Shown here piece after piece: positions 1-55,326 of a DNA stretch of 55,326 bases; positions within the stretch are counted from its first letter, which is position 1, and the number at the start of each line of letters is the position of its first letter. The notes beneath the pieces are model-generated. The model ran no database searches. It was not told the DNA's origin and saw nothing but the letters and a program-made list of their open reading frames with translations. Made by a program: the position numbers and the translations under genes. Source of the stretch: Bacteroidales bacterium (GTDB lineage: Bacteria > Bacteroidota > Bacteroidia > Bacteroidales > Dysgonomonadaceae). The stretch lies in assembly GCA_012838585.1 (NCBI GenBank), contig DUPB01000259.1:1-55326 (forward strand). The letters are read 5' to 3'.

Positions 1-1015
1 ACCATGCCAGCGTGATATCGCCTTGAACCCCTCGTTTATCCCCACAATCAGCGAAGTTGTAATACCCTCCCGAGGGGGTATTCATCAGGACCTTGAACAC
101 CGCGCTCTCCTTAAACCCGGGGTAGTTGTAATGGCCGAAATCCGTTCCGAAAGCACTTTCGAGCATCGCCACGGTGATAACAGAAAAGCCTGTCCCGTAA
201 TCCCAGTAGGTGGATCCTTCAGGGTACACCCCATCGGGCATGTACGCTACCAACGAACTGGGGAGTCCGTCTAGTGCACGCCAAATGGTCTTCGCGGCCA
301 ACTCGGGGTCTCTCTCCGCAATAGTGATGGAAGCCGCGATCATCCCACCATTACACACCTGGTTCCAGTTGTTGCTGCCGTGAACCCACCATAGCTCTTT
401 ACCGCTTTCGGGCCAACTTGGCTTAATTCCCTTTTCAATCAACGCTTTTTCGGCCAACTCGATAGTCGACTTCGGGAGGTCTCCCGCGGTCCAATCGAGC
501 CCGATAGCCACGGCCATCGCCATTTCGCCCACATCCAGGTAGTGTGAGGGGTTCCAATCAGAAAAATTACAGACGGCTATTATCTCTTCGTTAATGCGCG
601 CTAAAATGCGGGGATCCTTATCGATACGGTAGGTCATCCCCAGCATGTTCATACGGTACAGCATTTCACGAGACACGGCTAACAGCCGTCGACCAATCTG
701 GATACGTTCTAGCAAAGGTTTTTCCAGTATTTTCTCGGCATTCAATTGAATAGCCTCGTACATGTTTCGCGTAACCGGGTCTGTTTTCAACTTCTGTCTA
801 AGCAGCCTCTCCGTAGATCGGTTCAAAACGAGGCGCGGTTGAGATTTCCTCAGGTTCCTCTTCAGGTATCGGGTGGTCATTGGGTTGGTTAACTCAGGTA
901 TATCCCTTGTAGCTTCGGGGGCTTGTGCCAAACCGTTGACCGGTAATGTTAACGCGAACCAGATCAAACACGGCACAATAGCTATAAGCGCGCGTTTCGT
1001 TTTCATACTGCTCAT
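1..1015 (-). CDS. Heparinase II/III-fold polysaccharide lyase, C-terminus missing (cut by window edge)
   Basis: An open frame runs from an ATG at 1015 (or 1006, MKTKRALIA) to the window edge without a stop, so it is absent from the ORF track. I translated it by hand. It begins with a Sec signal peptide ending near GLAQA, followed by an (alpha/alpha)-toroid region. The motifs SDWNPSHYLDV, NNWNQVCNGGM and PDGVYPEG-TYWDYGT are shared with the 649-aa lyase at 17415-19364, so the two are paralogues. The visible part holds the Asn/Tyr side of the active site; the C-terminal beta-sandwich with the catalytic His would lie beyond the edge. It starts 2 or 11 bases after the PL12 stop, so it is probably co-transcribed with it. 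Role inferred: eliminative cleavage of a heparin-like uronate polysaccharide, in the periplasm because no lipobox is seen. Confidence 0.85.
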   Translation of the reverse strand, partial: MSSMKTKRALIAIVPCLIWFALTLPVNGLAQAPEATRDIPELTNPMTTRYLKRNLRKSQPRLVLNRSTERLLRQKLKTDPVTRNMYEAIQLNAEKILEKPLLERIQIGRRLLAVSREMLYRMNMLGMTYRIDKDPRILARINEEIIAVCNFSDWNPSHYLDVGEMAMAVAIGLDWTAGDLPKSTIELAEKALIEKGIKPSWPESGKELWWVHGSNNWNQVCNGGMIAASITIAERDPELAAKTIWRALDGLPSSLVAYMPDGVYPEGSTYWDYGTGFSVITVAMLESAFGTDFGHYNYPGFKESAVFKVLMNTPSGGYYNFADCGDKRGVQGDITLAW

Positions 1016-1017
1016 GA

Positions 1018-2991
1018 TTAATTAATTTTGAATCCAATTTTCTTTGGCATCCCATTCTCCTCCAATTCAAGTTCCATCTCTTTCAAGGAGAGTTGAAATT
1101 CGGATATTGATTTGAGGTTAATTACCGGGGGCTCATTTTCATAGGGCACCACTAACGTGATAAAACGACGGTTGGGTTGGCTTGATGTTTTATTTATCAC
1201 GTAGCTGAATTCCGGCCGAGGTTCCTTAACGCTATATTTGAAAGAGACCCATCCCTCCTCTTCCAATAACCGCATGCCAGGTTGAGATTGGGATTGCACG
1301 CGTACGTTCCATCCCTCTGTAAAACACGAGGAGATCGAGTTATCGGCAGGGTTAGCCATAGCATCACCTGGAGCTAATTGAAAATGTATGGCCACTTCAC
1401 CTTCCACGTTACCGATGGCATCGTCAACGATGACGAAGTACTTTTTATCCACGAAGAAGAGCGTGCGCCTGTGGGTGAGGTTGTCATAGCTGCCATTTTC
1501 CACTACCAGCACATCAAGGTCTTCACCTGGCTGCCATAGTAGAAGGCGGGGATTATAGTTAGAATTTTCCCCGTTTAAGGTGAGGGTTTGGTGTACCCTC
1601 GTTTGCCTGAACCAAGCACGTCCTTCTGGATCCCCACTGTATATATAACATCCCGCATCGGGCATCAAGGTTCTCCCCCCGGCGTAGAGGCTAAACGTGC
1701 CGTTGTCGGGCTGGGAGTGCCAACCACCGTCCGGTCCACACTTCAATACCATGCAAACCGCATCTGGTGTCCAACCGCTGCGCATCGAGTAGAACCCGCT
1801 GGTCGGGAGGGCATATGAGGTGGAGTCGGGAGCTTTTCCCTCTTTACCGTTGGTCCCCAGGTATAGGAAGTCCTCTCTTCCGAATAGATCTGCCCATCTT
1901 CTAAATAACGCGTTATGTTGTCCCGGGTTCCCTTCCCACGCGTCCCCGAATTGCACGTTAGTTCCGTCAGGAAAGCATAACTTCATCGGTACCTCGCACA
2001 TCTTTTCGACTTTTTCGATGTAAGATTTCGGAAAGGCGTCTCCAAACCCATTCATCGCGGCCAATTCGTACGTTCTAAGGAACCAACTGATAGACTCGAT
2101 GTGGTACCCCATGGTTAACTCTCGCTGATGCCCATCGGGATATACCTGGATATCAATCTCTTCGGTTAGCCGTCGGATAGCCTCCCGTCTCCATTGATCT
2201 GAGTCTTTGAATTCGGGGAAAAAGATGGCGATAAAGGCCATACCTTCAGCCTCCATCAACGCCCAGTTGCTCGAACTGGAGTACTTTGTCATTAGGTAGC
2301 TCGCGTGATCATACAGGCTGTTCAGAAAAACCACCAGCGCCTCGGGCGTGAAGTTCGGGGAGTCGATGAAGTGTTGAAAAAGGTCAACCCATAAATAACC
2401 CCTTATTCCGGCTTCAATGGAACGCCAGGCATATTCGTGCGATTCATCATTCGGGTTTTTTTTCACCCAATCCATCATTTGGTCTACCCATGCTTCGGCG
2501 TACTTTTCATCGCCCGTGTGCCAGTACGCCCGTGCCATGGCATTCCAAAAGGTCATCCGGTTCAACTGCCAGACCCACTCGTTGTCGGGCACAGGACGAA
2601 AACCCCAGTTGATATCTTCCCCGCAAAAGAAGCGGGGGTAAGAGGGTTGGCCAACAAAGGTGTGGTTAAGGGCATCGTTGGCCACCTCGAGATCAGATTT
2701 GGATGCGATGTTACCTTTAGAGGCTTCCCTGTCTTCCCTTTTAATGGGGTGGCTCACGTTATTTCTTGTACGAAAGTAATCCAGCAAGATACCTGCTTTC
2801 AAGGAGTTGTTGACAGTGTCTAACCGGAGCTCTTCCGGTAAGCAAGAGTCGTTAAGCCTGCCGAGTAAAAGTTCCAGAGAGCTATTATCACCGCTGGTAT
2901 CTCTATCTTTATCGTTAACGGTACAGGCAGTTTGGCTTACCAAAAGCAAAAGGATAACCGTAGCAACAGTTTTCACGCGATTTTTTAACAT
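1018..2991 (-). CDS. PL12 heparin-sulfate lyase (heparinase III type), lipoprotein
   Basis: This is a 657-aa protein with a lipoprotein signal (lipobox near QTAC). An N-terminal helical domain (about 90-390, WQLNRMTFWNAMARAYW) is followed by a beta-sandwich domain. Candidate catalytic residues are N242 (SNWALMEAEG), Y296 (MGYHIES) and H425 (GGWHSQPDNG). These nearly superimpose on Asn240/Tyr294/His424 recalled for Pedobacter heparinase III, and the length (about 659 aa) also matches. The family cleaves GlcN-GlcA linkages of heparan sulfate by beta-elimination, giving unsaturated uronates for GH88. It sits 110 bp downstream of the ROK kinase and abuts a second lyase. The sequence after the lipid Cys (TVNDKDRD) does not clearly indicate surface or periplasm. 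The PL12 assignment is strong; the exact sulfation preference is unknown. Confidence 0.93.
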   Translation of the reverse strand: MLKNRVKTVATVILLLLVSQTACTVNDKDRDTSGDNSSLELLLGRLNDSCLPEELRLDTVNNSLKAGILLDYFRTRNNVSHPIKREDREASKGNIASKSDLEVANDALNHTFVGQPSYPRFFCGEDINWGFRPVPDNEWVWQLNRMTFWNAMARAYWHTGDEKYAEAWVDQMMDWVKKNPNDESHEYAWRSIEAGIRGYLWVDLFQHFIDSPNFTPEALVVFLNSLYDHASYLMTKYSSSSNWALMEAEGMAFIAIFFPEFKDSDQWRREAIRRLTEEIDIQVYPDGHQRELTMGYHIESISWFLRTYELAAMNGFGDAFPKSYIEKVEKMCEVPMKLCFPDGTNVQFGDAWEGNPGQHNALFRRWADLFGREDFLYLGTNGKEGKAPDSTSYALPTSGFYSMRSGWTPDAVCMVLKCGPDGGWHSQPDNGTFSLYAGGRTLMPDAGCYIYSGDPEGRAWFRQTRVHQTLTLNGENSNYNPRLLLWQPGEDLDVLVVENGSYDNLTHRRTLFFVDKKYFVIVDDAIGNVEGEVAIHFQLAPGDAMANPADNSISSCFTEGWNVRVQSQSQPGMRLLEEEGWVSFKYSVKEPRPEFSYVINKTSSQPNRRFITLVVPYENEPPVINLKSISEFQLSLKEMELELEENGMPKKIGFKIN

Positions 2992-3101
2992 GTCGGTTTC
3001 ATCTTACTTATGTTCATACAGTTATTATATCTTTCTTAACCCATATTGCTTTAACCTGGTGACTCTATTAAGACTAACGCCACCATAACACACCTGTAAG
3101 G

Positions 3102-4058
3102 TCAATTACCGTAAACCGAAAAGGTGAGCGAGGCAGCACCGATGGTTCCCGCCATGTTCCCCAACTGGGCGGGTACGATTTCCGTGTTTACCCCGCAGTC
3201 GCTCATGGCGTAGCGGAAGGCGGCTTTTCTCACCTTGTCGAAGTAGAAGTCTCCTGCTTCCGGCAAACCTCCCCCGATAACAACCCGTTGTGGGCTGAAC
3301 ACGTTGATAAAGCCGGCGATGCCGTGGCCCAAGTAGTCGCAATGCTGGTTTAAGCATTTCACCGCCAAGGGATCCCCTTGTTTGTACCGCTCCACGATGA
3401 ATTTTCCCGTCACTTCCTCTTCAGGGGTCTCCACACCCTGTGCCGCTTGTTCAGCTATAAACGTTTGAATGAGGGCGGCGGTAGAGGCGTATGCTTCCAG
3501 GCATCCCACGGATCCACACGCGCAGTCTATACCGTTCGCGATAAAGGGGACGTGCCCCAGCTCGGTACCTCTATTGGCGTACCCGTTAAAGAGCTTCCCA
3601 TCAATGATTACCGCTCCGCCTATACCGGTTCCCACCGTCACGAAAACGATACATTGGTAACCCTTGCCGGCGCCAAACATGGTTTCACCCAGTCCCATAA
3701 CGTTGGCGTCGTTGGCCAGGATGGTGTTGAGTTTCGTCTCCGATTCAATGCGTTGGGCCAGGTGAATATTCTCCCACCCTACAATGTTTTCCGCCCCACC
3801 GAGCACGATCCGGTTCGTTTCATCGATAATTCCCGGGGTGCCTATACCAATCCCTTTCAGCGCTACCTTTTTTCCCGAGTCCGCGAATGTGCGTACATCG
3901 TTAATGCATTCCAGCAGCTGATGAATTACAGCTTCAGCGGAAATGTCGGCCGAAGAGGGGCGTGTACCTTGATACAACACCTCTCCTTGACGGTTCACCA
4001 GGGCGTACTTAATAGCGGTTCCGCCCAAATCAACTCCAATGGATGCTTCCATAATCAT
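3102..4058 (-). CDS. ROK-family sugar kinase
   Basis: This is a 318-aa cytoplasmic protein with no signal peptide. It has an N-terminal phosphate-binding loop (GVDLGGTAIKYALV, residues 8-21), a catalytic Asp117 in NDANVMG, the GTGIGGA nucleotide-binding turn, and the ROK zinc site (E166LGH169, then C179-A-C181 and C186 in CACGSVGC). The length is normal for the family. ROK kinases phosphorylate glucose, GlcNAc, ManNAc or related hexoses. Inside a heparin-type PUL the likely substrate is the glucosamine/GlcNAc released after lyase, sulfatase and GH88 action. This is inferred from context, since the sequence alone does not separate glucokinase from GlcNAc kinase. It starts at 4058 (or at the third codon, 4052), 12 bp after the PHP-domain gene, so it is in the same operon. 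Confidence 0.9.
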   Translation of the reverse strand: MIMEASIGVDLGGTAIKYALVNRQGEVLYQGTRPSSADISAEAVIHQLLECINDVRTFADSGKKVALKGIGIGTPGIIDETNRIVLGGAENIVGWENIHLAQRIESETKLNTILANDANVMGLGETMFGAGKGYQCIVFVTVGTGIGGAVIIDGKLFNGYANRGTELGHVPFIANGIDCACGSVGCLEAYASTAALIQTFIAEQAAQGVETPEEEVTGKFIVERYKQGDPLAVKCLNQHCDYLGHGIAGFINVFSPQRVVIGGGLPEAGDFYFDKVRKAAFRYAMSDCGVNTEIVPAQLGNMAGTIGAASLTFSVYGN

Positions 4059-4070
4059 AATGGCTGTTTT

Positions 4071-5774
4071 TTATGTTTTTTCTACCCAGATAGGCGAGCT
4101 CCATGCCCACTGCTGGTTTCTCTGTCTTACCCGCACGTAGTAATAATCCACTTCCCGTTCGGCTACCAGGTCTTCCATGTAATGCGTTACTTGGAATGCG
4201 CTCTCCGGTATAGCCCGGTTGAACGAGATCGCTTCGCTCAGCCACCCTATCATGAAGTGGGCTTTGGATCCCTGCAGCAACTCCCCGATCGTGTGTGAGA
4301 AGCTTTTCCCGTTGAAGTCGGCTGTCAGTATCCCATCTTTCGGGACGGTCAGGTCGAGAATCACCCCCTGCATGGCAGGCGTGGTGGTGTTGGGATTTTT
4401 GCTGCTATACATGTCCAATTCAACCTCTTGGTTCGTGGCCGAAACCACCCGGTTCACCCGGGTTTCAAACTTGGTTTTACCCGGTTGAGGCGAGGTGAAA
4501 GCGGCACCCCTGAAGCAAGGGGTCACCTGGTTGATCGTTCCTTTATCAATCGATAATTTCCCGTTCCAGTGAACGTACTCCTCTTCGCGGTTCCACCCAA
4601 ACTCTACCTTTACCTTGCACCGGATTGTCTCCTCCTCAGGAATTAACGGGATAAGGGGACCGTTCATTCGCGCGATGCATTTCCCGTTTTTAATGATATC
4701 CACGTAATCAATCAGGTTTTCGCCCTCTACATGCAGGTAGATCCGCCGGTTATTCCTCCGGGTAGTTTCACCCATAATGGCATCGTTGATCCTGAAGTCG
4801 ATCTTGATGTTATCTCCCGTGGCGCATGCCACGTTCCGGTTTTTAAGCGCGTTCCACACGTGCTCGCGCGTGAGGGAGGGCGCTAACACCATCACGCGGC
4901 CGTCGCCATAGCTTCCCGGGTACCCGGCGTGCTGGTCTGAGGATCCGATAATGCCAAATTTATGACCTTGTTCAAGGCCGTGTAGTACAGTTCCTTCCCA
5001 CTGCCTGGGTCCCATATCGTGAAGGTAGTTGTAGTCCCCGTCGTCGCTCTCCGCCAACCCGTGTCGGGAGTACATCTCCACGAAGGGGGTCTGCTCGCCC
5101 TCTTCAAACGATTCCCAGTTGTAGCCGCGGTAGCCCGTTTGGTATCCCATATGATGGGGGGTTACAAACGCTTTTTGACCTTTCAGCGCGGCCTTCAGGC
5201 CCATGGCGTTGGTCGGCTCCACCATTTCGGCCTCCAGGTCGTACAGCAGCGCCACGTGGTCACCGTGCGCCATATCGTGGCACTCGTAACTCAGGAAGGT
5301 GAGAAACTCGTTCTCCTGGTTGTACTCGTTCGTCATCTTCACGTATTCGTCCCATTTGCCTGCCCTCAGCTTTTTGAACGCCTTGGTATGGTAATCGATG
5401 ACCCATCGCAGGCGAGGGTCATCCCTGCCAGGAATATCTTCCCACATCGCGTGCGGGGTGATGGAGACGAAGTCGAGCTGCTCCTTGGCCGCCTCGAAGG
5501 CACTCATCATGTCGCCGTGGCCGTACGTTAGGTTGCAATGGTTGTGTAAATCACCCCAGAACATTTTCAGGTCACGTGGGGGAGGCAGTATCTCCAACCC
5601 TTTTCTCGTGTCCAGCGCTTTTCTCGTCTCCTCCAGCACTGTTTCCGGATCCGATGCTACTCCCGGCTCCCGCACTTTTTTCAAGTTCGTGTTGCAGCCT
5701 GGTAGCAGACTACCCGTCGCGGCCAAACCGACGAACGTCCATCCGCTATGCTTTATAAATTTTCTTCTGTTCAT
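4071..5774 (-). CDS. Exported PHP-domain (DUF3604-like) putative metallohydrolase
   Basis: This is a 567-aa protein. MNRRKFIKHSGW resembles a twin-arginine signal and is followed by a lipobox-like LLPGC27. A PHP-type metal-binding set follows: D75-L-H77-N-H79, H108 in ITPHAMW, E164 in YECHD, H207-H208 in TPHHMG, and D280-Q-H282 in SSDQHAG. The C-terminal half (about 320-567) looks beta-rich and was not assigned. PHP proteins are usually phosphoesterases, and DUF3604 members have no established role that I know of. Position is the main clue: it lies 36 bp after the HEAT-repeat sulfatase and 12 bp before the sugar kinase, inside the heparin-type operon. The region after the Cys (NTNLKK) is basic, which favours a periplasmic rather than surface lipoprotein. 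Substrate unknown; a GAG-derived phosphate, sulfate or lactone ester is speculation. Confidence 0.8.
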   Translation of the reverse strand: MNRRKFIKHSGWTFVGLAATGSLLPGCNTNLKKVREPGVASDPETVLEETRKALDTRKGLEILPPPRDLKMFWGDLHNHCNLTYGHGDMMSAFEAAKEQLDFVSITPHAMWEDIPGRDDPRLRWVIDYHTKAFKKLRAGKWDEYVKMTNEYNQENEFLTFLSYECHDMAHGDHVALLYDLEAEMVEPTNAMGLKAALKGQKAFVTPHHMGYQTGYRGYNWESFEEGEQTPFVEMYSRHGLAESDDGDYNYLHDMGPRQWEGTVLHGLEQGHKFGIIGSSDQHAGYPGSYGDGRVMVLAPSLTREHVWNALKNRNVACATGDNIKIDFRINDAIMGETTRRNNRRIYLHVEGENLIDYVDIIKNGKCIARMNGPLIPLIPEEETIRCKVKVEFGWNREEEYVHWNGKLSIDKGTINQVTPCFRGAAFTSPQPGKTKFETRVNRVVSATNQEVELDMYSSKNPNTTTPAMQGVILDLTVPKDGILTADFNGKSFSHTIGELLQGSKAHFMIGWLSEAISFNRAIPESAFQVTHYMEDLVAEREVDYYYVRVRQRNQQWAWSSPIWVEKT

Positions 5775-5810
5775 CTTATGATCTGTTTTTGTTGGTTGAT
5801 ATTATGCCTA

Positions 5811-7784
5811 TCATGGGGTGGGATTTTTGGGTCGCCTACCCCGGTTTAGTTTTAGTCCCTGTTCGTATGACTCCTTACCGTATATATCGTCAACGCTAAT
5901 GAGCCCTATATTTGCCAGTATCCCCTTGACCATGAAGCCGCAATCCTCGTTTTCCGTAGCTGGGAGCGAGTTGGCTTTGTCGATCAACTCATCCGCGTAC
6001 TTTTGTATCAAGGGGTGCATGGCCGGGTTCATTGATAGCGACTCAAGCAGGGAGTACCCTATTTTCCGCTCCTCTTCATTTGCCGGGTACAAGAGCCGGT
6101 GTATCCCCTCTTCTGTCTCGTTCAAGTAGGTGACGGCATACGCGGCCTCACAGGCCACGTAGGGATCGGGGTCTTTTATCAGTCGGATGAGTTCCCGTGG
6201 GGCACGCGTTAAGTTGCCTGTCACGGCAGATTGTGCGCAAGCTACCGCGGCCCAGTAGCGCATGTTCGGGTCATCGCTCCCGAGCGCGTTGATCAACATG
6301 GGCATATCATCCTCCCCGGTGGCTCCTACCAGTTCGGCCATCGCGTAGAGCTGTTCCAACGGGTAATTCGTCTTCTTGACCTTCTCGTACAGGTTGACCC
6401 CCTCCCTTGATGAGGGGATAAAAAAGCCCAAATCCCCTGTTTCACGGATATGTTGCGAAACGGCCTCCCTAAACTCGATGAGCAACGTTTCATAGTGGGG
6501 GTTTCCCGCCAGGTTGTTCAGTTCAAAGGGGTCCGACTCTATATCGAAGAGCATCTCCGCCGGGTGTAGCGAGTAGGGTTGCAGCCAGGTGGGGTTGGCC
6601 ATCTGTTTCTCCAACACCAGCTTGTCCCACGACTTGTTGGCGGGCATACCCCATTGGTAGTAGTTTCGTAAAGCGAACTGCTTGTACGGCACGTAGCTTC
6701 GGATGTACTTGTACCGGCCGTTCGTCGCCGCCCGCACCGGCATGAAATGGTGCAATTGGTTGCTCCCGAAAGCGAATCGCGTACCGTTCTTTTCGCGGTT
6801 AGCGGCCTGTTTTCCTACTATCGCTTGCCCTTGCATCTGTTCGGGGGGATGAATACCCGCGAGGCTCAATACCGTGGGGGCTAAATCGATAAAGCTTACC
6901 GGTGCGTGAACCTTCGTGCCGGGGGCTTCCGTGATAAGGTGTTGCCATTTCCGGGGTACATGGATGATAAGGGGCACCTTTAGACCCGTTTCGTATAGGT
7001 ACCCCTTGCCCCGGGGCAAGCAACCACCGTTATCGCTGAAAACGAAAATCAGGGTGTTTTCGAGGAGGTTTTTCTCTTTCAGGTCGGAGATAAACAGGCC
7101 GACCCATTCATCCACATCCTGGACGGCTTCCAGGTGGGCGGCGTAATCCGAGCGCATCTCATAAGTGTCAGGCACGTAGGGCGGCAATGGCAATTGAGCC
7201 GGAAATACACCTTCCCGGGTGTAATCGCGCCGACCATCGAGGTGAAACGTGCGTAACCTTCCCATATGCGAGGTGACCGTGTTGAATACAGAGAAAAACG
7301 GTTGGTTGTCACCCCGCCTATCGCTATTGTAGGAGGCGGTATCGCTGCACTCATCCCAAAACAGGGTATTGTCGAACGTGGTATTGTAGTGGGTCTTGCT
7401 GTTGTTGGTGCAGAAGTAGCCCTGCTCCCGCAGAAGTTCAGGGAAAAATATGGCACGCGGTGTGTCAACCGGTCGCGGGTGGATATCCATCCCGTACGTG
7501 GTCGCGTAGCAGCCTGTTATCAGGGATGAGCGCGCGGGCGAGCTTTGGGGGGCCACCGACCACGCGTTCATGAATTGAATCCCGTGGCTGGCCATTGAAT
7601 CGATGCGCGCTGTTTGAACATGTTCATTCCCGTAGCAGCCCAGCTCATACCAGCTTGTATCTTCAAATGTTAGCCAGAGGATATTCGGTTTGTCCTCGTG
7701 GCCGTCTTGGGCGTGGAGGTCACCCGTTCCCAAGAACAGCGGCAACATCGCCCCGCATATAGTGGGTATTCGCTTGGTTTTCAT
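5811..7784 (-). CDS. Serine-type S1 sulfatase with C-terminal HEAT-like repeats (possible heparan N-sulfatase)
   Basis: This is a 657-aa protein with a Sec signal peptide (cleavage near LHAQ). The alkaline-phosphatase-fold sulfatase domain spans about 33-450. Its formylglycine motif is S81-S-P-A-R85 followed by SSLITG, so it needs a radical-SAM (anSME-type) maturase. Metal and substrate elements include FEDTSW near residue 41 and FSDNGG in the middle. About residues 475-640 form helical repeats (ALGSDDPNMRYWAAVACAQ, LIKDPDPYVACEAAYA) typical of sulfatases with HEAT extensions. The N-terminal style (ILWLTFEDTSWYELGCYG) recalls the N-sulfoglucosamine sulfohydrolase type, so removal of N-sulfate from glucosamine is a reasonable guess but is not proven. 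The start overlaps the stop of the preceding sulfatase by 4 bases (ATGA), indicating translational coupling. Confidence 0.9.
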   Translation of the reverse strand: MKTKRIPTICGAMLPLFLGTGDLHAQDGHEDKPNILWLTFEDTSWYELGCYGNEHVQTARIDSMASHGIQFMNAWSVAPQSSPARSSLITGCYATTYGMDIHPRPVDTPRAIFFPELLREQGYFCTNNSKTHYNTTFDNTLFWDECSDTASYNSDRRGDNQPFFSVFNTVTSHMGRLRTFHLDGRRDYTREGVFPAQLPLPPYVPDTYEMRSDYAAHLEAVQDVDEWVGLFISDLKEKNLLENTLIFVFSDNGGCLPRGKGYLYETGLKVPLIIHVPRKWQHLITEAPGTKVHAPVSFIDLAPTVLSLAGIHPPEQMQGQAIVGKQAANREKNGTRFAFGSNQLHHFMPVRAATNGRYKYIRSYVPYKQFALRNYYQWGMPANKSWDKLVLEKQMANPTWLQPYSLHPAEMLFDIESDPFELNNLAGNPHYETLLIEFREAVSQHIRETGDLGFFIPSSREGVNLYEKVKKTNYPLEQLYAMAELVGATGEDDMPMLINALGSDDPNMRYWAAVACAQSAVTGNLTRAPRELIRLIKDPDPYVACEAAYAVTYLNETEEGIHRLLYPANEEERKIGYSLLESLSMNPAMHPLIQKYADELIDKANSLPATENEDCGFMVKGILANIGLISVDDIYGKESYEQGLKLNRGRRPKNPTP

Positions 7785-9358
7785 TCTTTGAAACTATCGT
7801 CCATATATTCTGTTTGCTTCTCCCTCAACAATCGCGTGAGCTCATCTCTTTTGTCGCTATATTCGGGTCGGTGGAAGAGGTTGTTCATCTCTTTCGGGTC
7901 GCTCCGGAGGTCGTACATCTCCCATTCATCGATATCGTTGTAAAAATGGATCAGCTTGTACTCGGCCGTGCGTATCCCGTAATGGCGTTTCACGGAGTGC
8001 TCGGCCGGGTACTCGTAATAGTGGTAATAGACCGCTTCCCGCCAGTCGGTAGGCGTTGCCCCCGCGTTTACCAACACCGGCTTGAGCGAGGTTCCCTGCA
8101 TATCCTCCGGCACCTCAATCCCCGCCATATCCAGGAAGGTGGGGGCGAAATCCACGTTCATGGCGAGGGCCGTTGACACGCTACCCGCCTGTATCGATTT
8201 CGGGTAACGAATCACCAGGGGCATGCGTTGCGACTCCTCATACATGAAACGCTTATCGAACCAACCATGTTCACCCAGGAAGAAACCTTGGTCCGACGTG
8301 TAGACCACGATGGTGTTATCCAGCTCTCCCTGTTCCTTCAAGTAATCCAGCACCCGCCCGATATTTTCATCTACGGCGAGCACGGTGGCTAGGTAATCCC
8401 TCATGTATTGTTGGTATTTCCACCGGACCAGTTCCCTGCCTCGCAACCGGCCGCTTTTGTACTCGGTAATACGTCCCGCGTACGCCGATTCCCACTTCTG
8501 TTGAACCTCCGGAGGCATGCGCCTGTACACGTTATAGTACCTGTTCGTGGTGTCGGCCAGCAGCTCTTGCCGCGTACGCAACTTTAAATCCCAATCCTCT
8601 TTAAGCGTCCGCTCAATTGACATGTCTTGTTCCTTGGCGGCGCGGCCGCGGGTGGCGTAGTCATCGAACAGGTTGTCGGGCTCGGGGAAAACCACGTCGT
8701 TGAAAATCCCCAGGTGACGCGGTGCCGGCATCCAGTTGCGGTGCGGTGCCTTCTGGTGGTACATGATGCAGAAAGGGCGGTCCTTTTCGCGCTTACCGAT
8801 AAAGTCGATCACTTTATCCGTGATGATGTCGGTAACGTACCCCTCCTCTTGGACAGGGTACCCGTTCTCGATAAAGTCGGGGCGGTAATAGTCGCCCTGC
8901 TCCCTTTGTCCGCTTAGGATACACCAGTGATCAAAGCCTTGAGGCTCGCTAATCAGGTGCCACTTGCCAATGATAGCCGTTTGGTACCCGTGTTCACGTA
9001 AGATTTTCGGGAAGGTTGACTGATTGCCGTCAAATTCGCTGGCATTGTCCCTGAACCCGTTCATGTGGCTGAACTTCCCCGTGAGGATGCAAGCCCTCGA
9101 GGGGCCTGAAATGGCGTTCACGACGTAGCAGTTGTTGAACCTTACGCCTTCAGCGGCAATCCGGTCGATATTGGGTGTCTCTATCAACCGGCTTCCGTAG
9201 CAGGATATCGCACTGGTGGCGTGGTCGTCCGTCATGATGAAGAGGATGTTGGGCCGTGTATCCTTCACCTCCTCATTCTTGGGGGCACAGGAGGGCATGG
9301 CTGCTGCCACGATCAACGAGGCACCTGCTTGCAGCGCTATCTTTCTTGAATGCATCAT
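7781..9358 (-). CDS. Serine-type S1 sulfatase, GlcNAc-6-O-sulfatase-like
   Basis: This is a 525-aa sulfatase. The signal sequence ends at a weak lipobox (AAMPSC24). The formylglycine motif is S84-G-P-S-R88 with ILTG downstream. IMTDDHATSAISCYG supplies metal ligands, GKWH is present near residue 130, and YTSDQGFFLGEHGWFDKR carries the second metal site and a substrate-binding Lys/Arg. The arrangement, especially the SDQGFFLGEHGWFDKR segment, resembles sulfatases that remove 6-O-sulfate from GlcNAc/GlcNS (as described for the Bacteroides heparin locus). That specificity is inferred. It is the middle of three consecutive sulfatases, 20 bp after the upstream one and overlapping the next by 4 bases. 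As a serine-type enzyme it needs an anaerobic sulfatase-maturating enzyme, which is not encoded here. Confidence 0.9.
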   Translation of the reverse strand: MMHSRKIALQAGASLIVAAAMPSCAPKNEEVKDTRPNILFIMTDDHATSAISCYGSRLIETPNIDRIAAEGVRFNNCYVVNAISGPSRACILTGKFSHMNGFRDNASEFDGNQSTFPKILREHGYQTAIIGKWHLISEPQGFDHWCILSGQREQGDYYRPDFIENGYPVQEEGYVTDIITDKVIDFIGKREKDRPFCIMYHQKAPHRNWMPAPRHLGIFNDVVFPEPDNLFDDYATRGRAAKEQDMSIERTLKEDWDLKLRTRQELLADTTNRYYNVYRRMPPEVQQKWESAYAGRITEYKSGRLRGRELVRWKYQQYMRDYLATVLAVDENIGRVLDYLKEQGELDNTIVVYTSDQGFFLGEHGWFDKRFMYEESQRMPLVIRYPKSIQAGSVSTALAMNVDFAPTFLDMAGIEVPEDMQGTSLKPVLVNAGATPTDWREAVYYHYYEYPAEHSVKRHYGIRTAEYKLIHFYNDIDEWEMYDLRSDPKEMNNLFHRPEYSDKRDELTRLLREKQTEYMDDSFKE

Positions 9359-9378
9359 ACCGATTGGCTGGTGAGGTT

Positions 9379-10767
9379 TTACTTCAACTCCCTGATAAGC
9401 ATTTTGTCGCCTATCCTTTTGGCATGTTGCTTCATCTCCTCTTTCATCTCCTGGTAGATGAGCGCATATTCCGGGTCATGCACCAGGTTGGTTGTCTCCC
9501 CCCTGTCTTTCGACAGGTCGAACAGCTGCTCCCGCTCTTTGAAGAAGCGGTAAAAGGCGTACTTGTAATTCCCTTTGATTACGCACCAGGCTCGTCCGTT
9601 GATTGCATCGAGGTGCGTTTCAATGAAGATGCTCTGATGGGGTTCAGCCGTCCCGTTGATAATCCTTTTCAAGCTGATCCCGTGTAGCCCGTTAGGTATG
9701 GATGCATTGCCATAATCGCAGAGGGTGGGGTAGAGGTCGATCCCGGTATTCACCAATGCGTCAATTTCCCGCTGTTTAGCCGGCAGCTCTCCCTTTGGTG
9801 GCTTCACGATTAACGGCACCCGGGTTGTTTCCTCAAACAGGGCTCGCTTCTGGTTCCACCGGTGGGCGGCAACCCCCTCGCCGTGGTCGCTGGTGAAAAT
9901 GATGACGGAGTTATCATACAGCCCCTTTTCTTCCAGCAGCCGGATCAATTCGGCGATATGGGCATCTACCCGTTCCACCAGCCTGTGGTAGGCGTACAGG
10001 TAGTTCTGCCAGTCCCGTTCCGTGTAATTCTCCGTGGGGTATAGCCTTGGCGACATTCTCTTGTGGTGCATGAGCAGTTCCGGTAGTCCATCGGTCGCGT
10101 TAAAGTTCGCGGGCAGCTCGGGGAGCACCGCGTCGTCGGGAATGGTTACCTCGCCGTATGGCAACGTTTGGGAGCGCGCGTACTCGCAAATCTCGTGTGG
10201 ATTCAGGTAGGAGGCGACCAGGAAAAAGGGCTTCTCCCTCTCTTCTGACAGCACCCTGTCGATATGGAGCGCCATATCGGGGTCGTACATCCCGCATACC
10301 TTTCTGAACCCGAACTCGCCATCGGGCAACTCCACCGTGGGTATGTGCCATTTGCCGGCGTACAGGCAGTCATAGCCGGCTGCTTGCATCGTGAAGCCGA
10401 GGGTTTTCTCCTTCTCTTCATCGGGAAGTGGGTCGTTGTTCTCAAGGACCGACACCTGGTTGGGCATCTTCCCGGTCATGATACTTGCACGCGAAGGACC
10501 GCTGAGGGGGTACGCGCAGTATGCCCTCGTGAACACGATGCCATCTGCCGCCAGCCGGTCCATGGCGGGCGTCTGCAGATGTTGGTTGCCCCGGTTGCTC
10601 ATCGCGTCGGCGGTCTGCTGGTCTGTCATGATGAGGATGATGTTCGGTTGCTCACGATCGGCCTGACTCGACACCGCGGCTTGGCTCGCTGCCGCCGCAT
10701 GCATGGGGAGGGCGGTTAGCGAGGAGCAAGCGATCACTTTTCCTATACGTCTCATTTTGTTCTGCAT
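9379..10767 (-). CDS. Serine-type S1 sulfatase, specificity unassigned (possible uronate 2-O-sulfatase)
   Basis: This is a 462-aa sulfatase with an Ala-rich Sec signal peptide (to about residue 32). The formylglycine motif is S89-G-P-S-R93 followed by ASIMTG. Metal and substrate elements are IMTDQQTADAM (about 46-56), GKWHIP and FTSDHGEGVAAHRW with a following Lys/Arg. It is shorter than the neighbouring sulfatases and has no added domain. Full desulfation of heparin disaccharides needs 2-O, 6-O and N activities, and three sulfatases lie side by side here. Assigning the uronate 2-O activity to this one is by elimination only. It lies 24 bp after the GH88 gene, in the same operon, which fits stepwise desulfation before or after delta-4,5-uronate removal. 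Confidence 0.88.
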   Translation of the reverse strand: MQNKMRRIGKVIACSSLTALPMHAAAASQAAVSSQADREQPNIILIMTDQQTADAMSNRGNQHLQTPAMDRLAADGIVFTRAYCAYPLSGPSRASIMTGKMPNQVSVLENNDPLPDEEKEKTLGFTMQAAGYDCLYAGKWHIPTVELPDGEFGFRKVCGMYDPDMALHIDRVLSEEREKPFFLVASYLNPHEICEYARSQTLPYGEVTIPDDAVLPELPANFNATDGLPELLMHHKRMSPRLYPTENYTERDWQNYLYAYHRLVERVDAHIAELIRLLEEKGLYDNSVIIFTSDHGEGVAAHRWNQKRALFEETTRVPLIVKPPKGELPAKQREIDALVNTGIDLYPTLCDYGNASIPNGLHGISLKRIINGTAEPHQSIFIETHLDAINGRAWCVIKGNYKYAFYRFFKEREQLFDLSKDRGETTNLVHDPEYALIYQEMKEEMKQHAKRIGDKMLIRELK

Positions 10768-10791
10768 TAAGGTGGCATCTTTTGGGGTTAG

Positions 10792-11967
10792 CTATTGAAT
10801 GGACGGGTAAACTTTGTACCGCTTGAGCGACTCCAGGTAGTAGTAATCGGTGTAATTAATCGGCGTGTCTATCTCCGAGTTCGCCGGGAGGTGTCCCACG
10901 GAATGCATCAGTACGAAGCCGAAGTTTTCACCCTCTTCCGACAGGTAGGCGTCGCTCGAGAGGTTTTTCAAGATTGTCTCCGCGTACTCGTAGTAGGCGG
11001 CACTCTCGGGCGTGTCGTAGGTGCTAAGCTCCAGCAGGGCCGAGCAGGTTACCGCCGCGGCGGAGGCGTCCCTTGGGGCATCGGGTATATCCGGCGCCAT
11101 GTAGTCCCAGTAAGGAACCAGGTCGTCCGTATGCACGTGGCTCATGATAAAGTGAGCGATTTTCTGTGCCGCTTCAAGGTATCGTTCATCTTGCGTGAAC
11201 CGGTAGCAGACGGTGTAGCCGTACAGTCCCCACGCTTGTCCCCGCGCCCAGTGACTTTCGTCAGAGTAACCCTGGAAGGTCTCTTTCTTAATGACCTCTC
11301 CGGTGATGGTGTCGTAGTTGACCACGTGGTACGACGACATATCGTCTCTGAAGTGATGATCCAGCGTGGTGTTCGCGTGCTTTACGGCCACGTCCCAATA
11401 CTTGGGATCGCCCGTCTGCTCAGTGGCCCAGAACAACAGCTCCAGGTTCATCATGTTGTCGACGATTACCGGGAACTGCCATTCGCCGAAATCCCACGAG
11501 CGGATGGTTCCCGTGGTCTCGTTGAATCGGGAGATCAGGTTGTCCGCGGTTTCAACCATAACCGGTATAGCGGTGGTATCGCGGGTGAGACGCCATTGAT
11601 TGCCGTAACTGCAGTAGATCATGAATCCAAGGTCGTGCGTGCCGGCATAGTACCTGATGTCGTGTAGGTAGCCGGTAAATTTTTCCGCTTGCTCCCTGAA
11701 GAAGGGGTCGTTGGTCAGCTCGTAGATATACCAGAGACTGCCGGGAAAGAACCCGCTGGTCCAGTCGTAAATATTGTCCAGTCGCAGCGTGTCGGCCCTT
11801 ATGGAGCGTGGAAATCCTACAACATCGCCCATCTCTTCAACCTGCATGGTCAATTGAGAGGTAGCTACTTTAACGGAGTGGTCAAACCATGATTCCGCTT
11901 CAGGCTTGCAAGAGGTGACAAACAACAAGCCGGTAATCAACAAAATGGGATAGATCGTTTTTTTCAT
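10792..11967 (-). CDS. GH88 unsaturated glucuronyl hydrolase (heparin-type PUL)
   Basis: This is a 391-aa lipoprotein (lipobox FVTSC20). The (alpha/alpha)6-barrel motifs are all present: DWTSGFFPGSLWY (68-80), H111-D112-LGF, D170-NMMNLELLFWA, WARGQAWGLYGY, and the C-terminal SVGHLPANSEIDTPINYTDYYYLE. D112 and D170 correspond by motif to the two acidic residues of characterized unsaturated glucuronyl hydrolases (Asp88 and Asp149 in Bacillus UGL, from memory). The enzyme hydrates the delta-4,5 double bond of lyase products, releasing 5-keto-4-deoxyuronate. It lies 82 bp downstream of the HTCS gene and 24 bp before the sulfatases. The paralogue at 35532-36740 serves the other PUL. The region after the lipid Cys (KPEAESW) does not clearly indicate surface display, so periplasm is likely. 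Confidence 0.94.
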   Translation of the reverse strand: MKKTIYPILLITGLLFVTSCKPEAESWFDHSVKVATSQLTMQVEEMGDVVGFPRSIRADTLRLDNIYDWTSGFFPGSLWYIYELTNDPFFREQAEKFTGYLHDIRYYAGTHDLGFMIYCSYGNQWRLTRDTTAIPVMVETADNLISRFNETTGTIRSWDFGEWQFPVIVDNMMNLELLFWATEQTGDPKYWDVAVKHANTTLDHHFRDDMSSYHVVNYDTITGEVIKKETFQGYSDESHWARGQAWGLYGYTVCYRFTQDERYLEAAQKIAHFIMSHVHTDDLVPYWDYMAPDIPDAPRDASAAAVTCSALLELSTYDTPESAAYYEYAETILKNLSSDAYLSEEGENFGFVLMHSVGHLPANSEIDTPINYTDYYYLESLKRYKVYPSIQ

Positions 11968-12049
11968 TGTTTTACGTTTTTACGTTGTAAGTTTATTCAT
12001 TTATTCGTTCACTTATCTCTTTTTTTGACAGCATACCTCCTTAATCTTT

Positions 12050-15000
12050 TCACGGTTGTTTGCCTTGTACCCTTTTCATGTAATCGGATGGAAGGTAACC
12101 GAAATATTTTTTAAAGCTCGTGGAAAAGTAGGAGAGCGAATTAAACCCAACCATGTAGCTCACTTCCGAGACGTTGTACCTCCCGGTAGAGAGTAGTTTT
12201 ATGGCCTCGCTAAACCGGATTTTCCGGATGAAGTCAATGGCCGATTTTCCGGTGATCGCCTTGAGCTTGAGGTGCAGGTTCGTCCTGCTCATGCCCATCT
12301 CCTCGCACAGCATCTCGGTAGTAAAGGCGGTGTTATCGAGGTTGTCGAGCACTATTCCTTTTGCCTTATTGAGCAGTTCGTTATCAATCTGGTTCGTAGT
12401 GAGCTTCTCGGGTTCCACCTCCGTGGCGTTTGAGTAGTAACTCATCATCCTCTCCCTGGAGGCGATCATGTTGTTTATCTTGGCTTTCAAGACACTGGTG
12501 GTGAATGGCTTGGTGACGTAGTCGTCTGCCCCCACACCCAGTCCGGACAACTGATCCTCAATGGTTGATTTAGCGGAGAGGAGGATGACAGGAATGTGGC
12601 ATGTTTTGATGTTCTCCTTCACGCTTTTACATAACTCGATCCCGTCCATCGCCTCCATCATGATATCAGAAATGATAATCTCGATGTCCCCACTTTGGTT
12701 TACGATCTCCAGGGCATCTTTACCGTTTCGGGCAGTTACGATGCGGTATAGTTGCGAGAGGTTGTTCGCCATGTAGGTGAGTAGTTCCTCGTTATCTTCA
12801 ACGATCAGCACTTTGGGGCGGCTGTGGCTTGTACTGAGGGGTGCATGGCGCCACTCCACCTCTTCCAACAGGTCTTTGACCGGCAGGCTTACTATATCTT
12901 GTAGCTCTTTTTCGCTGTAAAGGCTTTCGCTTTGCGGGAAATAGGCAGAAAAGGTGGAACCTTCCCCCACTTTGCTTTTCACCTCCACCCTGCCGTGGTG
13001 CAGTTCCGCTAGACGTTGGGTGAGGGAGAGCCCTATGCCCATTCCCAGGTCATTTTGGTCGCCATTCACCTTATGGAACCGGTTAAAGATTAGGCTTTGC
13101 TCTTCACCGGGGATACCACGACCTGTATCGTTTACTTCAAGAACCAGGTATTCCGGGTCTTCAATCAAACTCACCGTTATTTTTCCGTTAGGTGGCGTGA
13201 ACTTAAACGCGTTAGAGAGCAGGTTGCTCAGTATCATATCGAGGTAGTTTTCGTCTATGATATACTCCTCTTCTCCGGTATAATCTTCAAACGTGTATTC
13301 GATATTCATCCGTTTCGCGAGCTTATCGAACAGCGCCATTGTTTTCCCGATGACGATTTTCGGATTCACCTTTTTAATGGCCAGCTCGAACACGCCCAGC
13401 TCCGCCCTTCGGTAATCGATTAGCTGGTTGGTTAGTGTCAGCAGTTTATCGGCGTTGTTTTTAATCACCTCCAGCTGCTCTTTCTCCCACGGGTCCGATA
13501 CCTTTTCCATTATCTCCTGTAGCGGGGATATGATTAACGTTAGTGGCGTTCTAAACTCGTGGGATATGTTGACGAAGAAGTTCATCTTCGCCCGGTTTAT
13601 CTCCTCGTTTTTTTCTTTAGCGAACCGCTCTTGGATAAGCTGTTTTTCAATGGCTTGGCGCTGACGGAAGAATCGGTATAACGTGAATGTAGCAAGCAAG
13701 ATGACTGAAATCACAAAGAGTTTGAACCAAATGGTTTGGAACCACAGTGGGGTAACGATAACCGCTAAGCGGGTCGTCTCGCTGCTCCAGTAGCCGTCGT
13801 TGTTGGCCGACTGCAGCTTAAACGTGTAGTGCCCGTGCGGCACATTGGAGTAGACGGCGAGGTGGCTCTCGGAGGTGATGATCCAATCGGTATCGTACCC
13901 CTCCAGCATATATTTAAACGTGTTGTGCGTACCCGAGAGATAATTGGCCACGGCTAACCGAAGGGTGAAGGTGGCCTGGTTGGATTTCAGCGTGATTTTT
14001 TCGGCGTTGATGATGTCTTCTTCAAGGATGCTTCCATCCAACGGGGTTACCGTTTTGTTTTGCACGCTTAACTCCGTGATAACGGGTTGCAAGGAGTAGG
14101 GGTTATCCTTCAGCTGTTCCGGGATAAAGGTGATGATCCCTTCGGTACCCCCGAAGTAGATTCTCCCGGAGTTGGCTTTACAGAACGAGTAGTTGTTGAA
14201 TTGTTGAAATTGCAGCCCATCGGGTATAAGGTAGGTTCTAAACTTTGGGTCTACCGGGTTAAAGCGGTTGATCCCGTTGCCGGTGCTTAGCCACAGGTTA
14301 CCGTACGAGTCTTCCAGGATCCCGAACACGCTGTTATTCGAGAGGCCATCTAGCTCGGAGTATTTCACGAACTGTTCTTCCCCCAAGTATTTATAGAGGC
14401 CATAGTTGGTTCCGATCCATATTTCTCTTTTCGAGTCTTCCACGATGCAGTGTACCCGTATTTGCTGAAACGTTTCCGAGAACTCCGTCAACTTTCCCGT
14501 CTCGAGCGATAGGCACGCGAGCGACTTGTCCCCCCCGATCCACAGTCTGCCTTTGCTGTCTGCTTTCACGTAGAGCATCTGCGTTGATGTGAGCGTTTCG
14601 GTATTGATCTGTTCCGCGTGGTTGTTTTTCTCATCGTACTTGAACAGGCCGGTTAAGGCTCCCACCCAGATGGTACCGTGGTTGTCGTATGACAACGAGT
14701 AGACGTCGTTCGCGGGGAACCTCACGTTAGTCGTTTCGCCTGTTTTGTTATCTACCTTCACGAGACCGCCTCCGTGCGTGCCGATAAACAGGTGGCGGTT
14801 GTCCTTTGACTGCAAAAGCGATTTGATGTTATTGGACAGTAGCGCGGCATTGTTCTCTTTCGTGATGTAGGTAAATTGGTTACTTTCGGGGTCAAGGATG
14901 TTGATTCCCCCATCGTTGGTCCCTATCCATAGTTTGCCGTTCGTATCCTCTATGATGCCACTCACAATTTTGTCGTTCAGGGAGTTATACCTAGCGGTTT

Positions 15001-16021
15001 GTTTCAGGTGGTAGAATTGGTTTTTCAGGGGGTGGTAGTAGTTGGCTCCCCCGTAATAGGTGCCAAGCCAAATGCCTCCCTGTCTGTCTTGTAAGATAGA
15101 GCGTATGGAGTTTTGAGAAAGGGAGGTCTCGTCAAACGGGTCGGTATAGTAGTTGTAAAACAGCTCTTGACCCTCATCCAACAGGCTTAACCCGTGGAAA
15201 GTGCCAACCCACAGCCTCTCCTCATCATCGATTAGCAACGCGCGGATGTAGTCGGAACATATGCTTCCCTTATCGTCCGGGTTATGCTGGAAGTGGTGCA
15301 CAACCTGCCTTCTATTCATCTCCACCAGAAAGAGTCCCCGACCCTCCGTGCCGACCCACACCTCGTTGTCCCCCTTTTGGATTATCGCCTGTATTCTGAC
15401 GTTATTGGTTTTTTCGCTGAAGGGACGTAAGGTGTCTTTGTCACGGGTGTAGTAGAGGCCCGTTCCGGTTCCTATCAGCCATATATCCCGGGTTTGCCGT
15501 ATAGAGTAAACCTCCAGGTTTCTGGAAGCGCCAAATTGAGAAAGGTCGAATGTTTCTCTCTCCTTGTCAAAAACGAACAGCCCGCGATTGGTTCCCAGTA
15601 GGAGCTTGTTCTCATGGTAGTTAGCTATAACGTTTACCGTAATCCTGTTCTCGTTGAAGAACGGGGTGAAGTTCACAAAGCGATTCGTGGTTTCTTCGTA
15701 CTTGGCTAACCCGTTGTCGGTTCCTATCCATAAGGTGTTGGTTTCATCAATGAATAGTGCCAGGGTCAGGTTGCTCACGAGCGAGTTGGGGTTACCCTCT
15801 TCGTGGCGGAACGTTTTAGCCCCGTAACCATCGAACCGGTTTAAACCATCGAACGTGGCGAACCAGATTAAGTTGTTGTTGTCCTGGGCGATATCCATGA
15901 CCGTGCCGTTGGATAACCCATCGTCTAACCCTATCCGTTGGAAAAAATAGAGGCTGTTCCCCGCGGGGAGCCACGCGGGGAACAGGAGTAGAATGACCAT
16001 GAAAGCAATGCTTTGCTTCAC
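12050..16021 (-). CDS. Hybrid two-component system (HTCS) regulator of the heparin-type PUL
   Basis: This is a 1323-aa one-protein sensor-regulator. After a signal peptide (to about 20) come two seven-bladed Reg_prop propellers (about 25-690, repeated WIGTxxGL and DxxGxLW motifs), then a Y_Y_Y domain and a membrane helix (about 762-785). The cytoplasmic part has a histidine kinase with phospho-accepting H821 (ISHEFRTPL), ATPase boxes (NLLSNAFKFTP near 935, GMGIGLSL near 995), a receiver domain with Asp1119 (ISDIMME) and Lys in TKPF, and an AraC-type HTH at the C-terminus (about 1230-1323). The periplasmic domain would sense an imported GAG oligosaccharide and the HTH would activate susCD. It sits inside the operon between the Ig-like lipoprotein and GH88, so its own level should rise on induction. 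Confidence 0.95.
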   Translation of the reverse strand: MKQSIAFMVILLLFPAWLPAGNSLYFFQRIGLDDGLSNGTVMDIAQDNNNLIWFATFDGLNRFDGYGAKTFRHEEGNPNSLVSNLTLALFIDETNTLWIGTDNGLAKYEETTNRFVNFTPFFNENRITVNVIANYHENKLLLGTNRGLFVFDKERETFDLSQFGASRNLEVYSIRQTRDIWLIGTGTGLYYTRDKDTLRPFSEKTNNVRIQAIIQKGDNEVWVGTEGRGLFLVEMNRRQVVHHFQHNPDDKGSICSDYIRALLIDDEERLWVGTFHGLSLLDEGQELFYNYYTDPFDETSLSQNSIRSILQDRQGGIWLGTYYGGANYYHPLKNQFYHLKQTARYNSLNDKIVSGIIEDTNGKLWIGTNDGGINILDPESNQFTYITKENNAALLSNNIKSLLQSKDNRHLFIGTHGGGLVKVDNKTGETTNVRFPANDVYSLSYDNHGTIWVGALTGLFKYDEKNNHAEQINTETLTSTQMLYVKADSKGRLWIGGDKSLACLSLETGKLTEFSETFQQIRVHCIVEDSKREIWIGTNYGLYKYLGEEQFVKYSELDGLSNNSVFGILEDSYGNLWLSTGNGINRFNPVDPKFRTYLIPDGLQFQQFNNYSFCKANSGRIYFGGTEGIITFIPEQLKDNPYSLQPVITELSVQNKTVTPLDGSILEEDIINAEKITLKSNQATFTLRLAVANYLSGTHNTFKYMLEGYDTDWIITSESHLAVYSNVPHGHYTFKLQSANNDGYWSSETTRLAVIVTPLWFQTIWFKLFVISVILLATFTLYRFFRQRQAIEKQLIQERFAKEKNEEINRAKMNFFVNISHEFRTPLTLIISPLQEIMEKVSDPWEKEQLEVIKNNADKLLTLTNQLIDYRRAELGVFELAIKKVNPKIVIGKTMALFDKLAKRMNIEYTFEDYTGEEEYIIDENYLDMILSNLLSNAFKFTPPNGKITVSLIEDPEYLVLEVNDTGRGIPGEEQSLIFNRFHKVNGDQNDLGMGIGLSLTQRLAELHHGRVEVKSKVGEGSTFSAYFPQSESLYSEKELQDIVSLPVKDLLEEVEWRHAPLSTSHSRPKVLIVEDNEELLTYMANNLSQLYRIVTARNGKDALEIVNQSGDIEIIISDIMMEAMDGIELCKSVKENIKTCHIPVILLSAKSTIEDQLSGLGVGADDYVTKPFTTSVLKAKINNMIASRERMMSYYSNATEVEPEKLTTNQIDNELLNKAKGIVLDNLDNTAFTTEMLCEEMGMSRTNLHLKLKAITGKSAIDFIRKIRFSEAIKLLSTGRYNVSEVSYMVGFNSLSYFSTSFKKYFGYLPSDYMKRVQGKQP

Positions 16022-16067
16022 TTATACGCTTACGTTAATTAATAGCACATGGCAACGTGGGAATCAT

Positions 16068-17384
16068 TTAGTTATCGGAGAACAATCGTACCGAGAATCC
16101 CAGGGTTTTCGCTTGGTTGGAGCTTCCATTCGCTGTGTCGTACTTGAAGTAGAGCCTCATACCCCTCGCGGTGTTTTTGGCTTCGGTCGCACTCCAGTAG
16201 GTGCCTTGATTGTTCGCGTTCACCTTGTTGCCATCGTGGTACCCTGCTGCCGGGAAGTTGCGAACGATGTCTTCATCCGCGTCCTGGCTCCACCAGGTTT
16301 CTTTAGCGATATCATCGACCGTCACGTCCGTCCTGTCGGGACCAAGGTATCGAACCGTGATTTTCAGCATGTTGCCACCGCTTGGGTTATCGGCAAACTC
16401 GTAGCGCCATGCACTTCTATGCTTCTCTTCTTCACCTTTGAACCGGAGGGCATACGCCACCCCGTTGGTGGTGCCCCGGTAATCGGCTGTAACCTTCATC
16501 GTCTCTCCAGCGACCACGACCTCTTCGTTGTAATCATCGGTAGAGGAGTTGCCTTGGAACTGGACGTTGTTTCCCCGGTTTTCGGCAGGTACAATGCTAA
16601 GCCACTCCTGTTGGGTGGGGAGATGGAATCCATAGCCATCGATGGCAAAGTTTTTCTCTGCCGTGAATCGATCTATCGCGTCGTCCCAGGTGAAGTAGCC
16701 GCTCGCATCGTTGGCATGGCTAGTCGCGAACCCTGTACCCTCGGCGTTCAGGTTGTATTCGGCCACGTATTCGATGGAGAGCTTGGGTCGTTTAGCCTTT
16801 TCCACCGTGATCACGCACTGCGCGGTTTTGCCCCCATCTTCGGTGGTGACGGTGATGGTGGCTACCCCCGCTTTTTTGGCGAGCACCACGCCTTCGGCAT
16901 TCACTTCGATGATTTCGTCGTTGCTCGACTTCCACACCACGTTTTTGTTGGTGGCATTTTCGGGGGTAAATTGGGCGACGAGGGTAAACAGATCCCCCAC
17001 CGTCACGGTCATTTCTGCCGGTTCAATGGCCACGCCCGTTACAGGGAATATCCTTTTCTGCACGGTCACCACGCATCTTGCCGTGAGTGCCCTGTCCCTG
17101 GTTACGGCGGTGATTCTTACCTCTCCTTCCGATAGGGTAGTCACGTTCCCGTTGGCATCCACCGTGGCGATCTTCTCATTGCTTGACCGCCACTTCACCT
17201 CTTTGTTATCGGCATTTTCCGGGTATACCGTGGCGACCAGCTTGAAAGCATCGCCAGCGATCACGGTCTTTTCCGTGATATCGAGCGTTATCCCGGTTAC
17301 TCTCCCTGCATCTATCACTTCATCGTCGCAGCCCCAGCCAAGCAGGACAGCCAGTAGTACTAAGTAAATTCTGTTCTTTCGCAT
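16068..17384 (-). CDS. Surface lipoprotein with two Ig-like (BIg2) domains and a FISUMP-like C-terminus; candidate glycan-binding protein
   Basis: This is a 438-aa lipoprotein with lipobox LGWGC19 followed by acidic DDEVID, a pattern like the Bacteroidetes surface-export signal. Two tandem BIg2-type domains follow at about 28-108 and 112-193 (each with a VTGITLDI or VTGVAIEP start, a VxWxSSN core and an AxCVVTVxK or AQCVITVEK end). The C-terminal half (about 200-438) has YFTWDDAIDRF, GYGFHLPTQQEWLSIVP and YWSATEAKNTARGMRLYF. These resemble the Fibrobacter paralogous domain or a C-type-lectin-like sulfatase-modifying fold. It shows no catalytic motif I recognise. It lies after SusC, SusD and a lyase, where SusE/SusF-type surface glycan-binding proteins are usually found, so binding of the GAG chain is the likely role. 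This is inferred from context. Confidence 0.82.
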   Translation of the reverse strand: MRKNRIYLVLLAVLLGWGCDDEVIDAGRVTGITLDITEKTVIAGDAFKLVATVYPENADNKEVKWRSSNEKIATVDANGNVTTLSEGEVRITAVTRDRALTARCVVTVQKRIFPVTGVAIEPAEMTVTVGDLFTLVAQFTPENATNKNVVWKSSNDEIIEVNAEGVVLAKKAGVATITVTTEDGGKTAQCVITVEKAKRPKLSIEYVAEYNLNAEGTGFATSHANDASGYFTWDDAIDRFTAEKNFAIDGYGFHLPTQQEWLSIVPAENRGNNVQFQGNSSTDDYNEEVVVAGETMKVTADYRGTTNGVAYALRFKGEEEKHRSAWRYEFADNPSGGNMLKITVRYLGPDRTDVTVDDIAKETWWSQDADEDIVRNFPAAGYHDGNKVNANNQGTYWSATEAKNTARGMRLYFKYDTANGSSNQAKTLGFSVRLFSDN

Positions 17385-17414
17385 TTTTTTATACTGTTAT
17401 GTTTTTACTGCAAA

Positions 17415-19364
17415 TCACCACTCCGCCAGGTTACTGCCTGTAAACCGGGCAGAGTTAACCGCGTCACGCGGAATCAATAATACCTCGAAGCTCCCCTTGT
17501 AGTTCGCGGGAGCGCTGTATTCGAACCCCACCATGGCCTTGCCGGGGTTCTCTTTGTCGTAACTGTTTCTTAGTTCGTCCCACTCCCAGCTCTTCATCGT
17601 AAGGCCTTCGGGACCCTCTACCTTTATTGTAAGCTGTTTATCTCCCGATGTCAAGGTGGCCGAAGTGGTTCCCAACTCGATGGTCGCGTCAGTATAGAGA
17701 GCCCACCTTAGGGTGGTTTCCTTGTTGAGTGTTTCAAATTCATCGCGTATCACCACGTATTGGTTGTCCTTGAGGGCAGCCCCGCGGACTACGCTTTTCA
17801 TCGCCTTATCGTACACCGAGGTTAAATCGGAAATAGCGTACTTAAACGCCTCTTTGTTTGAAAATCGATCAATCTTCGCATGGCCGCCTACCTGCTGAAG
17901 TTTTCCGTCTATCGTGAGCACGTTGTGCGAGTAGTTGTTCAGCATCAGCACCTTCCAGCGGTCCGAGCCTTGGTCATATTTCCAAATGTCCATTCCCAGC
18001 GATTCCAACGAGTTGTAGTCTTGGGTTCCCGGGTCTCCCGCCCAGCGGACACCATCGGCTTCCATCACGAACGAGCCGACATCCATATGGCCGTGTGGGG
18101 CGCTGGGTGAGCCCGCCTTGAACCCAAGGAAGATGGCGTTGGGGTCGTCCCAGGCACTACGCATCATGGCCACGGGGCTCTGGCCTTGGCCAAAGAAGCA
18201 GTTATCTGTGGGCTTCGTTATGGATGCCAGGGGAATATTTTTCGCCCAGATCATGATCGCGGGTAGTTCCCGTATCTTTTTGTACCGGGAGAAGTTGTCC
18301 CGCTGCAAGAACGGTTTCTCAGACCATAGCACTGATGGATCTTTCAGTTTCTCAGCGAACCAGAACATGGCTACACTCAGGTTGGCGGATGGTTGGTTAT
18401 CCCCCCAGTTAAACGAGATGCGCGTGGGCGTGATCATATGTTTCACGAAGTCGGCCGTCTCCATGAAACCGGGTTCTCGTGAGAGGCCCCTGTCGTCCCC
18501 TAATAACTTCTCGGCCGCGCTTAGGAACAGGACGTTGAATGTTGTCCCGTAGTGCCAGTACCCGTAGCCTTCGGGGTATACCCCATCGGGTTGGTATACG
18601 CTCATCGGTAGCTTAAGCGCCTGGAATGCCCGGTCGATGATCTCATTGGCTAGCTCGGGGTAATCCTCCATCACGGCCATCGCTCCAAACGCCATGCCGG
18701 TGTTGCACACCTGATTCCAATTGGTGTACGCGCTCAACCACCAGTTATTGCCCTCTTTGGATGGGTTGATCCCCTTTCCCACGATGGCCTGTCTTATCTT
18801 CCTCCTTGAACTTGGGGAGAGCGAGTTGTATAGCCAATCGTATCCGATAGCGGCGCCCAAGGTCATCTCGGCGACATCCAGGTAGTGCGATGGGTTCCAG
18901 TCGCTGAAATCTGAGACCGCCAGCATCTCCTGGTCCGCTTTCTCCAGGAATCGATTGTCGCCCGTTAACCGATGCCCGTAAGCGAGGAAAAACACCCTTC
19001 TCAAGAACTCCCTTGACGTGTCTAACAACCTTTTCCCGACCATTACCCGCTTTAGTTCGGGCTCTTTCAGTATGGCCTCGCACTCTTCGATAATGGCCGT
19101 GTGCATCTTCATCCACGTGTTGTCGGCAGCAATGAGCTCCCGCACCTGCTCCTCTTCACCGGCAAGGAGCAGGATACGGGGGTGCTTCAGGATCGCGTCA
19201 CCAGGGTCGGTATTGTCCCCATTATCCGGGTCAGGGTTTTCGTCCCCGTTGCCCGGAACCGGATTTTCGTTTCCCGGGTCAATGTCGTTGGTCCTGTCTT
19301 CACTGCAACTAAATCCGCACAGCAGCACGGTCAGAAGCACCATCAGAAATAGAAATCTCTTCAT
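17415..19364 (-). CDS. Heparinase II/III-fold lyase, probable surface endo-lyase lipoprotein
   Basis: This is a 649-aa protein with lipobox CGFSC20 and an acidic follow-on (SEDRTND), then a Pro/Gly/Asn/Asp spacer (about 28-56) typical of enzymes held away from the outer membrane. The toroid domain carries SDWNPSHYLDV (154-164) and TNWNQVCN (214-221), with Tyr/His in EGYGYWHYGT (265-274). The beta-sandwich has H424-G-H426-MDVGSFVMEADGVRWAGDPG and YSHNVLTIDG (478-487). The Tyr-to-His spacing (about 155) is close to that of Pedobacter heparinase II (Tyr257, His406, from memory), pointing to the PL21/PL12 superfamily rather than one certain family. It directly follows SusD (56 bp), the usual place for the surface endo-acting enzyme. 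It is paralogous to the partial gene at 1-1015. Confidence 0.88.
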   Translation of the reverse strand: MKRFLFLMVLLTVLLCGFSCSEDRTNDIDPGNENPVPGNGDENPDPDNGDNTDPGDAILKHPRILLLAGEEEQVRELIAADNTWMKMHTAIIEECEAILKEPELKRVMVGKRLLDTSREFLRRVFFLAYGHRLTGDNRFLEKADQEMLAVSDFSDWNPSHYLDVAEMTLGAAIGYDWLYNSLSPSSRRKIRQAIVGKGINPSKEGNNWWLSAYTNWNQVCNTGMAFGAMAVMEDYPELANEIIDRAFQALKLPMSVYQPDGVYPEGYGYWHYGTTFNVLFLSAAEKLLGDDRGLSREPGFMETADFVKHMITPTRISFNWGDNQPSANLSVAMFWFAEKLKDPSVLWSEKPFLQRDNFSRYKKIRELPAIMIWAKNIPLASITKPTDNCFFGQGQSPVAMMRSAWDDPNAIFLGFKAGSPSAPHGHMDVGSFVMEADGVRWAGDPGTQDYNSLESLGMDIWKYDQGSDRWKVLMLNNYSHNVLTIDGKLQQVGGHAKIDRFSNKEAFKYAISDLTSVYDKAMKSVVRGAALKDNQYVVIRDEFETLNKETTLRWALYTDATIELGTTSATLTSGDKQLTIKVEGPEGLTMKSWEWDELRNSYDKENPGKAMVGFEYSAPANYKGSFEVLLIPRDAVNSARFTGSNLAEW

Positions 19365-19420
19365 ACCTTCCCTTGTTTTTCGGTATCGTTACACGGTGAT
19401 TCGTTAGAAACGGCGTGTGT

Positions 19421-21070
19421 TTATTCCGAGTAATTGGGGTTTTGGGTAATAATCCCGTTCGTTTCACGCACCTCATGATCCGGTATGGGGTACAACTCGT
19501 GTTTGCCTGGCACAAATCGTTCGGCTGCCACGAACTGGAACCGGTTTAGCTTGTTTTGCGAAATGGCGTTTTTTATCTTTTCACCTGTTTCCTGCAGCTT
19601 GGTCCCCAGCAAGTTCCACCGGATCAGGTCCTGCCTTCTCAACCCCTCGAAGCAGAGTTCACGCGCCCTTTCATCCACGATCTCGTTTCGGAATTCATCG
19701 GGGTTTATGAAGTCGCTAACTACCAGGTCCACCGAGGGTTCAGGCGATCGGTAATCAAACCCGAAGGCCCTTCGTCTGACTTGGTTGAGGTACTCCACCG
19801 CGGCGGGGGTTACACCGTTGACTTCATTTTCAGCCTCTGCTCGCATTAGCAACACATCCGCGTAGCGTATAAACAACCAGTTCACGTCGGTGTTGTTGTT
19901 GTCTTTGACCTGTCCGGTTTGCCAATTCCTGCGCCACTTTCCCGGTGCCCAGTTATAACTTTGGTTAACCGCTATGGGGCGCACCTCGTCTTCATTGCTA
20001 ATGTTAAAGGTCGCTACGGCTACATCCTTTCTCAGATCGTTCTCCTCGTAAGTGTCGTAGAAGAAATTATGGGTCTTGATAAACGAGTTGGCCCTACCGT
20101 AGCTGGATTGTTGTCCGATAGCGGGACCATTGTAAGTCCCTATCATGCTGCTGTTATGTTTGTTCCCCACCGGGTTAAAGAAGGGGATTTCCCAGATATT
20201 TTCCGTTGGGTCGACAATCAGCTCGCACATGTTCCTGAACACCCTCTCGTAGTTAGGGAGCAACGCGTGCTTGTTTGACGCGATTAATTGATCGGTGATA
20301 TCGATCACGTTTTGGTAGTACGCCTTGTAGTTGGGGTATCGCTCCATCACCCCCTTTTGATTGAGGAAGTAGCCGGCCCTGAACAGGTTCATTCTCGCGA
20401 GCAACCCCATTGCTGCCCCCTTGTTCAGCCGCCCTTTAAATTCGATGGATTGGTCCACGGCATACTCCATCCCGTTAATGGCTGCTTTGAAGTCTTCCTC
20501 CATCTGGTCGAACACCTTGTTCCTGTCCGTTCGGGGGATATTGAAATCATGCTCCGCCTTGGATGCCTCCGTTTTTAGCGGCACATCGCCGAACAGCAGT
20601 ACCAGGTCGAAGTAGCACATGGCCCTCAAACAATGGGTTTCGGCGATCAGCTGATCGAAAACCTTCTGGTCGGCCTCATCCACGATCTCCACGTTATCCC
20701 TATATTCCAGGATCGTGTTTGCCCGGTCTATTCCCTCGTAATAGGCTTGCCACGACTCTTGCAGCCAGGCGTGGGCTACGTACACGTTGTAGTGCCCCAG
20801 GTCGCGTGCCACGTGTCCCAAGTTGGTGCCCTGGATAAACGAGATATCGGTATCGCAATCGTATACCATCCAGTACTGCCCGTAGGTCATCTGACAGCTA
20901 AAGGTGGTATAGACGGAGTTAACTGCCATTCTTAATTTATCCGTGCTGTTGAAAAAGTTCTCCGTGCTATAGAAGTTCGCCGGTTTTTCCGTGAGTAAAT
21001 CTTCGCAAGATGTCACGCCGAAAAACAGGGTTACCAGGAGTACTATTTTGAATAATGTTTTCATTATCAT
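19421..21070 (-). CDS. SusD-like outer-membrane glycan-binding lipoprotein
   Basis: This is a 549-aa protein with lipobox FGVTSC and the SusD opening CEDLLTEKPANFYSTENFFNS. The RagB/SusD helical core includes YGQYWMVYDCDTDISF, AETHCLRAMCYFDLVLLFGDVPL and NWLFIRYADVLLMRAEAENE, and it ends with ERFVPGKHELYPIPDHEVRETNG and a short tail. SusD proteins cap the TonB-dependent SusC channel and bind incoming oligosaccharides. It lies 26 bp downstream of susC, as expected. The start may be 21070 (MIMKTL) or the third codon at 21064. Surrounding lyases suggest heparin or heparan oligosaccharides as ligand; the binding residues themselves cannot be read with confidence. Confidence 0.96.
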   Translation of the reverse strand: MIMKTLFKIVLLVTLFFGVTSCEDLLTEKPANFYSTENFFNSTDKLRMAVNSVYTTFSCQMTYGQYWMVYDCDTDISFIQGTNLGHVARDLGHYNVYVAHAWLQESWQAYYEGIDRANTILEYRDNVEIVDEADQKVFDQLIAETHCLRAMCYFDLVLLFGDVPLKTEASKAEHDFNIPRTDRNKVFDQMEEDFKAAINGMEYAVDQSIEFKGRLNKGAAMGLLARMNLFRAGYFLNQKGVMERYPNYKAYYQNVIDITDQLIASNKHALLPNYERVFRNMCELIVDPTENIWEIPFFNPVGNKHNSSMIGTYNGPAIGQQSSYGRANSFIKTHNFFYDTYEENDLRKDVAVATFNISNEDEVRPIAVNQSYNWAPGKWRRNWQTGQVKDNNNTDVNWLFIRYADVLLMRAEAENEVNGVTPAAVEYLNQVRRRAFGFDYRSPEPSVDLVVSDFINPDEFRNEIVDERARELCFEGLRRQDLIRWNLLGTKLQETGEKIKNAISQNKLNRFQFVAAERFVPGKHELYPIPDHEVRETNGIITQNPNYSE

Positions 21071-21096
21071 CTGTTTTTTATGATGTTATTAAATGG

Positions 21097-24000
21097 TTAT
21101 AGCGTTAAGTTCAGTCCAAGTACAAAGCTCAGGCTTCGCGGGTATGCTCCCCAGTCCACGCCCGGGGTCAGTCCGCCGTTAGGCTTCGCGTTCACGTCCG
21201 GGTCAAATCCGGAATACTTGGTGAACAACAACAGGTTATATCCCGAGAGGTAAAGGCGGGCATTGGAGATGTGCGCCTTGCTCACCAGGCTGGTTGGGAG
21301 GGTATATCCCAGCGTTAGGTTGTTCAGCCTAAGGTAGGAGCCATCTTCAATGTAGTTGGAGTGGAACTTCAGGTTAGCCGACCCATCGATTGACGCGTTG
21401 GTTTTCCTCTCGTTGATCGCTTTCAGTTCATCCGGGAACGTGAATACGTTCTCGCCCCCATCATTGATATAGGTAAACCTATCGGTAACCATGGCCAACG
21501 AGTTTCTATACCGGTTGTTCATTTTCGTGAAATACATTTTATTGGCATTGAGCACGTCGTTGCCAATGGAGAAGTTGAACGCGAACGAGAGATCAAACTG
21601 TTTGTACTGGAACGTGTTGGTGAACCCGCCGTAAAAGTCGGGGCTCGCGTTCCCGATAATCTGCTTATCGTTGGAGTTGATGAAGTCATCGGAGTCGTCG
21701 GTGTTTTCAAACTTGTTATACCCCGGCTTGGGATAGTTGTCAGGGTCGTAAGGGATACCTTTTTTAACGGTATAGGTCCGGCTGTCCGGGTCGTAATCAA
21801 AGTCGTCCACCTCGTATAGGCCTATCCACTTGTAGCCGTACATGCTGCCCAGTTTGTCACCAACCCGTATAATGTAATCATCTTCGTTGAATTCGCCTGC
21901 ACCGGCCCATCCCGTTCTAATGGTGAAATAGTCCACATCGGTCAGCGCCAGTACCTTGTTTTGGTTGGTAGCTATATTGAAGGAGGACTCCCAATGGAAA
22001 TCTTTTCTTTGGATGTTGACCGTGTTGATGGTAAACTCGACCCCGTTGTTCCTCGTTTTCCCGATGTTCCTTAGCGTTGTTTGGTATCCCGAGACGAGGG
22101 GTACGCGGGACTCCAGTAGGAGGTCGGAAGTCTCATTGCTATACAGGTCCATCACCAACTGAATCCGTTGGTCGAATAGGCCCACGTCGATACCCAGGTT
22201 CCTGGATATATTGGTTTCCCACTTCAAGTCTGGGTTGGGCAGTTGTGAGCTGTGATAGGACGCGTTTGTCTCGTTGTTGAATGATTGCCATGAAGAGCTC
22301 ATCCTGGAGAGCGATCGGAACGTTCCGATCCGGTTGTTTCCCGTGGTACCGTAGCTCAAGCGGAGTTTCAGGTTCGACAGCACATCCACGTCTCTTAGGA
22401 ACTCCTCTTCATTGATACGCCAAGCGACGGAGGCAGAGGGGAAGTAACCCCATTTGCTGTTCGTTCCAAACTTGGAACTACCATCGGCCCGTAGCGTGAC
22501 TGTTGCCAGGTATTTATCCAGGTGGCTGTAATTCACCCTACCGAAGAACGATATCAACTCTTCACCCCAGCGATCCGTTTCCGGCTTATTGGGAGATTCA
22601 CCCAGTGCCATATCATCCAAGGCAAAGTTCTCTTTTGGGAAGCCCCTCGATTCTACCCGCATGTATTTATATTGTTGGCTGTTGGACTCTTGCCCGATCA
22701 TGAACTCGAGGTTGTGTCGATTTGGGAGCCTTTTCCTGTAGGTGAGCGTGTTGTTGTAGTTTAAGGTATAGTAGTCTCTAAATATCCTGAACCCGTAGGG
22801 TGCACCTGCACCTATCGCTTGCCTGCTCGCGAACTGGTAGAACATATCTTCCTGGTAGGCTCTTACCCGGTAGCCCATGTTCCCCCTGTAGGTTAAGTCC
22901 TTGATGATCTCGTAGGTGAAGTTGCCGTTCAACTGCACGACCCTATTGTTTCTAACCCGCTTTTCATTGTCGATGGAGACGATGGGGTTTTGCATTTGGT
23001 TACCACTATCGTCGTCCGTAATAGGGTCGTTTTGATAGAGCACCAATTCATAATCGTCCCTGTTTTTCCCAATGGTCGGCCGATACTGTATAATGTGCTG
23101 CATTCGGCTAAAATAGGATTGTTCGGACAATGAACCCAATCCCCGCGTCTCTTCATCGATGTATGACACGTTAGTCGTGAATCGGGCTTTCGGTGTAAGT
23201 TGCTGCACGTAGTTCAACCGTATGTTATGCCGTTTGAAGCCACTTTCCATCATGATTCCTTGGTCGTCGCTAAACGAGTAGGAGGCCAGGTACTGGTTGT
23301 TTTTGGTACCACCGGTGACGCTGATCTTGTGGTTTTGTGATTTTGGGTTCGCATCGTCAAATATTAACCCTTGCCAATCAATACCGGGCCTATCTCCATA
23401 GACGTCGTGAATGGTAGCGTGAATGGCGTACATGTTCCTGAAAAGGTTGTCCTGTTGGTTGGCTGGACCTTCGAAGCCATCCCCGTAGATGGATGCGAAC
23501 TTCGTGATTTCAGATGCACCACCCAGCATAGCCCTTTCGTATTCGAGTCGTACGAAATCTTCCGTTGAGAGCAGGGCCATTTTATTGGTCATCTTCTTGA
23601 TCCCGAAATACATATCGTAATTAATCCTGGGTTTCCCTTCCGATCCTTGCTTGGTAGAGATGAGTATAACCCCGTTACCGCCCCTGGCCCCGTAGATCGC
23701 GGTGGCGGAGGCATCCTTTAACACCTCGATGGACGCGATATCACTGGGGTCAAGGCCAGCCAAGCCATCCTCATTGGGAAAACCATCGATAACGTAGAGC
23801 GGCTCATTGTCTTGTGTGATAGACAGCCCTCCACGCACCCGTATAGAGATGGAGGCGTCCGGTGATCCGTCTGACTGGGTAACCGTTAACCCGGCTACCT
23901 TCCCGGCCAGCGCTTGCGTTACGTTCGTGACTGGTACGCGGGCAATATCCTCTGCTTTAACCGAGGAGATCGCACCCGTTAAATCGCGCCGACGAGTGGT

Positions 24001-24336
24001 TCCGTACCCGATGGAGACCACCTCATCCAGTACGAACGAGCTGGGTTCGAACTCGATATCGATAACGCGTTGTCCGTTCACCGGTACCTCTTGAGTCTCC
24101 ATCCCGACGTAGGAAAACACCAGCACGTCGGTTTGTGGGTTGGGAACCTCGATTTGGTACTTGCCCTCCAGGTTAGTGATTACCCCGGTGGTGGTACCCT
24201 TGATTACCACTGAGGCGCCAATCGCTTCAAGACCCTGGTCGTCAACCACTGTTCCGGTAACAACGTGGGATTGGGCAAACAGGCTGAGACCGGGAATAAG
24301 GAGTAGAAGCGGTAAGATTTTAAAATAAAATTTCAT
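21097..24336 (-). CDS. SusC-like TonB-dependent outer-membrane transporter (heparin-type PUL)
   Basis: This is a 1079-aa protein. A signal peptide (to FAQS) is followed by a carboxypeptidase-regulatory-like beta domain (VVTGTVVDDQGLEAIGASV, about 24-105). The plug contains YGTTRRRDLTGAISSV and NEPLYVIDGFP with IEVLKDASATAIYGARGGNGV, and a 22-strand barrel ends in SLSFVLGLNLTL with a terminal hydrophobic beta-strand. SusC proteins import oligosaccharides using TonB energy. It has the typical length for the family. It is the first gene after a 262-bp gap following the exo-lyase gene; a TATTTTTG motif at 24395-24402 is a possible -7 element. It pairs with the SusD-like gene 26 bp downstream. Confidence 0.97.
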   Translation of the reverse strand: MKFYFKILPLLLLIPGLSLFAQSHVVTGTVVDDQGLEAIGASVVIKGTTTGVITNLEGKYQIEVPNPQTDVLVFSYVGMETQEVPVNGQRVIDIEFEPSSFVLDEVVSIGYGTTRRRDLTGAISSVKAEDIARVPVTNVTQALAGKVAGLTVTQSDGSPDASISIRVRGGLSITQDNEPLYVIDGFPNEDGLAGLDPSDIASIEVLKDASATAIYGARGGNGVILISTKQGSEGKPRINYDMYFGIKKMTNKMALLSTEDFVRLEYERAMLGGASEITKFASIYGDGFEGPANQQDNLFRNMYAIHATIHDVYGDRPGIDWQGLIFDDANPKSQNHKISVTGGTKNNQYLASYSFSDDQGIMMESGFKRHNIRLNYVQQLTPKARFTTNVSYIDEETRGLGSLSEQSYFSRMQHIIQYRPTIGKNRDDYELVLYQNDPITDDDSGNQMQNPIVSIDNEKRVRNNRVVQLNGNFTYEIIKDLTYRGNMGYRVRAYQEDMFYQFASRQAIGAGAPYGFRIFRDYYTLNYNNTLTYRKRLPNRHNLEFMIGQESNSQQYKYMRVESRGFPKENFALDDMALGESPNKPETDRWGEELISFFGRVNYSHLDKYLATVTLRADGSSKFGTNSKWGYFPSASVAWRINEEEFLRDVDVLSNLKLRLSYGTTGNNRIGTFRSLSRMSSSWQSFNNETNASYHSSQLPNPDLKWETNISRNLGIDVGLFDQRIQLVMDLYSNETSDLLLESRVPLVSGYQTTLRNIGKTRNNGVEFTINTVNIQRKDFHWESSFNIATNQNKVLALTDVDYFTIRTGWAGAGEFNEDDYIIRVGDKLGSMYGYKWIGLYEVDDFDYDPDSRTYTVKKGIPYDPDNYPKPGYNKFENTDDSDDFINSNDKQIIGNASPDFYGGFTNTFQYKQFDLSFAFNFSIGNDVLNANKMYFTKMNNRYRNSLAMVTDRFTYINDGGENVFTFPDELKAINERKTNASIDGSANLKFHSNYIEDGSYLRLNNLTLGYTLPTSLVSKAHISNARLYLSGYNLLLFTKYSGFDPDVNAKPNGGLTPGVDWGAYPRSLSFVLGLNLTL

Positions 24337-24394
24337 TTCTCTTCACAGTTTAAATTAATTGTTGCTCTTTTTCTCAATTGTTAAAACGTCTATC

Positions 24395-24402
24395 GCAAAA
24401 AT
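24395..24402 (-). promoter_or_regulatory. Possible Bacteroidetes-type -7 box upstream of heparin-PUL susC
   Basis: On the minus strand this reads TATTTTTG, matching TAnnTTTG, and would give a leader of about 50 nt for susC. The expected TTG at 19-21 bp upstream is not seen; the nearest TTTTG is only 14 bp away and overlaps a GGGAT-ATTA-ATCCC inverted repeat (24403-24416). That repeat could instead be a regulator contact. The position fits an HTCS-activated promoter with a poor -33 box. Confidence 0.4.
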
Positions 24403-24598
24403 AGGGATATTAATCCCAAAACCTATTAAAACTTCGCGGTGAAAAATGTCACTATTGTTTTCTTTTGTTTCATTCTTGTTCATACCATTTATGTATCACA
24501 TGTCTATACGCACATCACATGTGGCATTGTTATCGATGTTTTGAGCTCGGGCTTCTAACCCCTAATCTCAATGACTTGACATCAATGGGCGTGTCGAC

Positions 24599-27181
24599 CT
24601 ATATCTCCAGCTCGGGAAGTTGATCAACGAGGGTAACGCTATTGTCGCCTTCTTGTATCACGGTACTGTCATCGTATGTGAGCGTTATTTTCTTCTTATC
24701 GTTCTTGATGGTGAATCCTGCTTGCCCGTTCGTTGACAGGTTTAAGGTGATAATCCACTCTCCCATCTCTATTTGGGTATCTGATACCCGCTTGGGTATT
24801 ACCTCGGTCTCTTGATGACCGCGGGTGTTGATGACCGTGGCGAACCGGTATACCGTTTTACCCGGGGCGGTTGCAGTAAGGTGCCAGTGGTTTCGGTAGG
24901 GCTGGAAGTATCCCTTATCATCAGCCCTCAGCCAGTTGACTGCCGGCACGAAGAACTGGTTGGTCATCTCTACCTCCAGTTCGTTATCCGAGAAGAGGTA
25001 GGCATCTGAAATCCCCTTCTCGTTTGTGGCGCGAACGGTGAGCTCGTTCCCGTTTTGTTGTATGATCATCGGTTTTTCGACCGTGTGCAGCAGGTAATTC
25101 CAATCGACTGCGGTGTCTGCTTCCAGCTCGTCGTAGATAAATAGGAGGTCGGCCCCTCCTAACATCACGACATGCCTACGGAATAGGTTCACGTGGTTTT
25201 CGTCCCATCCTGTTGTCGGATCAAAGCTCAATTCGGAGTTGCGGGCGCGTTCCAGCCAGATGGGCGATACCACTTTACCGTAGGCGTTGGAGGCATCTCC
25301 AAGCAGGTAGCTGATCTTCTCTCCCGTGTAGTGGCGCGGTATCCACCCGTACCCTTCCGTGCCTATTTTTTGGCCCATGCTGTTAACCAGTATGGTGTTG
25401 TGTGCCCGGCTGGCGCGGTGACAGTACAAGCTGTGCGCATCTACGAAGCTGGAGTGGTGGCCGCTGCTGTAGAACAGGGGTTTACCCCCGTAGAAGGTGT
25501 TAAAGGCGTTCTGGTTGGCCAACGCGTGCGATGTGGAGCCGTACGGGCTTGACCGGAAGGTACACATCGCGTTTTGTTCCAGGTTCTGCCAGTCTGACAT
25601 GAACGAGGCGAGTCCCGTTTGGGGGAATACGTACGAGAGCGGCAGCTCTGATAGCGATGCGCCTGTTGGGAGGGGGATGTCGCAATGCAGCCTGAACCAG
25701 GATAGGTCTCCCGGCTTGGAGCCAAACGCGTCGTACAGAATATCGGGCTCGGCTTCTGAAATGACGTTCACGTAATCCGTTAAGTAGGCGTTACCGGTTA
25801 ACCGTGCGATGGCGTCGGCGTACCCTACCCGGGTGCCTCTAGGTTTTACCACGCTTTGGTGTTGGCTTCCATTCCCCCCGGACTTGGAGAAGGGGGGTTG
25901 CTGGGTGATCACGTACATGGCGGATCCGTTATACCATGGGTCGGCAAAAAAGTTGTAGCCGGTAACTTTACTGTAAAAGTAGGGTACCTCCACGAGCGTG
26001 CGAAGATTGGTATGGAAGTATGAATCACCGTTATGCCAAGCCCCATCTGCGTTGAGACCCGGGAAGCGTGCCAACCAGAGGTTGTACGCGTAGTCGACCC
26101 ACAACTTAGCTTCGGGCAAATCCCCGTACATGGCGAAGGCCGCCAGGGTGAAAATACGGAGGTTCATCTGCCAGATGTGGTTATCGGCAATATGGTTTTC
26201 CAGCCGGTTCGCGAGGTTCCGGAATATATTCCCGCCAGTCTCTTTGATCTCGCTTTTCAGCATCTCCTTCTGATTCTCCGTTAACAGGTGATAAAAGGAG
26301 TCGTAAGCCAGCGATGCAACCGATAAGATGGTGGCTTCGTTAAAGTCACCGACCAGGTGTGGGCTTTTTTTCCATGACACCATCTCTTCGATACGTGCCA
26401 TGGCATTCTCGAAGTAGGCTTTCTCTTTCGTCAAGAGGTAGGAACGGATGAGCACGTCGATATATCGCTCCTCTTTGTCCACGATCCTCCGGCTTTCCCG
26501 GGTGATCATCGCGGTTCTTTGTACCTGGTTTGTTAAGCCCTCCATGTAGCTGGTGTTGACAGCTTCGTCGAAATTAACTAGCTCTTCTTTAACGATTTTA
26601 GCTGCGCTTTCAAGAAACCATGCGCGCTCCTTTTTGTCCTTGCTTTTCTCGATGAAGTGGTTCCACTCCCTCTTAAAGAGCAAAACGCGGGGGTGTTGCA
26701 TCGGCAATTTCCGCAGAACCGTTTTAAGTGGGGGAGGTGTAAATTTATCGGGATTCTTTTTCACCTCGAACCGCAACAGGTCTGACCACTTCGTTTCGCT
26801 GCCGTTCACGTACCCGTACTGCCAATACCAAACCCCCGGTGAAAGCACCTGCTCGGGGTTGTAAAACGGCCAGCAGGTCTCCGCTTTGAACACCTTGCCC
26901 TTGAGTGCCGGGTTTTTTGAAAAGCGTATCCGATAATTCACCTCGTCCTCTTTGGGCTTGCTCAGCCTCGTTTTTCCTTCCGTGTAGTACAACATGTAAT
27001 TTTCTAACGGCCACATGAACGAAACGTTCTTGTCAGACACGGTGGCGTTAGGTAACGGGGAGGGCGTGGAACGCGTTTCATGCATTAGATTGGGTTGGTT
27101 GATCCTCAGCGTGGCCTCCCCTGCCGCGTGCATGCATAGCGGCAGTATCAGGGCAATTAGTAACGTTTTATATCTTTCCAT
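24599..27181 (-). CDS. PL15-like exo-heparinase (DUF4962 plus heparinase II/III C-terminal domain)
   Basis: The ORF track opens at 27238, but the signal peptide begins at MERYKTLLIAL, so I place the start at 27181 (860 aa). After an Ig/FN3-like N-terminal module (about 35-150, FMWPLENYMLYY to WSDLLRFEV) come the toroid (about 155-520) and beta-sheet domains. Candidate catalytic residues in this numbering are H335 (DNHIWQMN), Y388 (HNGDSYFHTN) and H552 (YGSTSHALANQN). Their spacing (53, then 164) is nearly that of His337/Tyr390/His555, which I recall for a Bacteroides exo-heparinase of PL15. Length and domain order also fit. It would release unsaturated disaccharides from chain ends, in the periplasm since no lipobox is seen. 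The family is inferred by motif spacing, not alignment. It lies 262 bp upstream of susC. Confidence 0.87.
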   Translation of the reverse strand: MERYKTLLIALILPLCMHAAGEATLRINQPNLMHETRSTPSPLPNATVSDKNVSFMWPLENYMLYYTEGKTRLSKPKEDEVNYRIRFSKNPALKGKVFKAETCWPFYNPEQVLSPGVWYWQYGYVNGSETKWSDLLRFEVKKNPDKFTPPPLKTVLRKLPMQHPRVLLFKREWNHFIEKSKDKKERAWFLESAAKIVKEELVNFDEAVNTSYMEGLTNQVQRTAMITRESRRIVDKEERYIDVLIRSYLLTKEKAYFENAMARIEEMVSWKKSPHLVGDFNEATILSVASLAYDSFYHLLTENQKEMLKSEIKETGGNIFRNLANRLENHIADNHIWQMNLRIFTLAAFAMYGDLPEAKLWVDYAYNLWLARFPGLNADGAWHNGDSYFHTNLRTLVEVPYFYSKVTGYNFFADPWYNGSAMYVITQQPPFSKSGGNGSQHQSVVKPRGTRVGYADAIARLTGNAYLTDYVNVISEAEPDILYDAFGSKPGDLSWFRLHCDIPLPTGASLSELPLSYVFPQTGLASFMSDWQNLEQNAMCTFRSSPYGSTSHALANQNAFNTFYGGKPLFYSSGHHSSFVDAHSLYCHRASRAHNTILVNSMGQKIGTEGYGWIPRHYTGEKISYLLGDASNAYGKVVSPIWLERARNSELSFDPTTGWDENHVNLFRRHVVMLGGADLLFIYDELEADTAVDWNYLLHTVEKPMIIQQNGNELTVRATNEKGISDAYLFSDNELEVEMTNQFFVPAVNWLRADDKGYFQPYRNHWHLTATAPGKTVYRFATVINTRGHQETEVIPKRVSDTQIEMGEWIITLNLSTNGQAGFTIKNDKKKITLTYDDSTVIQEGDNSVTLVDQLPELEI

Positions 27182-27421
27182 ACGATTCGAATATTTATTA
27201 ACAAAAGCCAATTTGTTTATTAATGGGTTAATGAGCACACTTAGTGCGCAGACAATCTGTCGATAAAAATAGCCCTTTAATTCCTAAGATACACTTTTGT
27301 TACTGAATATATATTTTAAAATATCCTCTTTTTCCTTTAACTTTTGTTCAGGTTAGGCGATGGGTGAACCGTGAAACAAAAGAAGGCAAATAGTTTCAGA
27401 AATAAAACAGTTCTTCAGCCG

Positions 27422-27451
27422 TTGTTTTATTTCCTCAAATCACTATATTTG
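27422..27451 (+). promoter_or_regulatory. Strong Bacteroidetes-type promoter of the redox cassette
   Basis: A TTG at 27422-27424 is followed, after exactly 19 bp, by TATATTTG at 27444-27451. This is a full match to the TTG-N19-TAnnTTTG arrangement used by the Bacteroidetes primary sigma factor. Predicted transcription would start near 27458 and leave an unusually long leader of about 190 nt before the ATG at 27651. Confidence 0.75.
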
Positions 27452-27461
27452 TGAAAGATTA

Positions 27462-27485
27462 GCTCCTTGGGAAACCGAGTGGAGC
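27462..27485 (+). promoter_or_regulatory. Leader hairpin with GAAA tetraloop
   Basis: GCTCC (27462-27466) pairs with GGAGC (27481-27485). The inner TTGG pairs with CCGA around a GAAA loop, leaving a two-base bulge (GT). It lies immediately after the predicted transcription start of the aldo/keto reductase operon. A GNRA-capped stem at the very 5' end suggests an mRNA-stabilising or protein/RNA-binding element. No known riboswitch family was recognised, and no U-tract follows, so it is not a terminator. Confidence 0.5.
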
Positions 27486-27650
27486 GTACATGGGTAACGA
27501 TCTGATGTGGAATATTTGAAAACAGTTGGAACAAAAATGACCCTTTCAATAATAAGTTGAGTCATAACAGGTGAATAATAGTGTTTTGAGAGGAAGAAGT
27601 TGAAAGGTTTTTGCCCTTGCAACTGGAAATTGAAAAAAATGTTGAAGAAT

Positions 27651-29039
27651 ATGGAAACGAACCACATGTCTGGCCAGCGAAAAATTTCCCGACGAAAAGC
27701 GTTAAAGTACATGGGCTTGGGTGCCGCGTTAATCCCGGCGAGCTGGTGCCTGGCAGGGTGCTCCGGCCGCTCGAAAATGGATTGGGCGGACATTAAGCCC
27801 GACATTGAAAATGTGCCGGTCGACAAGATGACCTACACCACTATCTCTAAAACGGGGGATAGAATCTCCCTGCTCGGTTATGGGGCGATGCGTTTTCCCA
27901 CGGTGGAACGTGAAACGCCGGAAGGGGTGCGGCGGTTTATCGATGAGGCAAAGGCGGAGGAGTTAATCGATTTCGCCATGGCTCACGGGGTTAACTATTT
28001 CGATACAGCGTGGGGGTATCACCAAGGTGAGTCTGAAATCGTTCTCGGTAAACTGCTGAAAAAATACCCGAGGGAGAGTTTTTTCGTGGCGACGAAAATG
28101 CCGGGGAGCGCGCGATCGAGGGAAGACGCCATCGCGATTTATCACAAGCAGTTAGAGAAGTTGCAGCTTGATTATTTCGACTACTATCATCTGCATAGCT
28201 TGTCGAACGACCGGACGTATGAACGCCTCTACAAGGAGTGGGGTATACTTGATTTTCTCTTGAACGAGAAAAAGGAGGGGCGCATCCGTAACCTGGGTTT
28301 TTCGTTTCACGGGAATCAAGCGTTTTTCGATAAGCTGCTCGCGGAGCCGGTCGAGTGGGATTTCGTGATGATCCAGATGAATTACCTCGACTGGAAATAC
28401 GCGCGTGTGCCTGCCAGTTACATGTACAACGAGTTGGAAAAGAGGCATATTCCCGTCATGATCATGGAGCCGCTCTTAGGGGGCCGGTTGACGAAAGTGA
28501 GCCGCAACGTGATAGAGATGATGAGGGAGGAGCGCCCGAATGATACACCGGCACGTTGGGCGTTCCGCTTCGTGGGCTCTCACCCGCAGGTGATGGTCGT
28601 CTTGAGCGGGATGACATTATTGGACCACTTGAAAGAAAACATCAAAACCTATTCACCCCTTGAGCCGATGACGGATAAGGAGAAAGAGATCCTTCAAAAA
28701 GCTGCCGATATTATCACGACCTACAAAATCATCCCCTGTACCGATTGCAAGTATTGCGTGCCTTGCCCGTACGGGGTGGATATACCCGGGATACTTTTGT
28801 ATTTCAACAAAGCCACGTACGACAGCAATGTCCCAAACCTTGATGGGCCACGCGACGCGGAATTCAAGAGGGCATCCCGTGCCTTTTTGGTCGATTACAA
28901 TCGTACCATTCCCGAGTTGGAACAGGCTAACCACTGCATCAATTGTGGCGACTGCTTGTCAACGTGTCCCCAGCGGATAAGGATTCCCATGGAGTTACTC
29001 AGAATTGACCATCTTGTACAACAACTAAAAGTGCAGTAA
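27651..29039 (+). CDS. Tat-exported aldo/keto reductase with C-terminal double [4Fe-4S] domain
   Basis: The track start at 27600 is a TTG. I prefer the ATG at 27651 (METNHMSGQ, 462 aa; 27639 is also possible), which puts a twin-arginine-like motif (SRRKALKYMG) and lipobox LAGC near the N-terminus. The TIM-barrel aldo/keto reductase keeps the catalytic tetrad by motif: Asp and Tyr in FDTAWGYHQGE, Lys in VATKMPG, and His in YYHLHSL. The C-terminus carries two ferredoxin-type Cys sets, CTDCKYCVPCP and CINCGDCLSTCP. Cofactor-loaded Fe-S proteins are normally exported folded, in agreement with Tat. It lies 4 bp before the membrane polyferredoxin gene, which is the obvious electron partner. Substrate unknown; a link to the flanking GAG loci is only positional. 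Confidence 0.88.
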   Translation: METNHMSGQRKISRRKALKYMGLGAALIPASWCLAGCSGRSKMDWADIKPDIENVPVDKMTYTTISKTGDRISLLGYGAMRFPTVERETPEGVRRFIDEAKAEELIDFAMAHGVNYFDTAWGYHQGESEIVLGKLLKKYPRESFFVATKMPGSARSREDAIAIYHKQLEKLQLDYFDYYHLHSLSNDRTYERLYKEWGILDFLLNEKKEGRIRNLGFSFHGNQAFFDKLLAEPVEWDFVMIQMNYLDWKYARVPASYMYNELEKRHIPVMIMEPLLGGRLTKVSRNVIEMMREERPNDTPARWAFRFVGSHPQVMVVLSGMTLLDHLKENIKTYSPLEPMTDKEKEILQKAADIITTYKIIPCTDCKYCVPCPYGVDIPGILLYFNKATYDSNVPNLDGPRDAEFKRASRAFLVDYNRTIPELEQANHCINCGDCLSTCPQRIRIPMELLRIDHLVQQLKVQ

Positions 29040-29043
29040 TATC

Positions 29044-30720
29044 ATGTTGAAAAAAATAAGGATCGTTCTTGCCGTTATTTTCGGACTGCTCATCACGATG
29101 CTGTTCCTCGATATTTCGGGGGTTTTGCACCGCTATTTTGCCTTCGCTGCCAAACTGCAATTCGTTCCCGCCCTGCTCGCGTTGAATGCGGTGGTGCTTA
29201 TCGTGCTGGTGCTTCTGACGCTTATTTTCGGGAGGGTTTACTGTTCCGTTATCTGTCCCACCGGTATTTACCAGGACGTGGTGGCTTTTTTCGCACGGCG
29301 CTTAAAGCCCAAAAAGAGACGTCGCTATCGTTACTCGAAGCCGAAAACCGTGTTGCGGTGGGTTATACTCGTTCTGTTCGTTATCGGGATTATCGCCGGG
29401 ATTGGCGTTATCCCTGCGCTGTTGGATCCCTACTCCATGTATGGCCGTATGGTTGCCGAGTTGTTGAGCCCCCTTTATAACGGGATAAATAACCTGATAG
29501 TGAAAGCATTGGGGGATGGGAGTTACACGTTCGTGGAAACCGATATATGGATGAAAAGCGGGGTCAGCTTCGCGTTGGCCCTATTGACGTTGCTCGTTAT
29601 CGGCTATTTGGCCTGGCGAAGCGGGCGTACCTACTGCAACACCATCTGCCCCGTGGGTACCCTATTGGGCTACTTGAGCAAGCTCTCTTTCCTGAAAATT
29701 CAGATTAACCCTTCCAGTTGTATCCAATGTGGACGATGCGTACGCGATTGCAAGGCGTCGTGCATTGATATGAAACAGCATGCCATCGACTATTCCCGTT
29801 GTGTCTCTTGTTTCAACTGCATTGACGCGTGCAGGGAAAACAGCATTGTTTATACCGGGAGCTGGACGACGAATCGAAAAGTGAGTCAAACGGCCGGCAA
29901 TGGAATCGAAAATGAAGGGGGTAACGCAGGGGAGAAAATAGCGACCAAAGTGGCAGGTCAAGAAGTGAACATAGGGACGGGAAAAGCTGAGGGAAAAGCT
30001 GAGGGAAAAGCAGTGCAACAAGTCACTGGTAAAGCCGCGAACTCCCGGAGGGAGTTTATTACCACATCGTTGCTTATCGCGGGAACCGCCGCGGAGCTGA
30101 TGGCTCAGGATAAAAAGCGAAGCATGATCAAGTTCCCGGCGGTCAGGAAAGAGCGCTTTAACCGAATGAAACCGGTAACGCCCCCCGGCTCGGTTAGCCG
30201 CGGTCACCTGAACGATACCTGTACCGCTTGCTTGCTTTGCGTGGCGAAATGCCCCGAAAAGATCATTCGCCCTTCGGCAAATGAGTACGGCTGGGAGTTT
30301 GTTATGCAGCCCACCCTCTCTTTCGAAAAGGGGTATTGCCGGACCGATTGTACCATCTGCTCCGACGTGTGCCCCACTGATGCGATTAAAGGGCTTACGA
30401 CAGAGAATAAAACCCAAACGGCGATTGGTCACGCGGTCTACCTTCGCGAGAACTGCGTGGTGGTGAGGGATGATGTGAACTGCGATGCCTGTTGGCGCAT
30501 ATGCCCCACCGATGCCATTAGCCGCGAGTACCGGGATGATGGCAAGCCTTACATACCGCCGACAGATAACCCGAACGCGAGCACAATTAATCTACGTCTC
30601 GTTCCCGTGATCGACAAGGATAAATGCATCGGCTGCGGAGCGTGCGAGTATATTTGCGCGGCCCGCCCGTTGGCCGCGATACACGTGGAGGGTTACGCTA
30701 CCCATCGGCTTCTTACCTGA
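29044..30720 (+). CDS. NapH-like membrane polyferredoxin fused to a NapG/NapF-like ferredoxin domain
   Basis: This is a 558-aa protein. Four membrane helices (about 5-25, 38-63, 100-125 and 175-195) carry CSVICPTG and CNTICPVG motifs between or after them, as in NapH/MauN/RdxA proteins. Two ferredoxin sets follow (CIQCGRCVRDCK, CVSCFNCIDAC). A low-complexity linker (GKAEGKAEGKA, about 312-322) leads to an internal Tat-like segment SRREF (334-338) with a hydrophobic stretch. A second domain then has four further Cys groups (CTACLLCVAKCP, CRTDCTICSDVCP, CDACWRICP, CIGCGACEYIC). It looks like a membrane electron conduit with Fe-S domains possibly on both sides of the membrane. It is coupled to the reductase gene (4 bp) and ends in a terminator. 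Confidence 0.88.
   Translation: MLKKIRIVLAVIFGLLITMLFLDISGVLHRYFAFAAKLQFVPALLALNAVVLIVLVLLTLIFGRVYCSVICPTGIYQDVVAFFARRLKPKKRRRYRYSKPKTVLRWVILVLFVIGIIAGIGVIPALLDPYSMYGRMVAELLSPLYNGINNLIVKALGDGSYTFVETDIWMKSGVSFALALLTLLVIGYLAWRSGRTYCNTICPVGTLLGYLSKLSFLKIQINPSSCIQCGRCVRDCKASCIDMKQHAIDYSRCVSCFNCIDACRENSIVYTGSWTTNRKVSQTAGNGIENEGGNAGEKIATKVAGQEVNIGTGKAEGKAEGKAVQQVTGKAANSRREFITTSLLIAGTAAELMAQDKKRSMIKFPAVRKERFNRMKPVTPPGSVSRGHLNDTCTACLLCVAKCPEKIIRPSANEYGWEFVMQPTLSFEKGYCRTDCTICSDVCPTDAIKGLTTENKTQTAIGHAVYLRENCVVVRDDVNCDACWRICPTDAISREYRDDGKPYIPPTDNPNASTINLRLVPVIDKDKCIGCGACEYICAARPLAAIHVEGYATHRLLT
29979..30012 (+). repeat. 12-bp tandem repeat inside the polyferredoxin linker
   Basis: The unit GGGAAAAGCTGA is present about 2.8 times in perfect register with the reading frame (12 bp is 4 codons), encoding repeated G-K-A-E. 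It lies in the hydrophilic linker between the NapH-like and NapG-like halves. Copy-number change would lengthen or shorten the linker without frameshift. Confidence 0.85.
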
Positions 30721-30740
30721 AAGCCGATGGGCAGTGTTTT
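30701..30740 (+). terminator. Rho-independent terminator overlapping the polyferredoxin stop codon
   Basis: CCCATCGGCTT (30701-30711) and AAGCCGATGGG (30721-30731) form a perfect 11-bp stem with a 9-nt loop that contains the TGA stop. A run of five T residues follows at 30736-30740. It closes the plus-strand redox operon 5 bp before the convergent sulfatase stop at 30745. On the minus strand no T-run follows the stem, so it probably acts in one direction. Confidence 0.85.
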
Positions 30741-30744
30741 TCGC

Positions 30745-32307
30745 CTAATTATAAGGCACTATCTCCTGCAATATTTTCTCTTCGTACCAAGGGTCTTCTA
30801 TTTTCTCAAGGAGCTGGGCAAGTTGTTCCAAAAGGAAGGCGACCTCTTCAGGATAATCAGCTAAGGACAAGTTGTTCAACTGGTAAGGATCCTCGGCGTC
30901 GTGAAAGAAGTAGGTCTGCTTCAAGCTTTTCGACTCCCTATCGATGCTGAGTGCCAGCGTGTAGTCGGCTGTCTTCACGCCCCTTGTCTCGGGGAAGTAG
31001 TTGGTAACTTTTCCGTTTTCATCCTTGTCGCCATCCAGGTTTCGGATATATAGTGCGCTCTGGGGCAGGGGTGAAGAGGAATTCCCGGTTAAGAGGTAGT
31101 CGGCGTAGTTCTCTCCCTGCACGCTACCCGGTATCTTGTCGCCCAACCCGCTCAGCCCGATTAACGTGGGCATAATATCGGGGCTGGAGAGGAGTAGGTC
31201 GGTCACCCGCGGCTCCAGTTTACCCGGGTACCTAACCATGAAGGGGATAGCGGTGGCTTCGGTGTAGGGCGAGTTTTTCGCATCGCTCACCCCTTGGCTG
31301 GTCATCGTATCGCCATGGTCCGAGGCGAATACCACGATGGTGTTATCGGCCAAGCCAAGGCTGTCGAGCGCCGTGAGTAGTCGTCCAAACTCCCTGTCAA
31401 CGCCCGTTATCTGGGCAAAGTAGTAGGGAGCCGAAGCGGCTTTCTGTATGGTGGTATCGGCGTTATCCCGGATAAGCAGCTCTCCCAGCGTTTTGTCTTT
31501 GTAGAGGTTGTAATCCTCTTCCATGCAGTCATTGAGTGACCGGTATGGGTGATGGGGTGGGTTCATGCTCATCATCATGAAGAAGGGTTTGCTGCTGTCT
31601 CGCTGACCATCCCGGTTAATCAGGTAGTCGATCGCGATATCCACCTCGTGCTTGGGCGACCATTCCCGGATCTCGTGACGCTTCCCTTCAGTATCCCAGT
31701 AGTGCGGCTTCTTATGCACGTCGAAGGTACCGTACGAATACCAGAAATCGAAACCGTGTCGCTTCTCGGGCGGCGTGTACGCGTCCCAAACAGGGTCCCG
31801 TCCCTCCACGTAGTTCCCCGGATTATCGGGATCGTTGGGGGTGGGGCAGTCCTGGTGATACTTCCCAATGTAGGCGCAGTTGTACCCGTTTTGGCTGAAC
31901 ACGTCGCTGATGGTGACAGCATCAACCGGGAGGGTGTTAAATGGGCGGCTCGAGTTCACGTTCAAGGGAACACCGCTCTTGTTGGGGTACATACCCGTGA
32001 GCAGCGAGCCACGGTGGGGACTACTGATGGGGGTGTTGCTGTACGCCGACGAAAATACCACTGACTCACCGGCGAACTTGTCCAGATTAGGGGTGATGAC
32101 CGGATCTCCCTTGTAACGGATATGGGAGGCGTATGGTTCGTTGCTCCAGAATCCCATGGCGCTGTTGCGCATCTGGTCGGGGAATACGTAGATGATGTTG
32201 GGGGAGTCAGCATCTTGACCCGTTGCTTTTTCTCCCTGCACGCAGGCGGGAAGGGGGAGCAACCCGACGATACCCAAGTATGGGAGGGTTTTATGCATTC
32301 GTTTCAT
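30745..32307 (-). CDS. Serine-type S1 sulfatase of the chondroitin-type PUL
   Basis: This is a 520-aa lipoprotein (LPLPAC22). The formylglycine motif is S95-S-P-H-R99 followed by GSLLTG. The metal site includes YVFPDQMRN (40-48) and ASDHGDTMTSQG, and GKYHQD stands where many sulfatases have GKWH. Being the only sulfatase in this PUL, it is the candidate for removing the GalNAc 4-O- or 6-O-sulfate of chondroitin/dermatan units; the sequence alone does not say which. It is the last gene of the minus-strand operon, 70 bp after the PL8 gene, and ends next to a convergent terminator. Its start region shares a 27-bp near-identical element with the gap at 40263-40289. It needs a maturase encoded elsewhere. 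Confidence 0.9.
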   Translation of the reverse strand: MKRMHKTLPYLGIVGLLPLPACVQGEKATGQDADSPNIIYVFPDQMRNSAMGFWSNEPYASHIRYKGDPVITPNLDKFAGESVVFSSAYSNTPISSPHRGSLLTGMYPNKSGVPLNVNSSRPFNTLPVDAVTISDVFSQNGYNCAYIGKYHQDCPTPNDPDNPGNYVEGRDPVWDAYTPPEKRHGFDFWYSYGTFDVHKKPHYWDTEGKRHEIREWSPKHEVDIAIDYLINRDGQRDSSKPFFMMMSMNPPHHPYRSLNDCMEEDYNLYKDKTLGELLIRDNADTTIQKAASAPYYFAQITGVDREFGRLLTALDSLGLADNTIVVFASDHGDTMTSQGVSDAKNSPYTEATAIPFMVRYPGKLEPRVTDLLLSSPDIMPTLIGLSGLGDKIPGSVQGENYADYLLTGNSSSPLPQSALYIRNLDGDKDENGKVTNYFPETRGVKTADYTLALSIDRESKSLKQTYFFHDAEDPYQLNNLSLADYPEEVAFLLEQLAQLLEKIEDPWYEEKILQEIVPYN

Positions 32308-32326
32308 ATGATTATTTTATTTTTAT
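32300..32326 (-). repeat. 27-bp start-region element, sulfatase copy
   Basis: This is the partner of 40263-40289 (single mismatch). It spans the first codons (MKR) and the A/T-rich leader of the sulfatase gene. The shared sequence is longer than a usual initiation context would explain. Confidence 0.7.
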
Positions 32327-32377
32327 AATTATTATGCATGTAGTTACTAACGGTGTTTGTTAATCCAGTGTGACAAT

Positions 32378-35300
32378 TTAACGTGCTTGACCATTCTGTT
32401 GACTATCTTCACGCAGGAGCAGCACCTCGCGTGGCATGCCGTGTTGACACTTGAACTCGATGGTGGTTTGTCCCTGTGCGGAGGCAACCACTTTCGCGTA
32501 AGGCGTTACCGCCCCTATCTTCCAGCAACCGGCAAGGGTCACTTTCACGAACGAGATGCCGGAAGGGTTGTTGATCCACTCCCTGGAGTAGACACTCCGC
32601 TCCACCGTTTTCCCCTTCTCGTCGTATACTTCATCGGCCGGTCCCTCGTAAAACCGAAGGTCCGGGTCGCACACGGCAAGGAGGAGCTGGTTACAGCTCA
32701 TCTCTTGACTCATAACGAGGGTGGGGTGACTCACGCGGAGTATGAGATCGTTGCTCACTTCGCCCGCTTCGAAAATGACGTAACCCGTGGTACCTGTCGC
32801 ACGGTCTCTCACCACGTGTGCCAGCGAGTCGTGCCGTAACACGTCGTACGGGAAGTTGCCCGCGAGGGCATTGGTGTACGCCCGCTCTAGTTCTGCCATG
32901 TCCGGTTGCACCAAGATCATGTACTCGTAGCTGCCGTTGTTGGGTCGGGAGCCATGATTTATCGCGGCCAGGGCAAAGTTGTTCCTGGTGGGGAGCCCGC
33001 CCTCTTCATGGAAGGAGTGTTGCTCTTCCTTTTTGAACATCACCTCGCCTCGGTTGACGAAGAAGAGGTTGTTGAGTCCATCCGATAAGACGTTTACCTT
33101 GCTGTTCGGCAACATTTCCAGGTAAGGGAAAGTCGCGTTTGTTTGCCCATTCAGGAAGAAGGGCTTGTCCACCTCTTCCAGGTAGGTCTGAAACAGCGTG
33201 GTGTGCGTCTCTTCGGGCAAGGCCGACTCGATCTGGCTGCCCAGGGCAACCACCCGGTTGTCGAAAAAGAAAAACGACTTCCTTGCTCGCAGCGAACCGT
33301 TGTATTTGTCATGTTCGTGAAGCTTCATGCCGAAGGCCCCCTGTTTCCCGCCGAGGGAGATACCCCCGGAAAACGATTCGTCCGAAAGGAGCATCTCTTC
33401 AAATCCCGACACGTCATCCAGGTTTTTCACGTCTGCCCGAAGCTGCTCGATGGGGAGTACCGTGGCGGTGGTTCCCGGGAAATGGTTCCAATCCCACCCC
33501 TCTTGCCTGTAACCGGAGCCCTCGTTAGAGATGGGGTTACCCGTGGCAAGGATTTGCAATGAGCCGTGCGTCATGTATCTCCCGAAGAGGTTTTCACCGC
33601 GATATATCTCGCTTGACCAGAGGTAGCGGCTATGCCCCATCGCGGAGACCATCCAGTCGTCCCTGCGGTGTACATTCAGGCTGGAGTAGTTGAATGTCCA
33701 ATTCCCGGAGGGCGATTTCTCCGGGGAGAAGCCCAGGTCGACCAGCTCTCGGGATCGGTTCGTAACGCTATCAACCAGCCTAAGGTAAGCCCCTGCCACC
33801 TCGGCGTCGATGTCATGCAACCCGTCCGGTGAACCGGCAAAGGAGAGCAAACCGTAATGTTCGGGATTCAACTGCCCGTTACCATCCGGATGACGCCCAG
33901 ACAAAGATAGGGGCCAGGTACGGAGGTTGCAATACACGCGCATGGATAACAAGGCGTTCTTTAAGATTCGGTGGCTGCGTTCCGAAATCTTGAAGTCGGT
34001 ACCCCGCAACAGGTAGATAGCCTCTACCGCCCCTTTAAACCCACCGACCGCGTACGCGGGGTAGTGGTGGCGGTGATGAAACATGGTACCATCTATCTTA
34101 AACGTGCCCCGTGTGCCATCGGTGTATTGGTAACCGTTATCTAACCACTGCTTGAAAGCGTGAAGGTAACGTATTTTTTCCGGTTCGGATTCGATCATCA
34201 AGATGCTCGTAAGCCTGGCGATCAGGTTGGTGTTGAACGTGTCGACATCCGTACCGGGCGTCGTGGGCTTCTCACGCGCCTCACCTGTGCCCGCGAACCA
34301 CTCCGCGGCTTGTTGGACGGTAGTCCGCAGGCCATGTCGCTCCAGGGGCTCCAGCATTAAGAAAACAGCCGGGTAGAATTGCTCCATACTGTAACCCGAA
34401 TGGTGAAGCGTACCCATGGCACTGCCCGCTTGAAACCCCTGGTCCAGCATATGACGAATCATCGTCACGAATAGGTCTTCCAATTCCCTTCTCTCGGCAG
34501 GTATTTCGGATTGGTGATAGGCGACCGCGACACGCAACAGGGTGGCATTGAACTTTTCCATCCCCATGATGTTGTTGTAGATCTTGTGATACCTGTCTGC
34601 ACCGAACATCTCGTACGTTTCGCCAAACCGTTCAAGGAAGAGGGGAACCCCTCGAACCGTACCATCATCGTTCTCCGTGATCCTGTATGCTTCCACCTCT
34701 TCGCGAAGCATGGAGAGCGGCAAGGTGCAGCCCTCTTCCAGGAAGTACTCTTTTAGGCGATTGGCGATCTGTGCCGCGTCATTCACCTCTTTCTCCGAAG
34801 GTGGCTTGAGTGGTACATCGAACTCTTTGTTCCAAGAGTCGTTCAGGATGAGCCAGTGGTTGCGTGTCCTCACGTTGATAAAAGGGGCTTGAAAATCGGC
34901 GGTGTGGTGGCGGGCGTCTTGCATGGAGGCGAGGATCACGTGATCAAAGAAGAGCGTTCCCGAGTTCACACCGGGAACCGAGAAGCGCACCTCATCCATA
35001 CCCACTTCCGGCTGACCCTCCATATCCCGGTCAAACGCTACCCATGCGCCCCGCCATCCGCTGAAGTTGAGACCGTATTCAAAATGGGAGGTTACCCGTC
35101 CCTTTTTTAGGAATTCCACCTTAAGGTGCCCGTTTGTAACCGGCTCTTTCGAGTAGATCCAGAAAACAAAGGTGCAGAGGCGGGGGGCTGAATCGGTTAG
35201 TGGTGCGGTATAGGCGACCTCGTCCCGTATGCTCCAGTAAGAATCAACGCTACTCCAAGACCATTTCAGGCTGCTACTCAGGTGTTTGTAATGCTCGCTC

Positions 35301-35452
35301 GTGATAGTCAGGGTAGAGTGGGCATCGTGACTTGTTCGGGAATCGGGCTCTTCGAATGAGATGATGGCAGCATGGTTGTACTCTTTAAAGTCCTGGGAAT
35401 AGGTGATCCCCAGGAGCAACAAAAAGGAAAATACCAGCACAACACGTTGCAT
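32378..35452 (-). CDS. PL8 chondroitin ABC-type lyase (copy 2 in this PUL)
   Basis: This is a 1024-aa protein with a Sec signal peptide (to TYSQ). It contains an N-terminal carbohydrate-binding-like beta-sandwich (about 25-190, LNFSGWRGAWVAFDRDM), an (alpha/alpha) toroid (about 220-590), and the large C-terminal beta domains. The active-site set is visible: H460 and Y467 in MFHHRHHYPAY, R520 in SGRHPDGNG, and Glu in NEGSGYRQEGWDWN. The His-to-Tyr spacing of 7 equals that of Proteus chondroitin ABC lyase I (His501/Tyr508), and the total length is similar. It cleaves chondroitin or dermatan sulfate, or hyaluronan, by elimination. No lipobox is seen, so periplasm is likely. It is paralogous to 36825-39821, with GH88 between them. 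Confidence 0.94.
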   Translation of the reverse strand: MQRVVLVFSFLLLLGITYSQDFKEYNHAAIISFEEPDSRTSHDAHSTLTITSEHYKHLSSSLKWSWSSVDSYWSIRDEVAYTAPLTDSAPRLCTFVFWIYSKEPVTNGHLKVEFLKKGRVTSHFEYGLNFSGWRGAWVAFDRDMEGQPEVGMDEVRFSVPGVNSGTLFFDHVILASMQDARHHTADFQAPFINVRTRNHWLILNDSWNKEFDVPLKPPSEKEVNDAAQIANRLKEYFLEEGCTLPLSMLREEVEAYRITENDDGTVRGVPLFLERFGETYEMFGADRYHKIYNNIMGMEKFNATLLRVAVAYHQSEIPAERRELEDLFVTMIRHMLDQGFQAGSAMGTLHHSGYSMEQFYPAVFLMLEPLERHGLRTTVQQAAEWFAGTGEAREKPTTPGTDVDTFNTNLIARLTSILMIESEPEKIRYLHAFKQWLDNGYQYTDGTRGTFKIDGTMFHHRHHYPAYAVGGFKGAVEAIYLLRGTDFKISERSHRILKNALLSMRVYCNLRTWPLSLSGRHPDGNGQLNPEHYGLLSFAGSPDGLHDIDAEVAGAYLRLVDSVTNRSRELVDLGFSPEKSPSGNWTFNYSSLNVHRRDDWMVSAMGHSRYLWSSEIYRGENLFGRYMTHGSLQILATGNPISNEGSGYRQEGWDWNHFPGTTATVLPIEQLRADVKNLDDVSGFEEMLLSDESFSGGISLGGKQGAFGMKLHEHDKYNGSLRARKSFFFFDNRVVALGSQIESALPEETHTTLFQTYLEEVDKPFFLNGQTNATFPYLEMLPNSKVNVLSDGLNNLFFVNRGEVMFKKEEQHSFHEEGGLPTRNNFALAAINHGSRPNNGSYEYMILVQPDMAELERAYTNALAGNFPYDVLRHDSLAHVVRDRATGTTGYVIFEAGEVSNDLILRVSHPTLVMSQEMSCNQLLLAVCDPDLRFYEGPADEVYDEKGKTVERSVYSREWINNPSGISFVKVTLAGCWKIGAVTPYAKVVASAQGQTTIEFKCQHGMPREVLLLREDSQQNGQAR

Positions 35453-35531
35453 ATCCTATTCATTAAAAGTCTTTCACTACCGAAATGTTCGCATTCACGT
35501 GGCCACCCGTTTACTTAATGTAAAGCGCTGG

Positions 35532-36740
35532 CTACAGCGCACCTTCAAGCCGCATCTTACGCGTTAGCGCCTCCAGGAAATAGTAGTCGGCGTAGTTAAG
35601 GGGTACGTCAATCTCGTTGTCATGCGGGATGCTTCCCACGGAGTGCATCAACAGGAAATTCCCGTTCGTACCCACGATGGCCGTGTACGCGTCGCCGGCC
35701 AACGATGTCATGATCTTGTCAGCCGTCTCCCGGTACTCTGGCCTGCCGTAGTTCACCAGCTCGTATAGTGCCGAGGCGGCAACAGCGGCAGCCGACGCGT
35801 CGCGCGGCTCGTTGGGGATATTGGGTGCGTTGTAGTCCCAGTAGGGAACCAGGTCTGCCGGAAGGTTCTCGTGGGTGAAGATGAAGCGGTAGATGTTGTC
35901 GGCCATATCGAGGTAACGTTGGTCTTTCGTGTAGCGATAGGCAACCGTGAAGCCGTACAGGCCCCACGCTTGGCCTCTAGACCATGCCGATTCGTGGGCG
36001 TACCCCTGCGCGTTCTGCTTGCTCCGCACGCCCCCCACCTCTTTGTCGTAGTCAACCACGTGGTAACAACTCCAGTCGTCCCGGTAGTGGTTCTCCATGG
36101 TTTTGTCGGCGTGCGAAACCGCTATGTTATGAAAGGTGGAGTCGCCCGAGAACTGGGTGGCTTTGAACAGTAGCTCCAGGTTCATCATGTTGTCGATGAT
36201 TACCGGGCACATCCACCCCCGTTCGCCTTGCCATCCCCGGTCTTCATCCCAGCTTTGGATCACGCCGGCCGCCGGTCGAAATCGGGTGGAGAGCGACTTG
36301 GCCGCTTCGATCATCACCTCTTTGTACGCCTCGTTTTCGGTCACCCGAAGCGCGTTGCCAAAGCTGCAATCGATCATGAAGCCCACGTCGTGGTGCCACT
36401 TCAGGTGCTTGATGGTGTCAAGGTCTTCGGTGTACTTAATTCCTACCTCCAGCCACTTTGGCTCCTTGGTAAGGTCGTACATGTAAAACATGGTGCCGGG
36501 GAAGAAACCGCTTGTCCAGTCTTGCCTCCTGATATAATGCACGTGTCCGTTTCGTGTGGTACGCGCGTTTAATATTTTCCCCGACTCTTCGATTACCTTC
36601 ACCTGGTATCCTATTTGGGCTTCGGCAGTCTTTATCACCTCCTGGAATAGGTCGGTAGCTTCAGACGGTTTTTTTTGGCTGTTACCACCCGTGCAGGCGA
36701 TTAGTGCGACCGCGAGGGAAAGGATCATGAATACTCTCAT
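35532..36740 (-). CDS. GH88 unsaturated glucuronyl hydrolase (chondroitin-type PUL)
   Basis: This is a 402-aa lipoprotein (LIAC16, followed by TGGNSQKK, with no acidic surface signal). Motifs are the same as in the first GH88: DWTSGFFPGTMFYMYD (74-89), H117-D118-VGF, D183-NMMNLELLFKA, WSRGQAWGLYGF, and the C-terminal SVGSIPHDNEIDVPLNYADYYFLE. D118 and D183 are the likely catalytic pair. It acts on delta-4,5-unsaturated disaccharides released by the flanking PL8 lyases, producing GalNAc (or GlcNAc) and 5-keto-4-deoxyuronate. It is 84 bp after the upstream PL8 and 79 bp before the downstream one. The two GH88 copies are clearly diverged, so each may be tuned to its PUL's linkage and sulfation. 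Confidence 0.94.
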   Translation of the reverse strand: MRVFMILSLAVALIACTGGNSQKKPSEATDLFQEVIKTAEAQIGYQVKVIEESGKILNARTTRNGHVHYIRRQDWTSGFFPGTMFYMYDLTKEPKWLEVGIKYTEDLDTIKHLKWHHDVGFMIDCSFGNALRVTENEAYKEVMIEAAKSLSTRFRPAAGVIQSWDEDRGWQGERGWMCPVIIDNMMNLELLFKATQFSGDSTFHNIAVSHADKTMENHYRDDWSCYHVVDYDKEVGGVRSKQNAQGYAHESAWSRGQAWGLYGFTVAYRYTKDQRYLDMADNIYRFIFTHENLPADLVPYWDYNAPNIPNEPRDASAAAVAASALYELVNYGRPEYRETADKIMTSLAGDAYTAIVGTNGNFLLMHSVGSIPHDNEIDVPLNYADYYFLEALTRKMRLEGAL

Positions 36741-36824
36741 ACTGTTTCGTTTTATTGATATTAACTGATATGACTTTTAATGTAACTTTTTCTACCGATC
36801 CCTTTTTCCACGGGATCGACCGGG

Positions 36825-39821
36825 TTAGTTTGCCTGTTTTTCTAGCGTGAACTCCACCGGGATGCCGTGCTGGCACGTGACTGACAGTATCGTGTTGTTT
36901 CCCGAAACCTGGAGGTCTAGGGCTGCGATTTCGGTGACCGGCTTGTACCGTCCTTTCAGGGTAAGTCGTTTGGTAACCGGCTGGCACTCCTGCGCGGTGG
37001 TATACTTGTATTCGCCCAGGTAGAGGTCCGGGTCGCATACGCTCAGGTGAACCCGGTTGCCTTTAGGTTGTATCATCACCATCACCTCCTTGTCGCAGGC
37101 GGCGAGGTACTCGTCGTCCTCTCCTTCCAACTCGTCGAAGATGGCGTATCCCCTTGCGTTGCTATCGTCATCTTTTACGATATGTGCCGCGGAGTCATGT
37201 TTTAACACGCTATATCCCGTTTGCCCCCTTTGTAATGCCCTCAACTGCGAGCGGGTCGCATCCATCACGATCATATACTCGTACGATTCGTTGTTGGGTG
37301 CCGTCCCATGGTCGATATATGCGGTGGCGAATTTACCCTCGGTAGGTTGCATCCGCTTGTTTTCCCGCGACTGCTGCGCTTTTTTCTCGATCACAAGCGA
37401 TTGTCCTGCCGGGATGTAGTAATGCTCTCCTGTCAAGCTTACAATAAGCTGGGCCTCGCTCTCCCCTTTGTTGACCTCTTTCCTGTAGGGGAAAGCCGAT
37501 GCCTTTTCCTGGTTGATGACGATGGTTTCGCCCTCATCCCACAGCGCCTGTTGGAAGAGCGTGGTCTCGGTGGGGTATTCCCCGTTATCGTTGCCGATAG
37601 CAGAGCCCAGGGCGATGATCTTGTTGCCAAAGGCGAAGGCCGACTTCCGGGCATGGAATGAGGGGGTGAACCGCTCACGATCCCGCTCGCCCAGCTTCAT
37701 CGCGAACATGCCAAACTCGCCGTCATTCAGGCGTGAAGCGCCGGCGAAGGATTCGGGTTGACGCAGCATATCGCTGCCCCGCAGGGGGGATTCCAAAAGC
37801 TCCAGAGGCAGGTGGATGGTGGTCGTTCCAGGGTTCCTGTTCCAGTCCCATCCCGCTTCGCTGTATCGGCTTGCTTCCTCTGTCACTGGACGCCCTTTGT
37901 GCTGGGGTTCAGGCGTGCGGGTCCCGATTATCTGGATAGACCCGTAGCTCTGGTACCTGCCAAACCGGTTGTCGCGGGTATAGAGCTCACTTCCCCACAC
38001 GTTTTGGGTAAATCCTTTCATGCTGACCTTCTTGTCGTTGTATCGGTAAACCCCTTGCGACGCGTGGTTGTAAACGTAGAAGCCCGTGGGGGGTTTATTG
38101 GCGGTAATCCCTGCCTCCCGGAAGGAACGCTCCAACCGCTCGTCGATCGTGTATTTCCTCAACCCCTCCATCAGTCTTAGGTACTCGCCCGCCAGCTCCC
38201 TATCCGGTTGGAGAGGCACCATGGCCGCGTAGGCAAAGGCCAGCACTTCGCTCTTATTGATGGCCCCGTTAAAGGGGTGTCTCCCCGAATTGCCTATGCC
38301 CCAGTCCCTCGTGTTGGACTGCCTGGCGATGGTGAGCAGGGCATGTTTAAATACCTCGAACGCCTCTTGGGTAAGCGTGAATTGGGTGTTATTGACGTGG
38401 CTAAGGTAAACTCCCAAGCTGGCGAAACCGGGAACGGAGTAAGCGGGGTAATGCCCCCCATGGTGGAAAGCGGTGCCGTCTACCTTGATACCCCCGATGG
38501 TACCCGGGGAGTACTGTAGGGAACCGTTTACCCAACGGGCCAGAGATTTCAAATTCCTGAATCGCTCGTTCTCGTTGTCGGGCCAAAGCGCACAGGTCAA
38601 CCGGGGGATCAGCAGGGTGTTCCAGGAGTCGGTAATCTCGTCCCTTACACGGTTGTAGGGTGCACGCGTCTCCTGCAAGCCACTCCAGTAAGTCACGGCT
38701 TTGCGCGTCTCCTCCCAAATATCTGCCTCCCTCAGCACATCTTCCATCCACCAGATGGCCCCGTAGAGGTCGCGAATCTCGTAGCCGTAGTGGTGATTGG
38801 TACCCATCCCGCTCTCGAAGGCGAACCCCTGGTTGAGCATGTAACGGACGGTTTTCACGAACTCTTTCTTGGCACTTTCGTTCCCATCCGCGTACCAGCT
38901 CCGCGATAGCAGGTCGAGTAGCTTATTAAGCTGTCCGTAACTGACATCACCGGGGAGCAGGTTGTCTTTCTGCATCAGGGGGGCTCCACGTTTGGCATCG
39001 TCCGATATGGCGAAGAGCGTGGTAAGTCGCTGCAGTTCCTCCTTCTCTTTGTCTGATAACCCCCGTTTCTTCAACGACCCTTTCGTATTTTCGTAAACGA
39101 GGTTCAGCTGTCCCAGCTCTATGGGCGAAAGGCGAGCCGGTACGGGAATGCCGTGCGGCTGCTGTTCCCACTGGTAAAGTAACCCCCAGTGCCAAAGGGC
39201 CCGTGTTAGGTGGCGGTTGTTGTCGGGTATCTGCGCGTCAGGTGTGGTTCGATGTTCCAGCTGGTTAGAAAATTCCAAGCGGTCTAGCCAGACCTTTCCC
39301 GAGGAAACGCCTTCGGGCGATTCTATCTCCATGGTAACCACATCTTGCTGGGTCGTTTTGCCTCCTTGGGGGGTCCACATGTCGCTGTACGCGATCCAAG
39401 CAGCCCGCCACCCCGTGAAGTTCATGTTGAAGTTGAACGTGTAGCACGCGTTACCTTCTTTATCCTTGAAGGTAAACACCAAGGGGCTGCTCAGGGGTTC
39501 TTCGTTATGTATCCAGAGCTTTAGGCCTCCCCTTCGGTTAAACGACTCAACCACTTCGCGGATGCCGGGGTCGCTGAACCGTAGTGATGACTTCTCGGCA
39601 CTCCAACTCCACAAGAGCGATTGATTGCCATCTTTAAAGTACTCGCGGCTTAGCTGCAAGTCACCCGTGTTGCCTACCACGGTTACCGTGGTAGGCAGTG
39701 CAGGGTCCTCAAAGCTCTGGGCGGGAAGCATCCACGCACCGCTCAATAGCACCCAAGCGAGCAGAAGACGATAGAAGTAGGTGTAACCCTTGGATATCTT
39801 CGTGCCGACACCTTGTTTCAT
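36825..39821 (-). CDS. PL8 chondroitin ABC-type lyase (copy 1 in this PUL)
   Basis: The track start at 39830 is a GTG overlapping the upstream stop; the ATG at 39821 (MKQGVGTK, 998 aa) is my choice, though the GTG cannot be excluded. After a signal peptide (to LPAQS) come an N-terminal beta-sandwich (MNFTGWRAAWIAYSDMW), a toroid domain and C-terminal beta domains. Active-site motifs by the 39821 start are H454/Y461 in AFHHGGHYPAY, Arg in SGRHPFNGA, and Glu in EEASRYSEAGWDWN. The His-Tyr spacing of 7 is conserved. The order, signal type and size match the second PL8, but the identity is moderate by eye, which points to different specificity rather than a fresh duplication. It directly follows the small lipoprotein gene and is likely translationally coupled to it. 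Confidence 0.93.
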   Translation of the reverse strand: MKQGVGTKISKGYTYFYRLLLAWVLLSGAWMLPAQSFEDPALPTTVTVVGNTGDLQLSREYFKDGNQSLLWSWSAEKSSLRFSDPGIREVVESFNRRGGLKLWIHNEEPLSSPLVFTFKDKEGNACYTFNFNMNFTGWRAAWIAYSDMWTPQGGKTTQQDVVTMEIESPEGVSSGKVWLDRLEFSNQLEHRTTPDAQIPDNNRHLTRALWHWGLLYQWEQQPHGIPVPARLSPIELGQLNLVYENTKGSLKKRGLSDKEKEELQRLTTLFAISDDAKRGAPLMQKDNLLPGDVSYGQLNKLLDLLSRSWYADGNESAKKEFVKTVRYMLNQGFAFESGMGTNHHYGYEIRDLYGAIWWMEDVLREADIWEETRKAVTYWSGLQETRAPYNRVRDEITDSWNTLLIPRLTCALWPDNENERFRNLKSLARWVNGSLQYSPGTIGGIKVDGTAFHHGGHYPAYSVPGFASLGVYLSHVNNTQFTLTQEAFEVFKHALLTIARQSNTRDWGIGNSGRHPFNGAINKSEVLAFAYAAMVPLQPDRELAGEYLRLMEGLRKYTIDERLERSFREAGITANKPPTGFYVYNHASQGVYRYNDKKVSMKGFTQNVWGSELYTRDNRFGRYQSYGSIQIIGTRTPEPQHKGRPVTEEASRYSEAGWDWNRNPGTTTIHLPLELLESPLRGSDMLRQPESFAGASRLNDGEFGMFAMKLGERDRERFTPSFHARKSAFAFGNKIIALGSAIGNDNGEYPTETTLFQQALWDEGETIVINQEKASAFPYRKEVNKGESEAQLIVSLTGEHYYIPAGQSLVIEKKAQQSRENKRMQPTEGKFATAYIDHGTAPNNESYEYMIVMDATRSQLRALQRGQTGYSVLKHDSAAHIVKDDDSNARGYAIFDELEGEDDEYLAACDKEVMVMIQPKGNRVHLSVCDPDLYLGEYKYTTAQECQPVTKRLTLKGRYKPVTEIAALDLQVSGNNTILSVTCQHGIPVEFTLEKQAN

Positions 39822-39826
39822 CGTGC

Positions 39827-40186
39827 TCACTTAATGGTGAGGGTGAGCGTTACCGTCTGCTCTTTGCTCCCTTGGTAATTGGTGTTACCTCCCACGAAAA
39901 CCACCTTGTACGTACCCGGGTTACTGTAGCTGTAGCTGTAGGTGAAGAGCTCGTTTCGCATGTTCTTGATGCTCGCACCGTACGAATCGGGGTAACTCTT
40001 GCCTTCTTCCCCCGAGTAGAAGGTAACCCAGTCGGGGGCGTTAACGATGTTAAATACTACTTCCTCACCAACCGTGTAGGAGGTTTTCTCGGTGGTCACC
40101 GAGAAATCTACCTCCTTCAGGACGTCATCGCAAGAGGCAACGAAGAAGAGGGGAATCAAAAAAAGGATTGTATATAGATGTTTCAT
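39827..40186 (-). CDS. Small surface lipoprotein with a DUF5017/PKD-like fold (minimal glycan-binding protein?)
   Basis: The ORF runs to 40234, but the signal peptide starts at MKHLYTILF (40186), giving 119 aa. Lipobox FVASC19 is followed by DDVLKEVDF, an acidic start like other surface lipoproteins. The rest is one beta-sandwich-like module (FSVTTEKTSYTVGEEVVFNI to GTYKVVFVGGN, ending QTVTLTLTIK), similar to the N-terminal module of DUF5017/SusE-type proteins. It sits between susD and PL8 where larger surface glycan-binding proteins normally stand, yet it is only about a quarter of their size. Either it is a minimal binding protein or what remains of a truncated one. The susD gap upstream (122 bp) contains a decayed start-like element. 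Confidence 0.8.
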   Translation of the reverse strand: MKHLYTILFLIPLFFVASCDDVLKEVDFSVTTEKTSYTVGEEVVFNIVNAPDWVTFYSGEEGKSYPDSYGASIKNMRNELFTYSYSYSNPGTYKVVFVGGNTNYQGSKEQTVTLTLTIK

Positions 40187-40262
40187 ACGATTAGTATATT
40201 TTTTATTTCGGGGTATGGAACTCGCTTTAATCATGTTCTTGTGTGAAAACAGTTTTCATGCT

Positions 40263-40289
40263 CGTTTCATACGATTATTTTATTTTTAT
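40263..40289 (-). repeat. 27-bp element nearly identical to the sulfatase translation-start region
   Basis: 40263-40289 matches 32300-32326 at 26 of 27 positions. In the sulfatase the element holds the A-rich leader and ATG AAA CG of the start. Here the same ATG AAA CGA runs into GCA TGA, a four-codon dead end. A third, shorter match (TTTCATACGATTA) lies at the start of the small lipoprotein (40182-40194). It looks like a duplicated or leftover gene start. Confidence 0.7.
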
Positions 40290-40308
40290 GTTTCGGTGTA
40301 ATAAAGTA

Positions 40309-41880
40309 TTACCATAGCGGGTTCTGCGTGAGCTCGGTGTTGATGGAGAGCTCCCTCACGGGTATGGGAAGGAACTCGTGCTTCTTTTGCGTCCGTTCTG
40401 CGAAAGCGCGGGCCGTGGAGTAGTTGCTACCACCCGGCCATCTCGAATCGTAGGTGGCTTGACCTAAGGCTGCGATCGCGTCGGTGTAAATGCCCCAGCG
40501 CACGAGGTCGTACTTGCGGAGCGATTCGAAGCAAAGCTCACGACCTCTCTCGTCACGAAGTTCTTGCTGGAACTCGGAATAGGATAACCCGGAAAGGGGT
40601 TCAATACCTGCCCGTTCACGGACGATGTTGATTGCCTGGTAAGCAAGGGCAGTAGGTCCTTGGTTGGCTTCGTTCTCAGCCTCGGCAAGCATCAGCAGCA
40701 CGTCGGCGTAGCGAATGAGCGGGTAGTTTATCTGGGTGTAGTTCTTGTGCTTGGGGGTAATGGTCTCCCACTCCCGGCGGAACTTACCGCAAGCGCGCTG
40801 CACGATCTGGTTGGCTCTCCAGTTAACGTACTCGTCCTTATTATTTATTTGATAGGGTGCCATCGAGAGGTCTCGGCGCTTATCAACGTCGTCATACAGG
40901 TCCCACAGGATCAACGAGCCACAATAGAACCAGTAGCTGTAGCCCAACCCCTCGGGTGAACCGTTCCGTTGCACGTTACCAATCACGTTGCCGATGCGAC
41001 TTTCCGTGTAGTTTCCATCCAACTCGCGTGCGCCGATGAACTCCACCTCCCACATTGACTCGTTATATTCCGTGTCGTAGCGGTCGCTTGCCATACATTT
41101 CCACATCTCGTAGACGTCGGGGTTCAGGCTATGTTTGTTGGAGTCTTTCACCGACTTGGCGTAGCGTGCCGCCATCTCGTAGTAGGGCTTGCCACCGTTG
41201 GTGGGGTATCCCGCCCGGGTGAGTGCCACCCTTGCCAATACGCCTTCTACCACGGTCTTTTTCACGTATGAAGGCCGTTTGTCGTACTCCTTGTTATCTA
41301 CCATGGGCAATGCCTCTTCCATCTCATCGATAATCCAATCCAGTGCTTCAGCCATCGGGGTGGCAGGTAACGTGGATTTCGAGACATCCTTGAAGGACTC
41401 CTTCCGAATGGGTACATCCTTCCACGCTTGCACCAGCAAGAAGTGGTAGTAGGCCCTCAGGAATTTGGCCTCCCCTTTGACCCGTGTTTTCACCGATTCA
41501 TCGATATCAGCACCATCTATCCGTTCTATCAGGATGTTTGCGCTTTCGATACCCTTGTAGATCGCGTTCCACGCGTAATAAATATCGGTGTTGCTCGTGT
41601 TGTGGCCGTTTCCGTAAACGTCCGCGGAGGTGTTTGCAGCCGGTCGCGCGTAGAAGCTTAAGTCGTCCACGTTAGAGATCATACAGGAGTACCTATTACC
41701 GTACACGTGCTCCATAGCCAGGGCAGAATAGACCCCCGCCAGCGCCATTTTCGCATCGTTTTCGTTTTTATAAAACTCCTCGGGTGATACGAAGTCGTAC
41801 GCGCGCGCATCCAGAAAGTCGCTACACGCTCCCAAGGTGATGCCAACCACCAGTGTCAATAGTATTATTATTTTTTTCAT
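40309..41880 (-). CDS. SusD-like outer-membrane glycan-binding lipoprotein (chondroitin-type PUL)
   Basis: This is a 523-aa lipoprotein (LGAC19, then SDFLDARAYDFVSPEEFYKNENDAKMALAGVYSAL). RagB/SusD features are AKFLRAYYHFLLVQAWKDVPI, YPLIRYADVLLMLAEAENEANQG and a C-terminal EFLPIPVRELSINTELTQNPLW. It binds oligosaccharides at the mouth of SusC. It is 14 bp downstream of susC and shares its order with the first PUL, though the two SusD proteins differ strongly in sequence, so they were not recently duplicated. The ligand inferred from neighbours is chondroitin/dermatan sulfate or hyaluronan fragments. Confidence 0.96.
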   Translation of the reverse strand: MKKIIILLTLVVGITLGACSDFLDARAYDFVSPEEFYKNENDAKMALAGVYSALAMEHVYGNRYSCMISNVDDLSFYARPAANTSADVYGNGHNTSNTDIYYAWNAIYKGIESANILIERIDGADIDESVKTRVKGEAKFLRAYYHFLLVQAWKDVPIRKESFKDVSKSTLPATPMAEALDWIIDEMEEALPMVDNKEYDKRPSYVKKTVVEGVLARVALTRAGYPTNGGKPYYEMAARYAKSVKDSNKHSLNPDVYEMWKCMASDRYDTEYNESMWEVEFIGARELDGNYTESRIGNVIGNVQRNGSPEGLGYSYWFYCGSLILWDLYDDVDKRRDLSMAPYQINNKDEYVNWRANQIVQRACGKFRREWETITPKHKNYTQINYPLIRYADVLLMLAEAENEANQGPTALAYQAINIVRERAGIEPLSGLSYSEFQQELRDERGRELCFESLRKYDLVRWGIYTDAIAALGQATYDSRWPGGSNYSTARAFAERTQKKHEFLPIPVRELSINTELTQNPLW

Positions 41881-41894
41881 CTTCGCGTTATTTT

Positions 41895-44800
41895 TTAAAA
41901 TGTTAGGGTTAATGAAGCAGAATAGTTCCTGGAACGGGGATAGGGTGACCAGTCGAAACCGGGTGTCAACACGGAATCACGGGTGGATACCTCTGGGTCG
42001 TTCCCCGAATAGGATGTGAACGTGAGCAGGTTTTCCGCTGAAAGGGAAAGCCTGGCCGATGCGATATGTAACCGCTGTAGTATCGCGGGTTGGAAGTTGT
42101 AGCCCACGGACACCGACTTCAAGCGCAGGAATGAGCCGTCCTCGATGTAGAGGCTGCTATACTCTTGCGAGCCAACTGCTTTCGAGCGAGGCATATTGCT
42201 GGTGGGGTTCTCTTCCGTCCACCGGTTCATGTAGCTGGCAAACATATTGGTGTGCCTTTTCCCCTGCGGGTTCTCGAAGACCATCCGGTTCGCGTTCAAG
42301 ATGTCGTTCCCCATGCTGAACTGGAAGAAGATGCTTAAATCGAAGTTCTTGTACACGAAGCTGTTGTTCAAACCGCCTATCGCGATGGGGTGGCCTTGCC
42401 CAATGACGGTCTTGTCGTCGTCGTTAATTACCCCGTCGTTGTTGATATCGCGGTAGCGGGGGTCGCCGGGTCTCGATTCGCTCGAGTAGACTACCTCGCC
42501 TTTCTTGGGCGTGTAGACCTGCACGCCATTATCGTTCACGGTGATGTCAAAATCCTCCTTCTTATAGGTGCCTTCGTACAGGAAGCCGTACATCAAGCCG
42601 GCGGGGCTACCGATGGGGCTGATGTAGGCCGGCATGGTTCTGTATTTATTGTCCCAGTAGATTGACCGTGTCATCGCGATCTGGTCATCGTTCAGTTTGG
42701 TAATCTCGTTTTTGTTGAGCGAGACGTTGAACGAAGAGGACCATTGAAAGTCGTTCGTCTGTATGTTGTTGGTTTGGATAGAGAACTCGAGCCCCCTGTT
42801 TTGCAGTTCACCGATGTTCATCATAGCCGACGCGTAGCCCGATGAAGGTGCTAAGTCAGCCTGTAGCAACAGGTCGCGCGTGTTCTTCACGTAGTAGTCC
42901 AGCACGATGTTCATCCGGTCATGCCAGAAGGAGAGGTCGACCCCTACGTTATACTGAACGGTGGTCTCCCACTTCAAATTCTCGTTCTGCATGCTGGTAG
43001 GCAGGTAGGAGATCTGCTTGTTGCTGTCGAACGGGTAGTGGTAAGTATCGCCAGTACCCAGCATCCCTCTATAGTCGAAGTTGCCGACACGGTTGTTCCC
43101 GGTCTCCCCGTAGCTTAGGCGGAGGCGCCCGTTGGTGATCAGGTCGCTATCCTTCAGGAAATCTTCGCGGCTAAAGGCCCATGCCAGGGAAGCCGAGGGG
43201 AAGTAACCCCAACGGTTCTTCTTGGAGAACTTCGACGAGCCGTCGGCCCTGAACGAGGCGGTCACGTAGTACTTGTATTTGTAGTTGTAGTTTACCCGAG
43301 CGAGGTACGAGGAGAGCGAGTTGCCCCCTTTCGACGAACCCACGGTGGGGGTAGCGCTGCTTCGTCCGAAGCCGGCCATCTCGAATATTTCGTTGGTGAT
43401 GAAGGTGCTGGTCATATCGTGCGAGTAGAAGTTCTCCTTTTGAAAGGTGACCCCGCCCAACAGGTTCAAGTTGTGGCCATGGTGGCGATATTGGTAGTTA
43501 AGCGTATTCTCGTTCAACAACCGGTTGGTGTTGTTTTGACGGTAGTACGCGTTGATACCCCGGTAGGATGCGTTTTTATCGTGGTAAAAACCGGTTTTCG
43601 TTTTGGAGTTATTGAACTGCTCCACTGTGTAGTTCACCAGCTGATATCCTCCCGTGGCCCTAAATTTCAAGTTCTTTATGATTTCGTATTCGGCCATCCC
43701 GTTGATGCTCAGGTTGTCTGTCGTTGTTTTGCGGTACTCGTTGTAGGCCGATAAGACCGGGTTAAACCGGTAATCTTCAGTCATCTCTACCGCATCGTCA
43801 TAAAGCTCCACCATCAGGTCTTTTCCCGTGGGTGATACGGGGCGGTAGCCCCACACGCTGTACATAAGCGCATGGCTCACCGAAATGGCACCTCCCGTGG
43901 GGTCTGCGCCGTTCCTCTCGGTACGGGTAGCGTTGGTGATGAGGCGCAAGCGCAGCTTATCGTCCATCAATTTTTGGTCCAAGCTAATCCTCCCTTGGTA
44001 ACGGTCCAGGCTCGAGTTAACGATGATACCCTGTTGGTTAAAGTAGGAACCGGAAGCGGAGTACTGCAAGTCACCCTGCAAACCTGATAGGGATAGGTAG
44101 TGGTTGTTGGTTACCGCCGTACGGTAGATAGCGTCTTGCCAATCGTACTCGGGTTCGGTACGGTATGACTCCAAGGTACGACCGTCACGCAGGTAGTTCT
44201 CCGCGAACACCTCATCGTCTGCCATGATCTCTTTTTGCAGCTCCACGAACTGGTAACCGGTCAGCAGCTCCTGTTTTTTAGCCATGCTGCTGATGGTTAC
44301 GTTGGCGTTGTATTCTATCTGAGGACGCCCGGCGGCACCCTTCTTGGTAGAGATGATTACTACACCGTTGGCCCCGCGGGAACCGTAAATCGCGGTGGCG
44401 GAAGCGTCCTTGAGCACGTCGATTGACTCGATGTCATTGGGGTTAAGTGCTCCTAAGTTACTTGACTCCAGTGGGAAGCCGTCTACTACGTAGAGCGGCT
44501 CCGTGCTCTGGGTTAACGAGCCGGCGCCCCGGATGGTGATGCTGAAGTTGTCGCCCAGCCCACCGTCTTTCGATGAAACTTGAACACCGGCGATGCGGCC
44601 GCCTAACGACTGGGTGATGTTGCTTACCGGTAGCTTCACGATCTCCGACAAATCAGCCGATGCAATGGAGCCGGTCAAATCCCTTCGCCTTACGTCGCCG
44701 TAACCCACGGCCACCACTTCGAGTTCCTGAATCTGAACGGCAGCATCACTCAAGACGATGTCGATACGCGTTTGGTTACCCACGGTGATCTCTTGTGTTT

Positions 44801-45032
44801 CAAACCCTATGTAGGAGACCACCAGCACATCGCTGGGACTCGCGCTAAGGGTGTACTCACCGTCGAAATTGGTCACGGCACCTCTTGTTGTGCCCTTTAC
44901 CAGGATGTTAACCCCGGGTAGTGTTTCACCACGATCGTCCGTGATTACCCCGCTCACGTTCACTTGCGCCAGTAGGGTAAACGGTGCCAAAAGCAGCAAA
45001 ACAATCATTGCTTTAAAATTGATAATTTTCAT
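41895..45032 (-). CDS. SusC-like TonB-dependent transporter (chondroitin-type PUL)
   Basis: This is a 1045-aa protein. A signal peptide (to LLAQ) is followed by a carboxypeptidase-regulatory-like domain (NVSGVITDDRGETLPGVNILVKG). The plug has YGDVRRRDLTGSIASAD, TEPLYVVDGFP and IDVLKDASATAIYGSRGANGV, and the barrel ends in RNYSASLTLTF. It imports lyase products across the outer membrane with SusD, 14 bp downstream. A well-formed promoter lies 70 bp upstream (45102-45134), directly after the divergently functioning but same-strand HTCS gene. The HTCS stop and the susC start are 169 bp apart, so susC is probably the first gene of its own regulated transcript. Confidence 0.97.
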   Translation of the reverse strand: MKIINFKAMIVLLLLAPFTLLAQVNVSGVITDDRGETLPGVNILVKGTTRGAVTNFDGEYTLSASPSDVLVVSYIGFETQEITVGNQTRIDIVLSDAAVQIQELEVVAVGYGDVRRRDLTGSIASADLSEIVKLPVSNITQSLGGRIAGVQVSSKDGGLGDNFSITIRGAGSLTQSTEPLYVVDGFPLESSNLGALNPNDIESIDVLKDASATAIYGSRGANGVVIISTKKGAAGRPQIEYNANVTISSMAKKQELLTGYQFVELQKEIMADDEVFAENYLRDGRTLESYRTEPEYDWQDAIYRTAVTNNHYLSLSGLQGDLQYSASGSYFNQQGIIVNSSLDRYQGRISLDQKLMDDKLRLRLITNATRTERNGADPTGGAISVSHALMYSVWGYRPVSPTGKDLMVELYDDAVEMTEDYRFNPVLSAYNEYRKTTTDNLSINGMAEYEIIKNLKFRATGGYQLVNYTVEQFNNSKTKTGFYHDKNASYRGINAYYRQNNTNRLLNENTLNYQYRHHGHNLNLLGGVTFQKENFYSHDMTSTFITNEIFEMAGFGRSSATPTVGSSKGGNSLSSYLARVNYNYKYKYYVTASFRADGSSKFSKKNRWGYFPSASLAWAFSREDFLKDSDLITNGRLRLSYGETGNNRVGNFDYRGMLGTGDTYHYPFDSNKQISYLPTSMQNENLKWETTVQYNVGVDLSFWHDRMNIVLDYYVKNTRDLLLQADLAPSSGYASAMMNIGELQNRGLEFSIQTNNIQTNDFQWSSSFNVSLNKNEITKLNDDQIAMTRSIYWDNKYRTMPAYISPIGSPAGLMYGFLYEGTYKKEDFDITVNDNGVQVYTPKKGEVVYSSESRPGDPRYRDINNDGVINDDDKTVIGQGHPIAIGGLNNSFVYKNFDLSIFFQFSMGNDILNANRMVFENPQGKRHTNMFASYMNRWTEENPTSNMPRSKAVGSQEYSSLYIEDGSFLRLKSVSVGYNFQPAILQRLHIASARLSLSAENLLTFTSYSGNDPEVSTRDSVLTPGFDWSPYPRSRNYSASLTLTF

Positions 45033-45101
45033 TTAGATTTGTTTTAGATAAAGAGATTATATGATTACATGTTTCATTCCTCGCTCGCGAAAATAGGAAA
45101 A

Positions 45102-45134
45102 CAAATCTAAAACATGGGGCAAAATGGTTCAAAA
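45102..45134 (-). promoter_or_regulatory. Promoter of the chondroitin-type susCD operon
   Basis: On the minus strand, TTTTG (45134-45130) is followed after 20 bp by TAGATTTG (45109-45102), a full match to the Bacteroidetes -7 box with a near-ideal -33 spacing. Transcription would start near 45095, leaving a leader of about 60 nt before the susC ATG. This is the expected target of the HTCS encoded just upstream. Confidence 0.7.
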
Positions 45135-45201
45135 ATGGTTCTGTTTCGTACGGCTTAGAAACTTTAACGTTTTCATGCAAATTTGGATATATGTCTGTAA
45201 A

Positions 45202-48200
45202 TCATGTGGTTGTTTCCATGGATCTATATTCAGAAGGGGTCATGCCGAACTGTTTCTTGAAGCATTTTGAGAAATATTTCGGCGAGCTGAACCCAAGCTG
45301 GTAAGTAATATCTGAAATGTTAAATTCAGGGTGGTTAGAGAGAAGGAAAGTGGCTTTTTTCATCTTCATGGTGGTGATGAAATCGTTGGGGGTTTGGCCG
45401 GTTACCCCTTTTATCTTGTTAAACAGGCTGGTTCGTCCCAGGTTCATCTCCCTCGAAAACTCGTTGATACCGAATTCGGGGTTCTCCATGTTCTCCTCGA
45501 TTACCCGGCTGGCTTTTTCCAGGAACTCCCGGTCCATCTGGTTGGAGGCGATCGCGCCGGAGTTCAGGGCGGGTGAGGCAGCAAATCGTTCCTGTAACCT
45601 CTTCCTGCCGTTTACCAGGTTGTTGCACCTGGCCAACAGTATCGGTATCTCGAAGGGCTTGGTGATGTAATCATCCGCACCTAATTTCAAGCTCTCGATG
45701 GTCGAGTCGAGGGCAGTTTGGGCAGTGAGAAGTACCACCGGAATATGACAAACGGCAAAATTGCTCTTTATCTTCACGCACATTTCACTACCCGACATCC
45801 CGGGCATCATCAAGTCACTTAGCACGAGGTGAGGCTGATGCTCTAGGGTCTTGGCCAGCCCTTCATTCCCGTTGGTCGCCGTGATTACATTATAAGTCGG
45901 CTTGAAAACGACCTTCAGCACTTCCAATAACTCTTTGTTGTCCTCCACGATAAGGATGCTGTTTTGGTCGTCTCCCTCGTGATCGGTACCAGAGTCATTG
46001 GTTCGTTCTTTGATTCTGTTGCCCTCTTGTTCACCCCCCGGCAACCACTCTTTAGCCTTTTGGATACTTGCCTCGTTTGGATCCAGCACCGCTATTTTTT
46101 CTGATTCAAGGAAATGGTTTGATCCGTTAAGGAGGGTCACCTCGAACAGGCAGCCTTCTCCCGGTTCGCTCTCGAGGGTGATGGTCGCATGGTGTGCATC
46201 GACAATGCTCTTTGATAACGCCAACCCGATTCCCGTGCCGGGTGTCATCACATCGTCTCCTCCTTCGGCGGCCACTTGATAGAATTGATCAAAGACTTTA
46301 TCCTTTTCCTCGGGCGAGATGCCCACGCCACTATCTTTCACGGAGACCACCGTGCATCTCTCTTCCCGGATTACCCGGAACATTATCTTCCCATTTTCGG
46401 GGGTGAATTTGAAGGCGTTAGATAGCAGGTTGAAAAACACTTTTTGTAACTGGTTACGATCGAACCACACCTCGATGTTTTCGTTGGAGGCATAGAAAGA
46501 GTAATCAATAGGCTTGTGACTGGCATACTCCTCAAAAGCGAGGTACACTTCGTGCAGGTATGGTACGATATTGTACTTCCCGGCCTGTATGGTTAATTTA
46601 CCCTCGTCAATCTTTTGAAAGTCCAACAGCTCGTTAATCAGGTTCTTCATCAACGATACGTTCCTGTCAATGCTGGTGATAAGCGTTGAGGCAGCCATTT
46701 GCCCTTTCTCGTAGTTTTTCAGCATCTCTACCTGACTCGAGATGAGGGTGAGCGGCGTTCTGAACTCGTGTGATATGTTGGTGAAGAAGCGGGTCTTCAA
46801 TTGACTTACCTCTTCCAGGTGCTCCTTCTCTTTCTTCGCGTACCGGAGTGAGGACTCCAGCCTAATCTTGTTCCTCTCGTATCTCAGGTAAGAGCCGATT
46901 AACGCGATGGCAATCACCAGGTAGAGCAGATAGGCGATGGGACTCTTGTAAAAGGGTGGCTTCACCTTGAAGTGAATCTGCGCGTAAGCTTTTTCTGCTT
47001 GGGTTCGTGGCGATATTCCCGTTAACTCCAGGGTGTAGGTGCCGGCGTCAAGATTCATGAGGCTAACCTCATGTAGGCCGTTCCTAATCGGTATCCAGTC
47101 ATCCGAAAGTCCTTTTACCCTGTATCGGTATTGGTAAAGGTTGCGGGTCACGATGTTATCGGAAGCGAACTCGAATATCAGGTTCGATTGTTGGTGGTTA
47201 AACGTGAGCCTCTCCGCGTAAGGGAGGTGAGAGGGTAGCAACTTGGTTTCATCCCCTGGTAAAACTTCTCGGTTGTTGACCCACAGGTTGGTGAAGGAGA
47301 GTGTAAATGGTTTCAGATCCTCTTGGATTGCCCGTTCATTGAACGATACCATCCCGTTCATCCCGGCCACGAATACCTCACCATCTTCCTTGATGGTGAT
47401 ACCCCCGTTAAAGAGGGAGTTGAGGGAGAGGTTGTCGTGCGATACGGCGTGGACTCCCTCGCAGCTTCCCGGGTCGAGGTAGTAAAGGCCCTGGGTGGTG
47501 GTGATGAAGATAAGCCCCTGGGGAGATTCCGCGATATTGCTGACGTAATTGTTCTGCAGCCCACTGTTCTCTGATGTGTAGCGGGTAAACGAGGAGGTGT
47601 CTCGGTTGAACAGGTTGATACCTCCGCCGCTCGTTCCAACCCATAGTCTGCCAGCGGAATCTACAAGCAGTTTGGTCGCGTTGTTGTTGCTTAGTGTATT
47701 CGGGTTATCAAGGTCGTGAAAAAAGGAGCGTGTCTCTCCCGTGTTGAGGTTATGCTTGTAAAGTCCTCGGCTCGCGATCCAGAGGGTCTCCTCGTTATCG
47801 ATGACTATATCCACGAAGTAGGTGATGTGCTGGTGCAGACGATCCGAGAAAACGGAAAACGTACCACTCTCCTTGTTAAACAGGTAGAGGCCGTTGTAGG
47901 TGGCTATCAGGTAGTTTCCCTTGTAGGGGAGTATCTTTCGGACGATGTTGGACTGGTCAAGCTCAGGCCTGATGTCCGGGAACTCCTTGACCTTTTGGGT
48001 GGTAAGGTCGAGGATGCGGACTCCCTCTAGGTGTAACCCCAGGTACAACTTGTTGTCCGCTTTGTCGTGGTAAGCCGATTTGATATTCACGTTCCTAAGC
48101 CCCGGTACATCGTGGTAAGTTTTATCGCGCGTGTTGTAGGCGATTAACCCATCGCCCTCGGTACAGAGGAGCACGGTTTGTTCACCGTAAGGAACGATAT

Positions 48201-49365
48201 CGCTTATTATGGGGAAGGGACGGCTGGCAAATCGGCCTTTCACCAGGTTGTGAAAGGTATAGGTAGGGGATTGAGGGTGAAAGTAGTTAACTCCTCCAAA
48301 GTAGGTACCGACCCATATGTTCCCGTATTTGTCTTTGTACAGTGACCATACCGATTGGTTGGAAAGGCTTCGGTTATCGTGTACCTCCGAATCGTAGTGG
48401 TAGAAAAGGGAGCGCACCTCATCAAGCTTATCGAGGCCATTCATCGTGCCAATCCATAGGTCGCCGTTTCCATCCTCTTGAACCGCCCGAACGAAATTGG
48501 ACGACAACCCTTTAGCCGGTTCTAACGGGTTCTGCTTGTAATGTACGATGTGCCACCCTTGGTCAGGATAACAGGTGTTACTTGTATCACCGGCATCAGC
48601 AGTATCAGCTGTTTTGTCAGCGTTACCGGTTTTGGTATTCTCGCTAATCCTTCTGATTTTGAAAAGGCCGTTTTCCCAGGTACTCACCCACAGGTTCTGG
48701 CGAGAGTCTTCGAAAAGAGAGGATACGCGGCTTTCCGGATCCAGTATCCGTGTGGTTTTTCCGTCAGGGCAAACCTCGAAGACACCTGACGCGATGGTAC
48801 CCACCGCCAGGCGATGTCCTGATAGCGGGAGGAGGACGGTTATTTCGGCTCCCTCATCGAGCATGGTTACCCGATGGGTTCTCCCATTTTCGAGGGCAAA
48901 GATGGCGTTATCATTCGCGTAAAAGAGTGTATCGTACGCCCAATTCATGGCGTTCACCTGCATGGGTACACGCTGGGATATTGCCCCGCTCTTGAGGTCG
49001 AACTCATCGATGCCGTTTTGGGTATGGATAAAAACAGTCCCGTTCGAGTTGCCGTGAATTGCCTTTATCAGGTTGCCTGATAACGAGTTGGATGGATCCC
49101 CCGTGGGATGGAGGGTTCTCATCGATGAGCCGTTGTAGATGTTTACCCCCTCGCGCGTTCCAAACCACATATTCCCCAGCTCATCTTGGAAAATGGCCAT
49201 TACAGACAGCTGAGAGAGTCCCTCTTCAATACCTATTTTGGAGAAACTAACGGTAGAAGGGTCGGAACCATAAAGGAACCACCCGAATGAGAGGTGTAGA
49301 AGCAGGAGGATCGCTCCTCGCCTCCACCCATCTTTTTTTTTCACAGCCAGACCGCTCGCTTTCAT
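45202..49365 (-). CDS. Hybrid two-component system (HTCS) regulator of the chondroitin-type PUL
   Basis: The track start (49386) is a GTG; the ATG at 49365 (MKASGLAVKK, 1387 aa) suits the signal/membrane anchor better. The order is: signal anchor (about 20-35), Reg_prop propellers (about 45-710), Y_Y_Y domain (about 715-800), membrane helix (about 810-828), histidine kinase with H866 (ISHEFRTPL), ATPase NLLSNAFKFTP (near 983) and GTGIGLALS, a receiver with Asp1184 (LSDLMMPGMSG) and TKPF, and an AraC HTH at the C-terminus. One propeller loop (about 242-263) carries an A/D/T-rich low-complexity insert. A TAGGTTTG box 31 bp upstream of the ATG is its likely promoter. It should sense a chondroitin-type disaccharide and activate the susC promoter downstream. 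Confidence 0.95.
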   Translation of the reverse strand: MKASGLAVKKKDGWRRGAILLLLHLSFGWFLYGSDPSTVSFSKIGIEEGLSQLSVMAIFQDELGNMWFGTREGVNIYNGSSMRTLHPTGDPSNSLSGNLIKAIHGNSNGTVFIHTQNGIDEFDLKSGAISQRVPMQVNAMNWAYDTLFYANDNAIFALENGRTHRVTMLDEGAEITVLLPLSGHRLAVGTIASGVFEVCPDGKTTRILDPESRVSSLFEDSRQNLWVSTWENGLFKIRRISENTKTGNADKTADTADAGDTSNTCYPDQGWHIVHYKQNPLEPAKGLSSNFVRAVQEDGNGDLWIGTMNGLDKLDEVRSLFYHYDSEVHDNRSLSNQSVWSLYKDKYGNIWVGTYFGGVNYFHPQSPTYTFHNLVKGRFASRPFPIISDIVPYGEQTVLLCTEGDGLIAYNTRDKTYHDVPGLRNVNIKSAYHDKADNKLYLGLHLEGVRILDLTTQKVKEFPDIRPELDQSNIVRKILPYKGNYLIATYNGLYLFNKESGTFSVFSDRLHQHITYFVDIVIDNEETLWIASRGLYKHNLNTGETRSFFHDLDNPNTLSNNNATKLLVDSAGRLWVGTSGGGINLFNRDTSSFTRYTSENSGLQNNYVSNIAESPQGLIFITTTQGLYYLDPGSCEGVHAVSHDNLSLNSLFNGGITIKEDGEVFVAGMNGMVSFNERAIQEDLKPFTLSFTNLWVNNREVLPGDETKLLPSHLPYAERLTFNHQQSNLIFEFASDNIVTRNLYQYRYRVKGLSDDWIPIRNGLHEVSLMNLDAGTYTLELTGISPRTQAEKAYAQIHFKVKPPFYKSPIAYLLYLVIAIALIGSYLRYERNKIRLESSLRYAKKEKEHLEEVSQLKTRFFTNISHEFRTPLTLISSQVEMLKNYEKGQMAASTLITSIDRNVSLMKNLINELLDFQKIDEGKLTIQAGKYNIVPYLHEVYLAFEEYASHKPIDYSFYASNENIEVWFDRNQLQKVFFNLLSNAFKFTPENGKIMFRVIREERCTVVSVKDSGVGISPEEKDKVFDQFYQVAAEGGDDVMTPGTGIGLALSKSIVDAHHATITLESEPGEGCLFEVTLLNGSNHFLESEKIAVLDPNEASIQKAKEWLPGGEQEGNRIKERTNDSGTDHEGDDQNSILIVEDNKELLEVLKVVFKPTYNVITATNGNEGLAKTLEHQPHLVLSDLMMPGMSGSEMCVKIKSNFAVCHIPVVLLTAQTALDSTIESLKLGADDYITKPFEIPILLARCNNLVNGRKRLQERFAASPALNSGAIASNQMDREFLEKASRVIEENMENPEFGINEFSREMNLGRTSLFNKIKGVTGQTPNDFITTMKMKKATFLLSNHPEFNISDITYQLGFSSPKYFSKCFKKQFGMTPSEYRSMETTT
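48577..48640 (-). repeat. Low-complexity in-frame insert in the HTCS sensor domain
   Basis: The stretch encodes roughly KTGNADKTADTADAGDTSNT, built from short degenerate repeats (CAGC, ATCAGC, TGTTTTGTCAG on the plus strand). It lies between two propeller repeats (IRRISENT on one side, CYPDQGWHIV on the other), where the other HTCS has no insert. It probably forms an exposed loop. Confidence 0.6.
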
Positions 49366-49396
49366 CTTCAACTTTGCAAACCTCACGAATATAAGA

Positions 49397-49404
49397 CAAA
49401 CCTA
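49397..49404 (-). promoter_or_regulatory. -7 box of the chondroitin-PUL HTCS gene
   Basis: On the minus strand this reads TAGGTTTG, an exact TAnnTTTG match. It predicts a start near 49390 and a leader of about 25 nt before the ATG at 49365; the GTG start at 49386 would then have almost no leader, which supports the ATG. No good TTG is seen at -33. Confidence 0.5.
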
Positions 49405-49470
49405 CATAAAATAAATCGAACAGGGAAGCACGTTGTCGTTAAAAGAGCGATAAACGGTTCGCGGTTAACT

Positions 49471-50853
49471 TCACGTCGGTTTTTTCTCCAAGGGGGTGAT
49501 CGTGCTTAAGTCGCCGATCATCACCGGTTGTCCCGAAGCGATGCTTTTCCTGGCCGCGATGCCTATCAAGCAGGCCAAGGCCCCGTCTCTTACCCCTGCC
49601 ATCTGCTTGAGCGGATCGGGGGTGTTCGGGATAAATATCTGGTCCTTTAAGAGTTTGTCGCCACCGCCGTGTCCCCCTCCTTGCGGGATCTGTATGTACT
49701 GTCTTCTCCCGAAGTTCTTGAAGACGACGATCTCATCGTAGTTCGCGTCGGAGGTAGGTCTGGACTCCTGTATCCAGGCATCCATGCGCCCTTTGGTCCC
49801 GTTGAACGCGATTCGGTATCCCTCGTAAGGGGAATAGGCGGTGAGCGAGTAAGAGACCTGTACGCCATTCTTGTACTTGATGGTTGCAGCCATCTTGTCA
49901 TAGATGTTTACGTCGTTCCTGAACACGCAGCCATCGCGATGGTAACCGTCGTACTTCTCGTTGTCCACGTACAGGCGGGTGAGGAGTTTGTCGGCGGTAA
50001 TATCGAAGTAGAAGTCGCACTGTTTCGTGTGGGGGCAGCTCCTACAGTTGGTGGCCCTGAACGGTCCGTTTTTCCCGTAAAACTCCAGGTCGCCCAACGC
50101 GTAGACCGATTCGGGATCGCTCTCTATCCACCAGTTGAGCAGGTCGAAGTGGTGGCTCGCTTTGTGCACCCACAGCGATCCCCCCTTTTCCACGAGCCGG
50201 TGCCACCGGCGGAAGTAGGCTGCCCCGTGCGAGGTGTCGAGGTACCAGTGGAAGTCCACCGAGGTGATCTCGCCTATTTCGCCCGACCGGATAATCTCCC
50301 ACATCTTGGCCCGGTGTGGGGAATAGCGGTAGTTGAAGGTGACGCGGCAATTTTTGCCGGTTCTTTTTTCAGCGTCGATGATGCGCTGGATCTTTTTCTC
50401 GTCGATGGCCATCGGTTTCTCGCAGATGATATCTGCCCCCATCTCCATCCCCTTCTCGATGAAGAGGTCGTGCGTATCGTCATCACTGGTCACGATGAGA
50501 ACCTCTGGTTTCGTCACGCGCATCATCTCCTCGAAGTCGGTGAAGGTGGGGCAGTCAGCACCAATTATCTCTTTGCCCACGGCCAACCGACCGGGGTTGT
50601 GGTCGCATAAGCCCACGAACTCTATATATTCGGGGTACTCGTCGAGTATGTCTCTCCCCCACATTCTTACGCCCCTTATGCCCGTGCCAACCAGGGCTAT
50701 TCTCATTTTCTCGTTTTTTTCACGGGCCTTGGTTACGTTGTTCGCGAGGATCTTTGAGCTTGGATCCAGGACCGTTGTTCCCGCGATCGCCCCGGAGACC
50801 GCCAGGAACGTCCTTCTTGACATGTTGTTTTTTTCGTTGTTCATGTTGTTCAT
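49471..50853 (-). CDS. Tat-exported Gfo/Idh/MocA-family oxidoreductase-like protein
   Basis: This is a 460-aa protein. MSRRTFLAVSGA is a good twin-arginine signal, with processing near ILANN. A Rossmann domain follows (RIALVGTGIRGVRMWG, GxGxxG; about 50-190), with the family motif CEKPMAIDEK. The C-terminal domain contains HKASHHFDLLNWW (catalytic His region). It also has an unusual Cys cluster, NCRSCPHTKQC plus DGCVF, that could bind a metal. Exported members with tightly held NAD include glycosidases of GH109 and related families, so it may be a glycosidase (for example, on N-acetylgalactosamine of chondroitin or mucin) rather than a dehydrogenase. This is inferred. It is 84 bp from the HTCS and 177 bp from PL1, with its own possible promoter. 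Confidence 0.85.
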   Translation of the reverse strand: MNNMNNEKNNMSRRTFLAVSGAIAGTTVLDPSSKILANNVTKAREKNEKMRIALVGTGIRGVRMWGRDILDEYPEYIEFVGLCDHNPGRLAVGKEIIGADCPTFTDFEEMMRVTKPEVLIVTSDDDTHDLFIEKGMEMGADIICEKPMAIDEKKIQRIIDAEKRTGKNCRVTFNYRYSPHRAKMWEIIRSGEIGEITSVDFHWYLDTSHGAAYFRRWHRLVEKGGSLWVHKASHHFDLLNWWIESDPESVYALGDLEFYGKNGPFRATNCRSCPHTKQCDFYFDITADKLLTRLYVDNEKYDGYHRDGCVFRNDVNIYDKMAATIKYKNGVQVSYSLTAYSPYEGYRIAFNGTKGRMDAWIQESRPTSDANYDEIVVFKNFGRRQYIQIPQGGGHGGGDKLLKDQIFIPNTPDPLKQMAGVRDGALACLIGIAARKSIASGQPVMIGDLSTITPLEKKPT

Positions 50854-50993
50854 TCTGTTAATGGGTGTGTTGCGCCATATTCAAATGCCGTTTCAGGTTG
50901 TTTTTTGCTCTCACGTTGAACGGCTATTCCTTTTTTAACGTAAGCGTGCGGGGTGTACACCCGCGATATTCTAAAAGATCTTTACTTTAAAAG

Positions 50994-51001
50994 CAAAAAT
51001 A
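50994..51001 (-). promoter_or_regulatory. Possible -7 box upstream of the Gfo/Idh/MocA-type gene
   Basis: On the minus strand this reads TATTTTTG, matching TAnnTTTG, with a predicted start near 50988 and a leader of about 135 nt. There is no matching -33 TTG at 19-21 bp, so this is weak support for separate transcription from the PL1 gene. Confidence 0.35.
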
Positions 51002-51030
51002 GCTAAAAATTCGGAGATAGCCGCGCTTTA

Positions 51031-52542
51031 TCACTTATCAACTATCATCAGATGCTCGATTAAGCTGTTTATATACACTTCGATATTGGTATAAGTTTTG
51101 CTAAGGTCGTACCCACTGGATACATCCTTGCCGACCTCTAAACCATGTTTCCTTTTCCACTCGTCGGGTATGCCATCCCCCGCGCTGTTTTTAGGTACTT
51201 CCGCGGATGCATGTTTAGGCCACCCTCCCACATCTTCTTGCGAATCGATGATGCCGTATCTGCTTCCCTTGGATCCCGTGTAGGTGTAGGTGCCCTCTCG
51301 CACCTCGTATACCACGCGGGTATCGACGATGTCCCTGGCGAGCGATGCGCCACCGAACTTTAACACCGCTTCGTACGCTTCAAATGGGGTATGGGTGGTC
51401 ACGTTGTCGTCAATGGGATGTGGTTTGAATAGGCGCATCGCCTTTTTGTCCTCTTCAGAGACCGTTCCGTACGATTCGCGAAACTGGTTGTACACCCCGT
51501 AGGCCCAGTTGTTATCGGTTGCTCGCGGGCTCCCGTGGACGTAGTTCCCATCAATAAAGAACTTGCCCCACACGTTGTAAGTCGGCTTGGAGGCGTCGTC
51601 CATATACTTGCCTATGCTGATGATACGTTCCCGGTGTCGCGAAGCGGGTCCCGGTTTATAGTAGTTGGCCACGATATTCACGTTGCACGCATCCGCACCG
51701 TAAACACTGTTGTTGCCCCAGTTGTATATCACGTTGTTCCGAAAATCGATCAGGTTGGTCAACGCGAACGGATCGCCCTCGTACTCTCCAAAGCGGGGGT
51801 TACGGCTATCGTGATGGGCCATCAGGTTGTGATGGAACGATGCCCTGCGCCCGCCCCAGATCCCGCCGTAACCATGTGCTCCTTTTGGGTGGGCGGAGTT
51901 TCGCAAACTTTCCGTGATGAAACACCATTGCAACGTGAAGTCGCTATTCCAGTAAAAAGAGACGCACTCATCGATAGACCAGCTCATAGAGCAGTGGTCT
52001 ATAATGACATTTGTTTGATTGCGTCCCCCCAACGCATCCGCCTCAACGCGGAGGCGATCGCCCAGCCTGAAACGCATGAAGCGGATAATCACGTTGCTCG
52101 CGTCAACGAACACTTCCTGGTTTGCAACGGTAATGCCATCTCCCGGGGCGGTTTGTCCCGCTACCGTGAGGTCGCCGTTTCTTATGGTTAATCGACTCTT
52201 CAGTTTAATGATACCTGAGACCTCGAACACCACGGTACGGGATCCCGATGCGGTCAATGCTGCACGCAGCGAGCCCGGGCCGGAGTCATTCAGGTTGGTC
52301 ACCTTAATTACCCTACCTCCTCTTCCGCCCGTGGTGTGTTTTCCAAACCCTTCGGCGCCGGGGAAAGCGAGCACTTTTCCTTCACCAGGATTGGACTGAC
52401 CCCCGTTCTCTTCTCCATTTTGTTCAGTCTGTTCCGGTGAGTTAGGTTGCTCTTTCGTCACATCCTCTTTCGAGCAGGAGAGCAGTAGGAGGGTGGCAAG
52501 TGCAAGGCATAAAACGCGCGATATGTAGGTTGTCGATAGCAT
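51031..52542 (-). CDS. PL1 pectate lyase-like surface lipoprotein
   Basis: The track ORF starts at 52722, but the first 60 residues have no function and a signal peptide starts at MLSTTYISRV (52542), giving 503 aa. Lipobox LLLSC is followed by SKEDVT, like the K-(D/E)-(D/E) surface-export signal, then an E/N/G/P-rich spacer. The parallel beta-helix has the PL1 hallmarks: FPGAEGFGKHTTGGRGG, VTNLNDSGPGSLRAAL, VIIDHCSMSWSIDE, and an Arg-bearing HHDSRNPRFGEYEG. PL1 enzymes cut polygalacturonate by elimination, though related uronate chains are possible. It is separate from both PULs and stands next to uronate-catabolism genes on the other strand. A TACATTTG box lies 30 bp upstream. Confidence 0.87.
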   Translation of the reverse strand: MLSTTYISRVLCLALATLLLLSCSKEDVTKEQPNSPEQTEQNGEENGGQSNPGEGKVLAFPGAEGFGKHTTGGRGGRVIKVTNLNDSGPGSLRAALTASGSRTVVFEVSGIIKLKSRLTIRNGDLTVAGQTAPGDGITVANQEVFVDASNVIIRFMRFRLGDRLRVEADALGGRNQTNVIIDHCSMSWSIDECVSFYWNSDFTLQWCFITESLRNSAHPKGAHGYGGIWGGRRASFHHNLMAHHDSRNPRFGEYEGDPFALTNLIDFRNNVIYNWGNNSVYGADACNVNIVANYYKPGPASRHRERIISIGKYMDDASKPTYNVWGKFFIDGNYVHGSPRATDNNWAYGVYNQFRESYGTVSEEDKKAMRLFKPHPIDDNVTTHTPFEAYEAVLKFGGASLARDIVDTRVVYEVREGTYTYTGSKGSRYGIIDSQEDVGGWPKHASAEVPKNSAGDGIPDEWKRKHGLEVGKDVSSGYDLSKTYTNIEVYINSLIEHLMIVDK

Positions 52543-52571
52543 GGCGTAATACTCTACAAGATTTACGCCTA

Positions 52572-52579
52572 CAAATGTA
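52572..52579 (-). promoter_or_regulatory. -7 box of the PL1 gene
   Basis: The minus-strand sequence TACATTTG matches TAnnTTTG and predicts a leader of about 20-25 nt to the ATG at 52542. No clear -33 TTG is seen at 19-21 bp. Confidence 0.45.
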
Positions 52580-52686
52580 AACAATATTTTACCAGTGAGG
52601 GGCAGTAAATAGGTTTTTAAAGGGCGATAAGTTGGTTTATTCGTTAGAAAAAGAAAGTAAAAGGGTGAAAAAATGACCGCAAATTG

Positions 52687-52694
52687 TATATTTG
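52687..52694 (+). promoter_or_regulatory. Candidate distal -7 box of uxaC
   Basis: The sequence TATATTTG fits TAnnTTTG; the -33 element is poor. It would give a leader of about 170 nt. The second box, TACCTTTG at 52803-52810, would give about 50 nt. Which one is used cannot be told from the sequence. Confidence 0.45.
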
Positions 52695-52870
52695 TAGGAT
52701 GACGTAACGAAGGAAAAGACAATGGTAAGAAAGGACGATTTTGGACAATGTACGATGCGACAATTAAACCATCAGGTCGCGGTTAAACTAAACTAAAATG
52801 AGTACCTTTGACAACACGCTGCATTTTAAGCTATCCTTTTAATAAGTATCTTTTTTAAATAATCATCAAT

Positions 52871-54277
52871 ATGAGGAGTTTTATTCACGACGATTTTTTG
52901 TTACAGACGGATGCCGCGAAGCAGCTCTACCATGAGCATGCGGCGAAACAGCCTATCATCGATTACCACTGCCATTTGGATCCCGAGTACATCGCGAGGG
53001 ATCACTCGTTTGACAACCTGGGACAAATATGGCTGGAGGGAGACCACTACAAGTGGCGCGCGATGCGAACCAATGGAATCGCGGAGAAGTACTGCACCGG
53101 CAAAGAGACCAGCGACTGGGAGAAGTTCGAGCAGTGGGCGGCGACAGTACCTTACACCATGCGGAACCCGCTGTATCACTGGACGCACTTGGAACTGAAG
53201 AGGGCGTTCGGGGTTGATAAGTTGTTGAACCCGTCTACCGCGAAGGAGATTTACGACGAATGCACCGCGAAGCTTCGAACGCCGGAGTACTCTGCCCGCG
53301 GGCTGATGAAAAAGTTCCGGGTGGAGGTAGTCTGCACGACTGATGATCCGATTGACAGCTTGGAGCACCACCTCGCGCTCAAGGAGGAGGGGTTCGAGAT
53401 AAAGGTGCTGCCCACCTGGCGACCCGATAAGGCGATGGCGGTAGAGGATCCCGTGGCGTACCGCGCTTACGTGGAGAAACTGTCGGAGGTGTCCGGGGTG
53501 GGCATCAGCCGGTTTAGTGACCTGATCGAGGCGTTGCGCGTGCGGCACGACTTTTTCGCGAGCGTGGGGTGCAAGCTCTCCGACCATGGTGTCGAGGAGT
53601 TTTATGCCGAACCGTACACACAGGCCGATATCGACCAGATTTTCAATAAGGTGTACGGCGGGAACGAGCTCTCGAAAGAGGAGGTGCTGAAGTTCAAGTC
53701 GGCCATGCTGCACGAAGGTGCGGTGATGGATTGGGAGAAAGGGTGGACGCAACAGTTCCACTACGGCGCCATTCGGAATAACAACACCCGCCTGTTTAAC
53801 CAGGTGGGCCCCGACACGGGATTCGACTCGATCGGTGACTTCAACGTGGCGAAGGCGATGAGCCGATTCTTCGATCAGCTCGACAAGAAGAACCAACTGA
53901 CTAAGACCATCATCTACAACCTGAATCCCAAGGATAACGATATGGTGGCCACCATGATTGGCAATTTCCAGGATGGTTCGGTTGCCGGGAAGATGCAGTT
54001 CGGGTCGGGTTGGTGGTTCCTGGACCAAAAGACCGGGATGGAGGCACAGATGAACTCCCTCTCCAACTTGGGGCTGCTGAGCCGCTTCGTGGGTATGCTT
54101 ACCGATTCGCGCAGCTTCCTTTCTTACCCGCGCCACGAGTACTTCCGCAGGATATTGTGCAACCTCCTGGGGAACGACGTGGAGCAGGGGCTGCTTCCCG
54201 TTTCGGAGATGCCTTTCCTGGGTGAGATGATAGAGAATATATCGTATAAAAATGCGAAGCACTATTTTGACTTTTAA
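52871..54277 (+). CDS. uxaC: Uronate isomerase (glucuronate/galacturonate isomerase)
   Basis: This is a 468-aa cytoplasmic protein, the usual length. The amidohydrolase-fold motif DYHCHLDPEYIARD (about 32-45, His-x-His) is present, followed by family blocks TNGIAEKYCTG, TTDDPIDSLEHH, KVLPTWRPDK, DHG, QFHYGAIRNNNTRLF, DTGFDSIGD, QFGSGWWFLDQKTGM and LTDSRSFLSYPRHEYFRR. UxaC converts D-glucuronate to D-fructuronate and D-galacturonate to D-tagaturonate. It starts a plus-strand operon with the tagaturonate epimerase-like gene 151 bp downstream. It handles saturated uronates, for example pectin monomers or non-reducing-end uronate from GAG, rather than the unsaturated products of lyases. The long antisense ORF over it is a shadow. 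Confidence 0.97.
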   Translation: MRSFIHDDFLLQTDAAKQLYHEHAAKQPIIDYHCHLDPEYIARDHSFDNLGQIWLEGDHYKWRAMRTNGIAEKYCTGKETSDWEKFEQWAATVPYTMRNPLYHWTHLELKRAFGVDKLLNPSTAKEIYDECTAKLRTPEYSARGLMKKFRVEVVCTTDDPIDSLEHHLALKEEGFEIKVLPTWRPDKAMAVEDPVAYRAYVEKLSEVSGVGISRFSDLIEALRVRHDFFASVGCKLSDHGVEEFYAEPYTQADIDQIFNKVYGGNELSKEEVLKFKSAMLHEGAVMDWEKGWTQQFHYGAIRNNNTRLFNQVGPDTGFDSIGDFNVAKAMSRFFDQLDKKNQLTKTIIYNLNPKDNDMVATMIGNFQDGSVAGKMQFGSGWWFLDQKTGMEAQMNSLSNLGLLSRFVGMLTDSRSFLSYPRHEYFRRILCNLLGNDVEQGLLPVSEMPFLGEMIENISYKNAKHYFDF

Positions 54278-54428
54278 CTGCCTGAAGGCTCAAAACAGAT
54301 AAACCAAATCAACTCTTGTATGTCGTTTTTTGCTTTCGAGAAAAGGACCGCGTGAATATCTGCAAAGTGAGGTTGAAAGCAATCAAACCTGAACGAAAAA
54401 GTTGAGAAAAGCAACTATAATGGGGATA

Positions 54429-55326
54429 ATGAAGCTAGGAAAGTACAGCATCGGGGTAGGTGATCGCTTCACCCACCAAGGAGAAGCCCAGTTGAGGGCA
54501 GTTATGAAAGCGAACGAACGGGGGATGGATATTGTCCCTGTTTGGAACAAGTCGAATCGCGAACATACCTATGTCGGCACCAAACCCATGGATACGCGGG
54601 TGGAGGCGGATAGCGCGGTGAAAGCGTTGAACTACCGGGGTGCCTATTTCGTGGATGCCGACCATATCAACCTGGACACGGTGAGCGGCTACGTGGAGTC
54701 GTCCGATTTTTTCACGCTCGACGTGGCCTCGTTCATCGGCAAGGAGAGCAGCCCGGAAAAGGTGGAGGGGTTTATCGCCTCTTGCCAAAAGTACATCGGC
54801 TACCTGCAGATTCCCGGTATCCTAGAGCCGCTGCGTATATCAGAGGAGCTGCTGAGGCGTTTGGCAGGTAAGTTTTTGGCGGCCATCGACCACGCTGCTG
54901 AGATTTACACCTACTTGAAGCGCGAAAAGGGCGAGGGTGCCTTTGTCACGGAGGTGTCGATGGACGAGGTGGAGTCGCCCCAGACCCCGGTAGAGCTGCT
55001 CTTTATTTTGAAGATGTTGGCTGACAGGAAGGTGCCCGTGCAGACCATCGCACCCAAATTTACCGGTCGTTTCAACAAGGGGGTCGATTACGTGGGCGAC
55101 CTTGACCAGTTCGCAAGGGAGTTCGAGGAAGATCTGCTGGTGATTGATTTCGCGGTGAAGGAGTTCGGGCTGCCCAAGGAGCTTAAGCTTAGCGTCCATT
55201 CCGGAAGCGATAAGTTCTCTATTTACCCGATTATTGCAGAGGCCATCGCGAAGTACGACAAGGGGATCCATCTCAAGACGGCCGGTACCACGTGGCTGGA
55301 AGAGGTGATTGGCCTGGCGGTGGCCG
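54429..55326 (+). CDS. Tagaturonate epimerase-like protein (UxaE family), 3' end beyond window
   Basis: An open frame runs from the ATG at 54429 (MKLGKYSIGVGDRF; 54420, MGIMKLG, is an alternative) to the window end without a stop (299 codons visible). No signal peptide is present, so it is cytoplasmic. Recognisable segments are GDRFTHQGEAQLRAVMKA, PVWNKSNREHTYVGTKP, YFVDADHINLDTV, PKFTGRFNKGVDYVGD, LSVHSGSDKFSIYPII and HLKTAGTTWLEEVIG. These match the Bacteroidetes family annotated as tagaturonate epimerase (UxaE). It interconverts tagaturonate and fructuronate, joining galacturonate and glucuronate degradation after UxaC. The pairing with uxaC supports this. The assignment is from family memory; I cannot run a search. 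Confidence 0.85.
   Translation, partial: MKLGKYSIGVGDRFTHQGEAQLRAVMKANERGMDIVPVWNKSNREHTYVGTKPMDTRVEADSAVKALNYRGAYFVDADHINLDTVSGYVESSDFFTLDVASFIGKESSPEKVEGFIASCQKYIGYLQIPGILEPLRISEELLRRLAGKFLAAIDHAAEIYTYLKREKGEGAFVTEVSMDEVESPQTPVELLFILKMLADRKVPVQTIAPKFTGRFNKGVDYVGDLDQFAREFEEDLLVIDFAVKEFGLPKELKLSVHSGSDKFSIYPIIAEAIAKYDKGIHLKTAGTTWLEEVIGLAVA

Follow-up and report, generated by a model that had tools for sequence, protein, structure and literature searches.

A predicted Tat-exported Fe-S aldo/keto reductase partnered by a NapH-NapG fusion polyferredoxin in Bacteroidales

A two-gene cassette encodes an aldo/keto reductase (AKR) carrying two C-terminal [4Fe-4S] motifs and a membrane polyferredoxin in which NapH- and NapG-like parts are fused (NapHG). 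With a probability of about one half, the pair constitutes a membrane-bound, quinone-linked periplasmic oxidoreductase, in which the exported AKR would act as the terminal catalytic subunit. The architecture of each protein was already known, and the apparent novelty lies in their near-obligate pairing as a putative exported quinone-linked system. The window, i.e. the whole stretch of 55,326 nucleotides that was analysed, is one whole contig, and the nearest named relative of its source genome is a Petrimonas metagenome-assembled genome.

Both genes lie on the + strand, 4 nt apart and opposite to the flanking glycosaminoglycan (GAG) genes on both sides, in agreement with the preliminary description of two tightly spaced genes oriented against both PULs. 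The left flank contains heparinase-type lyases, SGSH-type sulfatases, GH88-like and ROK genes, and the right flank two PL8 lyases, a GH88-like gene, SusCD and a hybrid sensor; the annotated genes of the window include no Nap reductase. The cassette had also been credited with its own promoter, leader hairpin and terminator (Table 1); the promoter and the terminator held up, and the hairpin proved weak. The promoter, as read from the sequence, pairs its -33 and -7 elements as TTG-N19-TATATTTG, in a match to the Bacteroidetes -33/-7 consensus. Its -7 box is unchanged in the two nearest relatives, and the bare TAnnTTTG motif is no rarer in the window than expected by chance. The hairpin is not evidently conserved in one relative (L070), an Rfam search of the leader returned no match, and a riboswitch was rejected on the combination of this result with the weak fold and the limited conservation. 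A sigma-70 scan and a default terminator scan gave no result above chance, the latter probably overlooking the terminator because its loop exceeds the length that the scan permits.

Table 1. Positions in the window of the features of the AKR-NapHG cassette.
Feature	Position	Strand	Basis or detail
Promoter, Bacteroidetes type	27422..27451	+	TTG (27422-27424), 19 nt, TATATTTG (27444-27451)
Leader hairpin, weak	27462..27485	+	z about -1.7
Exported Fe-S AKR	27651..29039	+	Pfam Aldo_ket_red 9.7e-38; Fer4_9 / Fer4 dicluster domains; alignment
Predicted Tat lipoprotein signal, SRRKALKYMG...LAGC	27690..27761	+	RR 27690-27695; lipobox Cys54 27759-27761
Two C-terminal [4Fe-4S] motifs	28737..28969	+	C380-383-386-389; C446-449-452-456
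NapH-NapG fusion, dual Sec/Tat membrane polyferredoxin	29044..30720	+	napH_ 9.1e-21; NapG 1.1e-17
Predicted internal Tat signal, SRREFITTSLLIAGTAAELMAQ then DKKR	30043..30108	+	residues 334-355; possible signal-peptidase site A354/Q355
Intrinsic terminator, overlapping the stop codon	30700..30738	+	dG -28.1 kcal/mol, z -5.9, T-run after

The open frame of the AKR begins at a TTG (27600), with the ATG at 27651 as the likeliest start and that at 27639 as the alternative. The tetrad D135, Y140, K166 and H199 is invariant in 70/70 homologues, so that a catalytic role of the barrel is probable. The eight Fe-S cysteines show no variation in any of the 70 exported-type or the 10 non-exported-type homologues. 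Both features had been recognized at the outset, as had a twin-arginine-like signal. The signal matches the S/T-RR-x-F/A-L-K motif, with an h-region and a lipobox Cys. Among the exported-type AKRs its first Arg is invariant, the pair reads RR in 68 and RK in the other 2, and 67 retain the lipobox Cys; tatC is present in the source genome. The AKR is thus predicted to be a Tat-exported lipoprotein. The lipoprotein type of this signal, and the presence of an internal Tat signal in NapHG, go beyond what was first described. A Foldseek search with the TIM barrel from a modest-confidence model gave fold matches to AKRs, and L-galactose dehydrogenases are among the solved AKRs that come closest in profile and fold; no PDB chain among the matches listed spans an AKR plus the Fe-S domain. 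AlphaFold predictions made from few sequences returned a fair AKR barrel, an Fe-S domain with pLDDT of about 30 (all below 50), and no usable model of NapHG or of the complex. The fold and tetrad are shared with NAD(P)-dependent AKRs (L-galactose dehydrogenase, AKR11C1, Kv-beta), which however have neither the Fe-S domain nor an export signal. Non-exported Fe-S AKRs, which we take to be of COG1453 type, share the barrel, the tetrad and both C-terminal [4Fe-4S] motifs, but are without a Tat lipoprotein signal or a NapHG neighbour.

The second gene product, initially noted as a membrane protein with several Fe-S sites, is a NapH-NapG fusion in which 28 cysteines are invariant across 82 homologues. 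Its NapH part has four transmembrane helices (TMs) and two sites each of the CxxxCP and Fer4 types, and its NapG part four [4Fe-4S] sites. The internal Tat motif reads SRREF (residues 334-338), with R336 kept in 96% and R335 in 85% of the homologues. The hydrophobicity of its h-region is 1.5, versus 2.4-3.2 for the four preceding TMs, and basic residues come after this weak fifth helix. A354 (88%) and Q355 (83%) are kept while neighbouring residues vary, so that the two look like a signal-peptidase site; this suggests that NapH and NapG are translated as a single chain and then cleaved at A354/Q355. A related arrangement is known from work in E. coli on the MLMS-1 PFD polyferredoxin, which needs Sec and Tat together for insertion (Tooke et al. 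2017, PMC5449189). The two proteins have in common a NapH-like membrane part, cytoplasmic Fe-S sites, a NapG-like periplasmic part with four [4Fe-4S] clusters, an internal twin arginine, a weakly hydrophobic fifth helix and positive charges after it, whereas the conserved A354-Q355 that hints at cleavage distinguishes the window NapHG family. The main text of that study makes no mention of an AKR or DUF362 partner and names Bacteroidetes for another family only. NapGH of E. coli and Wolinella likewise resembles the window protein in domain types and in a likely quinol-to-periplasm electron route. The window protein differs in being fused in one chain, in having an AKR rather than the NapAB nitrate reductase as its partner, and in its scores, the napH_ (first half) and NapG (second half) matches being partial and below the curated cut-offs.

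The genome survey envisaged for the two-gene pair covered 96 loci including the window, with proteins clustered, and yielded 70 exported-type AKRs. A same-strand NapHG was found within 6 kb of 67 of these, a fraction that is descriptive, as the loci were retrieved via the AKR or NapHG itself and relatives are non-independent; in the exceptions (L163, L172, L190) NapHG is encoded on the other strand. A better sign of a functional link is the persistence of the pairing through swapped gene order, NapHG being first in 56 and the AKR in 10 of the 66 paired loci, with a median gap of 11 nt. Ten Fe-S AKRs under 440 aa served as comparators. Eight of these have no export signal and two (L185, L189) have RR signals with the lipobox absent; none has NapHG nearby, and one (L188) adjoins ECF-S and DUF1893 instead. 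In the NapHG tree, the set partnered by DUF362, a protein which itself carries a Tat signal, separates from the AKR-partnered set with a support of 93, which marks the AKR as the regular partner of one NapHG branch. The source genome also has a DUF362-partnered NapHG (C9, locus L068, 46% identity). Beyond the loci, exported-type AKRs, separated from other AKR matches by score, were present in 72 of 393 sampled genomes of the order. All 72 carry tatC, versus 255/321 of the others (p = 7e-7), and in 9/70 exported-type AKR loci the gene is found on the AKR strand within 6 kb. Viral contigs held only two AKR relatives. Sequence and comparison thus establish the domain make-up, the predicted Tat and lipoprotein signals, the co-occurrence with tatC and the near-obligate partnership. 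In the non-subscription literature, no description was found of the AKR-NapHG pair, of COG1453, or of DUF1893 or DUF362 with an AKR or NapH.

In the proposed mechanism, the NapH part, its four helices inserted by Sec, would exchange electrons with menaquinone, and the NapG part would be placed in the periplasm by the internal Tat signal and perhaps freed by signal peptidase. We infer that electrons would flow from cluster to cluster, from NapG to both [4Fe-4S] clusters of the AKR. The AKR itself would be exported folded via Tat and then held as a lipoprotein on the periplasmic side of the inner membrane. The barrel with its Asp-Tyr-Lys-His tetrad would be the terminal site, most likely reducing a small periplasmic molecule unrelated to GAGs. 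Of the initial interpretation, this scheme retains Tat export, a NapH-type electron route and the two-gene unit, and abandons a GAG or keto-uronate substrate. Observations that count against a quinone-linked model are that AKR chemistry is hydride transfer, that the same Fe-S domain occurs in non-exported AKR relatives, and that three exported-type AKRs have no same-strand NapHG nearby. No flavin domain that would couple the hydride transfer to one-electron clusters was seen.

Ordinary carbonyl/alcohol couples lie near -0.2 V. With menaquinol at -75 mV (PMC6195509), the original proposal that quinol reduces a carbonyl keeps its NapH-type route but would be uphill for an ordinary carbonyl, which points to a substrate of higher potential, to reverse flow or to reductive maturation. 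A high-potential substrate or reverse electron flow is plausible. In a module running in reverse, the AKR would oxidize a periplasmic alcohol or lactol and NapHG would feed menaquinone, for fumarate reduction. At the above potential, menaquinone accepts electrons well from ordinary alcohol/carbonyl couples but donates poorly to them, and the L-galactose dehydrogenases among the nearest solved AKRs are consistent with such a direction. However, NapGH-type modules are described as periplasm-directed donors (PMC5449189, PMC6195509) and the neighbouring periplasmic flavodoxins suggest reductive chemistry, and on balance a reversed module appears unlikely.

The role of NapGH as a quinol dehydrogenase is disputed, and reductive maturation has also been proposed (PMC6195509). 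NapHG and the AKR could serve to mature, reduce or repair a cofactor or a different exported protein, in place of a respiratory or catabolic function. The recurrent neighbours bear on this. An ECF-S-like membrane protein is found at 16, DUF1893 at 14, a flavodoxin with a signal peptide, i.e. periplasmic, at 12 and a small TonB receptor at 10 of the 70 loci, and in three (L166, L170, L176) DUF1893 and the AKR form a single fused protein. The association with DUF1893, the ECF-S-like protein, the TonB receptor, DUF362 and tatC would suit a maturation role; conversely, no consistent client enzyme was found at the locus and in the window the pair is on its own, and this role, too, is unlikely. For the quinone-linked oxidoreductase, the TonB receptor, ECF-S-like protein, flavodoxin and DUF1893 suggest that a vitamin- or cofactor-like substrate fits better than a polysaccharide product.

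The cofactor pocket allows for a further arrangement, in which the AKR would be exported loaded with NAD(P) as a fixed cofactor, in the manner of glucose-fructose oxidoreductase, and its Fe-S domain would serve for docking or structure. Residues S336, G337, M338 and N347 are invariant in the exported-type AKRs and Q259 is kept in 67/70, and all five are common to the non-exported kin. Tat export of an NADP-loaded enzyme, glucose-fructose oxidoreductase, is known (cited in PMC6708511). Given such export, and a nucleotide pocket that is largely kept, an 'NADPH-free' AKR is not established. Conversely, position 343 is His in 70/70 exported AKRs versus Gln in 8/10 of the non-exported kin; in our own alignment to AKR1 numbering it presumably corresponds to the Arg of AKR1 enzymes that binds the 2'-phosphate and adenosine. 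The fixed NapHG partner would also be left unexplained, making an NAD(P)-loaded export form improbable.

The preliminary description had placed the pair in a GAG context and had named its occurrence mostly outside GAG loci as evidence to the contrary, and the latter was found: GAG-type enzymes occur at 3/69 other AKR loci, two of which are close relatives. A 92% relative (L069) also lies in a GAG locus, one at 87% (L070) adjoins GH88-like, ROK and uronate genes, and one at 48% (L079) directly adjoins a PL8 lyase and a sulfatase, whereas relatives at 68-78% identity adjoin housekeeping or unrelated genes. PL8 chondroitinase is mildly over-represented in genomes with the AKR (18% vs 7%, p = 0.005), possibly owing to shared habitat, and is absent from 59 of the 72 carriers. 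Despite the position of the pair between heparin-type and chondroitin-type loci, a GAG-locus enzyme that reduces a sugar or keto-uronate is therefore very improbable, the cassette also being oriented against its flanks and equipped with a promoter and a terminator of its own. The GAG setting is local to the window and probably reflects no tie to the sugar-digestion genes.

More tentatively than the quinone-linked assignment of the pair itself, the exported AKRs may represent a respiratory class, periplasmic and supplied with single electrons from the quinone pool via NapH-NapG, within a larger system that comprises DUF1893, the ECF-S-like protein, the flavodoxin and a dedicated TonB receptor. 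If so, the AKR superfamily, defined by its use of NAD(P)H, would gain an extracytoplasmic branch that is driven by the respiratory quinone pool and present in about a fifth of the sampled Bacteroidales genomes (72/393). Dual Sec/Tat polyferredoxins would gain a natural partner and a testable role, and DUF1893, DUF362 and solitary ECF-S-like proteins would join one system.

The genome that carries the window also encodes a second NapHG fusion, and the locus around it (L068) is a sister module of the AKR–NapHG cassette, with a different partner. Beside this paralogue lie genes for a DUF362 protein that carries a Tat signal and for an ECF-S-like membrane protein, as well as a phosphoribosyltransferase-like gene. 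Since proteins assigned by eye as DUF362-like are also present in AKR-type loci (L140, L150 and L161), the two kinds of module may have a joint function.

Positions of the features discussed, by locus
Feature	Locus	Position
Second NapHG fusion	L068 (G000:C9:19000-30966)	7509-9140
DUF362-like protein with signal peptide	L140	6638-7624
DUF362-like protein with signal peptide	L150	9660-10742
DUF362-like protein with signal peptide	L161	9176-10165
Ala-Gln pair after internal Tat signal of NapHG	window	30103-30108
DUF4962 and heparinase II/III C-terminal domain protein	window	24599-27238
AKR with RK in Tat motif	L173	6135-7523
AKR with RK in Tat motif	L175	7301-8680
Exported AKR with C-terminal DUF1893 (TM1506)	L166	7175-9106
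Exported AKR with C-terminal DUF1893 (TM1506)	L170	7134-8978
Exported AKR with C-terminal DUF1893 (TM1506)	L176	7624-9468
Non-exported Fe-S AKR beside ECF-S-like and DUF1893 genes	L188	7765-10055

The Ala-Gln pair, conserved in NapHG homologues, is predicted from sequence as a likely signal-peptidase I site, and the fusion may be a polyprotein. The DUF4962 protein adjoining the cassette is probably a polysaccharide lyase.

Two putatively exported AKRs carry RK in place of RR in the Tat motif. Fusion to the exported AKR in L166, L170 and L176 would place DUF1893 in the periplasm. The ECF-S-like and DUF1893 genes of L188 are of the same kinds as those near exported AKRs. Because its non-exported AKR has these same two neighbours, the trio of Fe-S AKR, ECF-S-like protein and DUF1893 may be older than the link to NapHG.
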